A stretch of DNA of 64,000 nucleotides from Oscillatoriales cyanobacterium (GTDB taxonomy: Bacteria > Cyanobacteriota > Cyanobacteriia > CACIAM-69d): assembly GCA_004292515.1 (NCBI GenBank), contig RDXB01000034.1, positions 1 to 64,000 on the forward strand, in the 5' to 3' direction. The stretch's first letter is position 1, and each line of letters begins with the position of its first letter. A program made the position numbers and the translations under genes. The notes below the pieces were generated by a model. The model was not told the DNA's origin. It did not search any database and saw only the letters and a list, made by a program, of their open reading frames with translations. Shown one piece after another: positions 1 to 64,000 of this stretch.

Positions 1-827
1 TTGGGATGGTTTCGATCGCCCGCTGGGTCGGACGCGATCGCCCCGGACGGCCAAACTAACCGGCCCGTTGTGCCTTGGATCAGGTCGATGATGGGATTTT
101 GGGCCCGATCGGCATAGCTAGCCAGGGCCGCCGGGTCGAGGGTGGGGGCTACAGGTAACACGAATTCCGCCTCGGGGCGATCGGCTCGGATCCGATCGGC
201 TATGGCCAGCACAAAGGGCACGCCCTGGGTCAGTTTGGCCCGCTTGGAACCGGGCAGCAGCCCCACTCGATCGCGATCGGCTGGGCCATTCACCGCGCCG
301 GCCGCCGCTTCCACCATTAGATCGCCCACCACTGACACCTTGGGGTGATGTCGCAAGGGCAGGCGATCGCAAAAACTGGGCAGGCGTACCCCCACGCGAT
401 CGACCCAACCCAGCCAACGGGCTTCCCACTCGGCATAGATTACGCTGCGGTAGCCCAATCGACGGGCGATCGCCACGGCAAAAAATTGATCACCACCCAG
501 AAACACCACCACTCCGCGATCGCGCCACTCCCAAGATTCCGAAGTTTTGCCCCAAAGCAAAAAGGGCCAAAAATCCTCGGCGGCCTGTACCCGATCGACC
601 TCGGGAAACGATCGAGCCACGGCCGCTTCATTGCCCGCGCTGTTGGCACAGGGGGACAGCACCACCGAAATTCGCAAGCGCGATCGATCAGTCCCCAGGC
701 GATCGCGCAGGGCCTGCACCACCGGCCGCACCCAGGTCGTCACCTCACCGGGCCCATTCGACAAAATCAGCAGGTCGATCGGGTCGGCAGATTTCGCCTC
801 AAATTGGGATAGGGGGAGCGTAGGCAT
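1..827 (-). CDS. LpxB-related protein, cyanobacterial family (3' part cut by window edge)
   Basis: An open frame on the minus strand begins with ATG at 827 and stays open to base 1, so only about the first 275 residues are present. The N-terminus reads as a Rossmann-like strand followed by NGPGEVTTWVRPVV (about residues 24-37). Further on there is VVFLGGDQFFAVAIARRLG, then YAEWEARW, then a second-domain start VGLLPGSKRAKL. This order of two Rossmann halves with a 'LLPGSR/K' motif is that of the GT-B fold family of lipid-A-disaccharide synthase (LpxB). Canonical LpxB has a different N-terminal motif, so I read this as the LpxB-related cyanobacterial family of uncertain substrate rather than LpxB itself. 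It runs in the same direction as proA, with a repeat-filled gap of about 320 bp between them. The reading frame is well supported; the exact function is not. Confidence 0.75.
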   Translation of the reverse strand, partial: MPTLPLSQFEAKSADPIDLLILSNGPGEVTTWVRPVVQALRDRLGTDRSRLRISVVLSPCANSAGNEAAVARSFPEVDRVQAAEDFWPFLLWGKTSESWEWRDRGVVVFLGGDQFFAVAIARRLGYRSVIYAEWEARWLGWVDRVGVRLPSFCDRLPLRHHPKVSVVGDLMVEAAAGAVNGPADRDRVGLLPGSKRAKLTQGVPFVLAIADRIRADRPEAEFVLPVAPTLDPAALASYADRAQNPIIDLIQGTTGRLVWPSGAIASDPAGDRNHP

Positions 828-841
828 CGGCTTAGGGGGGG

Positions 842-1145
842 GTCACCATTTTCCACAACTGAGTCTGAAATCGTCGATTTCCCACGCCTCATTTCCCACG
901 CCTCAATGGTCGTAACGAGGGGCTTAGGGCGTGTCACCATTTTCCACAACTGAGTCTGAAATTGTCGATTTTCCACGCCTCAATCGTCGTAACAAGGGGC
1001 TTAAGCCCCTTGCTGCCTCACGATCCATTAACGGCAGCATCAGGATTTCAGGGATTTGATGACAGACCCTAAGCCCCTTGCTGCCTCACGATCCGCTAAC
1101 GGTGGAATCAGGGTTTCAGGCTAATAATTGATGACAGGTCCTAGG
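842..1145. repeat. Dispersed palindromic repeat, compound copy
   Basis: This gap between the LpxB-like gene and proA is filled by repeat sequence. A block starting GTCACCATTTTCCACAACTG occurs at 842 and again at 933. The second block leads into a perfect 20-bp palindrome, CAAGGGGCTTAAGCCCCTTG, at 993-1012. A half-copy of the palindrome arm with its right flank recurs at 1069-1145 ('ccctaagccccttgctgcct'). Blocks with the same order of flanks are found elsewhere in the window (36.08 kb, 40.94 kb, 48.65 kb, 50.03 kb). No coding frame is credible here. Confidence 0.85.
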
Positions 1146-1146
1146 A

Positions 1147-2463
1147 TCACAGCAAGTTGCGATGGGTAAAGGCTTTTGCCGCACTACCCACATAACTGGC
1201 CGCGACCTGGCCTTGGCCGGTCAACCGATATTTGTAGGTAACGAGGCCTTCTAGACCAACGGGGCCACGGGGTGGCAGCCGATTGGTGCTGATGCCCACT
1301 TCCGCCCCAAAGCCGTAGCGGAACCCATCGGCAAAGCGCGTTGAGCAGTTGCGGTAGACCCCGGCTGCGTCTACCTCGGCCAAGAAGCGATCGGCCGCTG
1401 CATCATCTTCGGTGACGATCGCCTCCGTATGCCCCGATCCATAGGTAGTGATGTGGTCGATCGCTGCGCCGAGATCCGCCACGACAGCAATGGACAAGAT
1501 CAAATCGCTATATTCCGTGGCCCAGTCTTCATCGGTGGCGGCCACCACTGGCACAACGCCTTGCAGCAGAGCCAAGCTGGCCGGATCACAGCGCAGTTGC
1601 ACCCCTTTCGCCGTCAGGGCGCGCGCTAGCTCCGGCAAGGCTTGGGGGGCGATCGCGTGGTGAATGAGCAGGGTTTCGATCGCATTGCAAGCCGAAGGAT
1701 ATTGGGTTTTGGCATCCACCGCGATCGCCGCCGCCTGGGCCACATCCGCCGCCGCATCGACATATAAGTGGCAAATCCCATCCGCATGACCCAGCACGGG
1801 AATACGGGTGTTGTTTTGCACAAATTGCACAAAGCTGTTGGAGCCGCGCGGAATAATCAAATCCACATAGCGATCGAGCCGCAACAGTTCTAGGGTTTCT
1901 TCACGAGTGGTCAGGAGCCGCACCGCCGCTGGGTCCACGGATGTTTGGGCTAGCCCCGCATGGATCGCCTCAATCAGGGCTTGGCACGATCGCACCGCTT
2001 CCTTGCCACCCTTGAGGATTACACCGTTGCCTGAAGCGATCGCCAGGGACGCAATCTGCACCACCGCATCGGGCCGCGCCTCAAAAATCACCCCCAACAC
2101 CCCCAAAGGACAGGTGATCCGCTCCAGCACCAAGCCCTCGTCCAGTTCCCGGTGAATTTGTCGATCGCCCAACGGATCGGGCAGCTTGGCCAAGTCGCGT
2201 ACCCCGGCGATCGCCCCAGCCAGCTTCACCGCATCCAGCTTCAGCCGGCCATAGAGCGCCGACGAAATGCCCTCTGCCTGGGCCGCCGCACAGTCTGCCT
2301 CGTTGGCCGCCGTAATCTCAGCCGATCGCGCTTCCAGGGCTTGGGCGATCGCTTCTAGGGCAGCGCGGCGATCGACCAACGGCAACAGAGCCAAGGCCCT
2401 CGCCGCTTGGCGGGTTTGGCGCGCCAGATCAACCAACGTGGGCATCGACAAAGCAACAGTCAT
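1147..2463 (-). CDS. proA: Gamma-glutamyl phosphate reductase (ProA)
   Basis: ProA reduces gamma-glutamyl phosphate to glutamate-5-semialdehyde with NADPH, the second step of proline synthesis, in the cytoplasm. The protein (438 aa from the ATG at 2463) has the aldehyde dehydrogenase fold. Visible family signatures are the N-terminal [20 protein letters not shown], the [12 protein letters not shown] cofactor loop, and [10 protein letters not shown], whose Cys (about residue 259) is the catalytic thiol. The C-terminal [20 protein letters not shown] is highly typical of ProA. An upstream in-frame TTG at 2487 and a downstream ATG at 2445 are alternative starts; I chose the first ATG. The proB partner is not in the window, which is common in cyanobacteria. 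Length matches the family. Confidence 0.96.
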
Positions 2464-2570
2464 GATCGCAAAGGGCGCAAAGAGCAACCGCTACTAAATC
2501 AGTGGAACACTCGCATGGCACATCCGCAGGGGCCGTCAGCAGCCAGCCCAATGCCCAGTCAAATGCAAGT

Positions 2571-2626
2571 CATGCAGGTAAAGACATGCAGGTAAAGACA
2601 TGCAGGTAAAGACATGCAAGTAAAAA
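2571..2626. repeat. 14-bp tandem repeat, about four units
   Basis: The unit CATGCAGGTAAAGA occurs three times exactly (2571-2584, 2585-2598, 2599-2612), and a fourth diverged unit CATGCAAGTAAAAA follows. It lies about 100 bp upstream of the proA start, in the proA-hup divergent region. Confidence 0.95.
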
Positions 2627-2914
2627 CAGTGTACCGGACGGGTTAGGTCGCTCCGTACAAGCCAAATTCAGCATTGGCATGAATTTTTGTAACAAGTCCA
2701 GTGACCCACCCCCAGGCTGAGATGGGGTACAGCAGGGGAAATCGCAACGTTTTTTATCCCCGTGTATCCGATCTCCGTTGAAAGCACAAAAGACGCGGAA
2801 ATCTTTCAGGGTAAAGCGTTTGGGGTTTGTCAACCGCGATTTAACGGAGGGGCGATCGTGCTTTTCCCCAAGGGCGATCGCTCCAAACCCCTGAAATTGC
2901 TACAAAACTTTCGC

Positions 2915-2942
2915 TTCACATCGAAAATTGTCGGGCTAGAAT
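2915..2942 (+). promoter_or_regulatory. Candidate sigma-70-type promoter of hup
   Basis: TTCACA at 2915-2920 and TAGAAT at 2937-2942 are spaced by 16 bp and lie about 30 bp before the hup ATG. This fits a housekeeping promoter with a short leader. It is judged by eye only. Confidence 0.35.
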
Positions 2943-2972
2943 CGCTGAAAACACCGAACTTGAGACGTTTCC

Positions 2973-3248
2973 ATGAACAAGGGCGAACTCATCGATCAAA
3001 TTGCATCGAAGGTCAACACGACCAAAAAAGAAGCAGATGCTGTGTTGTCTGCTGCGATCGAAGTAATTATGGAAGCCGTCGCTGCGGGCGAAAAAGTCAC
3101 CCTCGTCGGGTTCGGCACCTTTGAACGCCGCGAACGCCAAGCGCGCGAGGGCCGTAACCCCAAAACCGGCAAGAAGCTCAAGATTCCCGCTACCAAAGTG
3201 CCCGCATTTTCGGCAGGCAAGCAGTTCAAAGAATCGGTGGCTCCTTAA
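2973..3248 (+). CDS. hup: HU-family DNA-binding protein
   Basis: This is a 91-residue HU protein that binds DNA as a dimer and organises the nucleoid. The start MNKGELIDQIASK, the central VTLVGFGTFERRERQARE and the beta-arm segment GRNPKTGKKLKIPATKVPAFSAGKQFK are the classic HU/IHF signature (residues about 43-86), and the length is exactly that of the family. It stands alone between a candidate promoter and a strong terminator, so it is probably a single-gene transcript. HU is a single-copy core gene in most cyanobacteria. Confidence 0.98.
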   Translation: MNKGELIDQIASKVNTTKKEADAVLSAAIEVIMEAVAAGEKVTLVGFGTFERRERQAREGRNPKTGKKLKIPATKVPAFSAGKQFKESVAP

Positions 3249-3349
3249 GCCCGTTGCAGTATTGCCCAGTCTGAGCGCGGAGGCACAATTATGGTCGTCC
3301 TTGGCGCTTAACCGCGACCTAGGTTCATCCGGCTCAGTGACATCCTGCA

Positions 3350-3402
3350 AAAACTAGCTTCTTGGGGGCCGAGCGGGCCCGTGAGCCAGAAGCTGGTTTT
3401 TT
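3350..3402 (+). terminator. Rho-independent terminator of hup
   Basis: The arms AAAACTAGCTTCT (3350-3362) and AGAAGCTGGTTTT (3388-3400) pair along 13 positions with a single G-T wobble. Inside them is a GC-rich inner hairpin (GGGCC/GGGCCC). A T-run follows at 3397-3402. It lies about 100 bp after the hup stop. Confidence 0.8.
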
Positions 3403-3757
3403 GTTTGGATGCTATGGGCAGGGCCTGTCGCCTTTGATCAGAGTTCCTGAGGGTTCCTGGATGCAAGCGGGCATATGAGGGTGTCGTAGAGCTGATTTTG
3501 CATACGTTTGCATACTGTTGATTAGCCCTCCTTGAGTACCCCAATCGTCCAAGCAAGCCGTTAGCCTCAGAGGATGTCTGAGAAGCCGAGAAGCCAAACT
3601 TGATACGCGGCACGCCCCAGCAATCCATGCGAACAAGGGACTTCAGTTCCTTGCCCCCACAACCATCTCCCCGCGCGACCATCTCCCCCCACAACCATTA
3701 GTGCTGGGCCCGTGCCCAAAGATACTGTTCAGATCCCCTTGGGGCTGGCCAGTCAGG
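3403..3757. other. Non-coding stretch with decayed repeat
   Basis: The stretch between the hup terminator and the convergent dacB end has no credible gene. It includes a degenerate copy of the window's dispersed repeat (AACAAGGGACTTCAGTTCCT at 3632-3651). It also includes a short phrase, 'gagggtgtcgtagagc' near 3478, that recurs inside the dacB gene near 3985. Confidence 0.5.
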
Positions 3758-4936
3758 CTACTCGGGGCGATCGACCGCCTCGGGCCGGGCAACTCCTGGT
3801 CGCCACCAGGGCAACAGGGGCCGCAACTGTCCCGCTGGCTCAGGTTGGTTCAGCAGGGGATTCGCATCCACATCCCACCCATCGCAGGGGCGCATCCGAG
3901 CCAGGGTCAGCACCACGCGATCGATCGCCGACAGCAACACATCGCCATTTTGCCCCGGTTGGTTCACCAGCACGCTAAAGGTGAGGGTGTCGTAGAGCGG
4001 ATGTTCTAGATAGCCTGAGAGGGCCCGCACGCCCCGCAAGGTACCGGTCTTGGCAAAGACGCGCCCTTGGGCGGGTGTATCGCGAAATCGGCGGCGCAGG
4101 GTGCCGGTTTTGCCTGCGACGGGCAACGAACTGCGAAACACATCGTTGCCCCGAGCATTGGTCATCGATGCCAACAGATGGACAAAGGCTTGGGGTTGCA
4201 CCGCGTTACTGCGCGACAGGCCCGAACCATCATTCATGCGATATTCCTGGGGCGTGACTCCCAAGGGAAAGAGGGCTTGCTGCACTGTCCGAGCGCCCCC
4301 GAGCGATCGAAACAGAGAATCTGCAAATCCGTTGTTACTGTTGGTGTTGATCGTGCGGACGATCGACCCCAAGCGGGAGTTTTTCAGGGGCGTTTGGTCG
4401 CTGTAGAGCTGGAGCGCAGCCGCAGTGACAAACAGTTTCATGTTTGATGCGGGGATTAGGGCCAGATTGCTGTTGCGATCAAACAGCACTTGTCCGCCCC
4501 GCAGAGTTTCCACACGAATTCCCCAGCGGGCTGATCGCAGGGCGGGGGCATCAATAATGCGACTGAGGGTGCCGGCCAGTTGATTGCTACAAACACTGGT
4601 GGTTTGGGCTAGCAAGGACTTGCCACCAACCGCTTCAGCGGCCTCGATCGCCTCGACGGCTTCGGCAGTCTCGGCGGCGGCTGCTTCTGCCAGGGGAGTT
4701 GCCGGGGGCAGGGCTTTGGCTGAAGTGGCGGCTGGTGCGAGGGCGTTGGGGGCGATCGCCGTGTCGGTTGATGGGCGATCGTCAGCCGTGCTAGCGGGAG
4801 AAACCGAGGCGGTTGCCGGGAGCGATTCGGTGGCTGATGCCGAAAGTTGGGTGAGTGCCAGCAGGGTCAGGACAGGTGCAGCGATCGTGACGGTGGTGGC
4901 AGCCAAACTTGACATCCATCGGGATTGCTCGGACAT
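3758..4936 (-). CDS. dacB: D-alanyl-D-alanine carboxypeptidase/endopeptidase, PBP4 (S13) family
   Basis: This peptidoglycan-trimming enzyme acts in the periplasm. The N-terminus has a hydrophobic segment (about residues 12-32, signal or anchor). An Ala/Pro/Glu-rich low-complexity linker follows to about residue 105, then the catalytic domain. Motif 1 is PASNMKLF, with the nucleophile Ser at about residue 163. A GSGLSRSN segment stands for motif 2, and AKTGTLRGVRALSGYL (about 297) is the KTG box. Family members are commonly 430-480 aa, so at 392 aa this one is short, with a reduced insert between motifs 1 and 2. A second KTGTL occurs about 20 residues before the KTG box, where relatives usually carry a different residue pair before GTLRRR. 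It is convergent with hup and has no partner nearby. Confidence 0.93.
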   Translation of the reverse strand: MSEQSRWMSSLAATTVTIAAPVLTLLALTQLSASATESLPATASVSPASTADDRPSTDTAIAPNALAPAATSAKALPPATPLAEAAAAETAEAVEAIEAAEAVGGKSLLAQTTSVCSNQLAGTLSRIIDAPALRSARWGIRVETLRGGQVLFDRNSNLALIPASNMKLFVTAAALQLYSDQTPLKNSRLGSIVRTINTNSNNGFADSLFRSLGGARTVQQALFPLGVTPQEYRMNDGSGLSRSNAVQPQAFVHLLASMTNARGNDVFRSSLPVAGKTGTLRRRFRDTPAQGRVFAKTGTLRGVRALSGYLEHPLYDTLTFSVLVNQPGQNGDVLLSAIDRVVLTLARMRPCDGWDVDANPLLNQPEPAGQLRPLLPWWRPGVARPEAVDRPE

Positions 4937-5453
4937 AGTGCAGTTGCCTCAAGGTACCTCAAACACGGGAACTCCAGGGTGATTCAGCCGCCCATCGCAG
5001 GGGACTGGTGCTCAGTGATCGGAGTGGGGACTTCAGCACAAATTGCCCTCAAGAATATCAGACCTCGGCCAGATCTTCAGGTGGAATATTCTTCAGGTGG
5101 AACATATTGATCGGCGATCGGCTGATGCTCGAGTGATGGCCCAGCGCTATTGCCATTGATTGCCACAGGTGACCACAGGTGACCACCACAGAGCAATCGC
5201 CAGTGGGCTGCACTCGGGGCGATCGCCCAGCAATGCTCAAGATTTAAGATCACGAAAATCACAGAAATTACATCACTAAAAATCCAAAAAGTGATACTCA
5301 TGGGATTCTAGGCCGGATGCGCCCCAACCTCTAGTCATTGGGGCCAGTGGGTCTCAAGGAAGTAACCGATTCGCTTGAGCCAGAGGGGCCAATGCGATCG
5401 GGAATCGAGAATGGTAGGATCACCCAACTGTTGCAACTCATTCTCAGATTGCT
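4937..5453. other. Divergent intergenic region dacB-futB
   Basis: About 515 bp without a credible gene. Small direct duplications are visible: 'cttcaggtggaa' twice around 5078-5102 and 'caggtgaccacaggtgacc' around 5165-5185. Promoters for dacB and futB presumably lie here, but none stands out. Confidence 0.6.
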
Positions 5454-7157
5454 ATGACGATCGCTCGTCAATCGTGGCTCCCTAGGCAAGTTTTCAGACT
5501 GGCTCCACCGGGCGGTCATTGGGCAGGTCTCTTGTGGCCGACAACCACGTTCTTGGCGGCGATCGCAGTCGGCGCGCCCCTGCTGGCGGCGGTGGCCGCA
5601 GCCTTGCAGGCCGATGGCTCCACTTGGCTCCACCTCAGCCGCACGGTGCTGGGGGAATATACCCTATCGTCAATCACCCTGGCTGTGGGATCGGCCATCT
5701 TGGCGATCGTGTTGGGTGTCACGGCCGCTTGGCTAGTGGTGGCGACGGCTTTCCCTGGGCGGCGCTGGCTGGAGTGGGCGTTGTTGTTACCCTTGGCCTT
5801 CCCCGCCTACTTGCTGGCCTACGTCTACACGGACTTGCTGGATTTTTATGGGCCAATCCAGTCCACCCTGCGATCGCTGACCGGCTGGGAATTTGGAGAC
5901 TATTGGTTTCCGCCCATTCGATCGCTCCCTGGGGCAATTCTGATGATGGGCTTGGTGCTCTATCCCTACGTTTATATGCTGGCGCGGGTGGCCTTTCTCG
6001 AAGGAGGCGTGGGCCTGCTTGAGGCCAGTCGCACCTTGGGGTTGAACCCCTGGCAAGGATTTTGGCGCGTTGCCTTGCCCATGGCACGGCCTGCGATCGC
6101 GGGTGGGGCGGCGCTGGTGATGATGGAATCCTTGGGCGACTACGGTACTGTGCAGTTTTTTAGCGTCAATACCTTTGCAGTAGGGATTTATCGCACCTGG
6201 TTTGCCATGGGCGATCGCCCGACCGCTTGTCAACTCTCGGCGCTACTGCTGGGGGTGGTGATGGTGTTGGTGATTGTCGAGCAGCGATCGCGGGGGAAAG
6301 CTGGCTACAGTGCTGGTGTGACCTATGCGGCCCAAGCGCCTTACCCATTGCGAGGCATTCGGGCGATCGGCGCAACAATTGCCTGTGGGATTCCGCTGCT
6401 GTTGGGGTTTGGTCTACCGGCCGCCATGCTGATCAGCATGGCCGCAACCTATCGCAGCAGTTGGACTGATCCGAGCTTTGGCAGCCATGTGCAGAACACA
6501 GCCATAGTGGCAGGATTGGCAGCCCTGTTAGCGGCGATCGTCGCCGGGTCAGCCGTTTATGGTGCGCGCTTGCTGCGGGGGCCGCTGGCTCACTTGCTGA
6601 TCAAGTTGACGACCTTGGGCTATGCGATTCCCGGATCGGTGGCCGCCGTGGGTGTGCTGATTTGTCTCGGCTGGCTCGATCAACGGCTGGCCCCCACCAC
6701 GGCCTCAGCCACCGGGAGGTTGTTGCTGAGTGGCACGATCGCCGCGCTGGTCTTTGCCTATTTGGTGCGCTTTTTGGCTCTGGCTCTCAACCCGATCGAA
6801 GCAAGTCTCGATCGCATCACACCGAACCTAGATGGGGCGGCACAGGTTGCGGGTCTGTCGCCCAGCCAAGTTCTCTGGCGGGTACATTTGCCAATGTTGC
6901 GGGGCGGCTTATTGACAGCCCTGCTCTTGGTGTTTGTCGATACGGTCAAGGAACTGCCGGCCACACTGATTGTTCGGCCCTTTAACTTCGACACCTTGGC
7001 CATTCGGGCTTACCAATTGGCCTCTGACGAACGAATTGCGGATGCGGCGGGGCCGGCCTTGGCGATCGTGGCGGTGGGGATTGTGCCGGTGGCCCTGTTG
7101 AGCTGGCAGATTGCCCGATCGCGCACCAACCGTCCAGCCAAACCATCAGCCACTTAA
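5454..7157 (+). CDS. futB: Iron(III) ABC transporter permease (FutB-type)
   Basis: This is an inner-membrane permease of a ferric iron importer. The 567-residue protein is a fused double permease of about 12 membrane segments. Each half carries an EAA-type loop that contacts the ATPase: EASRTLGLNPWQGFWRVALP (about residues 192-211) and the second-half DGAAQVAGLSPSQVLWRVHL. The segment GDYGTVQFFSVNTFAVGIYR is characteristic of FutB/FbpB iron permeases, and length and topology match the family. The periplasmic iron-binding protein (FutA) and ATPase (FutC) are not adjacent; scattered fut genes are usual in cyanobacteria. No Fur-like site was identified with confidence. The ATG at 5454 begins MTIARQ. 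Confidence 0.92.
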   Translation: MTIARQSWLPRQVFRLAPPGGHWAGLLWPTTTFLAAIAVGAPLLAAVAAALQADGSTWLHLSRTVLGEYTLSSITLAVGSAILAIVLGVTAAWLVVATAFPGRRWLEWALLLPLAFPAYLLAYVYTDLLDFYGPIQSTLRSLTGWEFGDYWFPPIRSLPGAILMMGLVLYPYVYMLARVAFLEGGVGLLEASRTLGLNPWQGFWRVALPMARPAIAGGAALVMMESLGDYGTVQFFSVNTFAVGIYRTWFAMGDRPTACQLSALLLGVVMVLVIVEQRSRGKAGYSAGVTYAAQAPYPLRGIRAIGATIACGIPLLLGFGLPAAMLISMAATYRSSWTDPSFGSHVQNTAIVAGLAALLAAIVAGSAVYGARLLRGPLAHLLIKLTTLGYAIPGSVAAVGVLICLGWLDQRLAPTTASATGRLLLSGTIAALVFAYLVRFLALALNPIEASLDRITPNLDGAAQVAGLSPSQVLWRVHLPMLRGGLLTALLLVFVDTVKELPATLIVRPFNFDTLAIRAYQLASDERIADAAGPALAIVAVGIVPVALLSWQIARSRTNRPAKPSAT

Positions 7158-7196
7158 GCAACTAAACTCAAGCCACTCAAGCGACTTAATAACCGA

Positions 7197-7841
7197 TTAG
7201 CCCAAAATCTCGTTGAGGGCGATCGCCTCCTCGGGAAACACCAAACAGGTGGCTTTGTCAGCGGCGGTGAGGGTAAATTTGGTTTGATAGCCCTCGGAAC
7301 TGGGATCGCGATAGACCTCTAGCTTTTTGTGTTCCAAATCCACCAGCCAAAACTCGCCAATGCCCGATCGCGCATAGAGCAGCCCTTTGACCTCGCGATC
7401 GGATTTGGCGGTGAAATCTGCCACCTCCATCAGCAACAGCACGTTGGTTGGTTTTGGACCATCGCTGGCATAAAAATCATCTGCCCGTTCCAACAGCACC
7501 AAGTCTGGCTGCGGCTGCGAATCATCACTCAAGTTGAGCGGGTTTTTAACGCTGACGATCGCTCTTTTTTGGAGCGATAATACCCAATCCCGAGCCAACC
7601 GATTGATACAAGCCGCATGTGGTGGGCTGGTCGAAATCAGATTCAGAACAATGCCGTGAATGAGTTCGGTATAAACCTCGGGGCCAAGAATGCCAGTTTC
7701 GTAAAGGCGCTCATACTCCGCGATCGTGAAGCGATAAATTTGCTCAGGTGCAATGGATTGCAGCGACAAGCAACCCATTGATAGATTCATTAATTCGGAC
7801 ACGGGTTCACCAGGCAGGCAACCTTGGCTCATAGAACTCAT
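7197..7841 (-). CDS. Uma2-family (DUF820) putative endonuclease
   Basis: The 214-residue protein belongs to the PD-(D/E)XK superfamily branch called Uma2/DUF820, which is greatly expanded in cyanobacteria and mostly of unknown role. Features seen are FTIAEYERLYETGI near the start, QPQPDLVLL (the conserved PD, about residues 108-116), LLLMEVADFTAKSDREVK with the conserved Glu and distal Lys (about 134-151), and YARSGIGEFWLVDL. The start ATG at 7841 overlaps the stop of the upstream MmeI-like gene as ATGA, which favours this start and suggests translational coupling; a second ATG lies at 7832. Its codon use is closer to the host genes than to its AT-rich neighbour. Confidence 0.88.
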   Translation of the reverse strand: MSSMSQGCLPGEPVSELMNLSMGCLSLQSIAPEQIYRFTIAEYERLYETGILGPEVYTELIHGIVLNLISTSPPHAACINRLARDWVLSLQKRAIVSVKNPLNLSDDSQPQPDLVLLERADDFYASDGPKPTNVLLLMEVADFTAKSDREVKGLLYARSGIGEFWLVDLEHKKLEVYRDPSSEGYQTKFTLTAADKATCLVFPEEAIALNEILG

Positions 7842-10615
7842 TTTTCGTCGCGCTTCCTAGCTCCATGATTCAATTTTCTAGTTGTGCGTTTCCGTTGAGC
7901 AATCGGGAGTAAAGGACTCGTCAGTTTTTCATAGCATTCAAAGAGATATTGAATGCGACTTGACTCGCTAGTGAACGGTTGTGATCGATAACACAAATCG
8001 ACAGCTTTATCAAGTTTCTGATGAGCTTTCATCAGATCAGAAGGCATAGTCAAAGGATCGTATAAATCGGCAAGACTGCTCTCAGGATATTTTGCTCTGG
8101 TATCCAACACCGCTTGAGCGCAGGCTTCAATAGCTTGTTTTTGCTTGCCAGTAGGAGTTTTGGGAAAGGGAAAATTATTGTAAACAATGTATTTTGAGTA
8201 ACGAAAACGCCCCTCTAATCTACCACAAACATATCTAGTCCATGCCATATGCATCTCAGAAGTCAAGATGCCAAATAGCAAAAGATCTGCATTGGCAATA
8301 ATGAACAGCAAATCACTAGACAGCGTATGTGCATCAAGAAAGCCAATAGGAATATACTTGCGTCTTTCGCTAGAAGCTTTTGGAATAACTAGATATTCTG
8401 ATGCAGGTATATTTTCAACATGAAAACGTGTTGGCGTTAATGCCAATTTCTGAGTGGGGAGACTTGCCCTCGCCAATCTATAGCTTTTGACAGATTCAAT
8501 TCTTTGCAAAACATGGGGCATTTTTTTTAATTCATTAGGAGGGCAATCACCTAGCCATAAACACCATCTTTCATAATTATTAATAAATTCATCAAATCCC
8601 AACCATTTCCTAAACCACTTTTCAGAGTTGGGTTCCAGTTTAATAAACTCTTCTTTTTCAGTCGTTGTAAATAGATAATGTCCACCGTCAATCGGTTTAT
8701 TCCCAATTACAATCTTAGGAACATCGCATAAAGGCGATCTCCGCCTAGGAACAGTTGTATCATTGCCATCTACAAGGTATGGGTTGATATTTTTAGCCTT
8801 TACTTCTAATGGCTCACCTTTAATATTCTCATATTCAAACAAGCGCTTTTCCGAAGTGTCAAAATTGGCAAACCCAATAATTACACAATACACAGCCGCG
8901 CTTTTTTTAGCTTCATTTGACCATTTAAAAGTTCGGTGTGCAAAATGAATTTTCATATGATACACACTAAACAAAACATTCCAAAGGATGCCAACTTGTT
9001 CTCCCTGAGAAATTGAGTTTGTACTTACAAAAGCAACTTTAATATTTGATGCTTGGATCAATTCTGCTGCCTTAATATACCAAGCTGAAACATAATCCAT
9101 TACGCCTGCGCCCTTGGCTTTTTTAAACAGTGCCAATAAATCTTCTCTCTGAACCTTGGTCATCATCTTAGATCCCACAAAAGGTGGATTTCCTAAAATG
9201 AAACTGAGCATTGCTTTGGGTACAATTTCTTCCCAGTTCATCCGTAATGCATTCCCATGGACGATCTTTACTGATTTTTTTAGTGGCAAACGCACAAAAT
9301 ATTGACCAAAAGTGTTGCTCACCTTCATATTCATCTGGTGATCAATTAACCACATCGCCACTTCTGCTACCCGTACCGGAAACTCATCGTATTCAATGCC
9401 CGAAAATTGATCAACATCCACTTGAATAATCGAGCCAATATCTGTCACCAATTGTCCTGTTTTATTTAATTCCTGTAATACCAAAATCTCTAGATCACGT
9501 AGTTCTCGATAGGTAATCACTAAAAAATTACCGCAACCACAGGCGGGATCGAGAAAGTGTAAGTTAGCAATTTTTTTGTGAAATTCTAATAGTCCATTAC
9601 GACTTATCTTTATTTGCTCAAATTCCATGTATAGATCATCCAAAAATAATGGTTTAATAACTCTTTGAATATTTTTCTCAGAAGTATAGTGCGACCCCAA
9701 GTTGCGTCGTTTCTTTGAATCCATCACTGCTTGAAACATAGATCCAAAAATAGCAGGTGAAATTTTTCCCCAGTCAAAGGCACAGGCCTCTAGCAACATC
9801 AATCGCATCTTGCTATCGAAAGCCGCCAAAAGTAATGGCTCTTCAAATAGCTTGCCATTCACATAGGGAAATTGAGTTAAATTCTCATCCAGATTTTTTA
9901 AGCGTCTTTCCTCTGGCGTATTCAAGACCTGAAAGATGGAAGCAAGGTGCATCGCCAGATCACTGCCATCTTCTTTTGTATGCAGATCAATATATTCTCG
10001 AAAAATCCCTTTATTAAAAATACCTGTATCGTCTGCAAATAAACAAAACAGTAGCCGCACAAGATAGACTTCTAAATCATGACCTGTATAACCAATTTCT
10101 TTGAGGCAATCATGAAATTTTCCCATCAATTCGGCTGCTTCGATGTTAACTGGATCGCTGTCCTTGTAGACTCGCTTTTCGTATCCTGCAATGAAGTCAA
10201 ATAGGTGAATATTTTGAGCAAATTCATCCAGTCTGAACTCTGACTGATGACCTAAATCTAAGTCGTATAATTTAAATCTTTGAAAATCCGAGACCAGAAT
10301 GTATCGCGGTAATTCATGTTCTTTTAAATTTGGAAAATAATCCTTAGCCTGCTGCGTTGCTCTTTCTAAGTCCTTACCTCTCGATTTATGCTCAACTAAA
10401 ATTATTCCTTTCCATAGCAAATCGATAAAGCCTTGCTTGTTATCTGCTTTTTTAACGGGTTGCTCAAAACTAGCTACCCTACGTCGCGAAATTCCAAAAA
10501 CATTAAAAAAATCATTCCAAAAAGATTGAGCTTCAGCTTTTTCTGAAGTCTCTTCTGCCCACTCTTTCTGAAAAATAATCGCCCGACTTTTGATTTCATT
10601 CCAGCTTAAGGGCAT
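7838..10615 (-). CDS. MmeI-like (type IIL) restriction-modification enzyme
   Basis: The protein fuses nuclease, methyltransferase and target recognition in one 925-residue chain, the size of MmeI-type enzymes. The N-terminal nuclease shows D65, then E75 and K77 (IDLLWKGIILVEHK). A helical spacer follows. The methyltransferase domain has SAM motif I DPACGCGNFL (356-365) and catalytic motif IV NPPF (476-479), typical of N6-adenine methylation. The C-terminal part should hold target recognition (MAWTRYVCGRLEGRFRYSKY is typical of this family). Such enzymes cut at a fixed distance from an asymmetric site and protect host DNA by methylating one strand. The gene is clearly AT-richer than everything around it and lacks dense GCGATCGC sites, which points to horizontal acquisition. 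It appears intact. Confidence 0.9.
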   Translation of the reverse strand: MPLSWNEIKSRAIIFQKEWAEETSEKAEAQSFWNDFFNVFGISRRRVASFEQPVKKADNKQGFIDLLWKGIILVEHKSRGKDLERATQQAKDYFPNLKEHELPRYILVSDFQRFKLYDLDLGHQSEFRLDEFAQNIHLFDFIAGYEKRVYKDSDPVNIEAAELMGKFHDCLKEIGYTGHDLEVYLVRLLFCLFADDTGIFNKGIFREYIDLHTKEDGSDLAMHLASIFQVLNTPEERRLKNLDENLTQFPYVNGKLFEEPLLLAAFDSKMRLMLLEACAFDWGKISPAIFGSMFQAVMDSKKRRNLGSHYTSEKNIQRVIKPLFLDDLYMEFEQIKISRNGLLEFHKKIANLHFLDPACGCGNFLVITYRELRDLEILVLQELNKTGQLVTDIGSIIQVDVDQFSGIEYDEFPVRVAEVAMWLIDHQMNMKVSNTFGQYFVRLPLKKSVKIVHGNALRMNWEEIVPKAMLSFILGNPPFVGSKMMTKVQREDLLALFKKAKGAGVMDYVSAWYIKAAELIQASNIKVAFVSTNSISQGEQVGILWNVLFSVYHMKIHFAHRTFKWSNEAKKSAAVYCVIIGFANFDTSEKRLFEYENIKGEPLEVKAKNINPYLVDGNDTTVPRRRSPLCDVPKIVIGNKPIDGGHYLFTTTEKEEFIKLEPNSEKWFRKWLGFDEFINNYERWCLWLGDCPPNELKKMPHVLQRIESVKSYRLARASLPTQKLALTPTRFHVENIPASEYLVIPKASSERRKYIPIGFLDAHTLSSDLLFIIANADLLLFGILTSEMHMAWTRYVCGRLEGRFRYSKYIVYNNFPFPKTPTGKQKQAIEACAQAVLDTRAKYPESSLADLYDPLTMPSDLMKAHQKLDKAVDLCYRSQPFTSESSRIQYLFECYEKLTSPLLPIAQRKRTTRKLNHGARKRDEK

Positions 10616-10943
10616 GGTTTCAAGTCCTGATTTATTTTTGGCAAAACAGTCTCAAGTGACTTTTTTAGTACAACGCGAGAGGGTTAGCCCCATAATTATA
10701 AGAGTTTTCGGGAGTCAATCAATCATTAAATTGTATTTTGTTATGTGTTTTAATCTCAAAGCTTCAACAGGCTCGCCCGTATCCTGCCGTCAAATGCGAC
10801 AAGCTGCAAAGTCTTTTCCAAGTCGATTGCAAAACCAGCCCAATCGATCGCGCTAGGCCCGGCCGCCGATCGCCCCCCGTCAGGGCCGCAACCCGCTACA
10901 ATCAAAGCCGCTTTATGACCATCCTTTAGCCCCCAAAATCATC
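10616..10943. other. Boundary of the AT-rich island, upstream of gltX
   Basis: The left two thirds (to about 10,800) are AT-rich like the MmeI-like gene, and the rest returns to GC-rich host composition. A TACAAT hexamer at 10,897-10,902 could be the gltX -10 element. No gene or flanking direct repeat was seen that would mark an insertion edge. Confidence 0.55.
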
Positions 10944-12404
10944 GTGTCCGTTCGCGTTCGCCTCGCCCCCAGCCCCACCGGCAACCTCCACATCGGCACG
11001 GCCCGCACCGCCGTTTTTAACTGGCTTTATGCTCGTCGCACGGGCGGCACATTTGTGCTGCGGATTGAAGACACCGACACCGAGCGATCGCGCCCCGAAT
11101 TTGAAGCCAACATTCTCGAAGGCCTGCAATGGCTGGGCATGAACTGGGATGAAGGCCCCTTCTACCAGTCCAAACGCAATGAGTTTTACAAGCAAGCGAT
11201 CCAAACCCTGCTGGACAAGGGCTTGGCCTATCGTTGCTACACCACACCCGAAGAACTGGACAAACTGCGCGAGGGCCAAAAAGCCCGCAACGAAGCCCCC
11301 CGCTACGACAACCGCCACCGCAACTTGACCCCCGAGCAAGAAGCCGCCTTCATTGCCGAAGGTCGCCAGCCGGTGATTCGCTTCAAGATTGATGACAAAC
11401 GGACGATCGCCTGGGCTGATCGGGTGCGGGGCACGGTCACTTGGAAGGGCTTTGACCTGGGCGGCGACATGGTGGTGGCCCGGGCGGCCGGTACTGATGA
11501 TGTGGGCCAGCCGCTCTACAACCTGGCTGTGGTGGTGGATGACATTGATATGCAAATCACTCATGTGATTCGCGGCGAAGACCACATCGCCAACACCGCC
11601 AAGCAAATTCTGCTCTATGAAGCCCTGGGCGCGACGGTTCCTGAGTTTGCCCACACGCCGCTGATTTTGAATCGGGAAGGGCGCAAACTCTCGAAGCGGG
11701 ATGGGGCCACCTCGGTTTCGGAATTCCGCAACATGGGCTATTTGTCCGAGGCGATCGCCAACTACATGACCCTGCTGGGTTGGGCCCCGCCGGAAGGAAT
11801 GGAAGAGGTGTTTTCGCTGGAGCAAGCAGCCGCCCAGTTTGAGATCGATCGGGTGAACAAGGCGGGCGCGAAGTTCGATTGGGACAAGCTGAACTGGCTG
11901 AACGCCCAATACCTGCACAAGATGCCGCCGGCCGAGCTGCTCGATCGCCTGATTCCCTACTGGCAAGGCGCGGGCTACAGCTTTGACCCTGTGGCCGATC
12001 GCCCCTGGCTGGAGGCTTTGGCGGGTCTGCTGGCCACGGCGATTGTCCGGCTCGACCAAGCCCCCGAAGCGGCCAAGCTGTTCTTTAGCGAAACGGTGGA
12101 CTACACCGACGAAGCCAAGGCCCAACTGGCCCAGGCCGGCGGCGCAGAGATTTTGGCGGCCCTGGCGGAGGGACTCGCGGAGGGACTCAGCGATCAGCCC
12201 TTGGCGCACGACGCGGCCATGGCGCTGATTAATCAGGTGGTGAAATCCACGGGCACGAAGAAGGGCCAGGTGATGCGTACCCTGCGGGCCACCCTGATGG
12301 GGGCGATGCAGGGGCCGGAGATGGTTCCCACTTGGCAGATCCTGAACCAACGCGGGTTCGATCGCGCCCGAATTGCGGCGGGCCAGGCGATCGCCCAAGC
12401 GTAG
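10944..12404 (+). CDS. gltX: Glutamyl-tRNA synthetase
   Basis: GltX charges tRNA-Glu with glutamate; in cyanobacteria Glu-tRNA also feeds tetrapyrrole synthesis through glutamyl-tRNA reductase. The 486-residue protein has the class I signature near the N-terminus, [20 protein letters not shown] (HIGH variant HIGT at 16-19), and the KMSKS-type loop [10 protein letters not shown] at about 248-257. The C-terminal helical anticodon-binding domain ends the protein. Translation starts at GTG (GTG TCC GTT CGC). In cyanobacteria this enzyme is often non-discriminating, charging tRNA-Gln too; the sequence as read here does not settle that. Confidence 0.97.
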
Positions 12405-12564
12405 ATCCAATAAATCCAATAGATCTACTAGGTCTAATGGAGGTAGCCAGGGGCCGCCGCTCCTTGGCTACCGGGAGATCACCCTCAAGCTCTAAGATCT
12501 CCCACGATGCTTCCACTCACTCGATCGCGCAAGGATCGGCAACGCAAGGATCGGCAACGCAACT

Positions 12565-13683
12565 ATGGCTCTTCAATCCTGGTTTCACCCCCGCCACCGT
12601 CGGATGATGGGGCGATCGCTTGGGTTGCTGGTTTTGTTGGGGGCGATCGGGGCGGCTCCCACTGCGGCCCAGGCGATGCCGTTGGCGGGTCGATCGAGCC
12701 TGCTACTAGCCCAAGCCGCCCCCAATCCGCAGCTTCAGGAGTTGCTGACGCGGGGTGAGGATTTTGTGAAGCGGCGCGATTGGGAATCGGCCCTAGTGAT
12801 CTATGAGCGGGCGGCCACCCTCGATCGCGACAATCCCCGCATCTATTCCGGCATTGGCTACGTGCAAGCCATGCGCGGTAACTTTGCCGAAGCCGCCCGT
12901 GCCTATCAGCAAGCCACCACCCTCGACCCGCGCAATGCCGAGTTTTTCTATGCCCTCGGGTTCAGCCTGGCCAACAACAACGATTCAGACAATGCATTGC
13001 AGGCCTACTATCGGGCAGTGCAACTAAACAACCGCCACCTCAACGCTCACCTAGGCTTGGGGGCCATTCTCTATCGCCAGGCCAACTATGGCGGTGCGTT
13101 GCAGGCCTACCGCCAAGCCCTGACCCTCGATCCGCGCAACGCCACCGCCCAGGAATTTGTGGGCTTGACCCTGCTGAAAACCGGCGACACCAACGGGGCG
13201 ATCGCCGCCTTGCAAGCGGCCCAAAAGCTGAACCCCCGGCGCGACAGCACCTACATTTCCTTGGGCGTGGCTTGGTTGGCAGCGGGCAACAGCACCGAAG
13301 CAGCAGCGGCCTTTGACCAAGCGGCGCGCCTGAATCCGCGCAACCCGACAGTGCATCTACAAATCGGGCGCATTTTGCTGGAACAGGGCGACAAGGTCGG
13401 CGCGCTCAATGCCTACCAACGGGCGGTGGCTACGGATGCCGATTCCTACGAAGCCCAAGAAGCCTTGGCGGATCTGAGCTTGGGCAATGGCGATATTTTG
13501 GTGGCGATTATTGGCTACCGGCGTTTGGTGGAGTTGCAGCCCAACAACGGCATGGCCCATTTCAAGCTGGGCAAGGCGCTGGCGACGCAGGGGCGAAATT
13601 TTGAGGCGCGGGAATCGTTTGATCGGGCGATCGAGCTGGGTGTGCCTGATGCGGTGGGCGCGCGCGATGCCCTACCCAAGTAG
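12565..13683 (+). CDS. Secreted TPR-repeat protein
   Basis: The 372-residue protein begins with basic residues and a hydrophobic stretch (LGLLVLLGAIGAAPTAAQAM, about residues 19-38), read as a signal peptide; there is no lipobox Cys. From about residue 55 to the end it consists of roughly nine tetratricopeptide repeats, each with the Ala/Gly/Tyr pattern and ending in forms such as A-x-x-LDPRNA. TPR arrays are protein-binding scaffolds, and the partner cannot be inferred. An alternative start is the internal MMGRSLG. Just before the gene, 'aaggatcggcaacgc' is repeated twice (12,531-12,560). Confidence 0.88.
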   Translation: MALQSWFHPRHRRMMGRSLGLLVLLGAIGAAPTAAQAMPLAGRSSLLLAQAAPNPQLQELLTRGEDFVKRRDWESALVIYERAATLDRDNPRIYSGIGYVQAMRGNFAEAARAYQQATTLDPRNAEFFYALGFSLANNNDSDNALQAYYRAVQLNNRHLNAHLGLGAILYRQANYGGALQAYRQALTLDPRNATAQEFVGLTLLKTGDTNGAIAALQAAQKLNPRRDSTYISLGVAWLAAGNSTEAAAAFDQAARLNPRNPTVHLQIGRILLEQGDKVGALNAYQRAVATDADSYEAQEALADLSLGNGDILVAIIGYRRLVELQPNNGMAHFKLGKALATQGRNFEARESFDRAIELGVPDAVGARDALPK

Positions 13684-13723
13684 CAATCGTCGATCGCCCC
13701 GCTGTCACACGACCCGGCCAAAA

Positions 13724-14506
13724 TCACGCCACCTGATCCAAAAACGCCAGGGGTTGGGCCATATTCGCCGCAAAACCGAGGATGCCCCGATCGCGGTGTT
13801 CGTAAAGCAAATTCCCGGCGCGATCGAACAAAAATGTGCCCCCGCGTTGGGTCATGTATTGGGCATCGGGCACGTAGCGGTCCCACTTGCCCAGCACTTC
13901 CACCATGTTTCGCAACCGCAACGTGGCTAGCTCAAAGGACCGCTGAAACCCACGACCACCCGCCAGCGCAAAAAAGTCGCCCTTGAGCGGTGGCAACAGG
14001 TTGGTGGCGATCGCCTCGTCATCCGCAATCAGTTGGGGTGCGGCGCGATCGCCTCGATAGCCGCGAAACACTTCCGCCAGTGTGCCCGGACTGCCAATAC
14101 CCGCACACATCAACATCAAATTCACCCAAGCACTTTGACCCGGTTGCAAACCCGGCCACGATCGCGTCACGCCTTGATAAAGCCCCAACTCGCGATGCAG
14201 CGTTGCTTGGGTATCCATGAACAGCGCATCGGCCGCAAATCCCGTGTATTCGCAAAATTGCTGGCCCGAAGCGCGATCGCCAATGCCCACCGCTCGCAGG
14301 GTAATGTTGAGCGATCGCAGGTGATCGGCTTCCCGATGCAGCCACCAGGCATATTCCAAACTGTCGAAGTCGCCCAACTGGGGCAAGGCAATAAACAGCA
14401 ATTTGGCGGATGGACTGGAGGATTCCCAACCAGCTAACACGGGGGCAATCACGCCATCGCTAACTCGTTCCCGTTGGGTATTTTGCAGAATTTCGTAGGC
14501 GTTCAT
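13724..14506 (-). CDS. Peroxiredoxin-like (AhpC/TSA-related) family protein
   Basis: The 260-residue protein has a thioredoxin-like arrangement: a strand KLLFIALPQLGDFDSLEYAWWL, then NITLRAVGIGDRASGQQFCEYTGF (Cys at about residue 85), then ALFMDTQATLHRELGLYQG, and a C-terminal GGTFLFDRAGNLLYEHRDRGILGF. This is the pattern of the PRXL2/AhpC-TSA-like family common in cyanobacteria and plastids. The usual CxxC or TxxC peroxidatic site is not evident at the first strand, so peroxidase activity is not assured. The gene is convergent with the TPR gene (40 bp between stops). Confidence 0.75.
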   Translation of the reverse strand: MNAYEILQNTQRERVSDGVIAPVLAGWESSSPSAKLLFIALPQLGDFDSLEYAWWLHREADHLRSLNITLRAVGIGDRASGQQFCEYTGFAADALFMDTQATLHRELGLYQGVTRSWPGLQPGQSAWVNLMLMCAGIGSPGTLAEVFRGYRGDRAAPQLIADDEAIATNLLPPLKGDFFALAGGRGFQRSFELATLRLRNMVEVLGKWDRYVPDAQYMTQRGGTFLFDRAGNLLYEHRDRGILGFAANMAQPLAFLDQVA

Positions 14507-14676
14507 CGAGTTCAGAGGGTAATTCTAAATTCTGCTTAGATTTGGCTGATCGCAAATAGGTAATCGACCATCGGGTGACATTGCAAAAAATAGCTCATTC
14601 ACTAAAATCGGGTGAGGAAACTGATTCCACACCCGATCATGCATAGCTTTATTTTAGGGAAAATCGATGAATCGCG

Positions 14677-16248
14677 TTAGCGTTTGATCGAATCGATCCA
14701 TTGGCGCAATTGCTCGCCCGCCACATCACGACCACCCAACCCAAAGGCGATCGCACTGGCCACGGCCACCGCACCCAAAATCAAGCCAAAGGCCAGGTTC
14801 ACAATGTCCGGCGCAATCCCCATTTGTTGCAGGGCCATCGCACCCGACAGGATGATGATCCCGAGGCGGGCCGATTGGGCCAGCAGGCTGGCTTGACGCG
14901 ATCCGGGCATTGCAATCACGCGATAGGCCAGGTTCGCCAAGTAGAGGCCCACCGCAAAGATCAACACGCCCACCAGCACTTGGCCGGCGATCGCCGTCAG
15001 GCCGGCCACCAGCGCTGTCAGCTCCGGCACTTTCAGGCTATCGATCGCCGCGATCGTCGCGAACAGCATCACCCCCACCAGGGAGACAATGCCCGCAATA
15101 TCCGACGGCGACTTGGCTCCCACCGTCATCGGCAAGCCCAAGGCCAACGGCAGGTTGTTGAAACCCACGCCGCTGAGGAAGTTGCTGACCAAGTTCGAGA
15201 CAAACCGCCCGATCACATAGGCGATCGCCAGAATCAGCACTGCCCGCAGGATGTAGGGAATCGCCAGCAGAATCTCGTTCAGCATGGCCACGGCGGGTTC
15301 GGAGACGGCTTGGATTTGCAGTTCTTGCAGCACCGAAATCGCCGTCACAATCAAAATCACCGTGTAGGCCACTGTGCCCGCAATCCAAGACAGGCTCTGG
15401 GTTCCCGCCACGCTGCTCAGGCCAATTCGGTAGCCGAGGCGATCGACCCCGGCCGCGCCCAAAAAGTTGGTCAACACGACCCGTACAATCCGGGCAATGA
15501 ACCAGCCCACCACGCCCACGAGCACGGCCTTCAAAATCCGGGGCAGGGCTTCCAAGACTTGGGCGATCGCCCCTTGGATCGGTTCGAGGGGGCCTTGCAA
15601 AGCCAGGGCATCAAGCACAAAGGGCAAGAACAGCAGCAGAATCGACCAATAAAGGATGTTGCCCAGGGTTTCGTTGAGCAAAATCGGGCTGCTGCCGCCC
15701 ATTTGTTGGGCCAGGCGATCGTCGAGGGCAAACCGCTGCAACCCACGGGTCAACAGCAACTTGACCACGGTGGCTACCAGCCAAGCCAAGGCCGCCAAGA
15801 CAAAGGCGCTAAAAATCCGGGGCGCATAGCCCAAAATTTCGCCCAGGAAGCGTTGCAGGGGAGCCGAGGCCGCTTGCAACCCCACTGCATCTAAAAAGAC
15901 CAGGATGGCGAAGAGCATGATCGTCCAAAAGGCGATCGCCCCGGCCCAGTTCTCGATCGGGACAAGGGCCGCATCATCGGTCGATCGCCCCGACAGCCAG
16001 GCCGACAGCCGCCGCCCCATATCCAGCTTGCCCAGCACGTGGCGAATGACGCTGGCCACCAGCACCGCCAGGAGCCAGCCCACCACCAAAGAAATTAAGC
16101 CCCGCACCAATCCATTGAGAAAGGGGGCCACATCTGCATTCATCCCCGGAGGCGGGGGCATCTGGGCTGAATAAAGACTCGCAGGGAGCCAGTTACTAAG
16201 GAAGCCTGCGGGAGGCATCGAAATAATTTGCCAAAGCGCGATGGTCAT
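14677..16248 (-). CDS. Multi-pass membrane protein with MscS-like TM-helix repeats
   Basis: The 523-residue protein is almost wholly membrane-embedded, with about 11-12 hydrophobic segments. It shows repeated units of the 'conserved TM helix' type found in some MscS-related proteins: ILKAVLVGVVGWFIARIVRV, then a spacer with FLGAAGVDRLG, and again ILRAVLILAIAYVIGRFVSN with FLSGVGFNNL. The soluble beta domain and pore-helix signature of genuine MscS channels are absent, so a mechanosensitive function is only a family-based guess. It starts at the ATG at 16,248 and stands alone. Conserved in cyanobacteria in my recollection. Confidence 0.8.
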   Translation of the reverse strand: MTIALWQIISMPPAGFLSNWLPASLYSAQMPPPPGMNADVAPFLNGLVRGLISLVVGWLLAVLVASVIRHVLGKLDMGRRLSAWLSGRSTDDAALVPIENWAGAIAFWTIMLFAILVFLDAVGLQAASAPLQRFLGEILGYAPRIFSAFVLAALAWLVATVVKLLLTRGLQRFALDDRLAQQMGGSSPILLNETLGNILYWSILLLFLPFVLDALALQGPLEPIQGAIAQVLEALPRILKAVLVGVVGWFIARIVRVVLTNFLGAAGVDRLGYRIGLSSVAGTQSLSWIAGTVAYTVILIVTAISVLQELQIQAVSEPAVAMLNEILLAIPYILRAVLILAIAYVIGRFVSNLVSNFLSGVGFNNLPLALGLPMTVGAKSPSDIAGIVSLVGVMLFATIAAIDSLKVPELTALVAGLTAIAGQVLVGVLIFAVGLYLANLAYRVIAMPGSRQASLLAQSARLGIIILSGAMALQQMGIAPDIVNLAFGLILGAVAVASAIAFGLGGRDVAGEQLRQWIDSIKR

Positions 16249-16950
16249 GGATTGCGATTCTCCAAATGAAATGCACCTGAGTTGAGGTGTGGCTGGCAGC
16301 TAGATTGCTGTGGGTGCGATCGCCACAGACATCACCGGCCCAGCCCCGTCTAATCAGGCTCGAATACAGGACTGGTGATGGGTTTCGCCCTGTAGGTGAC
16401 TCGAATACCGTAAGGCTAACAGATGCTTGTTGGTCACTCTGGGCAATCGATTCAGACTGCCCATCAGGTTTTAGCCGATCGCCATCCCCCACAGCAGGGC
16501 CTCAGGGCTGATGCTGCAATCCTTTGACCGATCAATCCCCCTGGCCACCCTAGGGGAACTTTTAGGGATGGGGCGATCGCCCCTCGATAGAAAATGTTAA
16601 AGTTTGGGGCATTTGACATTCGCCCACACCCAGATCAAGGCGGTAGCACCTTAGCGACGCTGCTGTTTCGCCGCAGCCCATCGCCTGCCCAACTTTCCCT
16701 AGGCGATCGCCAGCCATCCTGTGGTTGCGCGCCGCGATTGAGGTGCGACCTGTGGGCGATCATCTGCGATCGCGCCGTTTACCCCCCCCAATCACGCCCC
16801 GAACCACCCCAAGTCGCATCTACCCCGTGCGCATGATAGGGGCAGTTAGCCCTGCGAGGAAGCGATCAGCCAATAGCCAGCACCCCGACGGCGGCCTTGC
16901 ACCCCCTCGTTAATCCTCCCAGTTCTCTTAGTTCTTTCGCGTTCGAGTTC
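16249..16950. other. Intergenic region without recognised gene
   Basis: About 700 bp between divergent genes. It is GC-rich with several GCGATCGC sites. Short frames on both strands lack start signals, motifs or consistent coding character. A TTG-initiated extension of the downstream DUF3370 gene (from 16,897) is possible but would hide its signal peptide. Confidence 0.6.
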
Positions 16951-18393
16951 ATGCTATCTCTGCTGCTTGGCTTGTTTCCGATTCCGGCCGGCCCCATTGC
17001 CCAAGCCACTCCCATTCAACAGACCGAACCCGACAGTCCGGGGAACCGGGAAGCGGCTGAAGATGAGATCCTCACGCCGCTGCCCATCCAACGTCGCGAG
17101 GTCATGCAACCCAACGAAGTGCGGATGTTGCCCGGGCGACTCGACAGCGTGCCCGTGTTCAACAGCAACAGCCCCGAAGTGGTGCTGACCGAAGGGATTT
17201 TACTGTCCACCTTCCCGCCCAATGGGATGGCCGACCCATCGGCCCACCTCAACTATCCGATGCAGGGTCGGTTTGATGTTTTTTCGCACCATATTTCCCG
17301 CGCCTCAGCCAGCCAAGAGGGGCGCACCCTGTTTCAGGGCGTGATGGTCTACAACCCTGGGCCGCGCACGGTGGAAGTTTCGGTCAGTGAAGCCGCCAGT
17401 TATATCAGCCGGTTCGATGCACCGTTTAAGCCGCTGCCGGCCTACGTGGAAGATCCGATCGGGGCGGTTTATTCCGGCTCCGGCAGTCGAGTGGTGGGCG
17501 ATGTGTTGCGCGGGCGGCGGCGGGGCGGCTGGCGGCCGCGCTTGCGGCTGGCTCCCCGCCAGGCAGAGATGTTGATGAATGCCAACATTCCGGTGGGCAA
17601 GGTCACGCCATCCTCGAATACGCGATCGACCCTCATTCGGGCCGAGGCCACCGGGCCGGTCTACCTGGCCAGCTTGGCCATGTTCTCGCCCAAAACGCCC
17701 GATGGACGTGAGCAGGTTCCACGCCTGCGAGATTGGCAATTGTTGCTGGTGCGGGGGCGGCTGTCGGGGCCGAGGGATGTGGTTCCCACTTCACCGGGAT
17801 TAGCCGCCACGGCTTCGCGATTTTTCTATGGTCGTGTAGCCGGTGTGGCCCGTGGCTCAAGCTGGGATGCCACCTTAGCGGACCCGGGTGTGAATGAGCT
17901 GCGGATTCCCCAACCCGGAATGGGCATTTCCTACCCGATCGCCACCTTGCCTCGGGGCACCTTGGGCACCAACCAAGTCCAGAGCGCCCCGATGTTGGCG
18001 CGCTATTCGGACACGGCCTACGCGGCCCATGGCAACTATGGTGTGCAATACAATCTGACGCTGCCCTTGGCGAACCGCACCAATGCTCCCCGACAAGTGG
18101 CGGTGTTGTTCCAAACACCGCTCAAGGACGATTCATCCCGGGGGGGATTGCGTTTTCTGGAGCCTCCCGAAGAGCGGGTCTTTTTCCGGGGGCCCATTCG
18201 CTTGCAATACCTGGATGATGAGGGTAATTTTCAAGATCGATTTGTGCATGTGGTGCAGCATCGGGGTGAGCAAGGTCAACCGCTGATGATGCTTAATCTG
18301 CGGCCGGGGACTAAGCGATCAGTGCAGGTCAGCTTCTTGTATCCGCCCGATGCCACGCCGCCACAAGTGCTGACGGTGCAAACCTTGCCCTAG
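16951..18393 (+). CDS. DUF3370 family secreted protein
   Basis: From the ATG at 16,951 the 480-residue protein begins with a signal peptide (LSLLLGLFPIPAGPIAQA). The segment VRMLPGRLDSVPVFNSNSPE, followed by GILLSTFPP, is the characteristic opening of the DUF3370 family, which I know only from cyanobacteria. The rest is rich in predicted beta strands, with NYPMQGRFDVFSHHI and GVMVYNPGPRTVEVSV, suggesting a periplasmic or surface beta protein. Function is unknown. A TTG 54 bp upstream in frame would bury the signal peptide, so the ATG is preferred. The MBOAT gene follows after 108 bp on the same strand. Confidence 0.88.
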   Translation: MLSLLLGLFPIPAGPIAQATPIQQTEPDSPGNREAAEDEILTPLPIQRREVMQPNEVRMLPGRLDSVPVFNSNSPEVVLTEGILLSTFPPNGMADPSAHLNYPMQGRFDVFSHHISRASASQEGRTLFQGVMVYNPGPRTVEVSVSEAASYISRFDAPFKPLPAYVEDPIGAVYSGSGSRVVGDVLRGRRRGGWRPRLRLAPRQAEMLMNANIPVGKVTPSSNTRSTLIRAEATGPVYLASLAMFSPKTPDGREQVPRLRDWQLLLVRGRLSGPRDVVPTSPGLAATASRFFYGRVAGVARGSSWDATLADPGVNELRIPQPGMGISYPIATLPRGTLGTNQVQSAPMLARYSDTAYAAHGNYGVQYNLTLPLANRTNAPRQVAVLFQTPLKDDSSRGGLRFLEPPEERVFFRGPIRLQYLDDEGNFQDRFVHVVQHRGEQGQPLMMLNLRPGTKRSVQVSFLYPPDATPPQVLTVQTLP

Positions 18394-18501
18394 GGGCGAT
18401 CGCGTTGTTTTGGATCAACCAGGTGGCAACAGATGGCAACGCAGCACCGCACCAAAAACCGGCAAACGAGCAGCAAGGGTGGCTGAAGAGGGGAACGATC
18501 G

Positions 18502-20004
18502 GTGACGTTTGTATCGCAGGTCTATGGCTGGCTGTTGCTGTCATCGGTCGGGCTGTTTTGGCTGTTTCCGGCGCGATCGAGCCGCCTATGGGTGTTGCTC
18601 GGCGCGAGCTTGCTGTTTTACGGTCTGCGCCAGCCGTTCTATGTGCCACTGCTGTTGACAGGGGTGTTCCTCAATTACGGCCTGGGGTTGCTGCTGCGAT
18701 CGGAGGGGCGACTGATTCGACGCTATGTGGGTGGGCCTGATCCACAATATCGCCAGCGTCACCGAAAACGGCTACTAGGTCTGGGGATTGGCCTCAACCT
18801 CCTGCTGTTGTTTGGGTTTAAATACGTTCCCTTTGTCTTGAATTCCCTTGGCTGGGCGTTACAACAGCCGGGACTGCTGGATGCGGCCAGTTGGGTCGAT
18901 CAAATTGCTGTTCCCTTGGGCATCAGCTTTTTTTGCTTTGAGTGCATCGCCTATTTGGTCGATGTCTATCGCGGCGCGCCACCGGCCCTCGACTGGCTGA
19001 GTTTTTGCACCTACAAGCTCTTTTTTCCCAAGCTGATTTCGGGGCCAATCACGCGCTACCACGTGCTGGTGGGCCAGCTTGACCGGCTCGATCGCCCGCG
19101 CTGGCCCTTGCCCGATCGCGTTGTGGAAGGCTGCTGGTGGATCGCCTGTGGTGCAGTCAAAAAAGGTCTCATCGCCGACTCCCTAGGCATTTGGGTGCAG
19201 ACGGTCTTTGGGCCGGGCACGCTGGAGCGGGCTGGCAGTGGCGATCTGTGGCTGGCGATCGGGGCCTATGGGTTCCAGTTGTATTTGGACTTCAGCGGCT
19301 ATGTGGACATGGCCCGGGGCAGTGCCCTATTGTTCGGCATCCAATTGCCCGCCAACTTCGACTTTCCCTACTTCAGCACCAGCATTGCCGACTTTTGGCG
19401 ACGCTGGCACATCACCCTCGGCGACTGGCTGCGCAACTATCTCTACATCCCCCTCGGCGGATCGCGCCAGGGATTGATCCGCACCTGCATCAACCTGATT
19501 GTGGTGATGGTGCTGGGGGGGCTGTGGCATGGCGACAACTGGGGTTATGTCCTTTGGGGGGCGGCCCATGGCGTGGCCTTGGCGGTGCATCGGCTGGTGG
19601 ACGCGGCCTCCCGTCGGTTTGCCACCCTCGAAGCCCTCTGGTCTCATCCGGCAGGCATTGCCCTGGCTTGGATTTTGACCCAAGGTATGGTGTTTATCAG
19701 TTGGGTTTGGATTCGGTTGCCCGATTGGGGCCAGTCCAGTTTGGTGTTTCAGCGACTGTGGGGGCGGCCCACGGATGTTTATTTCCTCGAAAAGGTCTAC
19801 GACGAGGCCTTGGGGCTTGATCCCTGGCGATTAGGAACCATCTTGGTGTTGCTGGCCCTGACCATGGGGCTGGCTTGGGTGCTGCAATGTGGCTTGCGGT
19901 TGCAGTTAGTGCGATCAGTCAAGATCGCCTTAGTGCCCCTTTGTTTGTATTTAGTGTGGGTGCTGGGGCCTGAGGGTGTGCCGTTTATTTATTTTGATTT
20001 TTAG
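18502..20004 (+). CDS. MBOAT-family O-acyltransferase (AlgI/DltB-like)
   Basis: This is a membrane-bound acyltransferase of 500 residues, about 11 membrane segments, starting at GTG. Family signatures are PLGISFFCFECIAYLVDVYR, FFPKLISGPITRY, and DFSGYVDMARGSALLFG with FPYFSTSIADFWRRWHITLG and NYLYIPLGGSRQG. The active-site region is GGLWHGDNWGYVLWGAAHG with the invariant His. Homologues move acetyl or other acyl groups across the membrane onto polysaccharides. The usual periplasmic partner (AlgJ/AlgX-like SGNH protein) is not next to it, so the acceptor is unknown. Same strand as the secreted DUF3370 protein upstream. Confidence 0.92.
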   Translation: MTFVSQVYGWLLLSSVGLFWLFPARSSRLWVLLGASLLFYGLRQPFYVPLLLTGVFLNYGLGLLLRSEGRLIRRYVGGPDPQYRQRHRKRLLGLGIGLNLLLLFGFKYVPFVLNSLGWALQQPGLLDAASWVDQIAVPLGISFFCFECIAYLVDVYRGAPPALDWLSFCTYKLFFPKLISGPITRYHVLVGQLDRLDRPRWPLPDRVVEGCWWIACGAVKKGLIADSLGIWVQTVFGPGTLERAGSGDLWLAIGAYGFQLYLDFSGYVDMARGSALLFGIQLPANFDFPYFSTSIADFWRRWHITLGDWLRNYLYIPLGGSRQGLIRTCINLIVVMVLGGLWHGDNWGYVLWGAAHGVALAVHRLVDAASRRFATLEALWSHPAGIALAWILTQGMVFISWVWIRLPDWGQSSLVFQRLWGRPTDVYFLEKVYDEALGLDPWRLGTILVLLALTMGLAWVLQCGLRLQLVRSVKIALVPLCLYLVWVLGPEGVPFIYFDF

Positions 20005-20175
20005 GACTGGATCGTTAGGACTGGATCGTTTGGATCTCAAGAACTCTAGAGATAGGGATTTTGAGCAGGGATTTTGAGCATAGAAATTTCGAGCTGCCCT
20101 GACTGTGCTGAACTGATGGGGACAATCGTATCGGTTGAATCGTATCGGTTGAGCCGATCGCCCCCATCAGATCGC

Positions 20176-21162
20176 CTAGGTCATCGCTAGCCAAAACTGT
20201 TGCACCTGATCGAGCAGCGCCACTTGCAGGGCATGGGTCCAGGGCAAACCCGCCAACACGGTTGCACCACAGAGCAACATCAGGTAGCCGATCGAGTATT
20301 TGAACAGATCTTTGGCGACGGCTCGATCGCTTGGGGCCGCCAGCAGTTGCCAGGATTTTTGGATCAAGAGGCTACCCAGGAAGAGGGCGATCGCCCCGTA
20401 AATCCAACCCGTTTCGCCCAGGGGCCAGGCCAGGGCCAGGGTCAGGGGAACCAGGGCGATCGAATAGGCCAGAATTTGCTTGGCTGTGGGTTCATCCCCA
20501 CTCACCACCGGCAGCATGGGCACTCCCACACTGGCGTAGTCATCGCGAATCATCAGCGCCAGGGCCCAAAAGTGCGGCGGAGTCCACAGAAAGACAATCC
20601 AAAACAAGGCCCAAGCGGGCCAATCGAGCGTACCGGTCACCGCTGCCCAACCCACCAACGGCGGGATCGCCCCGGCCGCACCGCCAATCACGATGTTGTG
20701 GGGGCTGTGGCGCTTGAGCCAATGGGTGTAGACCACCACATAACAACCAATACCCGCCATGGCCAACCAAGCTGCCAGCAGGTTGGCCACCGTGGCCAAC
20801 AGGGCAAAGGCCGCCACCCCAAGGGAGATCGCAAAGATCAGGGCATCCCGGGGACGAATTTGACCTGAGGGGATCGGGCGCTTTTGGGTGCGCACCATAA
20901 TCGCGTCGATGTCGCGGTCGTAGAAGCAGTTAATTGCATTAGCCGAAGCCGCCGACAATGTGCCACCGGCCAACGTGGCCAAAAACAGAATGGGATCAAC
21001 ATCACCCCGACCAGCCATGTACATGGCAGCGGCCGTGGAGATGAGCAACAGCACGATGATCCGAGGCTTGGTCAGTTGGATGTAGCTACGGATGATCGAG
21101 CTAGTTCGTTGCCAAAGGGATTGGTCGAGGGAGTTGGTTACGTTCGACAGGTTTTGCATCAT
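20176..21162 (-). CDS. ctaB: Heme O synthase (protoheme IX farnesyltransferase)
   Basis: CtaB attaches a farnesyl group to heme b to make heme O, precursor of heme A. The 328-residue UbiA-family membrane protein has about 9 hydrophobic segments. The diphosphate-binding motif [12 protein letters not shown] lies at residues 75-86 and is followed by MVRTQKRP, both diagnostic of CtaB. The second Asp-rich region includes [20 protein letters not shown]. It lies 126 bp downstream of ctaA on the same strand, so the two are probably co-transcribed away from the ctaCDE oxidase genes that use the product. Confidence 0.97.
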
Positions 21163-21288
21163 GTCTTGCTTGCAGACCAGGACAGGCCTGGGAGAGCGGA
21201 TCGAGAACGGGGATCGAGGTGCGCGGAATTGAGCGAAATCTCAAGCAAGCGGGTTTGGAGTTTCCAGGTGATTGACCCTGGCGATCGC

Positions 21289-22245
21289 TCAAGCGGGGCT
21301 GGGATCACTGATCAGCCGATCGCGCCAGGCCAACACGGCAAAGGTGACTAGGGCCGATAACAACCCAGCGGCGATCGCCTCATGCAACACCGTCAGCCAA
21401 CCCAAGCTCAGATGGGCATGGTAGGTGCTGTAGCCCACAACCAACTGCGCCACCAGTAACAGGGCGATCGCCCCGCGCAACCAGCGCAGTTGGGGATTCA
21501 GGGCCGGCGTGCGCCAAGCAGTCACCAGCAGCAACACCGGCAAGCCCACCGCCGGGATCAGCCCCCAAAAGTGAGCACCCAGCAGATTGCAGAGCTGGTC
21601 GCCTTGCAAGCATTGGTGTACAGCCCAGCGCGATCCCACCAGCCCCCCAAGCAGGCTTTGACCGTCAATGGCGATCGCCCCAAGCGTGGCCACCCCAGCG
21701 AGGCGGGAGGCCGTGCCCGTCGGTGATTGGGGGGTCAATCCCGCTGTGATTGCCACCAACAGAGCCAAAAACGCCAAGGCCATGCCCAAATGAGCCGTCA
21801 CCACGTCGAAGCGCAGCAGCTCCGTCACGGTCAGGGCCCCCAGCCCGGCTTGCAGCACCACCAACGCCAAGGCCCCCACGGCGGCCGGTAGCGTCCAGCG
21901 TGGCAGCTCCTGGCGATAGCGCAGGGTGGTCGCCACGAGTCCCAAGGTGCCAAAGGCGACAATCGCCGCATCCAGCCGGTGGAACCATTCCAAGAACACC
22001 TGCCCATTCATCTGGGCCCAGGGCAGCGCTTGGCCGTAGCACAGGGGCCAGTCTGGACAGGCCAGCCCCGCATTGGCCACCCGGGTTGCCGAGCCGATCG
22101 CCATCAGCAGCCAGGCCGCCACCGCCAAGCGCCGCGCCAACCACCGCACCCGATCGCGCCCGACTGTGGGGGACTGGGGCGATCGATCCGCAATCGCCGA
22201 TGGATCAGCGGGATGTCCTGGCGGATGAAGTGTGGTTTCTGTCAT
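21289..22245 (-). CDS. ctaA: Heme A synthase (COX15/CtaA)
   Basis: CtaA oxidises the C8 methyl of heme O to the formyl of heme A, a cofactor of aa3-type oxidases. The 318-residue protein has eight predicted membrane helices. Heme-ligand His residues lie in EWFHRLDAAIVA (helix 2), DVVTAHLGMALAFLALL, WAVHQCLQGD and VLHEAIAAG. It also has GSATRVANAGLACPDWPLCYG, the conserved N-terminal loop with a Cys pair seen in this class. It precedes ctaB and is divergent from ctaC across a 728-bp gap. Confidence 0.96.
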   Translation of the reverse strand: MTETTLHPPGHPADPSAIADRSPQSPTVGRDRVRWLARRLAVAAWLLMAIGSATRVANAGLACPDWPLCYGQALPWAQMNGQVFLEWFHRLDAAIVAFGTLGLVATTLRYRQELPRWTLPAAVGALALVVLQAGLGALTVTELLRFDVVTAHLGMALAFLALLVAITAGLTPQSPTGTASRLAGVATLGAIAIDGQSLLGGLVGSRWAVHQCLQGDQLCNLLGAHFWGLIPAVGLPVLLLVTAWRTPALNPQLRWLRGAIALLLVAQLVVGYSTYHAHLSLGWLTVLHEAIAAGLLSALVTFAVLAWRDRLISDPSPA

Positions 22246-22973
22246 AGGAATTCTTAAGAAAAGCTTGAGTCAATTTCGCGCGCGGAGGGACGTAAGTTCT
22301 AGTGCAAAATAACGCTCACCGACCTTATCTGTCACCATAGCCCAGTTCCGAAATTTGCGGAAATCATTCGCCTAACTTTGCAACACCTTGCAATCCTCTG
22401 CCAGAAGAATTATTAGTAATTGCTGGCCATCTCTAGACAAAAAGTGCCAAAAATCCCCACAAGAAACCGCCAGTGATTCAACCAACCGAGGTCTGTGCTC
22501 CCCACAAAGCAGCAACTTGAGGCTGATTTTGTATTGCAACTAACAATGCCAGCCCCAATCGCTCAAACACAGCCGATCGGAAATGGCTAATTGGAATCCC
22601 AATCGACAAGATTCGTTAAATTGCCGACAGACTGCTTTGGGGAACGTGCGAAGATGGCGATCGCCAATCTCCCGTGGAATGGCACAAAAAATAAAGACTT
22701 GCTGAAGATTATTCAAAACCCCGATCACTGGCAACTGGCTCTCAAAAAAAACGATCTACCTTTAAAAGCAGTGGTTTGCGATCGTTTCCACCCCTTCGAG
22801 TTGCTTCCCTTGCCAACGGCCCAAGACCTTCGGGCCCGCGTGGGCATGAGTAGCGATCGTGTCGTCACCGCCGGGCCAGCCTGCTCCAGGCTTCACCCAT
22901 CGGTGTCCCCCACTCCTTGTAACCCCTGACTCCGCCGCCGCCCTCGGCCTTTGCAATCGCTTGTGACGCAACC
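22246..22973. other. Divergent regulatory region ctaA / ctaC
   Basis: This 728-bp gap must hold the promoters of both the heme A and oxidase operons. It is AT-richer than its flanks between about 22,290 and 22,620. A plus-strand frame at 22,591-22,929 (112 codons) has no recognisable motif and ends in the ctaC leader, so it is not called. No specific operator was identified. Confidence 0.6.
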
Positions 22974-24002
22974 ATGAATGTCCCCAGTACGATCCTGACG
23001 CTGCTCATGGGCATTGGCTTAACGCTAATTAGCCTCTGGGCCGGGCAAAACTACCATTTGCTGTTGCCCGTCTCGGCAACGGATGTTTCGTCGGAAGTCG
23101 ATCGCCTATTTGGGGCGATGTTGACAATCGCAGCCGGCTTATTTGTGCTAGTCCAAGGCGCACTGATCTACGCGATCGTGCGCTTTCGCCAAAAACCCGG
23201 CGACGACACCGACGGCCCCCCGATTCGCGGCAATATTCCCCTCGAAATCTTGTGGACAGCGATTCCGGCGATCATTTGCCTGGCGATCGCCGTGTTCAGC
23301 TTCGATATCTATAACTCCATGGGTGGATTAGACCCCATGGCTAGCGGTGCGGGATCGGGCATGGCGCACCATCACCACGGTAAAAATCTGGCGATCGCCG
23401 CTCCCTTGGATGGCTCCGACAATGGCGCGCTGCCCGCCGCGACCCAAGTGGCCCTCGGACTCGGAGCTGCCCCCGAATCCCAAGGCAAACCACCAGACTT
23501 GGAAGTCAACGTCCAAGGATTACAATACGCCTGGATTTTTAACTACCCCAGCCTGAATGGAACCGTCGCCGGGGAGCTTCATGTGCCCGTGGGCAAGGAT
23601 GTGCAACTAAACATTGCTGCCATGGACGTGCTGCACGCCTTTTGGATTCCCCAATTCCGGATCAAACAGGACGCAATTCCTGGTCAGCCCACCCAACTGC
23701 GCTTCCGAGCCACCAAAGCTGGCAACTACCCGATCGTTTGTGCTGAACTCTGTGGCTCATTCCACGGGGCGATGCGAACGACCATCTTGGTGCAAACACC
23801 CGAAGAGTATGACCAATGGGTAGCGAGCGTCATGCCTGCCCCCGAGTCCGGTGAAACCGCCGCCAATCCGGCCCCTGCGCTTGTCGCAACGGCCACCCGT
23901 GATTTGACGGACACGGAATACTTGCAGTCCTACAGCGATCGATTGGGGATCGAAGCCCAAGCGATCGCCCAGCTCACAACGCCAGCCGCCGCCCAGCCCT
24001 AG
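22974..24002 (+). CDS. ctaC: Cytochrome c oxidase subunit II
   Basis: Subunit II takes electrons from a soluble c-type cytochrome or plastocyanin and passes them to subunit I through the binuclear CuA centre. Two N-terminal membrane helices (about residues 5-22 and 45-70) are followed by a cupredoxin domain. CuA ligands are visible in MDVLHAFWIPQFR (His about 218) and CAELCGSFHGAM (Cys, Glu, Cys, His, Met, about 254-265). Between helix 2 and the cupredoxin domain lies an unusual insert, about residues 115-175, Gly/Ala-rich and with four consecutive His (MAHHHHGK). The protein is 342 aa. It heads ctaC-ctaD-ctaE. Confidence 0.97.
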   Translation: MNVPSTILTLLMGIGLTLISLWAGQNYHLLLPVSATDVSSEVDRLFGAMLTIAAGLFVLVQGALIYAIVRFRQKPGDDTDGPPIRGNIPLEILWTAIPAIICLAIAVFSFDIYNSMGGLDPMASGAGSGMAHHHHGKNLAIAAPLDGSDNGALPAATQVALGLGAAPESQGKPPDLEVNVQGLQYAWIFNYPSLNGTVAGELHVPVGKDVQLNIAAMDVLHAFWIPQFRIKQDAIPGQPTQLRFRATKAGNYPIVCAELCGSFHGAMRTTILVQTPEEYDQWVASVMPAPESGETAANPAPALVATATRDLTDTEYLQSYSDRLGIEAQAIAQLTTPAAAQP

Positions 24003-24086
24003 CGACTCGCATCACTGCGCTTGCATAACTGGCGGGTGAGCCTTGCCCCTATCCTCCCAATTCTTGATTCCCTATCTAGCGTTTCT

Positions 24087-25766
<1,680 letters not shown>

Positions 25767-25869
25767 GGTGGGGTGCTGATCGTTGGTGTTTCCGGTGATG
25801 CCAAGCCGGTAATGCCAACGCGATCGCCCTGCCATTTGCCCCTTCTTTTTCCAATTCCTTTGAGTGGTT

Positions 25870-26484
25870 ATGCAAGGTTCCGCCGTCGATTCTCAACAGC
25901 CGATCGCCCTCGAAAGCACCAGTCATGGGGCCGAAGAACACCATCCCGATCTGCGCCTCTTTGGAATTTTTATGTTCCTCGTGGCGGAAGCGATGATCTT
26001 TTTGGGGTTGTTTGCGGCATATCTTACCTTTCGATCGGTTGCGCCCACTTGGCCCCCGGTCGGCACACCCAAGCTAGAACTGTTGCTGCCTGGAATTAAC
26101 ACCTTAATTCTGATTTCCAGCAGCTTCGTGATTCATAAGGGCGATGATGCAATTCGCGAAAACGACGTGAAGGGGATGCGCCTGTGGTTTGGGATCACAG
26201 CGCTGATGGGTGCAGTCTTTTTGGTGGGTCAGCTCTATGAATATTTCCATTTGGAATTTGGGCTGACGACAAACCTATTTGCCAGCACGTTTTATGTGTT
26301 GACCGGGTTCCACGGGTTGCACGTTTGCTTTGGTTTGTTCTTGATTTTGGCGGTGCTGTGGCGATCGCGCCGGGAAGGCCACTACAGCAACACTCAAAAA
26401 TTCGGCATTGAAGCGGCCGAACTGTATTGGCACTTTGTGGATGTGATTTGGATTGTCTTGTTTGGCTTGCTGTATTTGCTTTAG
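25870..26484 (+). CDS. ctaE: Cytochrome c oxidase subunit III
   Basis: Subunit III stabilises the oxidase core and aids proton uptake. The 204-residue form starting at the ATG at 25,870 (MQGSAVDS) has five hydrophobic segments. It carries FGIFMFLVAEAMIFLGLFAAY near the start, then STFYVLTGFHGLHVCFGLF and AELYWHFVDVIWIVLFGLLY at the end, all hallmarks of the family. The short form lacking the first two helices is normal for cyanobacterial and Bacillus-type enzymes. A GTG two codons upstream is an alternative start. Last gene of ctaCDE, 103 bp after ctaD. Confidence 0.96.
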   Translation: MQGSAVDSQQPIALESTSHGAEEHHPDLRLFGIFMFLVAEAMIFLGLFAAYLTFRSVAPTWPPVGTPKLELLLPGINTLILISSSFVIHKGDDAIRENDVKGMRLWFGITALMGAVFLVGQLYEYFHLEFGLTTNLFASTFYVLTGFHGLHVCFGLFLILAVLWRSRREGHYSNTQKFGIEAAELYWHFVDVIWIVLFGLLYLL

Positions 26485-26525
26485 AGGCTGCATGAAACCT
26501 GTCTTTCAGCACTAACCAAGCACCA

Positions 26526-26570
26526 ATAGTCGTGGGGGCAAGGGGCTTAAGCCCCTTGTCTTCGTCGATC
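26526..26570. repeat. Dispersed palindromic repeat, short copy
   Basis: A perfect CAAGGGGCTTAAGCCCCTTG palindrome lies at 26,539-26,558, about 55 bp after the ctaE stop. It could act as a terminator-like hairpin, although no clear T-run follows. Only the core is preserved here. Confidence 0.85.
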
Positions 26571-26934
26571 ACTGACGCTTGCAGAGTATCAATTCTGACT
26601 CTTCAAATATCCTCTTACAGCCAAGCGGGTCGATCGACTCGCCTTTTTTATAGTCATGGTGTTGGTCGTGTTTGGGGCGTTTGTTGCTCAGGGCGATCGC
26701 CCCGCCGCATCCATGACCTGGGGATCGAGGTGATCTCTAGGGATCGATCCGCCCATTTGGGACTCGATCGGCACCCTGACATAGACAATCGGGGCATAAC
26801 CGAAAGGTGATTAACCCTCACAGCGCAAGGGTTTGCTTGATCGTCAGTATTTTGTAAAGGAATCTTACATTTTTCGTGAATTCCGTTAATGTAAGAACAG
26901 TACCTTCAGCAACAACCCCGGGATCGCGCGCAGA
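26571..26934. other. Intergenic region before the antiporter gene
   Basis: No gene was recognised. The last 75 bp are AT-rich and hold an inverted repeat (26,863-26,896), listed separately, which is well placed to be a promoter or operator of the downstream gene. Confidence 0.55.
26863..26896. promoter_or_regulatory. Inverted repeat upstream of the antiporter gene, candidate operator
   Basis: TCTTACATT (26,863-26,871) and AATGTAAGA (26,888-26,896) are exact reverse complements with a 16-bp spacer, 38 bp before the antiporter ATG. The dyad could bind a dimeric regulator. No family-specific consensus is recognised. Confidence 0.35.
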
Positions 26935-28701
26935 ATGGCTATCGAACATGGGATTGTCCTCGATTTTGCAACCGTCCTTGGTACCTCCGCGATTGGTGGC
27001 TACATTGCCCACAAACTCCGCCAGCCGGTGATTCTGGGTTACTTGGTCACAGGATTGATCATCGGCCCCTTCGGATTGCAACTCCTGAGTGATGCGGCCC
27101 AAACCGAGGCCCTGGCCGAAATCGGTGTAGCGTTTTTGCTGTTCGCTTTGGGTATGGAATTTTCGCTCTCAGAATTGGGGCGAGTCCGCAAAATCGCGAT
27201 CGAGGGCAGTTTGTTGCAACTGGGCCTGACCACGGCGATCGTGGCGGCGGCCACCACCCTTACTGGTTGGGCCAAAGACCTGCCGGAAGGGGTGTTTCTG
27301 GGGGTGGTGCTGGCCCTGTCGTCAACGGCAGTGGTGCTGAAGACCTTGAGCGATCGGGGCGAAACCAACACGCCCCACGGCCAGGTGATGCTGGCTATTT
27401 TGATTGCCCAAGATCTGGGGTTGGGGTTGATGTTGGCCGTGTTGCCGGCCCTGTCAGAACCCGAGGGACTGGGCAAAGCCTTGGTGATTGCTGTGCTGAA
27501 AGCTTCGGCTTTTTTGGGAGCTGCAATCCTGGCGGGTAAATGGTTGGTGCCACGCCTGATGAGCGCTGTGGCGGCCACCGAAAGTAATGAAATCTTTTTG
27601 CTAACCACGATCGCCTGGTGTTTGGGCGTGGCGTTCGTGACGGCGGAGTTGGGCTTGTCGATCGAAATGGGCGCGTTTGTGGCGGGCGTAACGATCGCCG
27701 AACTCGACCAAGCCGACCAAGCCCTCTCCAAAATTGTGCCCCTGCGCGACACCTTTGCTAGTTTGTTTTTTGCCTCGATCGGGATGCTGATCGATCCCCA
27801 TTTACTAATCGAAGAAATCTTCCCCATTTTGGGATTGGTTTTGTTGGTGATGATTGGGAAAGCGGCGATCGTCACCCCCATTGTGTTGCGGTTCGGCTAT
27901 TCGTTTAAGACGGCTGTTTTTGCTGGGTTTGGCATTAACCAAATTGGAGAGTTTTCGTTTATTTTGGCAGCCCAAGGATTGGCGATGGGCTTAATCGATA
28001 AAAAGCTCTACTTGTTGTTGTTGGGAACAACGGCGATCGCCCTGATGCTTACGCCCCTGTCCTTGACCATTGCCCCCCGGATTGTGGAGCGGGCCGGTCG
28101 CTGGCCGATCATTGCCAAGTATTTTTCCGGGCTGGGCGAGCCGCAATTGACTTCCATGCCTGACGAGTTGACTGACCAAGTGGTGGTGGCGGGCTACGGT
28201 CGCATTGGCAGCACGATTGTGAAAGTGTTGCGCGACCAAGGCTACCCGGTGCTGGTGATTGACAACAGCGAGGCGGTGATTAACAAACTTCGGGAAGAAA
28301 AGATTCCCTACCTGTTTGGCGATGCTGATTCGGAGTTGGTATTGGAAAAGGCGAAAATCGACCGGGCCAAGGCCCTAGCGATCGCCCTGCCCGACCCGGC
28401 CAGTACCCGCTTGGTGTTGCAACACGCCTTGAAAATTGCGCCGGATCTCGATGCGATCGCCCGGGCTCGCGACTCGGCAGAAATCGATCGCCTGACCCGC
28501 ATGGGAGCCAAGGAAGTGGTGCAGCCAGAATTTGAGGCAGCCTTGGAGCTGACCTCACACCTGCTGATGACCCTGGGTAAGCCCGAAGATTTCGTCCACC
28601 AACTGACCAGCGACATTCGCCAAGATCGCTACGGCAACGACGAACAGCAGCCAGTTCGCTTGGTCGACCCCCTACCGAAACCGCAGGAGATGGCCGCCTA
28701 A
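26935..28701 (+). CDS. Monovalent cation:proton antiporter (CPA2/Kef type) with TrkA-N domain
   Basis: This 588-residue membrane transporter exchanges K+ or Na+ for protons. The N-terminal about 385 residues form 12-13 membrane helices with family motifs: KLRQPVILGYLVTGLIIGPF, GVAFLLFALGMEFSLSEL, LALSSTAVVLKTLSDRGE and GFGINQIGEFSFILAAQGLA. A soluble TrkA-N/RCK Rossmann domain follows at about 415-540 (VVVAGYGRIGSTIVKVLRDQ, then FGDADSELVLEKAKIDRAKA), which usually binds NAD or a nucleotide and gates the channel. No full C-terminal TrkA-C domain is evident. Which ion is carried cannot be told. Confidence 0.93.
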   Translation: MAIEHGIVLDFATVLGTSAIGGYIAHKLRQPVILGYLVTGLIIGPFGLQLLSDAAQTEALAEIGVAFLLFALGMEFSLSELGRVRKIAIEGSLLQLGLTTAIVAAATTLTGWAKDLPEGVFLGVVLALSSTAVVLKTLSDRGETNTPHGQVMLAILIAQDLGLGLMLAVLPALSEPEGLGKALVIAVLKASAFLGAAILAGKWLVPRLMSAVAATESNEIFLLTTIAWCLGVAFVTAELGLSIEMGAFVAGVTIAELDQADQALSKIVPLRDTFASLFFASIGMLIDPHLLIEEIFPILGLVLLVMIGKAAIVTPIVLRFGYSFKTAVFAGFGINQIGEFSFILAAQGLAMGLIDKKLYLLLLGTTAIALMLTPLSLTIAPRIVERAGRWPIIAKYFSGLGEPQLTSMPDELTDQVVVAGYGRIGSTIVKVLRDQGYPVLVIDNSEAVINKLREEKIPYLFGDADSELVLEKAKIDRAKALAIALPDPASTRLVLQHALKIAPDLDAIARARDSAEIDRLTRMGAKEVVQPEFEAALELTSHLLMTLGKPEDFVHQLTSDIRQDRYGNDEQQPVRLVDPLPKPQEMAA

Positions 28702-28722
28702 GCGATCGCTCTGGTACGATCG

Positions 28723-29739
28723 ATGGCTATGCGAATTCTGATTTTGGGCGGAACCACATTTCTGGGGCGGCATTTGGTGGATGCGGCCGCGGCGCGCGGC
28801 CACGAAGTCACGATCCTGACGCGCGGCCGGCGCGATCCCCAGCCTTTCCCCGAGGTGGAACGATTGCGGGGCGATCGACTCACAGATGATCTAGCTGCCC
28901 TCGACAATCGCACCTGGGACAGCGCGATCGACACCAGCGGCATCGCGCCCCGAGCCGTTCGCAACACCCTCAAGCACCTACAAGGAGCGGTAGGTCACTA
29001 CATCTACCTCTCCAGCATCGCCGCCTACGAAGACTTTGGCTTACCGGGCATTACCGAGAATGATCCCCTGCGCCCCCCATTGTTGGATGACCAGGCCTCG
29101 ATCGAAACCGGTGATGACTATGGCGCGCTCAAAGCCGGTTGCGAACAACTGTTGGGCGATGCCCTGGGCGAACAACTCGCCATCATTCGCCCCAGCTTGA
29201 TTGTGGGCCCCCATGATCCAACCGATCGCTTTACCTACTGGGTGCGCCGCATTGCCCAAGGGGGCGACGTGCTGGCCCCCGCTCCCCCCGAACAGTGGGT
29301 ACAAATCGTTGATACCCGCGATTTGGCCGCTTGGTTGATCAAAAGCTGTGAAACCGGCCGATCGGGAGTCTACAACGTCGGTAATCCCGAAAAATCCCTC
29401 ACCCTAGACAAGGTGCTCGACGAATGTGCCCGGGTTACCCGCAGTGATGCCCTGATTGATTGGGTACATGAGGACTTTTTGCTGGAAGCCGGGGTGATGC
29501 CCTGGACAGAATTGCCCCTTTGGATTCCGGCCAAGGAAGCGGCCATGCGCGGCTTCACCAGCATGGACACCCGGCGGGCTGCATCGGCCGGGTTGAAATG
29601 TCGCCCCCTTGCGGCCACCATTCGCGATCTTTGGGCTTGGGATCGATCGCGCGAAACCAGTCTCAAAGCCGGGTTAACCCCTGATCGTGAATCGCAACTG
29701 CTGGAACAATGGCGCATGAACCAAGCGCGCTGGCTGTAG
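28723..29739 (+). CDS. NAD-dependent epimerase/dehydratase-like SDR protein
   Basis: The 338-residue protein is an atypical or extended short-chain dehydrogenase. The nucleotide-binding motif RILILGGTTFLGRHLVDAA is at residues 4-22, and YIYLSSIAAYEDFG provides the active-site strand. The catalytic YxxxK appears as YGALKAGCE (Tyr about 128, Lys about 132). GRSGVYNVGNPEKSLTLDKV is typical of the GGTTFLG branch of cyanobacterial and actinobacterial reductases of unknown substrate. It starts 22 bp after the antiporter stop, so they may be co-transcribed. An internal ATG two codons in is an equally good start. Confidence 0.88.
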   Translation: MAMRILILGGTTFLGRHLVDAAAARGHEVTILTRGRRDPQPFPEVERLRGDRLTDDLAALDNRTWDSAIDTSGIAPRAVRNTLKHLQGAVGHYIYLSSIAAYEDFGLPGITENDPLRPPLLDDQASIETGDDYGALKAGCEQLLGDALGEQLAIIRPSLIVGPHDPTDRFTYWVRRIAQGGDVLAPAPPEQWVQIVDTRDLAAWLIKSCETGRSGVYNVGNPEKSLTLDKVLDECARVTRSDALIDWVHEDFLLEAGVMPWTELPLWIPAKEAAMRGFTSMDTRRAASAGLKCRPLAATIRDLWAWDRSRETSLKAGLTPDRESQLLEQWRMNQARWL

Positions 29740-30380
29740 CGATCGACCATCCCGAACCGTATCCCTTCGGCAAAAACTAGATCAACAAAAACTAGGAAAA
29801 AACTACAGCCTTTACCTCGCTCAATAAGCTTGTAGCTTGTAGGGTGGGCATTGCCCACCGACTAACAGCTTCATAGCACCTGCGATCTGATGTACCAGAC
29901 GTACCAATCGTTTGAGGTAAAGGCTGTAGATCAACAAAAACTAGGAAAAAAAGGGTGCATCAGCGATCGCCCGCGCAGGCAATCGGTTTACAGGCTAAGT
30001 AGACCACTCAGCGATCGACAGCAACCCAATCAGGAGCTATTCGTTAGCCAATTCAGCTAGAACCTCCATCCCACAAAGCTTGTCGTGCCACACACCCACT
30101 GATTTGATGGCGGGTGTGATCGCAATCACATCGTTGGGCAGCCCGCCGTCACTGGCCCATCAGCAAGCTATCACGCTCTCCCCTCCAGCCCGTCACCCAT
30201 CAAGCTTTTGCCGATCGCGCTATCCCTCGCTAGGAATCACGATTTCGCAACGCAGAGATCGCTGAAGCTTAGTCCAATCTCAGGAATTATGTAACGCAGA
30301 ACACGGTCTCAGTCTGGGACTAGCCGTTGTTTCTGCTGTGCTGTGCAAGAACTACGTTTCACTGAGTGTCAAGAGGGGCT
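29740..30380. other. Intergenic region containing a TIR element
   Basis: About 640 bp with no convincing gene. It contains the inverted-repeat-bounded element at 29,779-29,952 (separate entry) and then about 400 bp of mixed composition leading to the histidine kinase gene. A 61-codon plus frame at 30,080-30,265 has no recognisable features. Confidence 0.65.
29779..29952. mobile_element. MITE-like element: 127-bp core with perfect 16-bp TIRs between 24-bp direct repeats
   Basis: The core runs from 29,803 to 29,929 and is bounded by CTACAGCCTTTACCTC (29,803-29,818) and its exact reverse complement GAGGTAAAGGCTGTAG (29,914-29,929). On both sides lies the same 24-bp sequence beginning AGATCAACAAAAACTAGG (29,779-29,802 and 29,928-29,951; the right copy shares two bases with the TIR end). 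Inside is a smaller palindrome, GTGGGCATTGCCCAC (29,844-29,858). There is no transposase, so if mobile it is non-autonomous. The direct repeats are long for a target-site duplication, so they may instead reflect insertion into or copying of a pre-existing repeat. Confidence 0.75.
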
Positions 30381-32852
30381 ATGGATGCAGGATTACACGA
30401 CGGGGACAGCAGTCCCTGGCGCACATTTCGCAGGCGCACATTTCGCAATTGGTGTGCCAAAGACAAAATCAAAGCCAGCGTTGAGTCAAGCTCGCTAGCC
30501 TTTTCGCTTGATCGCGATCAGCCCCATCCCGACCCCAACCCCAACACCCTATTCCAGTCCTCTGGACCCAACCCCCCCCTGCAGCCAAGCAAGGATCGTC
30601 GCTGGTCGATGTCCTGGGTGCTGACAGTGCCGTTTGTGCTGCTGTCATCCATCTCCGTGGTGACGGTCGGGACGCTATCGCTGATCAATGGCGAACAAGC
30701 CGTTGACGACTTAGCCGATCGGTTGCATCTCCAGCTTCAAGAGCGGCTGCGCGTGGGCCTGGAAAACTACTTTGCCCGGCCCAAACAAGCGGCCCATCTG
30801 CTGAACCAAGCCCTGCAATCACGGCTGGTAGATCCCAGTCAATTGACTCAGGTGGGTCAATTTGCCTGGCAACTGCGCCAAACCTTTGACCTGAGCTATG
30901 TCAACTATGGACTGGCAACGGGTGAGTTTGCCGGAGCTGGCACGGGGCGCAAGGGCATTGCCCTGGCCGAGCGATCGGCGGCCCTGGGTTGGCGCTACGA
31001 AGAATATGCGGCCGATGCGAATGGCCGACGGCTACAACGGGTTGATACCTTCGCCTATGACCACCGCAATGAGGCCTGGTATCAAGCAGCGGTGAAGCTC
31101 AACCGGCCGACCTGGAGCGAGATTTACGCTTGGGATGGCACGCCGGAGTTTGTGTCGATTAACTACGCCATGCCCATTCGCGATCGCCAAGGCCAGCCGA
31201 TCGGGGCAGTGGGGGTGGACATCTTGCTCGATCACATCAACGCGATCTTGAAAGAGCAGAAGATTCACCCCCAATTACAAATGGCGGTCGTGGAGCGTAA
31301 TGGTCGCCTTGTCGGTAGCACAGACAATAAGCCCTTGTTCTCGGAAGGGACAACTGCTAGCAATGGGAGCAATTCATTAAAACGGTTGACCATTGCAACC
31401 AGTGGCGATGCGCTGTTGCAAGCGGCCCTCCAGCAAGTCAATCAGCGAGGGGGATTGCCATCTGTTCAGCAACCAACGGTGTTGCCTTTGATCTTCAAAG
31501 GGCAGCCCTATATCTTGTGGGCTTCCCCCTGGCGCGATCGCGATGGACTGGACTGGGTGGTGCTGGCGACCTTGCCCAAAACAGCTTTCATGGAGCGCAT
31601 TGATGCCAACCGCAAAGGCACAGTGCTGCTTTGTGCCCTGGTGGTTACTCTGGCCATTTTTATTGGCCTCGTCACGGCTCGGAAGCTGTCCATGCCGGTG
31701 CAAACCCTAGCGATCGCGGCTCGGCAATTGGCAGCGGGAAATTTAGATCGTCGCACTGAGCCTTTCTCGATTCGGGAACTGAATGATCTGTCCAATGCCT
31801 TCAACCGCATGGCCGATGAGCTGCGTACATCCCTGACAGCCTTAGGACAGTCGAATCAATCCCTCGAAAGTCGCGTCAGCGATCGCACAGCAGCCCTGGC
31901 CCAAGCCCTCAGTGATCTCAAAAGTGCCCAGACCCAACTAATTCAAACCGAAAAAATGTCTGGTCTGGGTCAAATGGTGGCCGGAATCGCCCATGAAATT
32001 AACAATCCCGTTGCCTTTATCCACGGCAACTTGGGCATGTTGCGCCAATACACTCATGATTTGGTCAAGTGGATGGTGGCCCTGGGTTTGTCCCAAGCTG
32101 ATCGCAACAATCCGGATCATGTAGGGCTTGATCCCCGGGAGATTGATCCCGAAGAGGTGGCCTTCGTGTTGGATGACCTCCCCCGCTTGATTGAGTCGAT
32201 GGAGGAGGGCACACGCCGCATTGAGGAAATTGTCAGCGGTTTGCGGAATTTTTCGCGGTTGGATCAAGTCGATCGCAAAGCCGCCTCCGTTCACGATGGA
32301 CTCGACAGCACCCTGACTATTTTGACCCATCGCCTCCGCCGCACAGGGAGTCGCCCACCGATCACGGTGCAGAAGCACTATGAACCGTCCCTGCCCATGG
32401 TGTGGTGCTACCCAGGACAACTCAACCAGGTGTTCATGAATTTGCTGGCCAATGCGATCGATGCCTTGGATGAAGCCTGGGTTAAGGGTTTGTTCAGTAG
32501 CAAGGGAGAGGCTACCGACCCAACTATCACCCTGACGACGCGCCTCCTAAACCACAATTTACACAATTCAGAAGATCCTCAAGTCGAAATCGCGATCGCC
32601 GACAACGGTGTCGGCATCCCCGACAGCATTCGGGGCCGCCTGTTCGATCCCTTCTTTACCACCAAGCCCGTGGGCAAGGGTACGGGACTGGGTTTAGCGA
32701 TCGCCTATCAAATCGTGACCAGCCGACACCAAGGACAAATCACCTGCCAATCGATCCTTGGACAAGGTAGCCAGTTCATGGTCACCCTGCCGTTGGGGGG
32801 CCCTTCCTCCGACCCGGTCGCCCCCAAGGACAACACCGCAGAAACTGGCTAG
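30381..32852 (+). CDS. Membrane sensor histidine kinase (Cache-HAMP-HisKA-HATPase)
   Basis: This two-component sensor has 823 residues from the ATG at 30,381 (a GTG at 30,366 is alternative). A membrane helix at about 80-100 (WVLTVPFVLLSSISVVTVGT) precedes a large extracytoplasmic Cache-type sensor domain. The latter includes FAYDHRNEAWYQAAVKLNRP and PIGAVGVDILLDHI. A second helix at about 412-432 leads to a HAMP domain (RKLSMPVQTLAIAARQLAAG) and a coiled coil. Kinase motifs are the H-box GIAHEINNPVAF (His about 539), N-box NLLANAIDAL, G1 DNGVGIP, F-box FDPFFTTKPVG and G2 GTGLGLAIAYQI. No response regulator is adjacent, so its pathway is an orphan here. The ligand is unknown; Cache domains often bind small organic molecules. 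Confidence 0.93.
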   Translation: MDAGLHDGDSSPWRTFRRRTFRNWCAKDKIKASVESSSLAFSLDRDQPHPDPNPNTLFQSSGPNPPLQPSKDRRWSMSWVLTVPFVLLSSISVVTVGTLSLINGEQAVDDLADRLHLQLQERLRVGLENYFARPKQAAHLLNQALQSRLVDPSQLTQVGQFAWQLRQTFDLSYVNYGLATGEFAGAGTGRKGIALAERSAALGWRYEEYAADANGRRLQRVDTFAYDHRNEAWYQAAVKLNRPTWSEIYAWDGTPEFVSINYAMPIRDRQGQPIGAVGVDILLDHINAILKEQKIHPQLQMAVVERNGRLVGSTDNKPLFSEGTTASNGSNSLKRLTIATSGDALLQAALQQVNQRGGLPSVQQPTVLPLIFKGQPYILWASPWRDRDGLDWVVLATLPKTAFMERIDANRKGTVLLCALVVTLAIFIGLVTARKLSMPVQTLAIAARQLAAGNLDRRTEPFSIRELNDLSNAFNRMADELRTSLTALGQSNQSLESRVSDRTAALAQALSDLKSAQTQLIQTEKMSGLGQMVAGIAHEINNPVAFIHGNLGMLRQYTHDLVKWMVALGLSQADRNNPDHVGLDPREIDPEEVAFVLDDLPRLIESMEEGTRRIEEIVSGLRNFSRLDQVDRKAASVHDGLDSTLTILTHRLRRTGSRPPITVQKHYEPSLPMVWCYPGQLNQVFMNLLANAIDALDEAWVKGLFSSKGEATDPTITLTTRLLNHNLHNSEDPQVEIAIADNGVGIPDSIRGRLFDPFFTTKPVGKGTGLGLAIAYQIVTSRHQGQITCQSILGQGSQFMVTLPLGGPSSDPVAPKDNTAETG

Positions 32853-32898
32853 GGACTGGGTTTAGTCGGGACGATCGCCTAATTGTGGGCTGTCAATG

Positions 32899-32979
32899 CC
32901 AAAAGTCATGATAATTTGACAATTCAAAATCAGTCCGGATTGATTTGAGTCCATCAAGTTAGGATTTCATGACTTTTGG
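32899..32979. repeat. 13-bp perfect inverted repeat, 55-bp spacer
   Basis: CCAAAAGTCATGA (32,899-32,911) and TCATGACTTTTGG (32,967-32,979) are exact reverse complements. They lie in the 292-bp gap between the histidine kinase and the DUF4912 gene. The spacer is AT-rich. It might form a large hairpin in the transcript or be a decayed small element. Confidence 0.8.
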
Positions 32980-33144
32980 ACTTGGGTGACTCGACGGGTG
33001 GGGATCAAGTTCAGTAGGATGACAGCCATACAGAGCTGAGTAGGGATCGCCCATCCCAGTCGTGCCCCAAGCCGTGACCGGCGCGATCGCCAATCGCGAT
33101 CGCCCCATGACGGACTGCCCCATACGCCGAGGAGCTGTCAACCG

Positions 33145-34536
33145 ATGAGCGTCCCTAAGGAACGTCCGCCTCTTGAAGATATGACGCTGCGCCAGTTGCG
33201 CCGCGTCGCCAGCGAATTGGGTATTTCCCGCTATAGCCGGATGCGGAAAGACCAACTTTTGGCTTCAATTCAGGCAAAAGCGACTTCACCCATTTTGTCT
33301 CCCAGCCCGATCGCCCCGCCGGTGATCGCCCCTGCCCCGATTACCCCTGTCCGCACCATTGAGGCTCAAGAAGCTGTGGAAGCCGCAAAATTCGACCTCG
33401 GACAACCGAGCAAACTGGCTGATCTGACCGCCGACCTGGCCGAGGATCTGACCCTCGATCCCGAAACCCTCTCCGGTGTCGATGAAGGGCTGCCCGACTT
33501 GCCCGGTGGCTATGGCGAGAGCCGCATTGTGCTGTTGCCCCGCGATCCCCAATGGGCCTACACCTACTGGGATGTGCCCGTTGAGCATAAGGACGAGCTG
33601 CGGGCGCAAGGTGGCTTGCAACTGGCGTTGCGGGTCTATGACGTGACCGATGTTAATTTGACGGTGCAGCGCGCCCACACGGTTCAAGAGTTTCCCTGCG
33701 ATGAGCTGTCCCGTGAGTGGTATCTGCCCATCCCGATTAGCGATCGCGACTATGCGATCGAAATTGGCTACCGCTGCGCCGATGGTCGTTGGTTGGTACT
33801 CGCGCGATCGGCTCCGGTGCGCATCCCGCCGGTCTACCCCTCCGATTGGATCGAAGACATTTTCGTGACGGTCGATTGGGAACAAGACCTGCGTGGCACC
33901 ACCGTCGCCACCTTGGTTCCCCCGGCTCAAAAAGCAGCCCTGGCCGCTGAAAACACCATTTACCAACAGGTGTTTGGTATGGCCGCTGGGGTCGAAGCCA
34001 TGCGCGTTGCTGGTTCCCTGTTCGGTTCCATGCAGCAGCACGTGCCCGGCTCCGTTTCTGGCTCGATTCAACACCTTGGTGAGCAAGCCATCAGCTCCTA
34101 CGTGTTCCCCTCGGGCGTGGGTATGTGGGCTGGCGCTGCGGCTGCACCGGGTGCGGTGGGTGCGCCGGGTGCACTGTCGGCCTCGGGGATGGGCATGTCT
34201 GGCGTGGGCATGATGATGTCGGGCATTGGCTTCGGGGCTTCGATGCCGCCGATTCGTCCGCGCCAGTTCTGGTTGGTGGCCGATGCCGAATTGATCGTGT
34301 ATGGGGCCACGGAACCCGATGCGACAGTAACGATCGGGGGGCAGCCGATCAAGCTGAATCCCGACGGCACGTTCCGCTTCCAGATGTCATTCCAAGATGG
34401 TCTGATCGACTACCCGATCATGGCGGTGGCATCGGACGGCGAGCAAGTGCGATCGGTTCATATGAAGTTCGAGCGCGAAACCCCGTCTCGGAATACGAAT
34501 ACCAAAGAAGAAGCCACTTTAGAATGGCTGTCCTAG
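33145..34536 (+). CDS. DUF4912 protein with N-terminal Rho-N-like domain
   Basis: The 463-residue protein begins with a SAP/Rho-N-like helical motif, MTLRQLRRVASELGISRYSR, followed by MRKDQLLASI (residues 13-42), often a nucleic-acid-binding fold. A Pro-rich linker follows. The DUF4912 domain (about residues 128-235) has RIVLLPRDPQWAYTYWDVP and REWYLPIPISDRDYAIEIGY. The tail is Gly/Ala/Met-rich (PGAVGAPGALSASGMGMSG) and then PRQFWLVADAELIVYGATEP, a small beta domain. The family occurs in cyanobacteria and some other bacteria; the role is unknown. The Gly/Met-rich linker looks flexible. Confidence 0.87.
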   Translation: MSVPKERPPLEDMTLRQLRRVASELGISRYSRMRKDQLLASIQAKATSPILSPSPIAPPVIAPAPITPVRTIEAQEAVEAAKFDLGQPSKLADLTADLAEDLTLDPETLSGVDEGLPDLPGGYGESRIVLLPRDPQWAYTYWDVPVEHKDELRAQGGLQLALRVYDVTDVNLTVQRAHTVQEFPCDELSREWYLPIPISDRDYAIEIGYRCADGRWLVLARSAPVRIPPVYPSDWIEDIFVTVDWEQDLRGTTVATLVPPAQKAALAAENTIYQQVFGMAAGVEAMRVAGSLFGSMQQHVPGSVSGSIQHLGEQAISSYVFPSGVGMWAGAAAAPGAVGAPGALSASGMGMSGVGMMMSGIGFGASMPPIRPRQFWLVADAELIVYGATEPDATVTIGGQPIKLNPDGTFRFQMSFQDGLIDYPIMAVASDGEQVRSVHMKFERETPSRNTNTKEEATLEWLS

Positions 34537-35273
34537 AACGAAATCCGTATGGGGTTCGCAATGGGATCTGCTGGGATGGGCTGTTTGTTTAAGAAGCCTT
34601 GACAAGCTAAACACCGTTTAACAACAAATGTTTGCTTGAGGCAGAGGATGGTTATTACTGCTCGCGATCGCAAGATTGCGGGCAGTTTTTAGTTGATCTT
34701 TTCCACGGCAGAGGGCGATCGCTGACCACACTCACCCATTAGAAACAACTAATTAGAAACAACTAATTAAATTCTATTTATTCAATTCATTCATCAAATT
34801 GACTGATTAGATTTATTGATTAAATCAATCAATTTATCACAATCTACAATCTGTAACCGATATCCAGTTCCAGCTTTTGCGCCTATGTCGATTTCTTTTT
34901 ATTGTTGTCGATTGATTCAAAAATATTGAGTGATCGCAACACCCCAGCCAGTCTCTAAAGCGCTTATGTTGTAAACATTTGCTCATCTAGATAGGGATTG
35001 ATCATGATCAAAATCATAACGATATGCAAGGATTTGATGATGATTTTTATGGTTCTCCCATTAGAGATTAAAGATTTCTGACAAAACCCGAGTTTCAACA
35101 AGATGAATTTGATCATCCGCGTATTTTGGAATTGTATCCAGCTTGTGGGGATGGGTGCGTCATTGGACGCATTCGACGAAACTGCCACACCGGCTGGGGT
35201 CTTGATGTACTAGATAGTTGGCAATTCGTGATCCAAAGTTTGGTCGGGGATTGCAATCAACTACAACAAAGTT
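34537..35273. other. AT-rich non-coding stretch
   Basis: About 740 bp, strongly AT-rich at 34,730-35,060, unlike the flanking genes. It includes a tandem 'aattagaaacaact' duplicated at about 34,738-34,766 and a run of short ATT/AAT-rich near-repeats. Two short frames (minus 34,964-35,188 and plus 35,126-35,359) give low-complexity or featureless peptides, and I do not call them. Low-density sites and AT content suggest regulatory DNA or a decayed insertion. Confidence 0.55.
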
Positions 35274-35609
35274 ATGGCTATGGATTTCGTTCGCGATCGC
35301 CCTCGATCGCCAGGGCCCGTGTTGGCAGAATTACTGCAATCATTAGTGCTAGCCGCTAGTCTGGGATTTTTAGTGCCCGTTTTGGGACTCAGCTTGTTGC
35401 TGCTAGCCATCCATCCTTGGATTTATCTACCGGTTTTGGGTCAGATCGCTACCGCCACAGCACAACAAATTTTGGTTGTGCTGGCGGTTTTTGGTAATGG
35501 CTATCCCGTGCGAGGTGTGCTGGCGATCGGGCTAGCTTGTGGGTTTGTTTGCGCCCTATTTGATGCCTTTGTGTTTTATCAATATCGCAATCTTCGCGGT
35601 CAAGGTTAG
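35274..35609 (+). CDS. Small membrane protein, unknown function
   Basis: The 111-residue protein has three hydrophobic segments: VLAASLGFLVPVLGLSLLLLA (about 25-45), LGQIATATAQQILVVLAVFG (about 54-73) and VLAIGLACGFVCALFDAFVF (about 82-101). It ends in a short charged tail. No signature is recognised, but the frame has host-like codon use with GCGATCGC sites, and similar short membrane proteins are common next to photosystem genes in cyanobacteria. It is convergent with psbK. Confidence 0.6.
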   Translation: MAMDFVRDRPRSPGPVLAELLQSLVLAASLGFLVPVLGLSLLLLAIHPWIYLPVLGQIATATAQQILVVLAVFGNGYPVRGVLAIGLACGFVCALFDAFVFYQYRNLRGQG

Positions 35610-35697
35610 AGCGCCGCCATTGCTCGCCTGCCGTCCCCAGCAGCCGCCATGGAGGTTCGGGCGATCGTTGAGTGTGGATCTTGCGATCAATTGGCAC

Positions 35698-35727
35698 AAA
35701 AAAGTGACACAAAAAGTGACACAAAAA
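35698..35727. repeat. 12-bp tandem repeat
   Basis: The phrase AAAGTGACACAA is repeated in tandem (35,701-35,712, 35,713-35,724 with neighbours), directly beyond the psbK terminator. The A-rich units supply the T-run of that terminator on the other strand. Confidence 0.75.
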
Positions 35728-35747
35728 AGGCGTACCCAGGGCACGCC
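35723..35747 (-). terminator. Rho-independent terminator of psbK
   Basis: Read on the minus strand, GGCGTGCCCTGGGTACGCC (35,747-35,729) folds into a hairpin and is followed by six T (35,728-35,723). It lies about 90 bp after the psbK stop. Confidence 0.75.
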
Positions 35748-35837
35748 ATCAACAAGAAATGGTTGGTTTTTTTTGAACAACGCTGAAATACGCGATCGGG
35801 CTTGTCAAAACCCGTTCAGCCAGGGAAGCAATCGGGT

Positions 35838-35975
35838 TTAGCGGAAACCAACAGCAGCTTGCCACACGAAGGCCAGCGCCAGGAAGAGCACCGGAATGAC
35901 GGGCAGAACGTCAACCAACGGCGAAAAAGCAGAATAAGCTTCGGGCAACTTGGCCAGCAACAGGGCTGCTTCCAT
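35838..35975 (-). CDS. psbK: Photosystem II reaction-centre protein K
   Basis: PsbK is a single-helix subunit of photosystem II near CP43 in the thylakoid membrane. The minus-strand frame from the ATG at 35,975 to the stop at 35,840-35,838 encodes 45 residues. The N-terminal [17 protein letters not shown] is the short cleaved leader, and the mature region includes [20 protein letters not shown] ending WQAAVGFR. This is the typical PsbK sequence and length. The gene is too short for usual gene-length cut-offs. It is monocistronic, between a candidate terminator and an AT-rich promoter region. Confidence 0.97.
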
Positions 35976-36076
35976 TGCGGGTATCCTCTCCAACACGAAT
36001 TTTTTTAAAAGCTGCTGGAAATTCTATCACGCAGCAATTTCGATCTTGTCGATTTTAATCAGACCCAGGGCGGCCT

Positions 36077-36226
36077 AGGGGTGTCAGCATTTCCCAGAGT
36101 GAGTCTGAAATTGTTGATTTTCTATGCCTCAATCGTTGTGACAAGGGGCTTAGGCCCCTTGCCTCCCGCGATCTCGTTACGGTGGAATCAGGGGTTCAGG
36201 CTAGTTAATGACAAGCCCTAGGTCAA
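36077..36226. repeat. Dispersed palindromic repeat, near full-length copy
   Basis: The order matches the 842-1145 copy: GTGTCAGCAT..., GAGTCTGAAATTG, CCTCAATCGTTGTG, then the near-palindrome CAAGGGGCTTAGGCCCCTTG at 36,142-36,161. Next come 'ggtggaatcaggggttcagg' and 'aatgacaagccctagg'. It fills the gap between psbK's upstream region and the next gene. Confidence 0.85.
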
Positions 36227-36258
36227 TCGGGCCTGGCATTGGCGACCTGTGGGGCAGT

Positions 36259-38673
36259 TTAGGGGGTGATCGGTTGGATGGCAAATCGATCGAACGTTAG
36301 AGCGATCGGGCGGTTGCCAGCAGCGGGAACTTGATCGCGCAAAAACCGCGATCGACCATAGATCAAACGCAGCCGACTGCGACCCGCAGGAACCTTGGCT
36401 GGCAAATCGAGAACCAGGGTTTGGCCCTCAACCAGTCGATCGGCTTGCCATAGGAGCCGATCGCCTAGCAAAATTTTCAGGCTCTGGTCAGCAACGGGCA
36501 CGCGGGCTTGCAGTTGCAGCCGTAGGGTTTGGGGCCGATCGACTCGCAAATCCAGCACCGTTTCGGGGGCCAAACCCCAGCGCCGGCCGTTGCGGGGGCG
36601 ATCGAGTCCCGAGACGATCGCCACACCCCGCACGGCTCCAAACTGCACCAGGTCGGGTTCTCGCCCATCGATCGCGGGTTCAAATCGCAGCGATCGCACC
36701 TGTTCGAGATCAATGAGCGATTGCCAAGCGGCCGGTTTAGGTAAAAACACCAGTCGCCCCATGCCAGGGATCGAGGTTTGGGCGATCGGTTGGCCGAGCT
36801 GGGCGAAGAACTGCCCTTCGCAACCGGGTGCGAGGCGATCGAGATAGAGATTCACCCCCGCGAAATCTCCTAACTGCAAAAATCGCTCAAAAAACGCCCA
36901 TTCATCGTCCCAAAAGCAACGGCGCTGGCGTTGGGTGCGGTTCACGTCGGGATCATCCGGCAAGGCCAACAGCGGCCAGCCCGCCTGCACAAAGGGAGCG
37001 ACTTGGCTGGGGTGCATTCGTCCCAAGTAACTGCTGATCGTCGTTTTGCCGTGGAACCGGCTGAGGGCGTGGGTGCTGGGGTTGTGGGCAAAAAAAGGGC
37101 AAGTACCATCGCCGCTGCCCACGCCATTGCCGCCGGTGACACAAAAGGGCCAGTCCAGCACGGCGACCCCCGGTTGTTGGCGCAGGGTGCTGATGTAGGG
37201 CCAAAAGCTGCGATCGAGTTGGCTCGGTTGCTCCCGTAGCTTCAGACCATAGCCGCCCGTTAGATCCAACAAACCGGCGATCGCCACCAATAACACCGCC
37301 CAGCGATCGAAGCGCGATCGCCGCCAGTCTGCTGACCAGCCCAAACTCAGCAAGGCCAACAGCACCGGCAACACCACCGTGCCGCGCCCCGCCACCCGAT
37401 TAAAAGAAAACCAAGGAAAAATCTGGAGCAGAGGCAAATCCCAGGGCCGGTAAGCCAACAACCCGATCGCCATCAACCACAACGGAACCACGACCGCCCA
37501 ATGTCGCCGCCCCCGCACCAGCCCGATCACCCCAGCCAACAACAGCCCCCAGCCCACCACTCCGTCAAAATCTGTTTCTAGGGGGGAGGGCAGCAGCGAT
37601 CGCCACCAGTCCGCCGCCTCGATCGGGTTAATGCCCGGCCAGTAGGGAGCCAGAAGCCGCAACGGATGGGCAAACCAGGCGCGATCGAACGTATTCGACC
37701 AGTCAAAAGCCTTGGCCGCCCGCACGATCGGCAACACCGGCAACAAATAGAGCCAGGTTGCCGCCGCGATCGCCCCCACACAGCCCCACTCGATCGGGCG
37801 CAACGGTTGCCGCCAACTCGCGCCTGGTGCCATCCATTGGTGATCTAGATGACGATGATTTAGATAACCATGCAGCGCTTGGATGAGACTCTGGGCACGG
37901 GTCTGAAGTGATCCCGATTGACCCCGCCCCCAGCGGCCGAGCGCGATCGCCCCCATCCAGCCCAAGGACAACGCCAACGACAACAGGCCAAACCCCGCCA
38001 CATAGCCCAAATCTTGCCCCAAACTCAGCAGCACCAAAGCCGCCCGCCCCAACCACCAAACCCGCTCGATCGCCCGACCCCTTGCCCAGCGATGCACCAA
38101 TACAAAATCCATCGTCAGGCTCAGGGCCGTCCAATGGGTGATTGCTATGTTGCTATGGACGGGAAACTTACCGACGATCGCATAGACATTCAGCAACACC
38201 GCCCCGATCGCCGTGCCGATCGCCCGTCGCTCCCCAAAGTCCGGCCGCAAAATTCGCGCCATCCCCACCAGGGCGATCGCAACTGACAGCAAAAAATACA
38301 ACTTCAACCAAGGCCCCGGCCCCCAAATCGCCGACAGGGCCGCCCAAAACAAATCCCGCTCCAAACCCCAGGCCTGGAGCGCCACCGGGCCACCGTAGGG
38401 ATAGAGGGCGCGATCGGTTTCCAGCAACAAATGCGGCAGCGGCCACCAGCGCCAATGCTCCCGCAGATAAAAACCCGTATATTCCCAAAGATCCGTATCG
38501 CCCGCGCCGATTACCGAAGCCCAGGGCTGCGGCCCCAAGATCATCACTGCCCACAGGCCATACAGCAGCGCCGCCAACCACCCCAGCCACGGCCCCCGGG
38601 CGATCGCCCCCAATACCGCTTGGCCTAGGCGATCGCCAGCGTTCGGCCCCCTAGTCTTGGACGTATTCCGCAC
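36259..38673 (-). CDS. Large polytopic membrane protein, GT-C glycosyltransferase-like
   Basis: The 804-residue protein has about 11-12 membrane segments in its first 480 residues. An early extracytoplasmic loop has GAGDTDLWEYTGFYL (about residues 56-70), an acidic motif placed like the catalytic Asp of GT-C enzymes. A later loop reads FSWNRVAGRGTVVLPVLLAL-like sequence (about 425-445; the actual residues are FSFNRVAGRGTVVLPVLLAL). A soluble C-terminal half follows, ending in a beta-rich domain. I infer a polyprenyl-phosphate-dependent sugar transfer role, but no specific family is certain. The ATG at 38,673 overlaps the end of the DUF4346 gene by 23 bp, so the two are probably co-translated. 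Confidence 0.6.
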   Translation of the reverse strand: MRNTSKTRGPNAGDRLGQAVLGAIARGPWLGWLAALLYGLWAVMILGPQPWASVIGAGDTDLWEYTGFYLREHWRWWPLPHLLLETDRALYPYGGPVALQAWGLERDLFWAALSAIWGPGPWLKLYFLLSVAIALVGMARILRPDFGERRAIGTAIGAVLLNVYAIVGKFPVHSNIAITHWTALSLTMDFVLVHRWARGRAIERVWWLGRAALVLLSLGQDLGYVAGFGLLSLALSLGWMGAIALGRWGRGQSGSLQTRAQSLIQALHGYLNHRHLDHQWMAPGASWRQPLRPIEWGCVGAIAAATWLYLLPVLPIVRAAKAFDWSNTFDRAWFAHPLRLLAPYWPGINPIEAADWWRSLLPSPLETDFDGVVGWGLLLAGVIGLVRGRRHWAVVVPLWLMAIGLLAYRPWDLPLLQIFPWFSFNRVAGRGTVVLPVLLALLSLGWSADWRRSRFDRWAVLLVAIAGLLDLTGGYGLKLREQPSQLDRSFWPYISTLRQQPGVAVLDWPFCVTGGNGVGSGDGTCPFFAHNPSTHALSRFHGKTTISSYLGRMHPSQVAPFVQAGWPLLALPDDPDVNRTQRQRRCFWDDEWAFFERFLQLGDFAGVNLYLDRLAPGCEGQFFAQLGQPIAQTSIPGMGRLVFLPKPAAWQSLIDLEQVRSLRFEPAIDGREPDLVQFGAVRGVAIVSGLDRPRNGRRWGLAPETVLDLRVDRPQTLRLQLQARVPVADQSLKILLGDRLLWQADRLVEGQTLVLDLPAKVPAGRSRLRLIYGRSRFLRDQVPAAGNRPIALTFDRFAIQPITP

Positions 38674-39136
38674 CCGTCACCAGCGCCTGTTCCGCACGCA
38701 CAAACTCCCGCCCCAGATAGGCCGCATGGTCAGACAGCGACACCGGCGCCGGCTGCGTTTGCTCAAACAACACCACACAGAGTTCCTTAGCCGTGCGACC
38801 GGTATACAGGGCTTCCGCTGTGCGAGTGACTGGGCCTTTAGCGGGAATGACCTTGCCGGTGGCCGGGTCAACTGCCAACCCGCGATCATTGATGACCGTA
38901 CTGAAGTGCTTGGCACAGATGAGCGATCGCTCCCGATCAAGATAGATCACGAAATAGCCCGCCGGGTCAAGGGCCAAAGCACGTTTTGACAACTCATCAT
39001 CAATCGTTTGGATCGTCGTTTGGAGGGGTGCTGCGGAAGGCTGGGAAAGGTCAGTCACGGCAATGTAAGGAGTGAAGCGCAAAAAATAAGAGGATTCGGA
39101 TTCGCAAGCTGACAATTGTTGCCAACCTCCTCCCAA
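38651..39136 (-). CDS. DUF4346 family protein
   Basis: A 161-residue soluble protein. The pattern is LDPAGYFVIYLDRERSLICA, HFSTVINDRGLAVDPATGKV, RTAEALYTGRTAKELCVVLF, and the ending DHAAYLGREFVRAEQALVTG with AEYVQD. It fits DUF4346, a family found across cyanobacteria and related to sequences near methyltransferases; no activity is known to me. The start at 39,136 (MGGGWQQL) adds about 27 weakly conserved residues; a GTG at the VTDLSQ position may be the true start. The last 23 bp overlap the next gene, which suggests an operon with the large membrane protein. Confidence 0.8.
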   Translation of the reverse strand: MGGGWQQLSACESESSYFLRFTPYIAVTDLSQPSAAPLQTTIQTIDDELSKRALALDPAGYFVIYLDRERSLICAKHFSTVINDRGLAVDPATGKVIPAKGPVTRTAEALYTGRTAKELCVVLFEQTQPAPVSLSDHAAYLGREFVRAEQALVTGAEYVQD

Positions 39137-39227
39137 TTCTCAGGCCAAAACGCATCCAAAATCCGCCGATCGCCTCGGCAACAGCGCGCAAACCTAAGGC
39201 GCAACCACAACACCCACCCCTGCACAA

Positions 39228-40388
39228 TCAACCCAAGCCACTAAAAATAACCTGTGACTGCTGATGACGAGCCAACTCTCTCAGGACTTTGACCGGCGTA
39301 ATCGGCTTGCTCAAAAAGTAGGTCGCCCCCGACAACTTGGCCATGGCCCGGTCAATCAAACCATCAGCACCCGTGCAAACCACGATCGAAGTGTGGCTGA
39401 GATTACTGACCCGGCGCAATTGGCGGCACAATTCATGACCATTCACCACCGGCATCACCAAGTCCAAAAAAATCACATCGGGCTTGGCTTCAATCACCTT
39501 GCTCAGGGCTTCGATCGGGTTAAAACACCCAATGAATTCGTGGCCCTCACCGTGAATAATCTTTTCGATTGTTTCGCAAACAAAGCGATCGTCATCAATA
39601 CAAGCCACCTTCAGCAGTGGGCGCTTGATCGCTTGGGTCTGATAGAGCGGCAGATCCGGCAACTTCATCGTGATCAGTTGTTGTTGCTGCCAGAGCAACT
39701 GAAAAATTTTGACGACCCCGCCCACATTATTGCCATCCGGGTCTAGCTTTTTGGCCACATCCCAAAACGTGCGTTGACCATTCAACAACGGCGCAAAGTT
39801 CAACAAACTCGTGGTTGGAGTTTGCCTTTGAGATTCAGACTGCACTAGATACCAGCCGCGATCAACCCAGCTCGCCTGAAGCTCCGATCGCTGCCAATGG
39901 CACTGAATTGCATCCGAGCGCTTCAGCACCTTGCTCACGATTTCCGAAGTCAACAACAGCCGACCATCCCAGCAAGCAATGGGTTCTGGCACCCATTGAA
40001 ATTGCGTCTCAGGGCGATCAATCAAAAAGCACACCTCAACAGCTACCCGCGCGATCGCCTCGCGCACTTGCTCAACTCCCAGATGTCCCGCTTCCAGTGC
40101 CTCCTGCAAACAAGCAATTTCCCAGAGAGAATCCGGTTTTGCCAGTTTTTGGGCTGCTTTTAGACCATTCCAGCCTCCCATCTTGGAGGCCGTTCGATAC
40201 ATAGCAGTAGCACGCTGCCAACGCCGGGCCCGGTGTCGCACACCCTCAGCCCACAACCACTGGCCCTCCTGCAACCAAATTTTCCAACTGTCCTGGCCGA
40301 TCGTTGCCACCAGATAACCCGTCGCTTGTTGGTGCTGCGCTGCCACCAACAGCGCATGTAACGGTGACTTGGAGAGTGCATCTGCCAT
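39228..40388 (-). CDS. PatA/PixG-type response regulator (PATAN + receiver)
   Basis: The 386-residue protein has an N-terminal PATAN-like region (about 1-245, including LWEIACLQEALEAGHLGVEQ and TFWDVAKKLDPDG) and a C-terminal receiver domain from about residue 262. Receiver landmarks are VACIDDDRFVCETIEKII (acidic pocket), PDVIFLDLVMPVVNGHELCR (phospho-acceptor Asp about 308), VVCTGADG and FLSKPIT (Lys). In cyanobacteria this architecture serves in phototaxis/pilus (PixG, PilG) or heterocyst patterning (PatA). The other members of a pil/pix operon are not adjacent, so its pathway is open. Confidence 0.88.
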   Translation of the reverse strand: MADALSKSPLHALLVAAQHQQATGYLVATIGQDSWKIWLQEGQWLWAEGVRHRARRWQRATAMYRTASKMGGWNGLKAAQKLAKPDSLWEIACLQEALEAGHLGVEQVREAIARVAVEVCFLIDRPETQFQWVPEPIACWDGRLLLTSEIVSKVLKRSDAIQCHWQRSELQASWVDRGWYLVQSESQRQTPTTSLLNFAPLLNGQRTFWDVAKKLDPDGNNVGGVVKIFQLLWQQQQLITMKLPDLPLYQTQAIKRPLLKVACIDDDRFVCETIEKIIHGEGHEFIGCFNPIEALSKVIEAKPDVIFLDLVMPVVNGHELCRQLRRVSNLSHTSIVVCTGADGLIDRAMAKLSGATYFLSKPITPVKVLRELARHQQSQVIFSGLG

Positions 40389-40636
40389 GATATTTGGTAG
40401 GGGATATGGATGCTGCCGTTTGGGGCGGTGACCATCAACACATAGCTGACATCACGCCCCCAAACTCGATCCTTGAAGTGTTAATCATGCAGCCCGATGA
40501 TTTTGATAAGTGCTAGTCAGTGCGAGGCACAATTTTCAGTGAAAATACTGGCGTTAAGGACAAATCTCCAGCCATTCAGCGAGATATCATCTAATTAACT
40601 TATGACTTTGAGGCACGAAAACAAGGTAAATTGAAT

Positions 40637-40673
40637 CAATTAACAACTTCTTAGTGTCGAAAGTTGTTAATTG
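40637..40673. repeat. 13-bp perfect hairpin
   Basis: CAATTAACAACTT (40,637-40,649) and AAGTTGTTAATTG (40,661-40,673) are exact reverse complements with an 11-base loop. No T-run follows on either strand. It lies about 250 bp upstream of the PatA-type gene start. Confidence 0.85.
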
Positions 40674-40860
40674 GTCAGTCCATTATAGCTAGCCATTGTG
40701 TAATTCCCTGTGTCTACATTTACCAAAAATTATGCCCAGCCCAACAGATTATTATTAGCGACTTCATGGAATCAAAGCTCTGAAAACTTTGCGGTTAAGT
40801 CAGTAGACTGGAAGTAGGACATAGGACGCAATCGTGATTGATAAGTCCAGCCAATCACAG

Positions 40861-40892
40861 CAGCTTTTACAACACAAGGGTTGTAAAAGCTG
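40861..40892. repeat. 13-bp perfect hairpin with 6-base loop
   Basis: CAGCTTTTACAAC (40,861-40,873) and GTTGTAAAAGCTG (40,880-40,892) pair perfectly around a 6-base loop ACAAGG. This is a stable stem without a T-run, unlike the other terminators in the window. Confidence 0.9.
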
Positions 40893-40939
40893 TCGAAGGA
40901 TGTTTGAACAGCAGATTCAGATACCAGCCCAGCACCTAT

Positions 40940-41275
40940 AGTCTTGGGGGCAAGACCTTAGGGCGTGTCATCAAATGAGCTTGATTGGGGCTGGAACGAC
41001 CAATTTTCCTAGCCCAACCGCCCTAGACAATTGGCTCAATCCCCTTGCCCCTCACGATCAAGCAACGCAAGAATCAGGGTTTCAGGGATTTGATGACAGC
41101 CCCTAGGGCCCGTCGCCGTTTCACCCAAAACCTTGATTCCACCGTGGGCAGATCATTGGGCAAATCGTTGGGCAGCAAGGGGCTGAAGCCTCCTGTTACG
41201 ATGATTGAGGCAAGGAAAAACTGCCACCTCAGCTCATACCCGGTAAATGACGACAGGCCCTAAGCTCCTTGCCTA
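40940..41275. repeat. Dispersed palindromic repeat, diverged compound copy
   Basis: It shares with the other copies 'gggcgtgtcatc', 'atcagggtttcagggatttgatgacagcccctaggg' in pieces, 'attccaccgtg', 'gcaaggggctgaagcc' (41,176 on) and 'aaatgacgacaggccctaag'. The central palindrome is degraded. The order of blocks suggests two or three overlapping copies. Confidence 0.65.
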
Positions 41276-41490
41276 TGTCGATCATTGGGGTGTACAGAGG
41301 ATCGATTTTGGCTTTTAAGACATCTTCTCTAAGCCAAGATTCAGTCAGATTCGGTTAGACCAGCCCTGAAGGTTGGTCACCAGAGAGAGATAACTCATTT
41401 GTTTAGTTTCTCTGTGTTTGATGGCATATCTGATGCCATGTATGTCTATAGTCAATTGATGAGTTTGCGGGTGAAGTGAAGGTTGGATTT

Positions 41491-41856
41491 ATGAAACTGA
41501 AGCGCTTGGGTCATGTGGCAATCTGCGTGCAAGATATTGCAAAGGCAGCAGAGTTTTATCAGTCTTTGGGCATGGAGTTGGCTTGGAAGGACACCGACTG
41601 GGCCTATCTCAAAGCTGGTGAGGATGGCTTGGCCCTGTTGAGTCCTGAATATGACCAAGCGGGGCCACACTTTGGGTTTGTGTTCGATCAGCGATCAGAT
41701 ATTGAGACGGCCTACAGTGAGCTAAAGTCTAGCGGGGTTTACGTTACAGAAATGCATGATCATCGGGATGGAACGGCTTCGTTTTATGGTCGCGATCCCG
41801 ATGGTAACTGGTTTGAGTATCTCTACGAACCTGCACCCGTACCGGCGATCGCCTAG
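41491..41856 (+). CDS. VOC-family (glyoxalase/dioxygenase-like) protein
   Basis: A 121-residue protein from the ATG at 41,491 (a GTG at 41,476 is possible). It has the paired beta-alpha-beta-beta-beta units of the vicinal oxygen chelate fold. Likely metal ligands are the His of RLGHVAICVQDI (about residue 7) and the Glu of GNWFEYLYEP (near the end); GPHFGFVFD supplies the second-module His. ASFYGRDPDGNWFEYL is the typical closing motif. Members bind a divalent metal and act as isomerases, dioxygenases or resistance proteins; the substrate here cannot be told. Single gene after a repeat-rich gap. Confidence 0.87.
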   Translation: MKLKRLGHVAICVQDIAKAAEFYQSLGMELAWKDTDWAYLKAGEDGLALLSPEYDQAGPHFGFVFDQRSDIETAYSELKSSGVYVTEMHDHRDGTASFYGRDPDGNWFEYLYEPAPVPAIA

Positions 41857-42178
41857 GGCATTGAACGAATCCCGGCCAGTAAGCCCCGATCCCCAAATCA
41901 CCCAGAGTGGTGATGTGATCCATTGACCTGTGACCTGATCCATTGACCTGATCATGTGGTCTGAATCTCGTGGTCTGAGTCTCGTGGTCTGACCGCGCCC
42001 AGCCCGCATGGGGTCAAAGGAGCTGGCAGATTGGGGGGAGCTGGCCGGCGCGATCGACTGTCCACATTGACCATCCACGTCGGTAGCCGGTAGTCAGTCG
42101 CGCTCCCTACTTTAGCCCACAGGACAGGCGGCGTGGGGATGACTTAGACCCTACCCAATTGCTGCAAACTTTACTGAA
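41857..42178. other. Intergenic region with short tandem repeats
   Basis: It carries 'gatccattgacct' in duplicate (about 41,917-41,950) and then a 14-bp tandem repeat (41,956-41,993). The rest is unremarkable. No gene seen. Confidence 0.6.
41956..41993. repeat. 14-bp tandem repeat, 2.7 units
   Basis: GTGGTCTGAATCTC (41,956-41,969), GTGGTCTGAGTCTC (41,970-41,983) and GTGGTCTGAC (41,984-41,993) follow one another directly. Confidence 0.9.
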
Positions 42179-42250
42179 AGCCGGTGAGGGGATTTGAACC
42201 CCTGACCGCTCGATTACGAATCGAGTGCTCTACCACTGAGCTACACCGGC
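42179..42250 (-). tRNA. trnT-CGU: tRNA-Thr (anticodon CGU)
   Basis: Minus strand, 72 nt. The acceptor stem GCCGGTG pairs with CACCGGC at the 3' end, and the discriminator base is U. The D-arm includes AGCTCAGTGGTAGAGC. The anticodon stem CTCGA/TCGAG surrounds the loop TTCGTAA, so the anticodon is CGT and the codon read is ACG (Thr). The T-arm GGGGTTCAAATCCCC is canonical. CCA is not encoded, so it must be added after transcription. No intron. Confidence 0.97.
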
Positions 42251-42457
42251 CTACGCCAACAAGCGCTTAAGGAGTATAGCAGCATTGGTTTAGATTTTCC
42301 CAGTAGGCGATCGGAATTTATTTAGAATTCGCTGAAATGCTCTAGTAGCGCTGCTACGCGGTCTGTTAGGGTAGTTGGGATCTGGGATAGTTGACATCGC
42401 CCCCGATTCCTGAGACCGCCAGCCTGTCGCTCATCATCGAGTCACCCCAAGCGCCCC

Positions 42458-42733
42458 ATGACCAACCGCCCTCCCCAACTCGATCCCGAACTCATGGCCC
42501 GACTGAAGGCCGAAGCCAAGGCTCCCTATCGTGGTTTGCGGCGGGTGTTCTATGGCACGTTTGCGGCTTCGGGGGCGATCGGGGGGGTCATCTTTTTGCT
42601 GAAGTTGCTCGCAGGGGGCGATCCAGGAACAATCCTACCCAACCTAGCCCTGCAAATTGGGGTGGTGGCGTTGATGGTTTGGCTCTTTCGGATCGATCGC
42701 CCACGGGATCGCGATCGTCTTTCCAAGAATTGA
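42458..42733 (+). CDS. DUF3493 family membrane protein
   Basis: The 91-residue protein starts with a soluble helix, ELMARLKAEAKAPYRGLRRV, then two membrane helices (about residues 33-50, FAASGAIGGVIFLLKLL, and 62-78, LALQIGVVALMVWLF) and a basic tail. The phrase EAKAPYRGLRRVFYGTFAAS is the signature of DUF3493, related to plant LPA1/Rep27-type factors linked to photosystem II accumulation. A PSII-assembly role here is family-based inference. A candidate bidirectional terminator lies about 190 bp downstream. Confidence 0.85.
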   Translation: MTNRPPQLDPELMARLKAEAKAPYRGLRRVFYGTFAASGAIGGVIFLLKLLAGGDPGTILPNLALQIGVVALMVWLFRIDRPRDRDRLSKN

Positions 42734-42916
42734 CGCTCTCAATACCTAGACAACTGTTCATGAATTCTAATTTTTGTCAAGGCGCTTCATTCCAGACAAA
42801 ATCCCTAGAACTATTTCAGAACAAGGACTCTGAGCGAATATAAAGAAAAAATGAGGAAATCTGGACTGATCTGCGATTCATGGAAAACTAAGGGTGGTTT
42901 AAATGGGGTTACAGAT

Positions 42917-42952
42917 ATAAAAACCCCGCCAATCAATCCTTTTGGGGCTTTT
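42917..42952. terminator. Candidate bidirectional terminator
   Basis: TAAAAACCCC (42,917-42,926) and GGGGCTTTTA (42,943-42,952) pair with one mismatch around a 16-base loop. T-rich arms lie on both strands, which suits the convergent genes on either side. Confidence 0.55.
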
Positions 42953-43061
42953 ACCCGCTGAGGAATCGTTGAAAGGGATCAAGTCACTCCTTCTTAAAGA
43001 TCCTGCACTATTTTGCTCGATTCCAGGGCATTTGTTGGGGGCTAACCCTCCCTAGTCTTTG

Positions 43062-43094
43062 TCGGGGTGCAACTCGTTTTGGGTTGCACCCCGA
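43062..43094. terminator. GC-rich hairpin in convergent intergenic region
   Basis: GGGGTGCAAC (43,064-43,073) and GTTGCACCCC (43,083-43,092) are perfect reverse complements with a 9-base loop, and the stem extends two more pairs outward. No T-run follows, so it may be a transcript-end stabiliser rather than a classical terminator. Confidence 0.5.
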
Positions 43095-43212
43095 TTCTGT
43101 TAGGGCGCTGTTGGGGCGCTGCGGGGATTCAGTCAGGTCGGGGCGATCGCGCGGGGGATCAAGACCTTGGCGTGGGTATCCATCAATCTCCCCTGGGTTC
43201 GATCTCTGGAAA

Positions 43213-46200
43213 TTACTTATCCTCGACGATCGCCGCGCGATCGAGCAGCAACAAATCCCGCAGCGCATCCGTGTCCAAATCGCCCAGCCAGGTTTCGCCC
43301 GTGCCAATAATTTGCTCTGCCAGCACTTTTTTGCTTTCGAGTAAATCATGAATCCGCTCTTCTAGAGTGCCGGTACAAACGAATTTGTGCACCTGGACAT
43401 TGCGGGTTTGGCCAATGCGGAAGGCGCGATCGGTAGCTTGGTTTTCCACGGCGGGGTTCCACCAGCGATCGAAGTGGAACACATGGTTGGCGCGGGTCAG
43501 GTTCAGGCCTGTGCCGCCGGCCTTCAGGGAGAGGATGAAGATTGGGGGCGATTGGGGATCGTTTTGGAAGCGATCGACCATCAAATCCCGTTGCTTCTGG
43601 GGTGTGCCGCCATGCAAGAACAGCACTTCCCGGCCCAAGAACTGCTGGAGATAGGCTTGCATCCAGTGGCCCCAGCGGGCGAACTGGGTGAAGATCAAGG
43701 CTCGATCGCCCTCGGCCAGCACTTCTTCGAGCATTTCGCCCAACCGCTGCAACTTTGGCGACTCGCTGGGCAACAATTTCGGCGCGCGCACCTCCACTTC
43801 TTCATGCTCTAAGCCAACCAAGGTGGGGTAGTTGCACAGTTGCTTCAGCTTCACCAACAGGGCCAATACCTGACCCCGCCGCTGAATGCCTTGGCTGCTG
43901 TCGAGTTCGGTTAGAGCTTGATCGACCAAGGCTTGGTAGCGTTCCGCTTGGGCCGCCGACAGACCACAAAACTGGTTAATTTCCTGTTTATTGGGCAAGT
44001 CTTGAATGATCGTTTTGTCGGTTTTGAGGCGACGCAGCAGGAAGGGTTGCACTAGCGATCGCAGGGTTTGCAAAGACGCGCCATCACCAAACCGCTCGAT
44101 CGGGGTGGCAAACCGCCGCTGAAAAAAGGTCTGCGCGCCCAGATAGCCGGGATTCAAGAAGTCCATGATCGACCAGAGTTCCGCCAGCCGGTTTTCCACA
44201 GGAGTACCGGTCAGGGCAATGCGGAAGGGGGTCGATCGCGCCGGGGTGTCAGCCGATGGCTCTGTGGTTTCGATCGGTTCATCGGGGCCGGCCGCTAGGC
44301 GCTTCACTGCCTGGGATTGCTTGGCCTCAGCGTTTTTGATGTTTTGGGCTTCATCCAGCACCAATCCGCGCCAGGGCACAGCTTGCAGGGTCATTTCATC
44401 CCGGAACACTAGGGAATAGCTGACCAACACCACGTCCAGGGATTCTGCTGCCCGGGCCAGGGCCTGTCCCTTGAGCCGGCGATCGCCGTGGTGCAGCAAC
44501 ACCCGCAGGTCAGGGGCAAACCGGGCCAGCTCCCGTTGCCAGTTACCCAGCACGGAGGTGGGGCAAACCAACAGCACCGGCCCGGTCAGCTCGCCCCGCT
44601 CCCGCAGATGCAGCAGGAAGGCGATCGTGCTGGGGGTTTTGCCCAAGCCCATGTCATCGGCCAGGCAAGCCCCTAGGCCCCAGCGCTCTAGGAACGCTAA
44701 CCAGGCAATACCGCGCTCTTGGTAGGGACGCAACTGGCCTTGAAAGGGGGCGGGGGTGGTGACGGGGGCGATCGTCGATCGATCATCCAAGGCGTTCATC
44801 AGCTCCAACACGGCCCCAGAAGTCTCGAAGTTGACCACGGGCAGCTTGTCGATCAGGGCATTTTCACCCGTCGTCACCCGCAATACTTCATCTAAGGTCA
44901 GGCGCAAATTGCCTTGGCGCTTGGCCAAAAATTCCCGCGCGGCGCGCACCTCATTGGGCCGTAACTCGACCCATTCCCCGCCAATTTCCACCAGGGGCAT
45001 GGTGTCCAAATCGGTTTTGGCGAGGAGGGCTTCAAAGTCTTTGGAACTGAGGGAGCGATCACCCAAGGTCAGCTCCCAGCGGAAGTCCAGCAGATTCCGC
45101 AGTCCCAGGTTGGGGCGATCGGCGGTGGCCGCCTGGCCGGGCAACAACCGCAGACCGAGGCGATTTTCTGGGCGATCGCGCAGGCTCTCGGGCAACACCA
45201 CCCCCAGGCCGTTGTCTTGGAATTGGGGGCCATAGCGCCGCACAAACTGGTAAGCCTGAACCGGCGACAGATCGCAGCCCGTGGGCATGGGTTGATCGAG
45301 GGTGGCTTCCAGCTCGGGAAACAGGCGCGCCGCTAAACCCAGGCCCCGCAGCAAGGTTTCCTGGGGATGCATGGCGATCTGATCGCCCACCCGCAACCGC
45401 TCGACGGCAAATTGCCAAAGCTGGTCAGCGGCGATCCATTGGCCCACTGCTCCGGATGGGTCGTTGTTGATCCCGATCGCCTGTAAACCATAGACCAAGC
45501 GCCAGGATCGATCGGCTTCCTGGGGAGGTTGGAGCCAAAAAGCCGCACAGAAGGCCGAATCGGCCAGCGCGGAACTACCAAAGGCCCCCAGCCAGGTTTG
45601 CAAGCTGCGGGCCAGGGGGGCCAAATCGGCCAGGGTGCTTTGGCAAGTGGCCGCCGGTTGCCCCAAGGCGCTCAACCAATCCCGGGCCACAGTTGGCAGC
45701 CCGATCGCCGTGGTCAGGCCTCCACGGGCGGCCCCGCGGCCACCCACCCGGCGTTCACCCGGCAGGGGCAAGCTGGCCGCTGTCGATCGCAGATGGGCAT
45801 CAACCAAGGCTTTTAGGCAGTCGGTCAGGAGCGTGGCTGGAGCAGCGGGTAACAGGATCGAAATGGGCTGGTAGGACGTGACCCGCACAGGGCCGCTGGA
45901 GCCTCGGAGCGATCGCGCATTGCCCGTGGTGGCCCGCTGCTCAACGGGCCGGGCCATCGTTTGGTAAAGGCGACAACTGCTGGGCATTTGGCGGCCAAAG
46001 GTTTCCAGGCGCGATCGATCCACGGCCCCTTCTAGCAGGGGTTGCCAGGTCGATCGGGCAGCGCCCTCGACCGTGGGCACTAAACCGGGAGTTGCCTTGG
46101 CCCGAGCCACCAAATCCAAACTCCAGCGAGCCACATGGCTCCAAAACCGCAAATTGCCCGAGATGGCCGGTGAATCGGTTGCTAAGGGAATCCCCAACAG

Positions 46201-46575
46201 GAACTCGGGAACCCGCGACGCCGGAATCCATAGCCCCTCGACCCACCACAGTTGAATTTCCAGGCGATCGCGTTGGGCCGGTTCCAGCGCCTCAGCCCCC
46301 GACAACAGCGGCGACCCCATACCACGCAGGCAAGGCAGCCCCACGGCCCGCCACTTGGGAGTCCATTCTTTTAGATGCTCCAAGGCCGAGGGTTTCAGCC
46401 CGGCGGTTTCCGTCAGGGTGGCTAACCAGGTTTTCAGTTCCTTCGCTGCGAGCGATCGGGGATGGTCGGGCACTTGCCACTGGGTCGGTGGCTTGCCCGT
46501 GGTGGGTTTCCACGATTCTGCCCACAGAAAAAATGCCTCTTCACCCAGTTGCCAGCTACCGTGTAAAACCGCCAT
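43213..46575 (-). CDS. SNF2/Swi2-family helicase-like ATPase (HepA class)
   Basis: This 1120-residue DNA-dependent ATPase has an N-terminal about 600 residues that match bacterial SNF2-associated regions. The helicase core starts at QLRPYQERGIAWLAFLERWG. Motif I is DDMGLGKTPSTIAF (about 638-651), motif II is LVLDEAQNIKN (DEAQ, about 739), and motif III is ALTGTPVENRLAELWSIMDF. Later motifs are LFLHGGTPQKQRD, FILSLKAGGTGLNLT and HFDRWWNPAVENQATDRAFR with IGQTRNVQVHKF. Such proteins remodel protein-DNA or RNA polymerase complexes or act in repair or defence; none of the usual defence partners is nearby. Motif I carries Pro-Ser where most relatives have Ile-Gln. Confidence 0.93.
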   Translation of the reverse strand: MAVLHGSWQLGEEAFFLWAESWKPTTGKPPTQWQVPDHPRSLAAKELKTWLATLTETAGLKPSALEHLKEWTPKWRAVGLPCLRGMGSPLLSGAEALEPAQRDRLEIQLWWVEGLWIPASRVPEFLLGIPLATDSPAISGNLRFWSHVARWSLDLVARAKATPGLVPTVEGAARSTWQPLLEGAVDRSRLETFGRQMPSSCRLYQTMARPVEQRATTGNARSLRGSSGPVRVTSYQPISILLPAAPATLLTDCLKALVDAHLRSTAASLPLPGERRVGGRGAARGGLTTAIGLPTVARDWLSALGQPAATCQSTLADLAPLARSLQTWLGAFGSSALADSAFCAAFWLQPPQEADRSWRLVYGLQAIGINNDPSGAVGQWIAADQLWQFAVERLRVGDQIAMHPQETLLRGLGLAARLFPELEATLDQPMPTGCDLSPVQAYQFVRRYGPQFQDNGLGVVLPESLRDRPENRLGLRLLPGQAATADRPNLGLRNLLDFRWELTLGDRSLSSKDFEALLAKTDLDTMPLVEIGGEWVELRPNEVRAAREFLAKRQGNLRLTLDEVLRVTTGENALIDKLPVVNFETSGAVLELMNALDDRSTIAPVTTPAPFQGQLRPYQERGIAWLAFLERWGLGACLADDMGLGKTPSTIAFLLHLRERGELTGPVLLVCPTSVLGNWQRELARFAPDLRVLLHHGDRRLKGQALARAAESLDVVLVSYSLVFRDEMTLQAVPWRGLVLDEAQNIKNAEAKQSQAVKRLAAGPDEPIETTEPSADTPARSTPFRIALTGTPVENRLAELWSIMDFLNPGYLGAQTFFQRRFATPIERFGDGASLQTLRSLVQPFLLRRLKTDKTIIQDLPNKQEINQFCGLSAAQAERYQALVDQALTELDSSQGIQRRGQVLALLVKLKQLCNYPTLVGLEHEEVEVRAPKLLPSESPKLQRLGEMLEEVLAEGDRALIFTQFARWGHWMQAYLQQFLGREVLFLHGGTPQKQRDLMVDRFQNDPQSPPIFILSLKAGGTGLNLTRANHVFHFDRWWNPAVENQATDRAFRIGQTRNVQVHKFVCTGTLEERIHDLLESKKVLAEQIIGTGETWLGDLDTDALRDLLLLDRAAIVEDK

Positions 46576-46790
46576 CAGCGCCTAATCACCCTCGACTGAA
46601 GATCTTAATTGCCTTCTCCGCCGCCCGATCGCACTGGCTATCCATCCGGCAGCACCGATGCAGGTTGACAAGACAAGGTGTTTAATTGTCGGACAAATTC
46701 GGGCCCGTGGGTCAGAAATCCCCCAAAACAAAACCCCCGATCGCGAATCCAAGCTGGATCACATCGAGGGTTTTGGGACTATGACCAGGA

Positions 46791-46810
46791 CAAGGGACTT
46801 AAGCCCCTTG
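46791..46810. repeat. Dispersed palindrome core, one-mismatch copy
   Basis: CAAGGGACTTAAGCCCCTTG has one base different from the perfect 20-bp palindrome. It lies about 65 bp after the petA stop (minus strand) and might serve as a transcript end. An additional stem, 'aaaacccccgatcgcg...gggttttggg' (46,728-46,776), sits beside it. Confidence 0.75.
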
Positions 46811-46873
46811 CTGCTCTGGTCATTGAAGCTCTGGTCATTGAAGCTCAAGCAGCGGATGGCACGAATGAACAGT

Positions 46874-47836
46874 CTAGAAGTTCATTTCGGCAGCTTGCAC
46901 CTTTTCCACTTGCTTCTTCTTCAGCACCAACAGGATTTGGGTGATCATCACCGCCACAAACAGCGCCAACAGACCCAGGACGCGGTTGGGATCTTGCAGC
47001 ACGATTTCCGTATCCATTTGACCAAAGCCACCCACGTTCGGATCGTTGGTGATTGCTTGGCCAGCCGTCACCACATCGCCTTCCTTGACAATCGGTTGAG
47101 GGCCAGCGGGAATCGTATCTTCCACGGTCGAGCCATCTTCCTTGGCGATCGTCACGCGGTAGCCACCCTCATCGGTCTTGGCGATCGCGTCGATTGTGCC
47201 TGCAGCCGAAGCGTTGTAGATCGTGTTGTTGCTCTTGTCGCCCGTGGGGTAAACCTGACCGCGGCCGCGGTTGCCACCCACATGGACTGCGTACTTACCG
47301 AACTTGATCGCCTTGTCCTCAGCGGGGTTGGGCGACAGCACGGGGAACACGATTTCTTGGTATTGATCACCGGGCAGCGGCCCGACGATCACCACGTTGT
47401 CTTGACCTTCCCCATAGGACTGATAGAACAGGCCTTCGGTCTTTTCCTTCAGTTCTTCAGGAATGCGGTCTTCGGGAGCAATCTTGAAGCCATCGGGCAA
47501 CATCAACACAGCACCCACATTCAGGGGGCCGGGTTCACCCGTGCCGGTGACTTGTTGCACGCTGGTGTCGTAGGGGATCTTCACCACGGCTTCAAACACG
47601 GTGTCAGGCATCACCGATTGGGGCACTTCCACGATCGTTTGTTTCTTGGCCAAGTGGCAGTTGGCACAAACGATCCGGCCAGTGGCTTCCCGGGGGGTTG
47701 CCGGAGCCACTTGCTGAGCCCAGAACGGATAGGCCATGGCGGCTTGGGGAGCCACGAGGTCGCCGCCGATCAGCAGGGCGATCGCGGCGATCGCGGCGAT
47801 CGCACCGCGAGTCAAAACCTTGAAAGCAGTCTTCAT
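46874..47836 (-). CDS. petA: Apocytochrome f
   Basis: Cytochrome f of the thylakoid b6f complex passes electrons to plastocyanin or cytochrome c6. The signal peptide (residues 1-35, hydrophobic [14 protein letters not shown], ending QAAMA) is removed to expose Tyr36 of YPFWAQQ, whose amino group is a heme ligand. The c-type heme site is CANCH at 57-61. The large beta domain follows, then a C-terminal membrane anchor [20 protein letters not shown] and a basic tail. The 320 aa match the family. It follows petC by 52 bp on the same strand, the usual cyanobacterial petC-petA operon. Confidence 0.99.
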
Positions 47837-47888
47837 GAGTTGTCTAAAAAGTACGGTCAGCCGCGATATTGATGAGCAATTGTAGAAA

Positions 47889-48428
47889 TTACGACCACCA
47901 GGGTTCTTCGCCGGTGCGGAAGTCGGTTTCCGGCCAGGGGCTGAGGCTCACGTTGTCGTCATCAACCGAAATGTGGGCCAGGGCCAGGGACAGGGGCGCG
48001 GGGCCGCGAACCACTTTGCCTTCGTTGTTATATTGCGAGCCGTGGCAGGGGCAAATAAATCTGTTGGCACTAGCGTTCCAGGGCACAACACAACCGAGGT
48101 GGGTGCAGACAGCGTTCAAACCATAGTTGGCGATCGCTTCTTTGCTATCTACGATCAGGTAGGTGGGGTCGCCCTTGAGGCCTTGAACCAAGACCCGATC
48201 GCCCACATTGTGTTCGGCCAGGAACGAGCTGAGTTTGACGCTGTTGCCCAGAGCATCCTTAGCCGCTACGCCGCCACCAGCACCACCGGTTGAAGGGGGA
48301 ATGAAGTAGCGCACAACGGGGTAGAGCGCGCCCAGGGCGATACCCGTTGCCGAGCCAAAGGTCAGAAAATTCATGAACTGGCGGCGACCCATGCTGGGTA
48401 CGTCCGCAGGGCTGGAAGCTTGAGCCAT
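47889..48428 (-). CDS. petC: Rieske iron-sulfur protein of cytochrome b6f
   Basis: PetC carries the 2Fe-2S cluster that takes electrons from plastoquinol. The ATG at 48,428 gives a 179-residue protein, [10 protein letters not shown]. It starts with a Tat-like signal-anchor, [20 protein letters not shown], which is retained as membrane helix. A Gly-rich hinge [13 protein letters not shown] follows. The cluster ligands are CTHLGC (Cys108, His110) and CPCHGS (Cys126, His129), with the disulfide Cys in each motif. An in-frame start 34 codons upstream has no support. First gene of petCA. Confidence 0.98.
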
Positions 48429-48959
48429 AATGCCTACTCGCGTGCCTTCTCTTGGGGGTTCTATAACGAATCTTAAAGATTGTATGACTGCAAGGGTGGG
48501 GTTTGAACAGGTCAAACAAAGCCACCGCAATTGCTAGGGTATTATTGCATCTCTCGGGCCAGGCGATCGCGTTGCTGAGGGGCGATCGCGCGGTCGTAAC
48601 AGATCCGTATAAAACTTCATATTGCGTTACAAATAATGACTACTCATCTCCCTCAACAAGGGACTGAAAGCCTGTCACTGAATCGTCTAAAACCCTGATT
48701 CCACCGTTACGATCTCGTGGGGGACAAGGGGCTGAGAGCCTGTCATTGAATCGTCTAAAACCCTGATTCCATCGTTACGATCTCGTGGGGGACAAGGGGC
48801 TTAAGCCCCTTGTTGCGAGGATTGGGGCACGAAAAATTAACCGTTTCAGCCTCACATCGAGAAATGACGACAGTTCCTAAAGTCCCTTGTTGTCCTGGGG
48901 CCGGTTTCAAACCGACCCAAACCCCGCCACACCCTTTATCACCATCACTCGATCGCCCT
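48429..48959. other. Divergent region between petC and DUF3067
   Basis: The first about 200 bp are the petC promoter region. From 48,645 to 48,890 it is filled by dispersed repeat copies (separate entry). No gene was seen. Confidence 0.65.
48645..48890. repeat. Dispersed palindromic repeat, tandemly duplicated copy
   Basis: The block 'gagcctgtca(t/c)tgaatcgtctaaaaccctgattcca' is present twice in tandem (about 48,656 and 48,732) and each is followed by 'ccgttacgatctcgtgggggac' or its variant. The perfect palindrome CAAGGGGCTTAAGCCCCTTG at 48,793-48,812 ends the array, followed by a right flank 'gaaatgacgacagttccta'. Confidence 0.85.
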
Positions 48960-49277
48960 ATGACTGGTCAAGACTTACACCAATGGATTGTGGACAAGTG
49001 GGGGTTTTCCTACGATGTGCAAGTCCGCAAAATCAAGGACAAGATTTTTGTGCAGGTGATGTGGCGCTACCTAGAGCAGGTGTCGTTTCCCCTGACGGAG
49101 GCGGAATATTTTGAGCATTTATCTACGGTGGCTACCTATATCCAAGGCTGGGGCGCAGTGGAACAGGTGCGATCGTTTATTGACACCACCAAAAACCGAC
49201 CACGCCAAGGCAAGGCCGTGAGCATCCCGATCGAACTGGGCGATCGCGCCTCGGAATGGTTGCTGGATTTGCCCTAG
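48960..49277 (+). CDS. DUF3067 family protein
   Basis: The 105-residue protein from the ATG at 48,960 starts MTGQDLHQWIVDKWGFSYDV and continues KIFVQVMWRYLEQVSFPLTE, then GKAVSIPIELGDRASEWLLD. This is the signature of DUF3067, a small soluble family shared by cyanobacteria and plastid-bearing eukaryotes, of unknown function. An in-frame start at 48,810 would add 50 residues of repeat-derived sequence and is rejected. Its stop codon TAG (49,275-49,277) overlaps the convergent menG stop on the other strand. Confidence 0.88.
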   Translation: MTGQDLHQWIVDKWGFSYDVQVRKIKDKIFVQVMWRYLEQVSFPLTEAEYFEHLSTVATYIQGWGAVEQVRSFIDTTKNRPRQGKAVSIPIELGDRASEWLLDLP

Positions 49278-49975
49278 GGTTTGGTGGCCACCAACACGCC
49301 CATCAGACCACCGACCAGGGGATAGTGCCGCACCGATTGGAAACCGATCGCCTGGGCCCGTTGCACCTGCTCGCGCCCCACGGGGAACCGCTGCAAGCTG
49401 GGCAGGATGTATTCATATTCAGCCGTTGCGCCAAATTGCTGGGCGACGGGAACCACCAGCCGATCGAGATAAAGTTGCTGAAATTGCTGGGCGATCGCGC
49501 TGGCGGGCCGATGGAAATCCAAGGCCGCCAGGGTCGCACCGGGTTGCAAGACGCGATACAGCTCCCGCAGCGCTTGATCAAAGTCGGTCACATTTCGCAG
49601 GCCATAGCCCACCGTGGCGCAGTCAAATTCCGCATCGGCAAAGGGCAAATTCAGCGCGTCCGCTTCCACCCAGGCGATCGGGGCCAAAGACCGAAATCCT
49701 TGGGGCCGATCGCGCGCCTGATCGAGCATTTGTGCCGAAAAGTCTGCCCCCACCACCTGACCGCTGGGGCCGACGGCCGCCGCCAACCGCAGGGCCAAAT
49801 CCCCGCTGCCGCAACAGAGATCTAAGGCGCGATCGCCCGGTTTTGCGCCGCTCCATTTCACGGTCATCTGTTTCCAAACCCGATGTAGCCCCAAGCTCAA
49901 CCAATCGTTGAGATCGTCATAAACGGGCGCAATCCGGTTAAAGATGCCTTGGACGCGATCGGCGGAAGCAGTCAT
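49274..49975 (-). CDS. menG: 2-phytyl-1,4-naphthoquinone / demethylmenaquinone methyltransferase
   Basis: MenG/UbiE adds the ring methyl in the last steps of phylloquinone synthesis (the photosystem I quinone) or menaquinone. The 233-residue SAM enzyme has IFNRIAPVYDDLNDWLSLGL near the start, SAM motif I ALDLCCGSGDLALRLA (about 49-64), and VGYGLRNVTDFDQALRELYR, the diagnostic UbiE/MenG region. Which quinone is methylated depends on the organism; in cyanobacteria with photosystem I, phylloquinone is usual. Its stop overlaps the convergent DUF3067 stop by 4 bp. Confidence 0.93.
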   Translation of the reverse strand: MTASADRVQGIFNRIAPVYDDLNDWLSLGLHRVWKQMTVKWSGAKPGDRALDLCCGSGDLALRLAAAVGPSGQVVGADFSAQMLDQARDRPQGFRSLAPIAWVEADALNLPFADAEFDCATVGYGLRNVTDFDQALRELYRVLQPGATLAALDFHRPASAIAQQFQQLYLDRLVVPVAQQFGATAEYEYILPSLQRFPVGREQVQRAQAIGFQSVRHYPLVGGLMGVLVATKP

Positions 49976-50029
49976 AGGAATCCGAAAAATCTTGGGATAA
50001 AGACTGGAGAGGAATTATTGGGGATGTCG

Positions 50030-50125
50030 TCGCGTCAGTCGCCGTAACAAGGGGCTTAAGCCCCTTGCTGCCTAACGATCCGTTGCCGGTGGCATCAGAG
50101 TTTTGGGCGACATGACAATCCCCCC
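50030..50125. repeat. Dispersed palindromic repeat copy
   Basis: 'cgtcagtcgccgtaa' leads into the perfect palindrome at 50,048-50,067, and then the right flank 'ctgcctaacgatccgttgccggtggcatcag', matching the 842-1145 copy. It sits between the tyrA stop and the menG start. Confidence 0.85.
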
Positions 50126-50171
50126 AGAAGGAAAGTGGATCTTTGAAATGAGTCTTGAAATCTAATTGGCG

Positions 50172-51011
50172 TTAATCAACGAAAGCCGATCGCGCCTGTT
50201 GGGTTTGTTCATAGCAGGTTTGGAGCGCGGCCCAATCCTGTTGATCGATCGCCCCCATGATTTGATCCAGTTGGTCACGATAGCACTGGAGCGATCGCAG
50301 CAATTCCGGCCGGTTGAATTGGGCCATCATCACCCCCAACTCCGGATTGCCACTGCCAACCCGGCTGGTGTCCCGAAATCCCGAGCTGGCCAGGGATTGA
50401 GCCAATGCCAGGGTTTCGGAATCCGGTTCCGCCCCGCAGGCTGCAATCAGGCTGGCGCTAATGGCCACGGGCAAATGGGAAATCCAAGCCACGGCCCGAT
50501 CGTGTTGTTCCGGGGTGCAACGGTAGAGGGTCGATCGCAAATCCTGCGCGATCTCGGTGACCCGGGCGATCGCTTCAGCCGGGGTGCGATCGGTCGGCGT
50601 AATCGCAAAGGGGCGACCCACAAACAAATCCGGCAGGGCCGCTTCGATGCCGCTGTCGGCCGTGCCCGCCATTGGATGGGCCCCGACAAAGTTCGGCCAC
50701 AGGGGTTCAATCGCCTGGACAATCGCCTGTTTCACCGAACCCACATCGGTCAACACCGCACTGGGGTTGAGGTGGGGAATCAGTTGGCGCACCGTCGGTT
50801 CGATCGCCCCGATCGGCGTACACAAGATCACCAGATCAGCTTCAGCCAGCAGCGCCAGATCACAACCCGCTCGATCGGCAATGCCCAGCTCGATCGCCCG
50901 ATCGGCCGTTGCTGATCGCCGCGCCACCCCAAAAATTTCGTGACCACAGGGCCGCAGGGCCAGCCCCAACGATCCACCAATTAAACCCAAGCCGACCACA
51001 CCAACCTTCAT
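50172..51011 (-). CDS. tyrA: Prephenate/arogenate dehydrogenase
   Basis: TyrA makes the tyrosine precursor; in cyanobacteria the NADP-linked arogenate activity is usual. The 279-residue protein from the ATG at 51,011 has the nucleotide-binding motif MKVGVVGLGLIGGSLGLALR (1-20), then VILCTPIGAIEPTVRQLIPH, LTDVGSVKQAIVQAIE, and GAHPMAGTADSGIEAALPDL, which contains the conserved catalytic His. SHLPVAISASLIAAC and SSGFRDTSRVGSGNPELG follow. An earlier in-frame start adds 14 residues outside the fold. There is no fused chorismate mutase domain. It follows psb34 by 90 bp. Confidence 0.95.
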   Translation of the reverse strand: MKVGVVGLGLIGGSLGLALRPCGHEIFGVARRSATADRAIELGIADRAGCDLALLAEADLVILCTPIGAIEPTVRQLIPHLNPSAVLTDVGSVKQAIVQAIEPLWPNFVGAHPMAGTADSGIEAALPDLFVGRPFAITPTDRTPAEAIARVTEIAQDLRSTLYRCTPEQHDRAVAWISHLPVAISASLIAACGAEPDSETLALAQSLASSGFRDTSRVGSGNPELGVMMAQFNRPELLRSLQCYRDQLDQIMGAIDQQDWAALQTCYEQTQQARSAFVD

Positions 51012-51101
51012 GACACCCCACTCCCAGAACAATGGGGCACGGCAAGGCCGCACCCCAAAGCCACAGCAGTTTTGCAGTTTTAATGAACCAGTGGTTAGCC
51101 C

Positions 51102-51272
51102 CTAGGACACCACAAAGGCGATCACCATCACCCCGAGTACCAAGCCCAGACCCAGAGCGCCCAAAACCACATAGTTCTGCTTTTGCGTTGAAGAGGGATC
51201 ATCAGCGGTATACATCTTCGGCTCTTTGGCAAAATTATTCAGGCGACCGCCATCTTCCGTGGTGTAAGGCAT
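51102..51272 (-). CDS. psb34: Photosystem II assembly protein Psb34
   Basis: This is a 56-residue minus-strand gene. The N-terminus MPYTTEDGGRLNNFAKEPKM is the conserved soluble part of this family (related to the tail of high-light-inducible proteins). After a short polar linker a single membrane helix follows, VVLGALGLGLVLGVMVIAFV, ending in VS. Psb34 (ssl1498-type) is known to bind CP47-containing photosystem II assembly intermediates in cyanobacteria. The start at 51,272 matches the family exactly. It lies 90 bp upstream of tyrA on the same strand; co-transcription is possible but not suggested by function. Confidence 0.9.
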   Translation of the reverse strand: MPYTTEDGGRLNNFAKEPKMYTADDPSSTQKQNYVVLGALGLGLVLGVMVIAFVVS

Positions 51273-51357
51273 TTGTTACAGTCCTTTGCAATTTTTAGCA
51301 ACACAGCATTAATCGCCACTGTAACAAACATCGACCGGCCCCGGTCAAGAGCCGTTC

Positions 51358-52257
51358 CTAGCTGCTGGTCACCAAACCGGTCAGGGGCGAGCTGGCGCTA
51401 GCTAACCCCTTCACTGGAATTCGCCCGGCCAAGTAGCCCAACCGGCCGGCCGCTGTGCCTAGGGCCATCGCGCGGGCCATGGCGGCGGGGTTTTCGGCCT
51501 GGGCGATCGCGGTGTTGATCAACAGCGCCGAAGCACCCAGTTCCATTGCTTGGGTGGCCTCGCTGGGCGTGCCAATCCCCGCATCCACCACCACCGGAAT
51601 CTTGGCGTTTTCCACAATGATTTGAATATTGGCCGCGTTCTTAATCCCTTGTCCTGAGCCGATCGGGGAACCCAAGGGCATAACCGTGGCGCAACCAGCC
51701 TCTTCCAAATGCTTGGCCAAAAGCGGGTCAGCATTGACATAGGGCAGCACGGCAAAGCCTTCTTTCACCAACTGCTCGGCGGCCCGCAAGGTTTCGATCG
51801 GGTCGGGTAGCAGGTATTTCAAATCAGGAATCACTTCCAGCTTCACGAAGTTGTTGTCCTCCTGGCCCAGCAGCTTGGCCATCTCGCGACCCAGCCGCGC
51901 CACCCGAATCGCTTCATCGGCCGTTTGGCAACCGGCCGTGTTGGGCAACATCCAAATTTTTGACCAATCGATCGCCTCGGCCAGTCCTTCATGGCCCGGA
52001 GCCTGGGTTTGCACCCGGCGCACGGCCACAGTGACGATTTCACAGCCACTCGCTGCGATACAAGCCTGCATTTCTGCCATGCTGCGATATTTACCTGTGC
52101 CGGTCATCAGGCGCGATCGAAAGGTGCGACCGGCAATCACGAGCGGTGGGTCGGCAATCAAATCCGCGATCGGGTCTACGGGATCAGAGTCTGGGGCAGC
52201 AGCGGTTATGCCTAGGGCAGTCAGGGACGGATCGCGTTGCCGATCGGTGGTTTGCAT
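51358..52257 (-). CDS. thiG: Thiazole synthase (ThiG)
   Basis: ThiG builds the thiazole phosphate ring of thiamine from DXP, dehydroglycine and ThiS-thiocarboxylate. The 299-residue protein has a family-poor N-terminal extension (about 1-35). The TIM barrel follows: [20 protein letters not shown], then VTVAVRR, and [16 protein letters not shown] with the Schiff-base Lys (about residue 139). Late motifs are [20 protein letters not shown] and [20 protein letters not shown] with [10 protein letters not shown]. No thiS or thiO is adjacent and no TPP riboswitch was seen in its leader. Confidence 0.95.
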
Positions 52258-52513
52258 GGGGCGAATCCTCTAGGGAAAAACTATCGAGTGCGCAATGCCA
52301 GTCCCCTATTTTCGGATGTTGCGGATCGGTTCGGGCGGCAGCGATCGCCAATCGCCATCAATTGCAGTTTCTTGGCAGCCTTGCGCAATCAGTCATCACA
52401 GACAAGGGGCTTCGGCCCCTTGCACCCCCATGATCAAATTACATAACTTAAATCACATAAACCAGTCATGCAACCGATCAAAATCAGCCGATCAAAATCA
52501 GCTCGTCGTGCAC
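52258..52513. other. Intergenic region with palindrome core
   Basis: It includes a variant of the dispersed palindrome, CAAGGGGCTTCGGCCCCTTG, at 52,403-52,422, in which TTCG is a tetraloop-like centre. This makes a strong 8-bp stem in either transcript, placed between the RsbW-like gene end and the thiG start. Confidence 0.75.
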
Positions 52514-53119
52514 CTAGGCCGGAAAGGCCTTGCGCACCATCAAACAGTTGCGCCCACCATAGCGCCGGTAGCGCACCCGCTGGGACAACTGCTCCATAAA
52601 CATCAAGCCTCGCCCCGATTCCTTTTCCAGGGGATTGCGATGCTCTTGGCGCAAGGCGGCCAACTTGGCATCCCAGTCAAAGGGATCGCCACAGTCCCAA
52701 ATCTCAATCACCAAGCAACGACCCGATCGCCCCACTTCCACGACGATCGGGGTTTGGGGCGGCCGGTGGCGATGGGCATGGCGTGCCGCATTGGTAAAGC
52801 CTTCCGTGAGAATCAACTGACATTCCCACAGAAACTGCGGCGGCAACCGCTCTGGAATCACCTGTTGCAGCCGCCGGTCAAACCACTGCAACAGATCGGG
52901 TAGTTCTTGCAGATCAGTTGTCAGCTTAAGGCGCGATCGGTAGCGCACCGGTCGCCACTGGTTATCGTTTTGGCGATCCAACCAATGACGCAAGCGCAAC
53001 CAAATGGCCAAGAGCAGGTGTCTCAGGCGAGACCCCATCTTGCCCCGAAGCAACGACGTTAGCGGCGAGCGCGATGCGGGTCGTCGCGCCGCGATCGAAC
53101 CTTTAGGACGAGCGCCCAT
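52514..53119 (-). CDS. RsbW/SpoIIAB-like anti-sigma kinase (HATPase_c_2)
   Basis: The 201-residue protein has a GHKL ATPase domain of the anti-sigma factor/serine kinase type from about residue 60. The N-box ILTEGFTNAARHAH gives catalytic Glu106 and Mg-binding Asn110, the G1 box is WDCGDPFD (141-148), and the G2 box is SGRGLMFMEQ (168-177). Such kinases phosphorylate a STAS partner and may sequester a target. The Arg-rich N-terminal about 55 residues are unusual (an internal start at Met28 is possible). It lies 13 bp downstream of the STAS-sugar transferase gene on the same strand, so the STAS domain next door is the likely partner (inference). Confidence 0.88.
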   Translation of the reverse strand: MGARPKGSIAARRPASRSPLTSLLRGKMGSRLRHLLLAIWLRLRHWLDRQNDNQWRPVRYRSRLKLTTDLQELPDLLQWFDRRLQQVIPERLPPQFLWECQLILTEGFTNAARHAHRHRPPQTPIVVEVGRSGRCLVIEIWDCGDPFDWDAKLAALRQEHRNPLEKESGRGLMFMEQLSQRVRYRRYGGRNCLMVRKAFPA

Positions 53120-53132
53120 GCAATCTGCCTAG

Positions 53133-54158
53133 TTACATTGCACCGCTATTGCGGGAGAACAACACAGCGACGGTCTTGAAGATTAGCTTCAGATCGTGTT
53201 TTAGGCTCCAGTTTTCCTGGTAGTCCAAATCTAGGCGAATCACGTCCTCAAACTTCTTGACCTGCGATCGGCCGTTCACTTGCCACTCGCCGGTCATGCC
53301 GGGACGCACATCCAACCGCTGCCACTGGGGCACTTCATAGCGCTCCACCTCATCAGGCGTGGGCGGACGAGTGCCCACCAAGCTCATGTCACCCCGCAAC
53401 ACGTTCCAAAACTGTGGAAACTCATCCAGGCTGGTTTTGCGCAAGAACCGGCCAACCCGCGTGATGCGGGGATCATTGTCGTTCTTGAAGAATGCCCCCT
53501 CTGCTTGATTCTTCACTTGGTGACGACGCGCTTCCGCATCAGGCACCATCGATCGAAACTTCCACAGCCGGAAGCGCTTACCCATCCATCCACAGCGCAC
53601 CTGGCTAAACAGGATCGGCCCCGGGCTATCCAAACGAATGATGATCGCCAGCGGGATAAACATGACTCCCAAAATAGTTAGCCCGATCAGCGCACCGGCA
53701 ATGTCCAAACTGCGTTTGATCCAAGATCGCACGGATGGATGGGTTGCTGGCGGCAGAACGTCTTCTTTTCTGGAGTTACTGTCGGTTGTGGTCAGGGCGG
53801 CCGAAGACTCGATCGAGAGCATCGCATCCAACCCCGTCATCGACAGCACCGCCATCACGGGTGGTTGCACGGCTCGCAACACAAAACTGACCCCCGTGGC
53901 ATGGGCTAGCTTGTAGCTATTCACCAGCGCCCCAATCCCGCTACTGTCCACAAAGGCCGTTTGGCTAAAATCCAGTGTGATTTGCACGGGCAGCGGATCG
54001 GCTTCGCACAGGGTCTTACAGGTTTCCTTAAAGTCAACCGCTTCCAAAACTGACAAGCGCTCAGGGATGTGGACGATGGTTTCAGTGGTTCCGGCCACGG
54101 TCGAAACACCAAGATTAGCAGGCTGCGAAGTCATAGAACTTTGCGAATTAATCGACAA
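53133..54158 (-). CDS. STAS domain fused to a bacterial sugar transferase
   Basis: A 341-residue fusion. Residues about 25-120 form a STAS (anti-sigma antagonist) domain with [20 protein letters not shown]; the DSSG at 71-74 keeps the phosphorylatable Ser. A linker leads to a bacterial sugar transferase domain. The latter has [20 protein letters not shown] (148-167, membrane hairpin), [22 protein letters not shown] and [20 protein letters not shown] with VGTRPP (241-265, catalytic Asp-Glu), then [14 protein letters not shown]. Such enzymes load the first sugar phosphate onto undecaprenyl phosphate to start exopolysaccharide units. The domain joining suggests direct control by partner switching with the RsbW-like product downstream. 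Confidence 0.92.
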
Positions 54159-54704
54159 TTAGCAGTTAACCGGAAGCAAAAGACAGTTGGCCAGCGCGCT
54201 CTGGCACCCCGTAAGCAACAACATCTCGGGCGGGCGATCGAAAACCGGTAGCCTCTTGAGGACTGGCCAAGGGCGATCGCAGCGGTCGGGCCAGCAGCTA
54301 CCGAACAATCGCAGGCGTAAAAATCCAGAATCTTAGCGGGTTCTTCTGTGCGATCGCTGATCAAACGACGAGCGACCAAACGGCAAGCGATCGCAGTAAC
54401 GATCACAGCACAGAGCGATCGGTTGCTCGCTCTACGATAGTTGCTCCATTCATGTATAACCCATCCACTTTGCTGAATTTTCCAAGAAATATAGACTTAT
54501 CCCCAGCTAGAAGATGTTTCCCGAGATCGTGCCCAAAATCCTGCCCAAAATCCTGCCCAAGATTGTGATTGTGTTTCAGGAAAGCACCCTAGATCTGCCC
54601 TAAAGCTGCCCTAAATCGATCCCAAACTGATCCTAAAGCGATCCTAAATCGAGGCTTTGAAGTCATAGGACTGGTCGCCATTGGTGGAAATCCAGACGAA
54701 ATGG

Positions 54705-54983
54705 TTAATTGTGGTTAGTCTCTGATCGGTTGATTCTCTGGCGATGACGATTGGGGTCAAGGAAATCAACCGTTTCGGCTTGGCTGGCGACCCAGGTGGT
54801 GACGACGTTGCCACAGGCGATCAGGTGGACGCAAAATCCGTTGCCGCCGGTAGTGTTGGTGATTGGCAAAATCCAAGGCGGCCGGGTGCGCCAGACGATC
54901 GCCGATCGGGTAGAGCTGACCGGCAATGAAACCCCCCAAGTCCATCGAAAATCACAACGCCAAGACCGATCGCCCCGCCTCAT
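54705..54983 (-). CDS. Possible small hypothetical protein
   Basis: A 92-codon frame with no recognised motif. The middle part, VSLPVSSTRSAIVWRTRPPW followed by ILPITNTTGGNGFCVHLIAC, is not low-complexity and could be a short real protein or the remnant of a longer gene. No RBS, partner or family similarity is evident, and an opposite-strand frame of similar length overlaps it. Kept only as a candidate. Confidence 0.25.
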   Translation of the reverse strand: MRRGDRSWRCDFRWTWGVSLPVSSTRSAIVWRTRPPWILPITNTTGGNGFCVHLIACGNVVTTWVASQAETVDFLDPNRHRQRINRSETNHN

Positions 54984-55058
54984 CGGGCGATTGTCCCGGC
55001 TATTCAGTCCCTAGGAAGCCCAATTCTGTAACGATTTTGGCAGCAATTTTGCTGCTCT

Positions 55059-55077
55059 ATTAACCTTCTCTTTACCC
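55059..55077 (+). promoter_or_regulatory. Candidate Pho box upstream of pstSCAB
   Basis: ATTAACCT (55,059-55,066) and CTTTACCC (55,070-55,077) are two 8-bp direct repeats with a 3-bp spacer, close to the cyanobacterial Pho box pattern (PyTTAAPyPy repeats bound by the PhoB-like regulator). A weaker third unit may follow at 55,081. It lies about 215 bp before the pstS ATG, so the transcript would have a long leader. Confidence 0.5.
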
Positions 55078-55116
55078 AAGCGGTTTATGCTAGCCGCCGT
55101 TTACTCATGTCAGCAT

Positions 55117-55158
55117 TTTGCGCGGCAGTATTTGCGCGGCAGCATTTGCGCGGCAGTA
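55117..55158. repeat. 14-bp tandem repeat, three units, in pstS leader
   Basis: TTTGCGCGGCAGTA (55,117-55,130), TTTGCGCGGCAGCA (55,131-55,144) and TTTGCGCGGCAGTA (55,145-55,158) follow directly, between the candidate Pho box and the pstS start. Confidence 0.95.
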
Positions 55159-55290
55159 ACTGATCGCGCCGGTTTTCACCTGAGCCGCCGTTCTTGTCGC
55201 GATCGCACCCTCGCCATCCATCGCTTTCAATCGCTGTTATCCGTTTGCCGATCGAGCAACATCCTCGATCCCAACCATCCCCAAAGCTTT

Positions 55291-56373
55291 ATGACTCACT
55301 TCCCCCTGCGTCGAATCACTCGCCAAGCGGCTGCCACTTCGATCGCAGCCCTGGCACTTTCCCTGGCTGCATGCGGTGGCGGCACTCCTCAAGCGGGCAC
55401 CAGCCCCGCCGGTGAGTCGCCCGCCGGTGGTAGCCCCGCTGATAGCCCCGCCGCTGCCGAAGCAACGGTTAAAGTCGATGGCTCCAGCACGGTCTTCCCC
55501 ATCTCGGAAGCCATGGCCGAAGAATTCATGAAGGCCAACCCAAACATCAAAGTCATTGTCGGTTCGTCAGGTACCGGCGGCGGCTTCAAGAAATTCTGCG
55601 CTGGGGAAACCGACATTTCCAACGCCTCGCGTCCGATCAAGAAAGAAGAAATCGAACTGTGCAAGAAGGGCAACGTGGAATACGTTGAGTTGCCCGTTTC
55701 CTACGATGGTTTGTCAGTGGTGGTCAACCCCAAAAATGACTTTGTCACTTGCTTGAGCGTTGATCAGCTCAAGAAGATGTGGGAACCGGCTGCCGAGGGC
55801 AAAGTGAAGAGTTGGAAAGACATTGATCCCAAATTCCCTGATAAGCCTCTGGCACTCTATGGTGCAGGGACTGATTCAGGGACTTACGATTACTTCACCA
55901 AAGTGATTACCGGCGAAGAAGGCAAGAGCCGGGGTGACTACACGCCTAGCGAAGATGACAACGTGATTGTGCAGGGTGTGTCTGGCGATGAAAGCAGCCT
56001 CGGCTTCTTCGGCTTTGCTTATTACGAAGCCAATAAGGACAAGCTGAAGCTGGTGGAAATCAAGGGCAAGAGCGGTAAGTGTGTGGCCCCGAGCGCTGAG
56101 ACGATCGCCGATGCCTCCTACGAGCCGCTGTCGCGTCCTGAGTTCATTTATGTCAAGAAGGATGCCCTGAGCAAGCCGGAAGTGAAGGCCTTTGCCGCGT
56201 TCCAAATTGACCCAGCTAACAAGCAAATCATTGCTGACACCGGCTATCTGCCTTTGACCGAAGAGCTAGCTCCCTTGGTGAAAGCCCGCTTGGATGCCGC
56301 CACAACCGGCACGATGTTTGCCGACAAGGATGCCAAGAAGAAAAAGCTGGCTGACCTGCTGAAGGCTAAGTAA
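55291..56373 (+). CDS. pstS: Phosphate-binding lipoprotein of ABC importer
   Basis: PstS captures inorganic phosphate in the periplasm and hands it to PstC-PstA. From the ATG at 55,291 (360 residues) it has a lipoprotein signal, [14 protein letters not shown], whose lipobox Cys is anchored to the membrane. A Gly/Ser/Pro-rich tether with [19 protein letters not shown] follows. The binding domain has [35 protein letters not shown] and [12 protein letters not shown], the phosphate-binding loops of the PstS family. [20 protein letters not shown] completes the site. It heads pstSCAB. Confidence 0.97.
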
Positions 56374-56637
56374 CCCATACAGCCAGATTGGGGGAGTGAC
56401 TGTAGTCCAAGTCTATTAAGGACAGATCAAAGGCAGCATTTCCCCACCCGACCGGGGGGCGCTACCTCGCTGTCAGCAATCAGACCGTTGTTTACTGACT
56501 TTGGTTACCGAATTAAGCAGCTTCCGCCCCTAGGGGTAAGTATGCTGCTCGATTCGGTTTGTCTTTCGCAAAGACCTAAATTGCGGTTCAATTCAAAAAT
56601 TGCGGAGATCTTGGCGAGTCCTCGTCAATCTGTACCT

Positions 56638-57564
56638 ATGGAGAGCTTCTCTCAAAACCCATCCCTTTGGCAGCCCAATCGTCAAGCCAGCCAACAGACG
56701 GATCTGTTGGTTCGCTCGATTTTGGGACTTTTTTCCTTTGTATCCGTTGCCACAACTGCTGGGATTGTCTTGACCCTATTTTTCGAGACGGTCGATTTCT
56801 TCAGGGTCATCCCAATTTGGCGATTCTTTAGCGAAACTCGCTGGACTCCTCTCTTTGCTAGCGCACAGTTTGGGATCATCGTTCTAATCAGTGCCACAGT
56901 TTTGACCACGAGCATTGCGATCGCCGTAGCCTTACCTTTGGGGCTGCTCTCGGCCATCTGTTTGAGTGAATACGCTAGCCCGAAAGTGCGCCAAATCCTG
57001 AAGCCCGCCTTGGAAGTGCTGGCCGGCGTGCCTACGGTGGTCTATGGCTACTTCGCTCTGCTGTTTGTCACCCCCTTGCTACAAAAAATCATTCCCGGTC
57101 TCCAGGGCTTCAACGCCTTGAGTGCGGGCATGGTGCTGGGGATTGCGATTACACCGCTGATTGCCTCCCTCAGTGAAGATGCGATCTATGCAGTGCCGCG
57201 CAGCCTACGCGATGGTTCCTATGCATTGGGAGCCACCAAACGCGAAACAATCGTGTCGGTGGTGTTGCCTGCGGCCTTGTCGGGGATTGTGGCTTCGGTG
57301 ATTTTGGCAGTGTCACGGGCGATCGGGGAAACGATGATCGTGGCGATCGCGGCGGGTCAAAATGCCACCTTGGGTCTCAATCCCTTGGTTTCAACCATGA
57401 CCATGACGGCCTACATTGTGCAGGTGAGTTTGGGCGACACGCCAGCCGGCTCGATCGCCTACCAAACCCTATTTGCCGTCGGTACTACGCTGTTCGTGAT
57501 GACCCTGGGGCTGAACGTATTTAGCTTCTGGTTTGTGCGCCGCTTCCGGGAGAAATACGACTAA
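56638..57564 (+). CDS. pstC: Phosphate ABC transporter permease PstC
   Basis: This membrane permease of the phosphate importer has 308 residues from the ATG at 56,638 (MESFSQNP). The first in-frame start at 56,488 would add 50 residues that look untranslated. About six membrane helices, with [20 protein letters not shown] and the EAA-like loop [20 protein letters not shown], then [20 protein letters not shown] and [16 protein letters not shown] at the end. Its stop TAA shares one base with the pstA ATG (TAATG), indicating translational coupling. Confidence 0.95.
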
Positions 57565-58484
57565 TGGCTACTTCACCTCATGGGCCCGATCACTCTGAGC
57601 GATCGCGGGCAATGCTGTTTAACCCCCAGCTCGAACGGCGCTACCTTTGGGACAACCTGTTTGCCAGCGCCACCTGGATTGCCACGGGCCTGGCGATTTT
57701 AGTGCTGCTTGTACTGCTAGCCGATGTATTGCTGGATGGCTCACCCCGCCTCAGTTGGCAATTCATCACGAGCTTGCCTTCGCGCAAACCTGAGCTAGCC
57801 GGGATTGCGGCGGCCTTGGGTGGGTCAATTTGGCTGTTGGTGTTGACGGCGTTGATTGCTTTCCCGATCGGGGTGGGAGCGGGTCTGTATTTGGAGGAGT
57901 TTTCGATCGAGTCCTGGTGGTCTCGCCTGATCGAAATCAACATCTCCAACCTGGCCGGCGTACCCTCAATCATCTACGGACTGCTAGGCTTACAAGTATT
58001 TGCACGCTGGATGCAGCCGCTAACAGGGGGGCGCAGCGTTTTGACTGGGGCCTTGACCTTGGCATTGCTGGTGCTGCCGGTGATCATCGTGTCCACGCGC
58101 GAAGCCTTGCGCACTGTGCCCGATGGCTTACGACAAGCGGGTTTTGCGCTCGGGGCAACTCGCTGGCAAGTGGTTTCGGCCCATGTGCTGCCGTTGGCCC
58201 TGCCAGGGATTATGACGGGGACGATTTTGGCCCTATCCCGGGCGATTGGTGAAACGGCGGCCCTGATTACGATCGGGGCATTAACCTTTGTGCCGTTTAT
58301 CCCCAACAACCCAACCAGTCCCTTCACGGCATTGCCCATTCAGATCTACAACTGGGTGTCGCGTCCGCAGCAGGGATTCCACGTCAATGCAGCGGCTGGC
58401 ATCATCATCTTGATGGTGGTGTTGATGATGATGAATGCCACGGCAATTTTGCTGCGCAATCGATTCCAAAAGACGCTGACCTAG
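57564..58484 (+). CDS. pstA: Phosphate ABC transporter permease PstA
   Basis: This is the partner permease of PstC, with 306 residues and six membrane helices. Family features are GGSIWLLVLTALIAFPIGVG, INISNLAGVPSIIYGLLGLQ, and the ATPase-contact loop DGLRQAGFALGATRWQVVSA followed by HVLPLALPGIMTGT. SRAIGETAALITIGALTFVP follows. It overlaps pstC by one base and is followed by a 237-bp gap before pstB. Confidence 0.96.
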   Translation: MATSPHGPDHSERSRAMLFNPQLERRYLWDNLFASATWIATGLAILVLLVLLADVLLDGSPRLSWQFITSLPSRKPELAGIAAALGGSIWLLVLTALIAFPIGVGAGLYLEEFSIESWWSRLIEINISNLAGVPSIIYGLLGLQVFARWMQPLTGGRSVLTGALTLALLVLPVIIVSTREALRTVPDGLRQAGFALGATRWQVVSAHVLPLALPGIMTGTILALSRAIGETAALITIGALTFVPFIPNNPTSPFTALPIQIYNWVSRPQQGFHVNAAAGIIILMVVLMMMNATAILLRNRFQKTLT

Positions 58485-58721
58485 ATTCCCCCAAATCCTG
58501 CCATGGTGGCCCGATCGCGGCGGCGGGCCCCAGGCAGCAACCCACGGCATGAGGCGATCGCCGATGATCGAGTCGTTGGGTTGGCAAAAGTCGGGGTGAA
58601 ACGATTTGGCACGAGGACTTTAGGGTGAGATCTTCCACCGGGACGATCGCTCAACCCTTGAAAGCCCAATGACTACGATGCGCCCCATGCTGGTTTTCCT
58701 TTAAGTTCAGGTTTGATTGGT
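58485..58721. other. Gap between pstA and pstB
   Basis: At 237 bp this is unusually long for the otherwise compact pst operon. It contains four GATCG sites and no gene, strong hairpin or promoter that I can defend. It could host an internal promoter or a processing site. Confidence 0.4.
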
Positions 58722-59507
58722 ATGCAATCTCCCACGGCGGTTTTATCGGCTCGATCGGTCTCGGTGTACTACGGCTCCAGCTTGGCGGTGCGTCAGGTGT
58801 CCTTGGATATTCCCCGGGGCGAAATTGTCGCCTTCATTGGCCCCTCCGGCTGCGGCAAAAGCACCATCCTGCGCTGCTTTAACCGCATGAACGATCTGGT
58901 GGCTAGTGCCCGGGTCGAAGGACAAATTACCTATAACGATCGCGATCTATACGGGCCGAAAGTCGATGCGGTGGCCATTCGCAGCCGCATCGGCATGGTG
59001 TTTCAGCGCCCCAATCCTTTCCCCAAATCGATTTACGAAAATATTGCCTTTGGCGCAAGGATCAACGGCTATCGCGGCAACATGGATGAGCTGGTGGAAG
59101 GCTCCCTGCGCCGCGCCGCCCTGTGGGACGAGGTGAAAGACAAGCTGCGAGATAGTGGTTTGGCCCTGTCGGGTGGACAACAGCAGCGCCTCTGCATTGC
59201 CCGGGCCGTGGCGATCCAGCCGGAAGTAATTTTGATGGATGAGCCTTGCTCGGCGCTGGATCCGATTTCGACCCTGCGGATCGAGGAGCTGATCAAGGAA
59301 CTGAGCGGCGACTACACGATCGTGATCGTGACCCACAACATGCAACAGGCCTCGCGGGTGAGCGATCGCACGGCCTTTTTCAATGCCGAAGCGACAGACG
59401 CGGGCAGCAAGGTGGGTTACCTGGTGGAATACGATCGCACCGAGCGGATTTTCCACGAACCGGCCCAAGAAGCCACGCGCGATTACGTGACGGGTCGGTT
59501 TGGCTAA
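58722..59507 (+). CDS. pstB: Phosphate ABC transporter ATP-binding protein PstB
   Basis: PstB is the ATPase of the phosphate importer, with 261 residues from the ATG at 58,722. The Walker A is GPSGCGKST (40-48), followed by [20 protein letters not shown], specific to PstB. The signature motif is [14 protein letters not shown], and the Walker B is [13 protein letters not shown]. The late [20 protein letters not shown] is also characteristic. An in-frame TTG at 58,713 is less likely. Last gene of pstSCAB. Confidence 0.97.
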
Positions 59508-59619
59508 ATTTGGCTAAATAATCGATTCCAGCCTGTTTATTCCAGCCTTCTCAGGGATTGCAGCTTCTCTCCGGTGACGGGGGGAAGCTTGCTGGTTTTG
59601 GGGGTCGGGCACGGGCGGC

Positions 59620-60831
59620 CTAGGGACGTTGCAAAATTTCTGACCAGCGATCGAGTAGGGATTCGATCGCCCGCAAACAACGCCGACTCGTCCAGCCCGC
59701 CGCACAACTAGCCGCGATCGCCGCCCCACCCGCGCCCACACCCTCTTTCACAAAGCCCGCTTCATAGGCCCGCAGTTGCGCCCAAGCCGAAGCCCCAAAA
59801 TCTAACTGGCTCGTCAGCAAAATCGGTTCCTGTTCATCCGAGCCGATCGCCCGGGCCAAGCCCACGGTGTCGGCCGTCAGATCATGGACGACCCAAGGCG
59901 TAGTACCTACTGCGATCGCCGCTGGATTCCAGGGCAGGTTGCGGGCCCGGGCGATCGCGGCCGCTAGCCCATAGACCGCCAACATTTGCGTCCCCCCTGC
60001 CAACAGCGCACCGCCCCGTTGGCTAGCAACCAGGGCCATGCCCGCCGCCACTGGTTGCATTGGGTCGCCCACCGCCGCCACGATCGCCAACGGATCGCAA
60101 TCGGGGTGGGGTTGCCAGCGGCGCGTGGCCCCATCCCACTGGCCCAATCCTGCTTGGGCCAAGCCTTGCAACGCTAAATCCAGCTTTTGGTGATGGTTGC
60201 AGCGCACATGGCTGCTGTTGACGCGATCGGCCGCATCAATGCCCAGACCCAACAACACCGCCAAGGCCGTGCTGGTGCCGCCCACCACACATTCAGCAAT
60301 CAGCAAATAATCTGGCGGGACGGGGGCCGTTTGAAACAACCGCTCGCCCCAAAGCAGACCCGCCGCAAATAACTGTTCGACGACGGCGCGATCGAGGGCT
60401 TGTCCCGTGCTTAGGCAACGGGCCGTCACCCCCCCCAGCCGCGTTGTGGGTACCGATGGCAGATCGGGCAACCCCGCATTAAACAAGCGCACCCGCCAGC
60501 GCAGGGCCTCAACCACCGCTCGGGAAATCAACACCGGCGAAGCGCCAGCCACGAGGGGGGGCAAGGGATAGCGGGGATTGCAGCGGGGGCCATTGACCAA
60601 GAATTCTGCATCGGCCAGGGCTGTGTAGCGGCGATCGGCTGGGGTTGCTCCAGCGGCCGAAATCTGGGGAATCAGCCCCGTTTCCGTAAAGCCCAAAATG
60701 CAGGCAAAGAGTGGCTGCTGGCCCCGGCGCGATCGCAGCCACTGTTTTGCCCGATCGCCGCCTGTGCAGAGTTGCACCGAGGGCGGTAAATCGGGGTCTT
60801 GCCCATCCGTCGATGACCGATTCGATGTCAA
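59620..60831 (-). CDS. CobT-like nicotinate-nucleotide phosphoribosyltransferase family protein
   Basis: The 403-residue protein resembles the archaeal/cyanobacterial family related to CobT, which activates a base for the lower ligand of cobamides. Seen are PLFACILGFTETGLIPQISA, TADTVGLARAIG, the Gly-rich LIAECVVGGTSTALAVLLGL, and VAAVGDPMQPVAAGMALVAS with GGTQMLAVYGLAAAIARARN. Cyanobacteria usually make pseudocobalamin with adenine as lower base, so its real substrate may differ from dimethylbenzimidazole. No cob cluster is nearby. A 15-bp tandem repeat lies just upstream of the start. Confidence 0.82.
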   Translation of the reverse strand: MTSNRSSTDGQDPDLPPSVQLCTGGDRAKQWLRSRRGQQPLFACILGFTETGLIPQISAAGATPADRRYTALADAEFLVNGPRCNPRYPLPPLVAGASPVLISRAVVEALRWRVRLFNAGLPDLPSVPTTRLGGVTARCLSTGQALDRAVVEQLFAAGLLWGERLFQTAPVPPDYLLIAECVVGGTSTALAVLLGLGIDAADRVNSSHVRCNHHQKLDLALQGLAQAGLGQWDGATRRWQPHPDCDPLAIVAAVGDPMQPVAAGMALVASQRGGALLAGGTQMLAVYGLAAAIARARNLPWNPAAIAVGTTPWVVHDLTADTVGLARAIGSDEQEPILLTSQLDFGASAWAQLRAYEAGFVKEGVGAGGAAIAASCAAGWTSRRCLRAIESLLDRWSEILQRP

Positions 60832-60856
60832 GTTGGAGATCGTCCCTAAGAGGTGG

Positions 60857-60946
60857 GTGACTGGGAATTAGATGACCGGGAATTAAATGACCGGGAATTA
60901 AATGACCGGGAATTAAATGACCGGGAATTAGGCTACTGGGAACTAG
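60857..60946. repeat. 15-bp tandem repeat, six units
   Basis: The unit ATGACCGGGAATTAA is exact at 60,872-60,886, 60,887-60,901 and 60,902-60,916, with one-base or few-base variants at 60,857, 60,917 and 60,932. The array sits between the CobT-like start (60,831) and the stop of the DUF2232 gene (61,022), in the leader of the CobT-like gene. Confidence 0.97.
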
Positions 60947-61021
60947 GCTGCTGGAAAGGGAGATTGGGTCGCTGGGATCATGACCAACAATTTGCCCGAT
61001 CGCGCTGCTAGAGGGAGCGCT

Positions 61022-61729
61022 TTAGTCTGTCTCAAGCAGGGTTTGCACCCAACGCGGTGGCGGCGGCAACCGTAACCCCAGGCGATCGAACACAGCCCAA
61101 GCCACCAAATGCACCGCAAAGACGTAGACCGCTCCATTGATCGTAATCATCAGGGCGGCAAATCCTTGTACCACCCCCAAATCTGGTCGCCACAACAGAC
61201 CCAACTGCACCGCTCCCCATTCCAGCAGTCCCGTGACCTGCACGGTGATGTAAGTCCACAGGTCTTCTCCCAGCAGCACCGACACGAGACCAATACGGAA
61301 AAACAACCCCGTGGCACTCAGCAAGGTGCCAAGGGCGATCGAGCGGCCCCAATCCATTTTTCGAGTCCACAGGCAACCGAGCAAGACCCCCAACAGACCG
61401 TAGGGCATCACGTACTGAATGCTGCGCGGTGGCCCCATCAACACCGACAGCAACAGGCCGGAGACGATCGCCGCCATCCAAGCCGATCGCGCTCCCCAGC
61501 GCAGATAGACCAGGGCGATCGGAATGGGAAAAAACACCCGCAAGGCCGGCCCCAGGGGAAAGTAAAAATTGACCAACCAAATCAGGCTGGCGGCACTGGC
61601 CAAAAAGGCCGTTTCCACCAAGGCTAGGGGCGCGACGGTGTCGGTGCGCGGTGGCAGCAGGGCGGGGCGATCGCGCGGGGCATCCGCAGGCGGCGGGTCA
61701 ACCGGCAACTGAGGGGGCAAAGAACTCAT
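61022..61729 (-). CDS. DUF2232 family membrane protein
   Basis: A 235-residue protein with a Pro-rich cytoplasmic N-terminus (about 1-30) and about six membrane helices. Signature segments are LVETAFLASAASLIWLVNFY, FFPIPIALVYLRWGARSAWM, and LLSVLMGPPRSIQYVMPYGL with GVLLGCLWTRKM. This is the cyanobacterial DUF2232 group, distantly like ECF-transporter S components; the substrate is unknown. No ECF ATPase gene is adjacent. It runs in the same direction as the CobT-like gene. Confidence 0.83.
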   Translation of the reverse strand: MSSLPPQLPVDPPPADAPRDRPALLPPRTDTVAPLALVETAFLASAASLIWLVNFYFPLGPALRVFFPIPIALVYLRWGARSAWMAAIVSGLLLSVLMGPPRSIQYVMPYGLLGVLLGCLWTRKMDWGRSIALGTLLSATGLFFRIGLVSVLLGEDLWTYITVQVTGLLEWGAVQLGLLWRPDLGVVQGFAALMITINGAVYVFAVHLVAWAVFDRLGLRLPPPPRWVQTLLETD

Positions 61730-61879
61730 GGCCTTTCAAAATTTCAAGAGGGCGCGATCGATCAGGGGGGCATCCAGACAGGGAACATCCAGAATCACCA
61801 TGTGAGGAGTCACCATGTGGGGAGTCACCCTGCTCCCAACCAATACACAAAAATCAGGCACAACTGTTGATTAACCCCT

Positions 61880-63235
61880 TCAAGTGCGATCGAAGGTCGG
61901 CTCCAGGTCGCGGGCGAACGATCGCCCCCAGACCCGCCCTAAGTATCGCCGCCAGTGAGTTCCGGCTGTTGCTTCGAGAGCATACCATCCTGTTGTAAGC
62001 CGCAGGAATGGTGCACCAGCGGCCAAGGCCTGGTAGACCGGATCGGTGGCGGATCCAGGCGCGAAGGTCGGATCGGGTAACAGACCCGCAGGAATCGTCC
62101 CTTCCAATAATTGCTGAATCGATCGGCGACAGGCCCGAGCATGGATACCATCCTGTTCGAGGCGATCGAGCAGTTGTTCAAGCGATTGGGGTTCCGGCCC
62201 CAAATGGCGCAGCAATGCTGCAAATAGGAAGTAGTGATCGTAGGGTTGGGCGCTATCCCAAGGGGGCTGCTCGGGTATATGGGTTGCCCCGATCGCTACT
62301 CGGCCCAGGGCGATCGGGGCGGGGGGTGGCGGCTCCCAGGTCATGATGGCGTTGGGACATTTTTGCCGCAAGTACTGGGCTAACCCGCTGATGGGGTCGG
62401 GCGCGGCGGGGGCATGATCCTGAGCCAGATCGGAACTAGCGGCGATCGCCCCGCGCACCAACAAGCGTTCAATTTTTTGGGGCGCAATCCCCGACTGGCT
62501 GCAAAGGTGATTGAAGGCCCCGTTCAGGGCATCAAGGGGATCGATTGCATCCAACGGGCTGACCGGGTTATGGGCCGCCAAACCGTGCAGCGCTGCCACT
62601 TGTCGGCCAAAGTCGCGATCGATCAGGGTCAGTTGTAGGATTTCCCCTTGTTGATCCAAGAGGCCGCAACAGCCCCAATTACGGGGGCCATCCCAGGCGA
62701 TCGCTGCGGCCAACCCCTCAGCAACACTGCTGACCTGGCTGGCCCGAGCCACCAACCCAGCCGCCAAGACCGCTTCCCGCAGGTTCGATCGCCAAGCTTC
62801 ACAACTGGGCACGGGATAGGCCACCACCACTTCACTGAGCGATCGCAACACCACGGGCGGCACAGGTTTCCCCGTCGCCGTCACCCAGGGCAGGTGCGGA
62901 TCTCGCAGCCGCGCCAGGGAGCGCCCTAGGGTTTCGATCAAGACGGGTAACGGAGCCGATCGCCGCCCACCATCCCACTGCACCACAGGCTGGGCTGTTG
63001 TTGTGCCCGGTGGTCGATAGGCTAGCCCTGCCCCAAACAAGGCTTTGGGTAGGGGAGTGCTCGGTGATTCCCAATCCCACGGCAGGGCCAATTGTGGACC
63101 CTCGGGCGATCGCAAGCCCAGCAGCCCTACCCGATCAAACTGGCGATCGCGCAGGGCCACTGACCAAGTTCCCGCCCCCAAACTCAGACCCAAACACCAG
63201 CGATCGGCAGCCGGAACCAAGCTCGATCGGTTCAT
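61880..63235 (-). CDS. Actin/Hsp70-like (ASKHA-fold) protein, unknown function
   Basis: The 451-residue protein begins LGLSLGAGTWSVALRDRQFD (residues 15-34), which matches the phosphate-1 loop pattern of actin/Hsp70 ATPases in spacing. Further hints are SEVVVAYPVPSCEAWRSNLR (about 130), ASQVSSVAEGLAAAIAWDGP (about 165-185, like the Hsp70 'EP.AAA' region) and GCCGLLDQQGEILQLTLIDRD (about 188). The key phosphate-2 Asp-Gly pair is not clear, so ATP hydrolysis is uncertain. The C-terminal 150 residues are of unknown fold. Its ATG overlaps the stop of the upstream acidic-protein gene (ATGA), so the two are translationally coupled. Confidence 0.6.
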   Translation of the reverse strand: MNRSSLVPAADRWCLGLSLGAGTWSVALRDRQFDRVGLLGLRSPEGPQLALPWDWESPSTPLPKALFGAGLAYRPPGTTTAQPVVQWDGGRRSAPLPVLIETLGRSLARLRDPHLPWVTATGKPVPPVVLRSLSEVVVAYPVPSCEAWRSNLREAVLAAGLVARASQVSSVAEGLAAAIAWDGPRNWGCCGLLDQQGEILQLTLIDRDFGRQVAALHGLAAHNPVSPLDAIDPLDALNGAFNHLCSQSGIAPQKIERLLVRGAIAASSDLAQDHAPAAPDPISGLAQYLRQKCPNAIMTWEPPPPAPIALGRVAIGATHIPEQPPWDSAQPYDHYFLFAALLRHLGPEPQSLEQLLDRLEQDGIHARACRRSIQQLLEGTIPAGLLPDPTFAPGSATDPVYQALAAGAPFLRLTTGWYALEATAGTHWRRYLGRVWGRSFARDLEPTFDRT

Positions 63236-64000
63236 TCCTTCTTGGTTTCGTCCAAATCGCTATCGGTCAACAGCGACTCCGACAACAGGGCATCGAGATC
63301 GCCATCAAGCTCACCTAAGGGCGACAAATCAGCCGATTCACCAAACTCCGTGAGGGTCGCTTCCAAGTTGGTCGGATCAAAGCTGGCCGAATCCAGATCC
63401 AAAAAGCCCAGTCCATCGTCATCATCCCCGATCGCCCCACTGGCATCAAGCGGATCGCCAAAGGCCACCATCCCGGCATCCAAGGCAAAGTCCAGGGATT
63501 GGATCTCCAGCGGGTTAGCGGTCAAATCTGCCAGACTCAGATCCGCATCGTCCCCCAGTCCCGGCAAACCATCATCCACATTATCCAGATTGAGGCTTAT
63601 CAAACCAAAATCCAGATTGTCGATCCCGTCTGCATCGTCCGTTAAGTTATCGGACAACGCATCACTCAACAGAGCATCACTCGGTAAGTCAACATTCGAC
63701 AAGTCAACATTCGGTAAATCAGCCGTGGCATCCCAACCCGTTTCCAAGGATTGGTCGATCGCTTCCCCCAAATCCGCCAAATCACCCAGGCTGCTGAGGG
63801 CATCCAGGGTCCCAGTCTGATCAGCCCCTAAGTCACTCACCACCGGGGGATCAGCGCTCAAATCCTCTAGACCAACCTCTCCCCAGTCGCCGCCGACGGG
63901 GTCGAGATCATCCACCTCATCCATCGCCTCGGGAGCCGCATCCACCGCAGCCCCCCACTCATCAGGCAAATCCATCTCCAGAGCAGCAGCTTCCGTCTCC
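63232..64000 (-). CDS. Highly acidic Asp/Leu-rich protein, N-terminus beyond window
   Basis: The minus-strand frame stays open to the window edge; the visible part is about 256 residues. From the first internal Met (63,975) there are by my count about 53 Asp in 247 residues, no Arg and only two Lys (both in the last five residues). The sequence is built of loose repeats such as LPNVDLSNVDLPSDALLSDA and LGDDADLSLADLTANPLEIQ. It is probably intrinsically disordered and strongly negative at neutral pH. It overlaps the next gene by ATGA. No family is recognised; the N-terminal domain may lie outside the window. Confidence 0.75.
   Translation of the reverse strand, partial: ETEAAALEMDLPDEWGAAVDAAPEAMDEVDDLDPVGGDWGEVGLEDLSADPPVVSDLGADQTGTLDALSSLGDLADLGEAIDQSLETGWDATADLPNVDLSNVDLPSDALLSDALSDNLTDDADGIDNLDFGLISLNLDNVDDGLPGLGDDADLSLADLTANPLEIQSLDFALDAGMVAFGDPLDASGAIGDDDDGLGFLDLDSASFDPTNLEATLTEFGESADLSPLGELDGDLDALLSESLLTDSDLDETKKE

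Follow-up and report, generated by a model that had tools for sequence, protein, structure and literature searches.

A STAS-phosphoglycosyl transferase fusion and its neighbouring RsbW-like kinase: a candidate partner switch on polysaccharide initiation in cyanobacteria

The window analysed here, a stretch of 64,000 nucleotides from an Oscillatoriales cyanobacterium, encodes a protein in which a STAS domain is fused to a phosphoglycosyl transferase (PGT), followed by a serine kinase of the RsbW/SpoIIAB kind; the pair is conserved in many cyanobacterial families. It is proposed, with a probability of about 0.62, that partner-switch proteins directly control a priming PGT; in this proposal the phosphorylation, the binding, and the direction of control with its influence on activity are all predictions, as are the sugar and the polymer concerned. 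A built-in switch domain and a neighbouring kinase suggest that the output of a sugar coat may be switched directly at the enzyme.

Domain structure of the fusion and the kinase

The features of the locus are as follows.

53133..54134, minus strand: STAS-PGT fusion, 333 aa, ATG start (ORF, Pfam, start codon of congeners, AF2 pLDDT 81)
53802..54080, minus strand: STAS domain, anti-sigma-factor-antagonist type (PF01740; folds and profiles match TM1442, SpoIIAA and RsbV)
53937..53948, minus strand: DSSG motif, residues 63-66 (D63, S64 and S65 invariant, 58/58 fusions)
53943-53945, minus strand: Ser64, predicted phospho-acceptor, first Ser of DSSG (analogy with SpoIIAA/RsbV)
53712..53744, minus strand: fusion-specific linker beside the re-entrant membrane helix (His132, Ser137, Lys140 and Arg141 invariant, 58/58)
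53157..53717, minus strand: monotopic PGT catalytic domain, Bac_transf (PF02397; fold match to PglC 8g1n and WbaP 8t53)
53421..53426, minus strand: catalytic Asp-Glu dyad D237-E238 (invariant, 58/58 fusions)
52514..53119, minus strand: RsbW/SpoIIAB-like serine kinase, 201 aa (HATPase_c_2 2.7e-21; RsbW 6m36 and SpoIIAB 1til/1th8 by profile and fold)
52790..52804, minus strand: kinase N box, Glu106-Asn110 (both residues invariant in 29 adjacent kinases)

One reading frame exceeds the Pfam cut-off for both STAS (2.7e-13) and Bac_transf (2.3e-66), which bears out the fusion of STAS to a sugar transferase described in an earlier note on this DNA. That note had the gene span 53,133-54,158 from a TTG codon; the N-terminus MTSQP is common to two congeneric genomes, neither of which has the TTG further upstream, and the start is therefore moved to the ATG at 54134. 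As a result the DSSG motif, correctly recognised within the STAS domain, is renumbered from residues 71-74 to 63-66, and the acceptor becomes Ser64 (previously Ser72). The first Ser of DSSG is the phospho-acceptor position in SpoIIAA and RsbV, and by analogy Ser64 is the predicted one in the fusion. Upstream of the fusion, approximately 0.95 kb (54135-55086) lacks a convincing gene and is followed by a divergent phosphate-binding (pst-like) cluster; a promoter and terminator scan gave no more signals than shuffled sequences.

The N-terminal part of the AF2 model matches the folds of TM1442, SpoIIAA and RsbV, and the C-terminal part those of PglC and WbaP; the pTM of 0.60 and linker pLDDT below 50 leave the placement of STAS on the PGT unfixed. 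By profile and fold comparison the STAS domain is nearest to kinase-regulated antagonists; the ant_ant_sig superfamily model falls just below its cut-off (50.1 compared to 53.45 bits). STAS is the sole N-terminal domain found by Pfam, with PF13727 and the transmembrane (TM) bundle of large PGTs of the WbaP/WcaJ type absent; the WbaP, WcaJ and EPS_sugtrans models remain below cut-off and their matches are confined to their C-terminal part. The features of the monotopic PGT superfamily are present, namely the Bac_transf core, the re-entrant helix and the Asp-Glu dyad that is catalytic in these enzymes (PMC10942596); by sequence and fold the fusion is a monotopic PGT, predicted to transfer a sugar-1-phosphate to polyprenyl phosphate. 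The invariant residues listed above were counted in an alignment of 58 fusions, in which the motif THPSVRSW of the linker (53712-53744) is nearly invariant; the motif is missing from the other of the two PGTs in the source genome. Arg136 of the linker is lost mainly in fusions without a kinase, and it is possible, judging from this pattern, that the residue contacts the kinase.

The kinase begins after a gap of 13 bp (53120-53132) from the fusion stop, as the earlier note described for a GHKL kinase, and it is nearest to RsbW/SpoIIAB by profile and AF2 fold; the HATPase_c_2 fold, the N box Glu/Asn, and the DxG and G2 boxes are all present. Glu106 and Asn110, previously noted as intact, are also invariant across the 29 homologues. 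Scores against the narrow equivalog models of RsbW and SpoIIAB fall far short of the cut-off, and thus the kinase is considered to be of the RsbW/SpoIIAB kind with orthology not implied. An amphipathic helix considered at the kinase N-terminus is unsupported, with the share of shuffles scoring as high being 0.049 for the window segment and 0.28 for the congener.

Conservation of the pair and its cassette

Among the matches listed from 292 cyanobacterial genomes, 73 are whole-fusion matches starting in or before STAS, and these come from many families; the STAS-linker part has no match in plasmids. Linkage was sampled in 60 fusion loci, taken with flanks of as much as 7 kb to either side, together with the window (61 in total); a kinase of the window family lies near 29/61 fusions, and the kinase neighbourhood on which the earlier proposal depended is thus kept in relatives across many cyanobacterial families. 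Of the 29 linked kinases 27 are directly downstream on the same strand, the others being convergent (L075) or upstream at approximately 2.5 kb on the other strand (L080). With 80 named loci from among the matches listed added, a set which partly overlaps the first so that the two are not independent samples, 50 of 52 kinase frames are directly downstream, on the same strand and within 0.8 kb, far beyond random placement in genomes of 3-8 Mb; these 50 come from 49 of 141 loci, and many overlap the fusion or lie within 10 bp of it. DSSG counts from the named loci were set aside, as the search pattern itself demanded DSSG.

Named holders of the pair include Oscillatoria PCC 10802, Microcoleus vaginatus HSN003, Tychonema, Planktothrix PCC 11201, Crocosphaera and Laspinema. 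The named loci are cyanobacterial by title bar one, a MAG contig labelled Chloroflexaceae (L130) with a cyanobacterial-looking fusion-kinase pair, which is probably misbinned or else reflects transfer. In one genome of the large family f19 (L263, G175:C30:20300-22000) the same pair is present with STAS and PGT in different frames, owing to a frameshift or a sequencing error. Very often a DUF3318 gene sits immediately upstream of the fusion, whether or not a kinase is present (cluster c1 of 32 loci, among them L037, L039 and L040).

The best 29 kinase-profile matches in the 292 genomes (at least 194 bits) include 28 that adjoin a fusion, in a profile which was built from adjacent kinases and is biased towards fusion-side matches; the remaining match (G070) is from a genome with an unlinked fusion. 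Because of this bias a kinase tree was also built with 40 unlinked relatives, in which the adjacency label needs 5 changes compared to 23.4 in shuffles (0/500 as low). One group, with moderate support (83/92), holds 28 of the 31 adjacent kinases as well as two unlinked ones (G187 and G070), both from genomes carrying a fusion; L038, L083 and L080 are placed uncertainly on long branches. The kinases beside fusions make up nearly a single clade, a lineage dedicated to the fusion.

In the fusion tree 21 rows without an adjacent kinase form one fully supported, Nostocales-like clade; the root is uncertain, but as kinase-bearing rows surround the clade, its lack of the kinase is most simply read as a single loss. 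Arg136 of the linker is not invariant in this clade. DSS is equally invariant in this clade and in the other fusions, and so its conservation alone does not point to the neighbouring kinase; this is the main point against treating DSS conservation as proof of neighbour control. The genomes of the kinase-less group retain more distant RsbW-type kinases, which could replace the missing neighbour.

A SpoIIE-type PP2C phosphatase is close to the fusion in ten related loci, where kinase, STAS substrate and PP2C are linked as an RsbUVW-type gene set; in five it has a PAS or GAF-PAS region and stands in line after the kinase (L115, L117, L183, L185, L082), and in five it is a receiver-PP2C near the fusion (L074, L077, L078, L081, L080). 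Stand-alone STAS genes with DSSG are present in L074, L080 and L082. The PP2C is unlinked in the source genome, in agreement with the earlier statement that the window lacks a phosphatase. The source genome has six SpoIIE matches, and all ten cassette phosphatases have the same best match there, a receiver-PP2C (C46:139472-140065) that is 50-55% identical to the receiver-form cassette PP2Cs over most of its length; it lies outside the window on the same contig as the fusion, approximately 85 kb off, and adjoins a second, different RsbW-type kinase (G000:C46:139472-141299; loci L002, L099). From these matches it is likely that this receiver-PP2C serves the fusion in the source genome.

Proposed control of the transferase and competing readings

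The kinase would phosphorylate Ser64 in the STAS domain of the membrane-bound monotopic PGT, and a PP2C phosphatase with a sensor or receiver domain would take the phosphate off. Depending on whether the STAS domain is free, bound to the kinase or phosphorylated, the PGT would transfer more or less sugar-1-phosphate to undecaprenyl phosphate, and the amount of polysaccharide started would vary accordingly. The unphosphorylated form may be the active one, a guess by analogy with SypA and HmpV. The direct post-translational control put forward in the earlier note is favoured by the conserved linkage, the dedicated kinase lineage and the ten PP2C loci, and is weakened by the half of the sampled fusions that have no kinase close by, and by the 21-fusion clade which keeps DSS without the kinase. 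A wider version is tentative and rather less probable than the proposal itself: a phylum-wide kinase/PP2C/STAS-PGT switch in which Ser phosphorylation would gate the first committed step of polysaccharide synthesis, PAS, GAF or receiver inputs would act on the phosphatase, and the Nostocales-like enzyme would have been released from its own kinase and come under a different RsbW-type kinase, which may be specific to a cell type.

The fusion probably starts a surface polysaccharide; this link comes from the enzyme class, from glycosyltransferases beside the fusions of relatives (Alg14-like, GT28-like (C-terminal) and group 1), and from all4160 of Anabaena, which is described as a glycosyltransferase bearing a STAS domain at its N-terminus and counted among the genes required for heterocyst envelope polysaccharide (PMC8256260, PMC4390870). 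Within the window no further gene next to the pair could be recognised as a polysaccharide gene, so that the operon of the earlier note amounts to two genes.

Control in the reverse direction is unlikely; here the fusion would be a membrane-bound antagonist which captures the kinase as an anti-sigma factor; the condition of the PGT, through substrate supply or the membrane, would then govern either a stand-alone STAS protein or a sigma factor, and the output would be transcription. Kinases of this family take sigma factors as well as STAS proteins as binding partners, several cassettes hold soluble STAS proteins, and the source genome encodes four STAS proteins that stand alone, along with four strong kinases of the RsbW type; however, the recurring neighbour families examined beside fusions include no sigma factor gene, and the genes found linked are the enzyme and, among relatives, glycosyltransferases. 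Somewhat less probable again is a passive STAS scaffold for dimerization or localization, replacing the N-terminal regions of large PGTs, with a kinase that acts on other STAS proteins and owes its position to history. Retention of the fusion and DSS without the kinase in the 21-member clade would fit such a scaffold, as would the STAS protein MlaB, which regulates a membrane enzyme, the MlaF ABC transporter, without known phosphorylation (PMC7367683); against it stand the kinase lineage that is dedicated to the fusion and accompanies it, the PP2C genes of the same cassettes and the invariant Ser-Ser. That two unrelated genes are neighbours by chance, as might be supposed from just two genes with no other window neighbour recognised as a pathway member, is already refuted by linkage kept in many families.

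Significance and comparison with known systems

Direct control of a priming PGT by a partner switch would bear on the largely open question of how bacteria limit the flow of scarce undecaprenyl phosphate into polysaccharide pathways. It also matters for cyanobacterial mats and aggregation, for heterocyst envelopes and for the production of biopolymers. HmpV and SypA belong to partner switches whose targets are a standing puzzle; a STAS-PGT that comes with a kinase and a phosphatase of its own points to a definite enzyme as target, and three proteins suffice to test it. The bare STAS-glycosyltransferase fusion (all4160) and PGT control by a phosphorylated regulator (EpsW/EpsZ) are already known. 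No report of the fusion-kinase(-phosphatase) cassette was found in the literature searched, which was mostly without subscription papers.

All4160 of Anabaena PCC 7120 (Wang et al. 2007, as cited in PMC8256260), likened to the fusion by description, also carries an N-terminal STAS domain on a glycosyltransferase; the passages seen of papers citing it do not mention kinase control, and Nostocales fusions mostly lack an adjacent kinase. SpoIIAA/SpoIIAB and RsbV/RsbW of B. subtilis share both partner folds, the DSSG motif and the N box with the pair, and a PP2C in the fuller loci; here, in contrast, the antagonist is fused to an enzyme and no linked sigma factor is seen among the recurring neighbour families examined. 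HmpU/HmpV/HmpW of Nostoc punctiforme is likewise a cyanobacterial phosphatase/STAS/kinase switch with STAS as its output, acting on hormogonium motility and polysaccharide (Riley 2018, as cited in PMC8256260 and PMC6495340); HmpV is a stand-alone STAS protein with an unknown target, unlike the fused domain. Phosphorylation of the STAS protein SypA (SypA/SypE, Vibrio fischeri) also controls a polysaccharide-dependent biofilm, however SypA too is stand-alone with its target unknown; the unphosphorylated forms of SypA and HmpV are described as active.

Large or bifunctional monotopic PGTs such as WbaP (PMC10942596) share the catalytic core and likewise carry an accessory domain at the N-terminus, and the fusion has STAS where their TM bundle and DUF stand. 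That a phosphorylated regulator can control an initiating PGT is a recent finding from Myxococcus xanthus, where EpsW~P activates the initiating monotopic PGT EpsZ post-translationally (PMC12802240); the same paper cites CapM, a small PGT that is phosphorylated on Tyr. EpsW is a response regulator that acts in trans on a large PGT, whereas in the cyanobacterial pair the STAS domain is part of the enzyme itself and its partner is a serine kinase.
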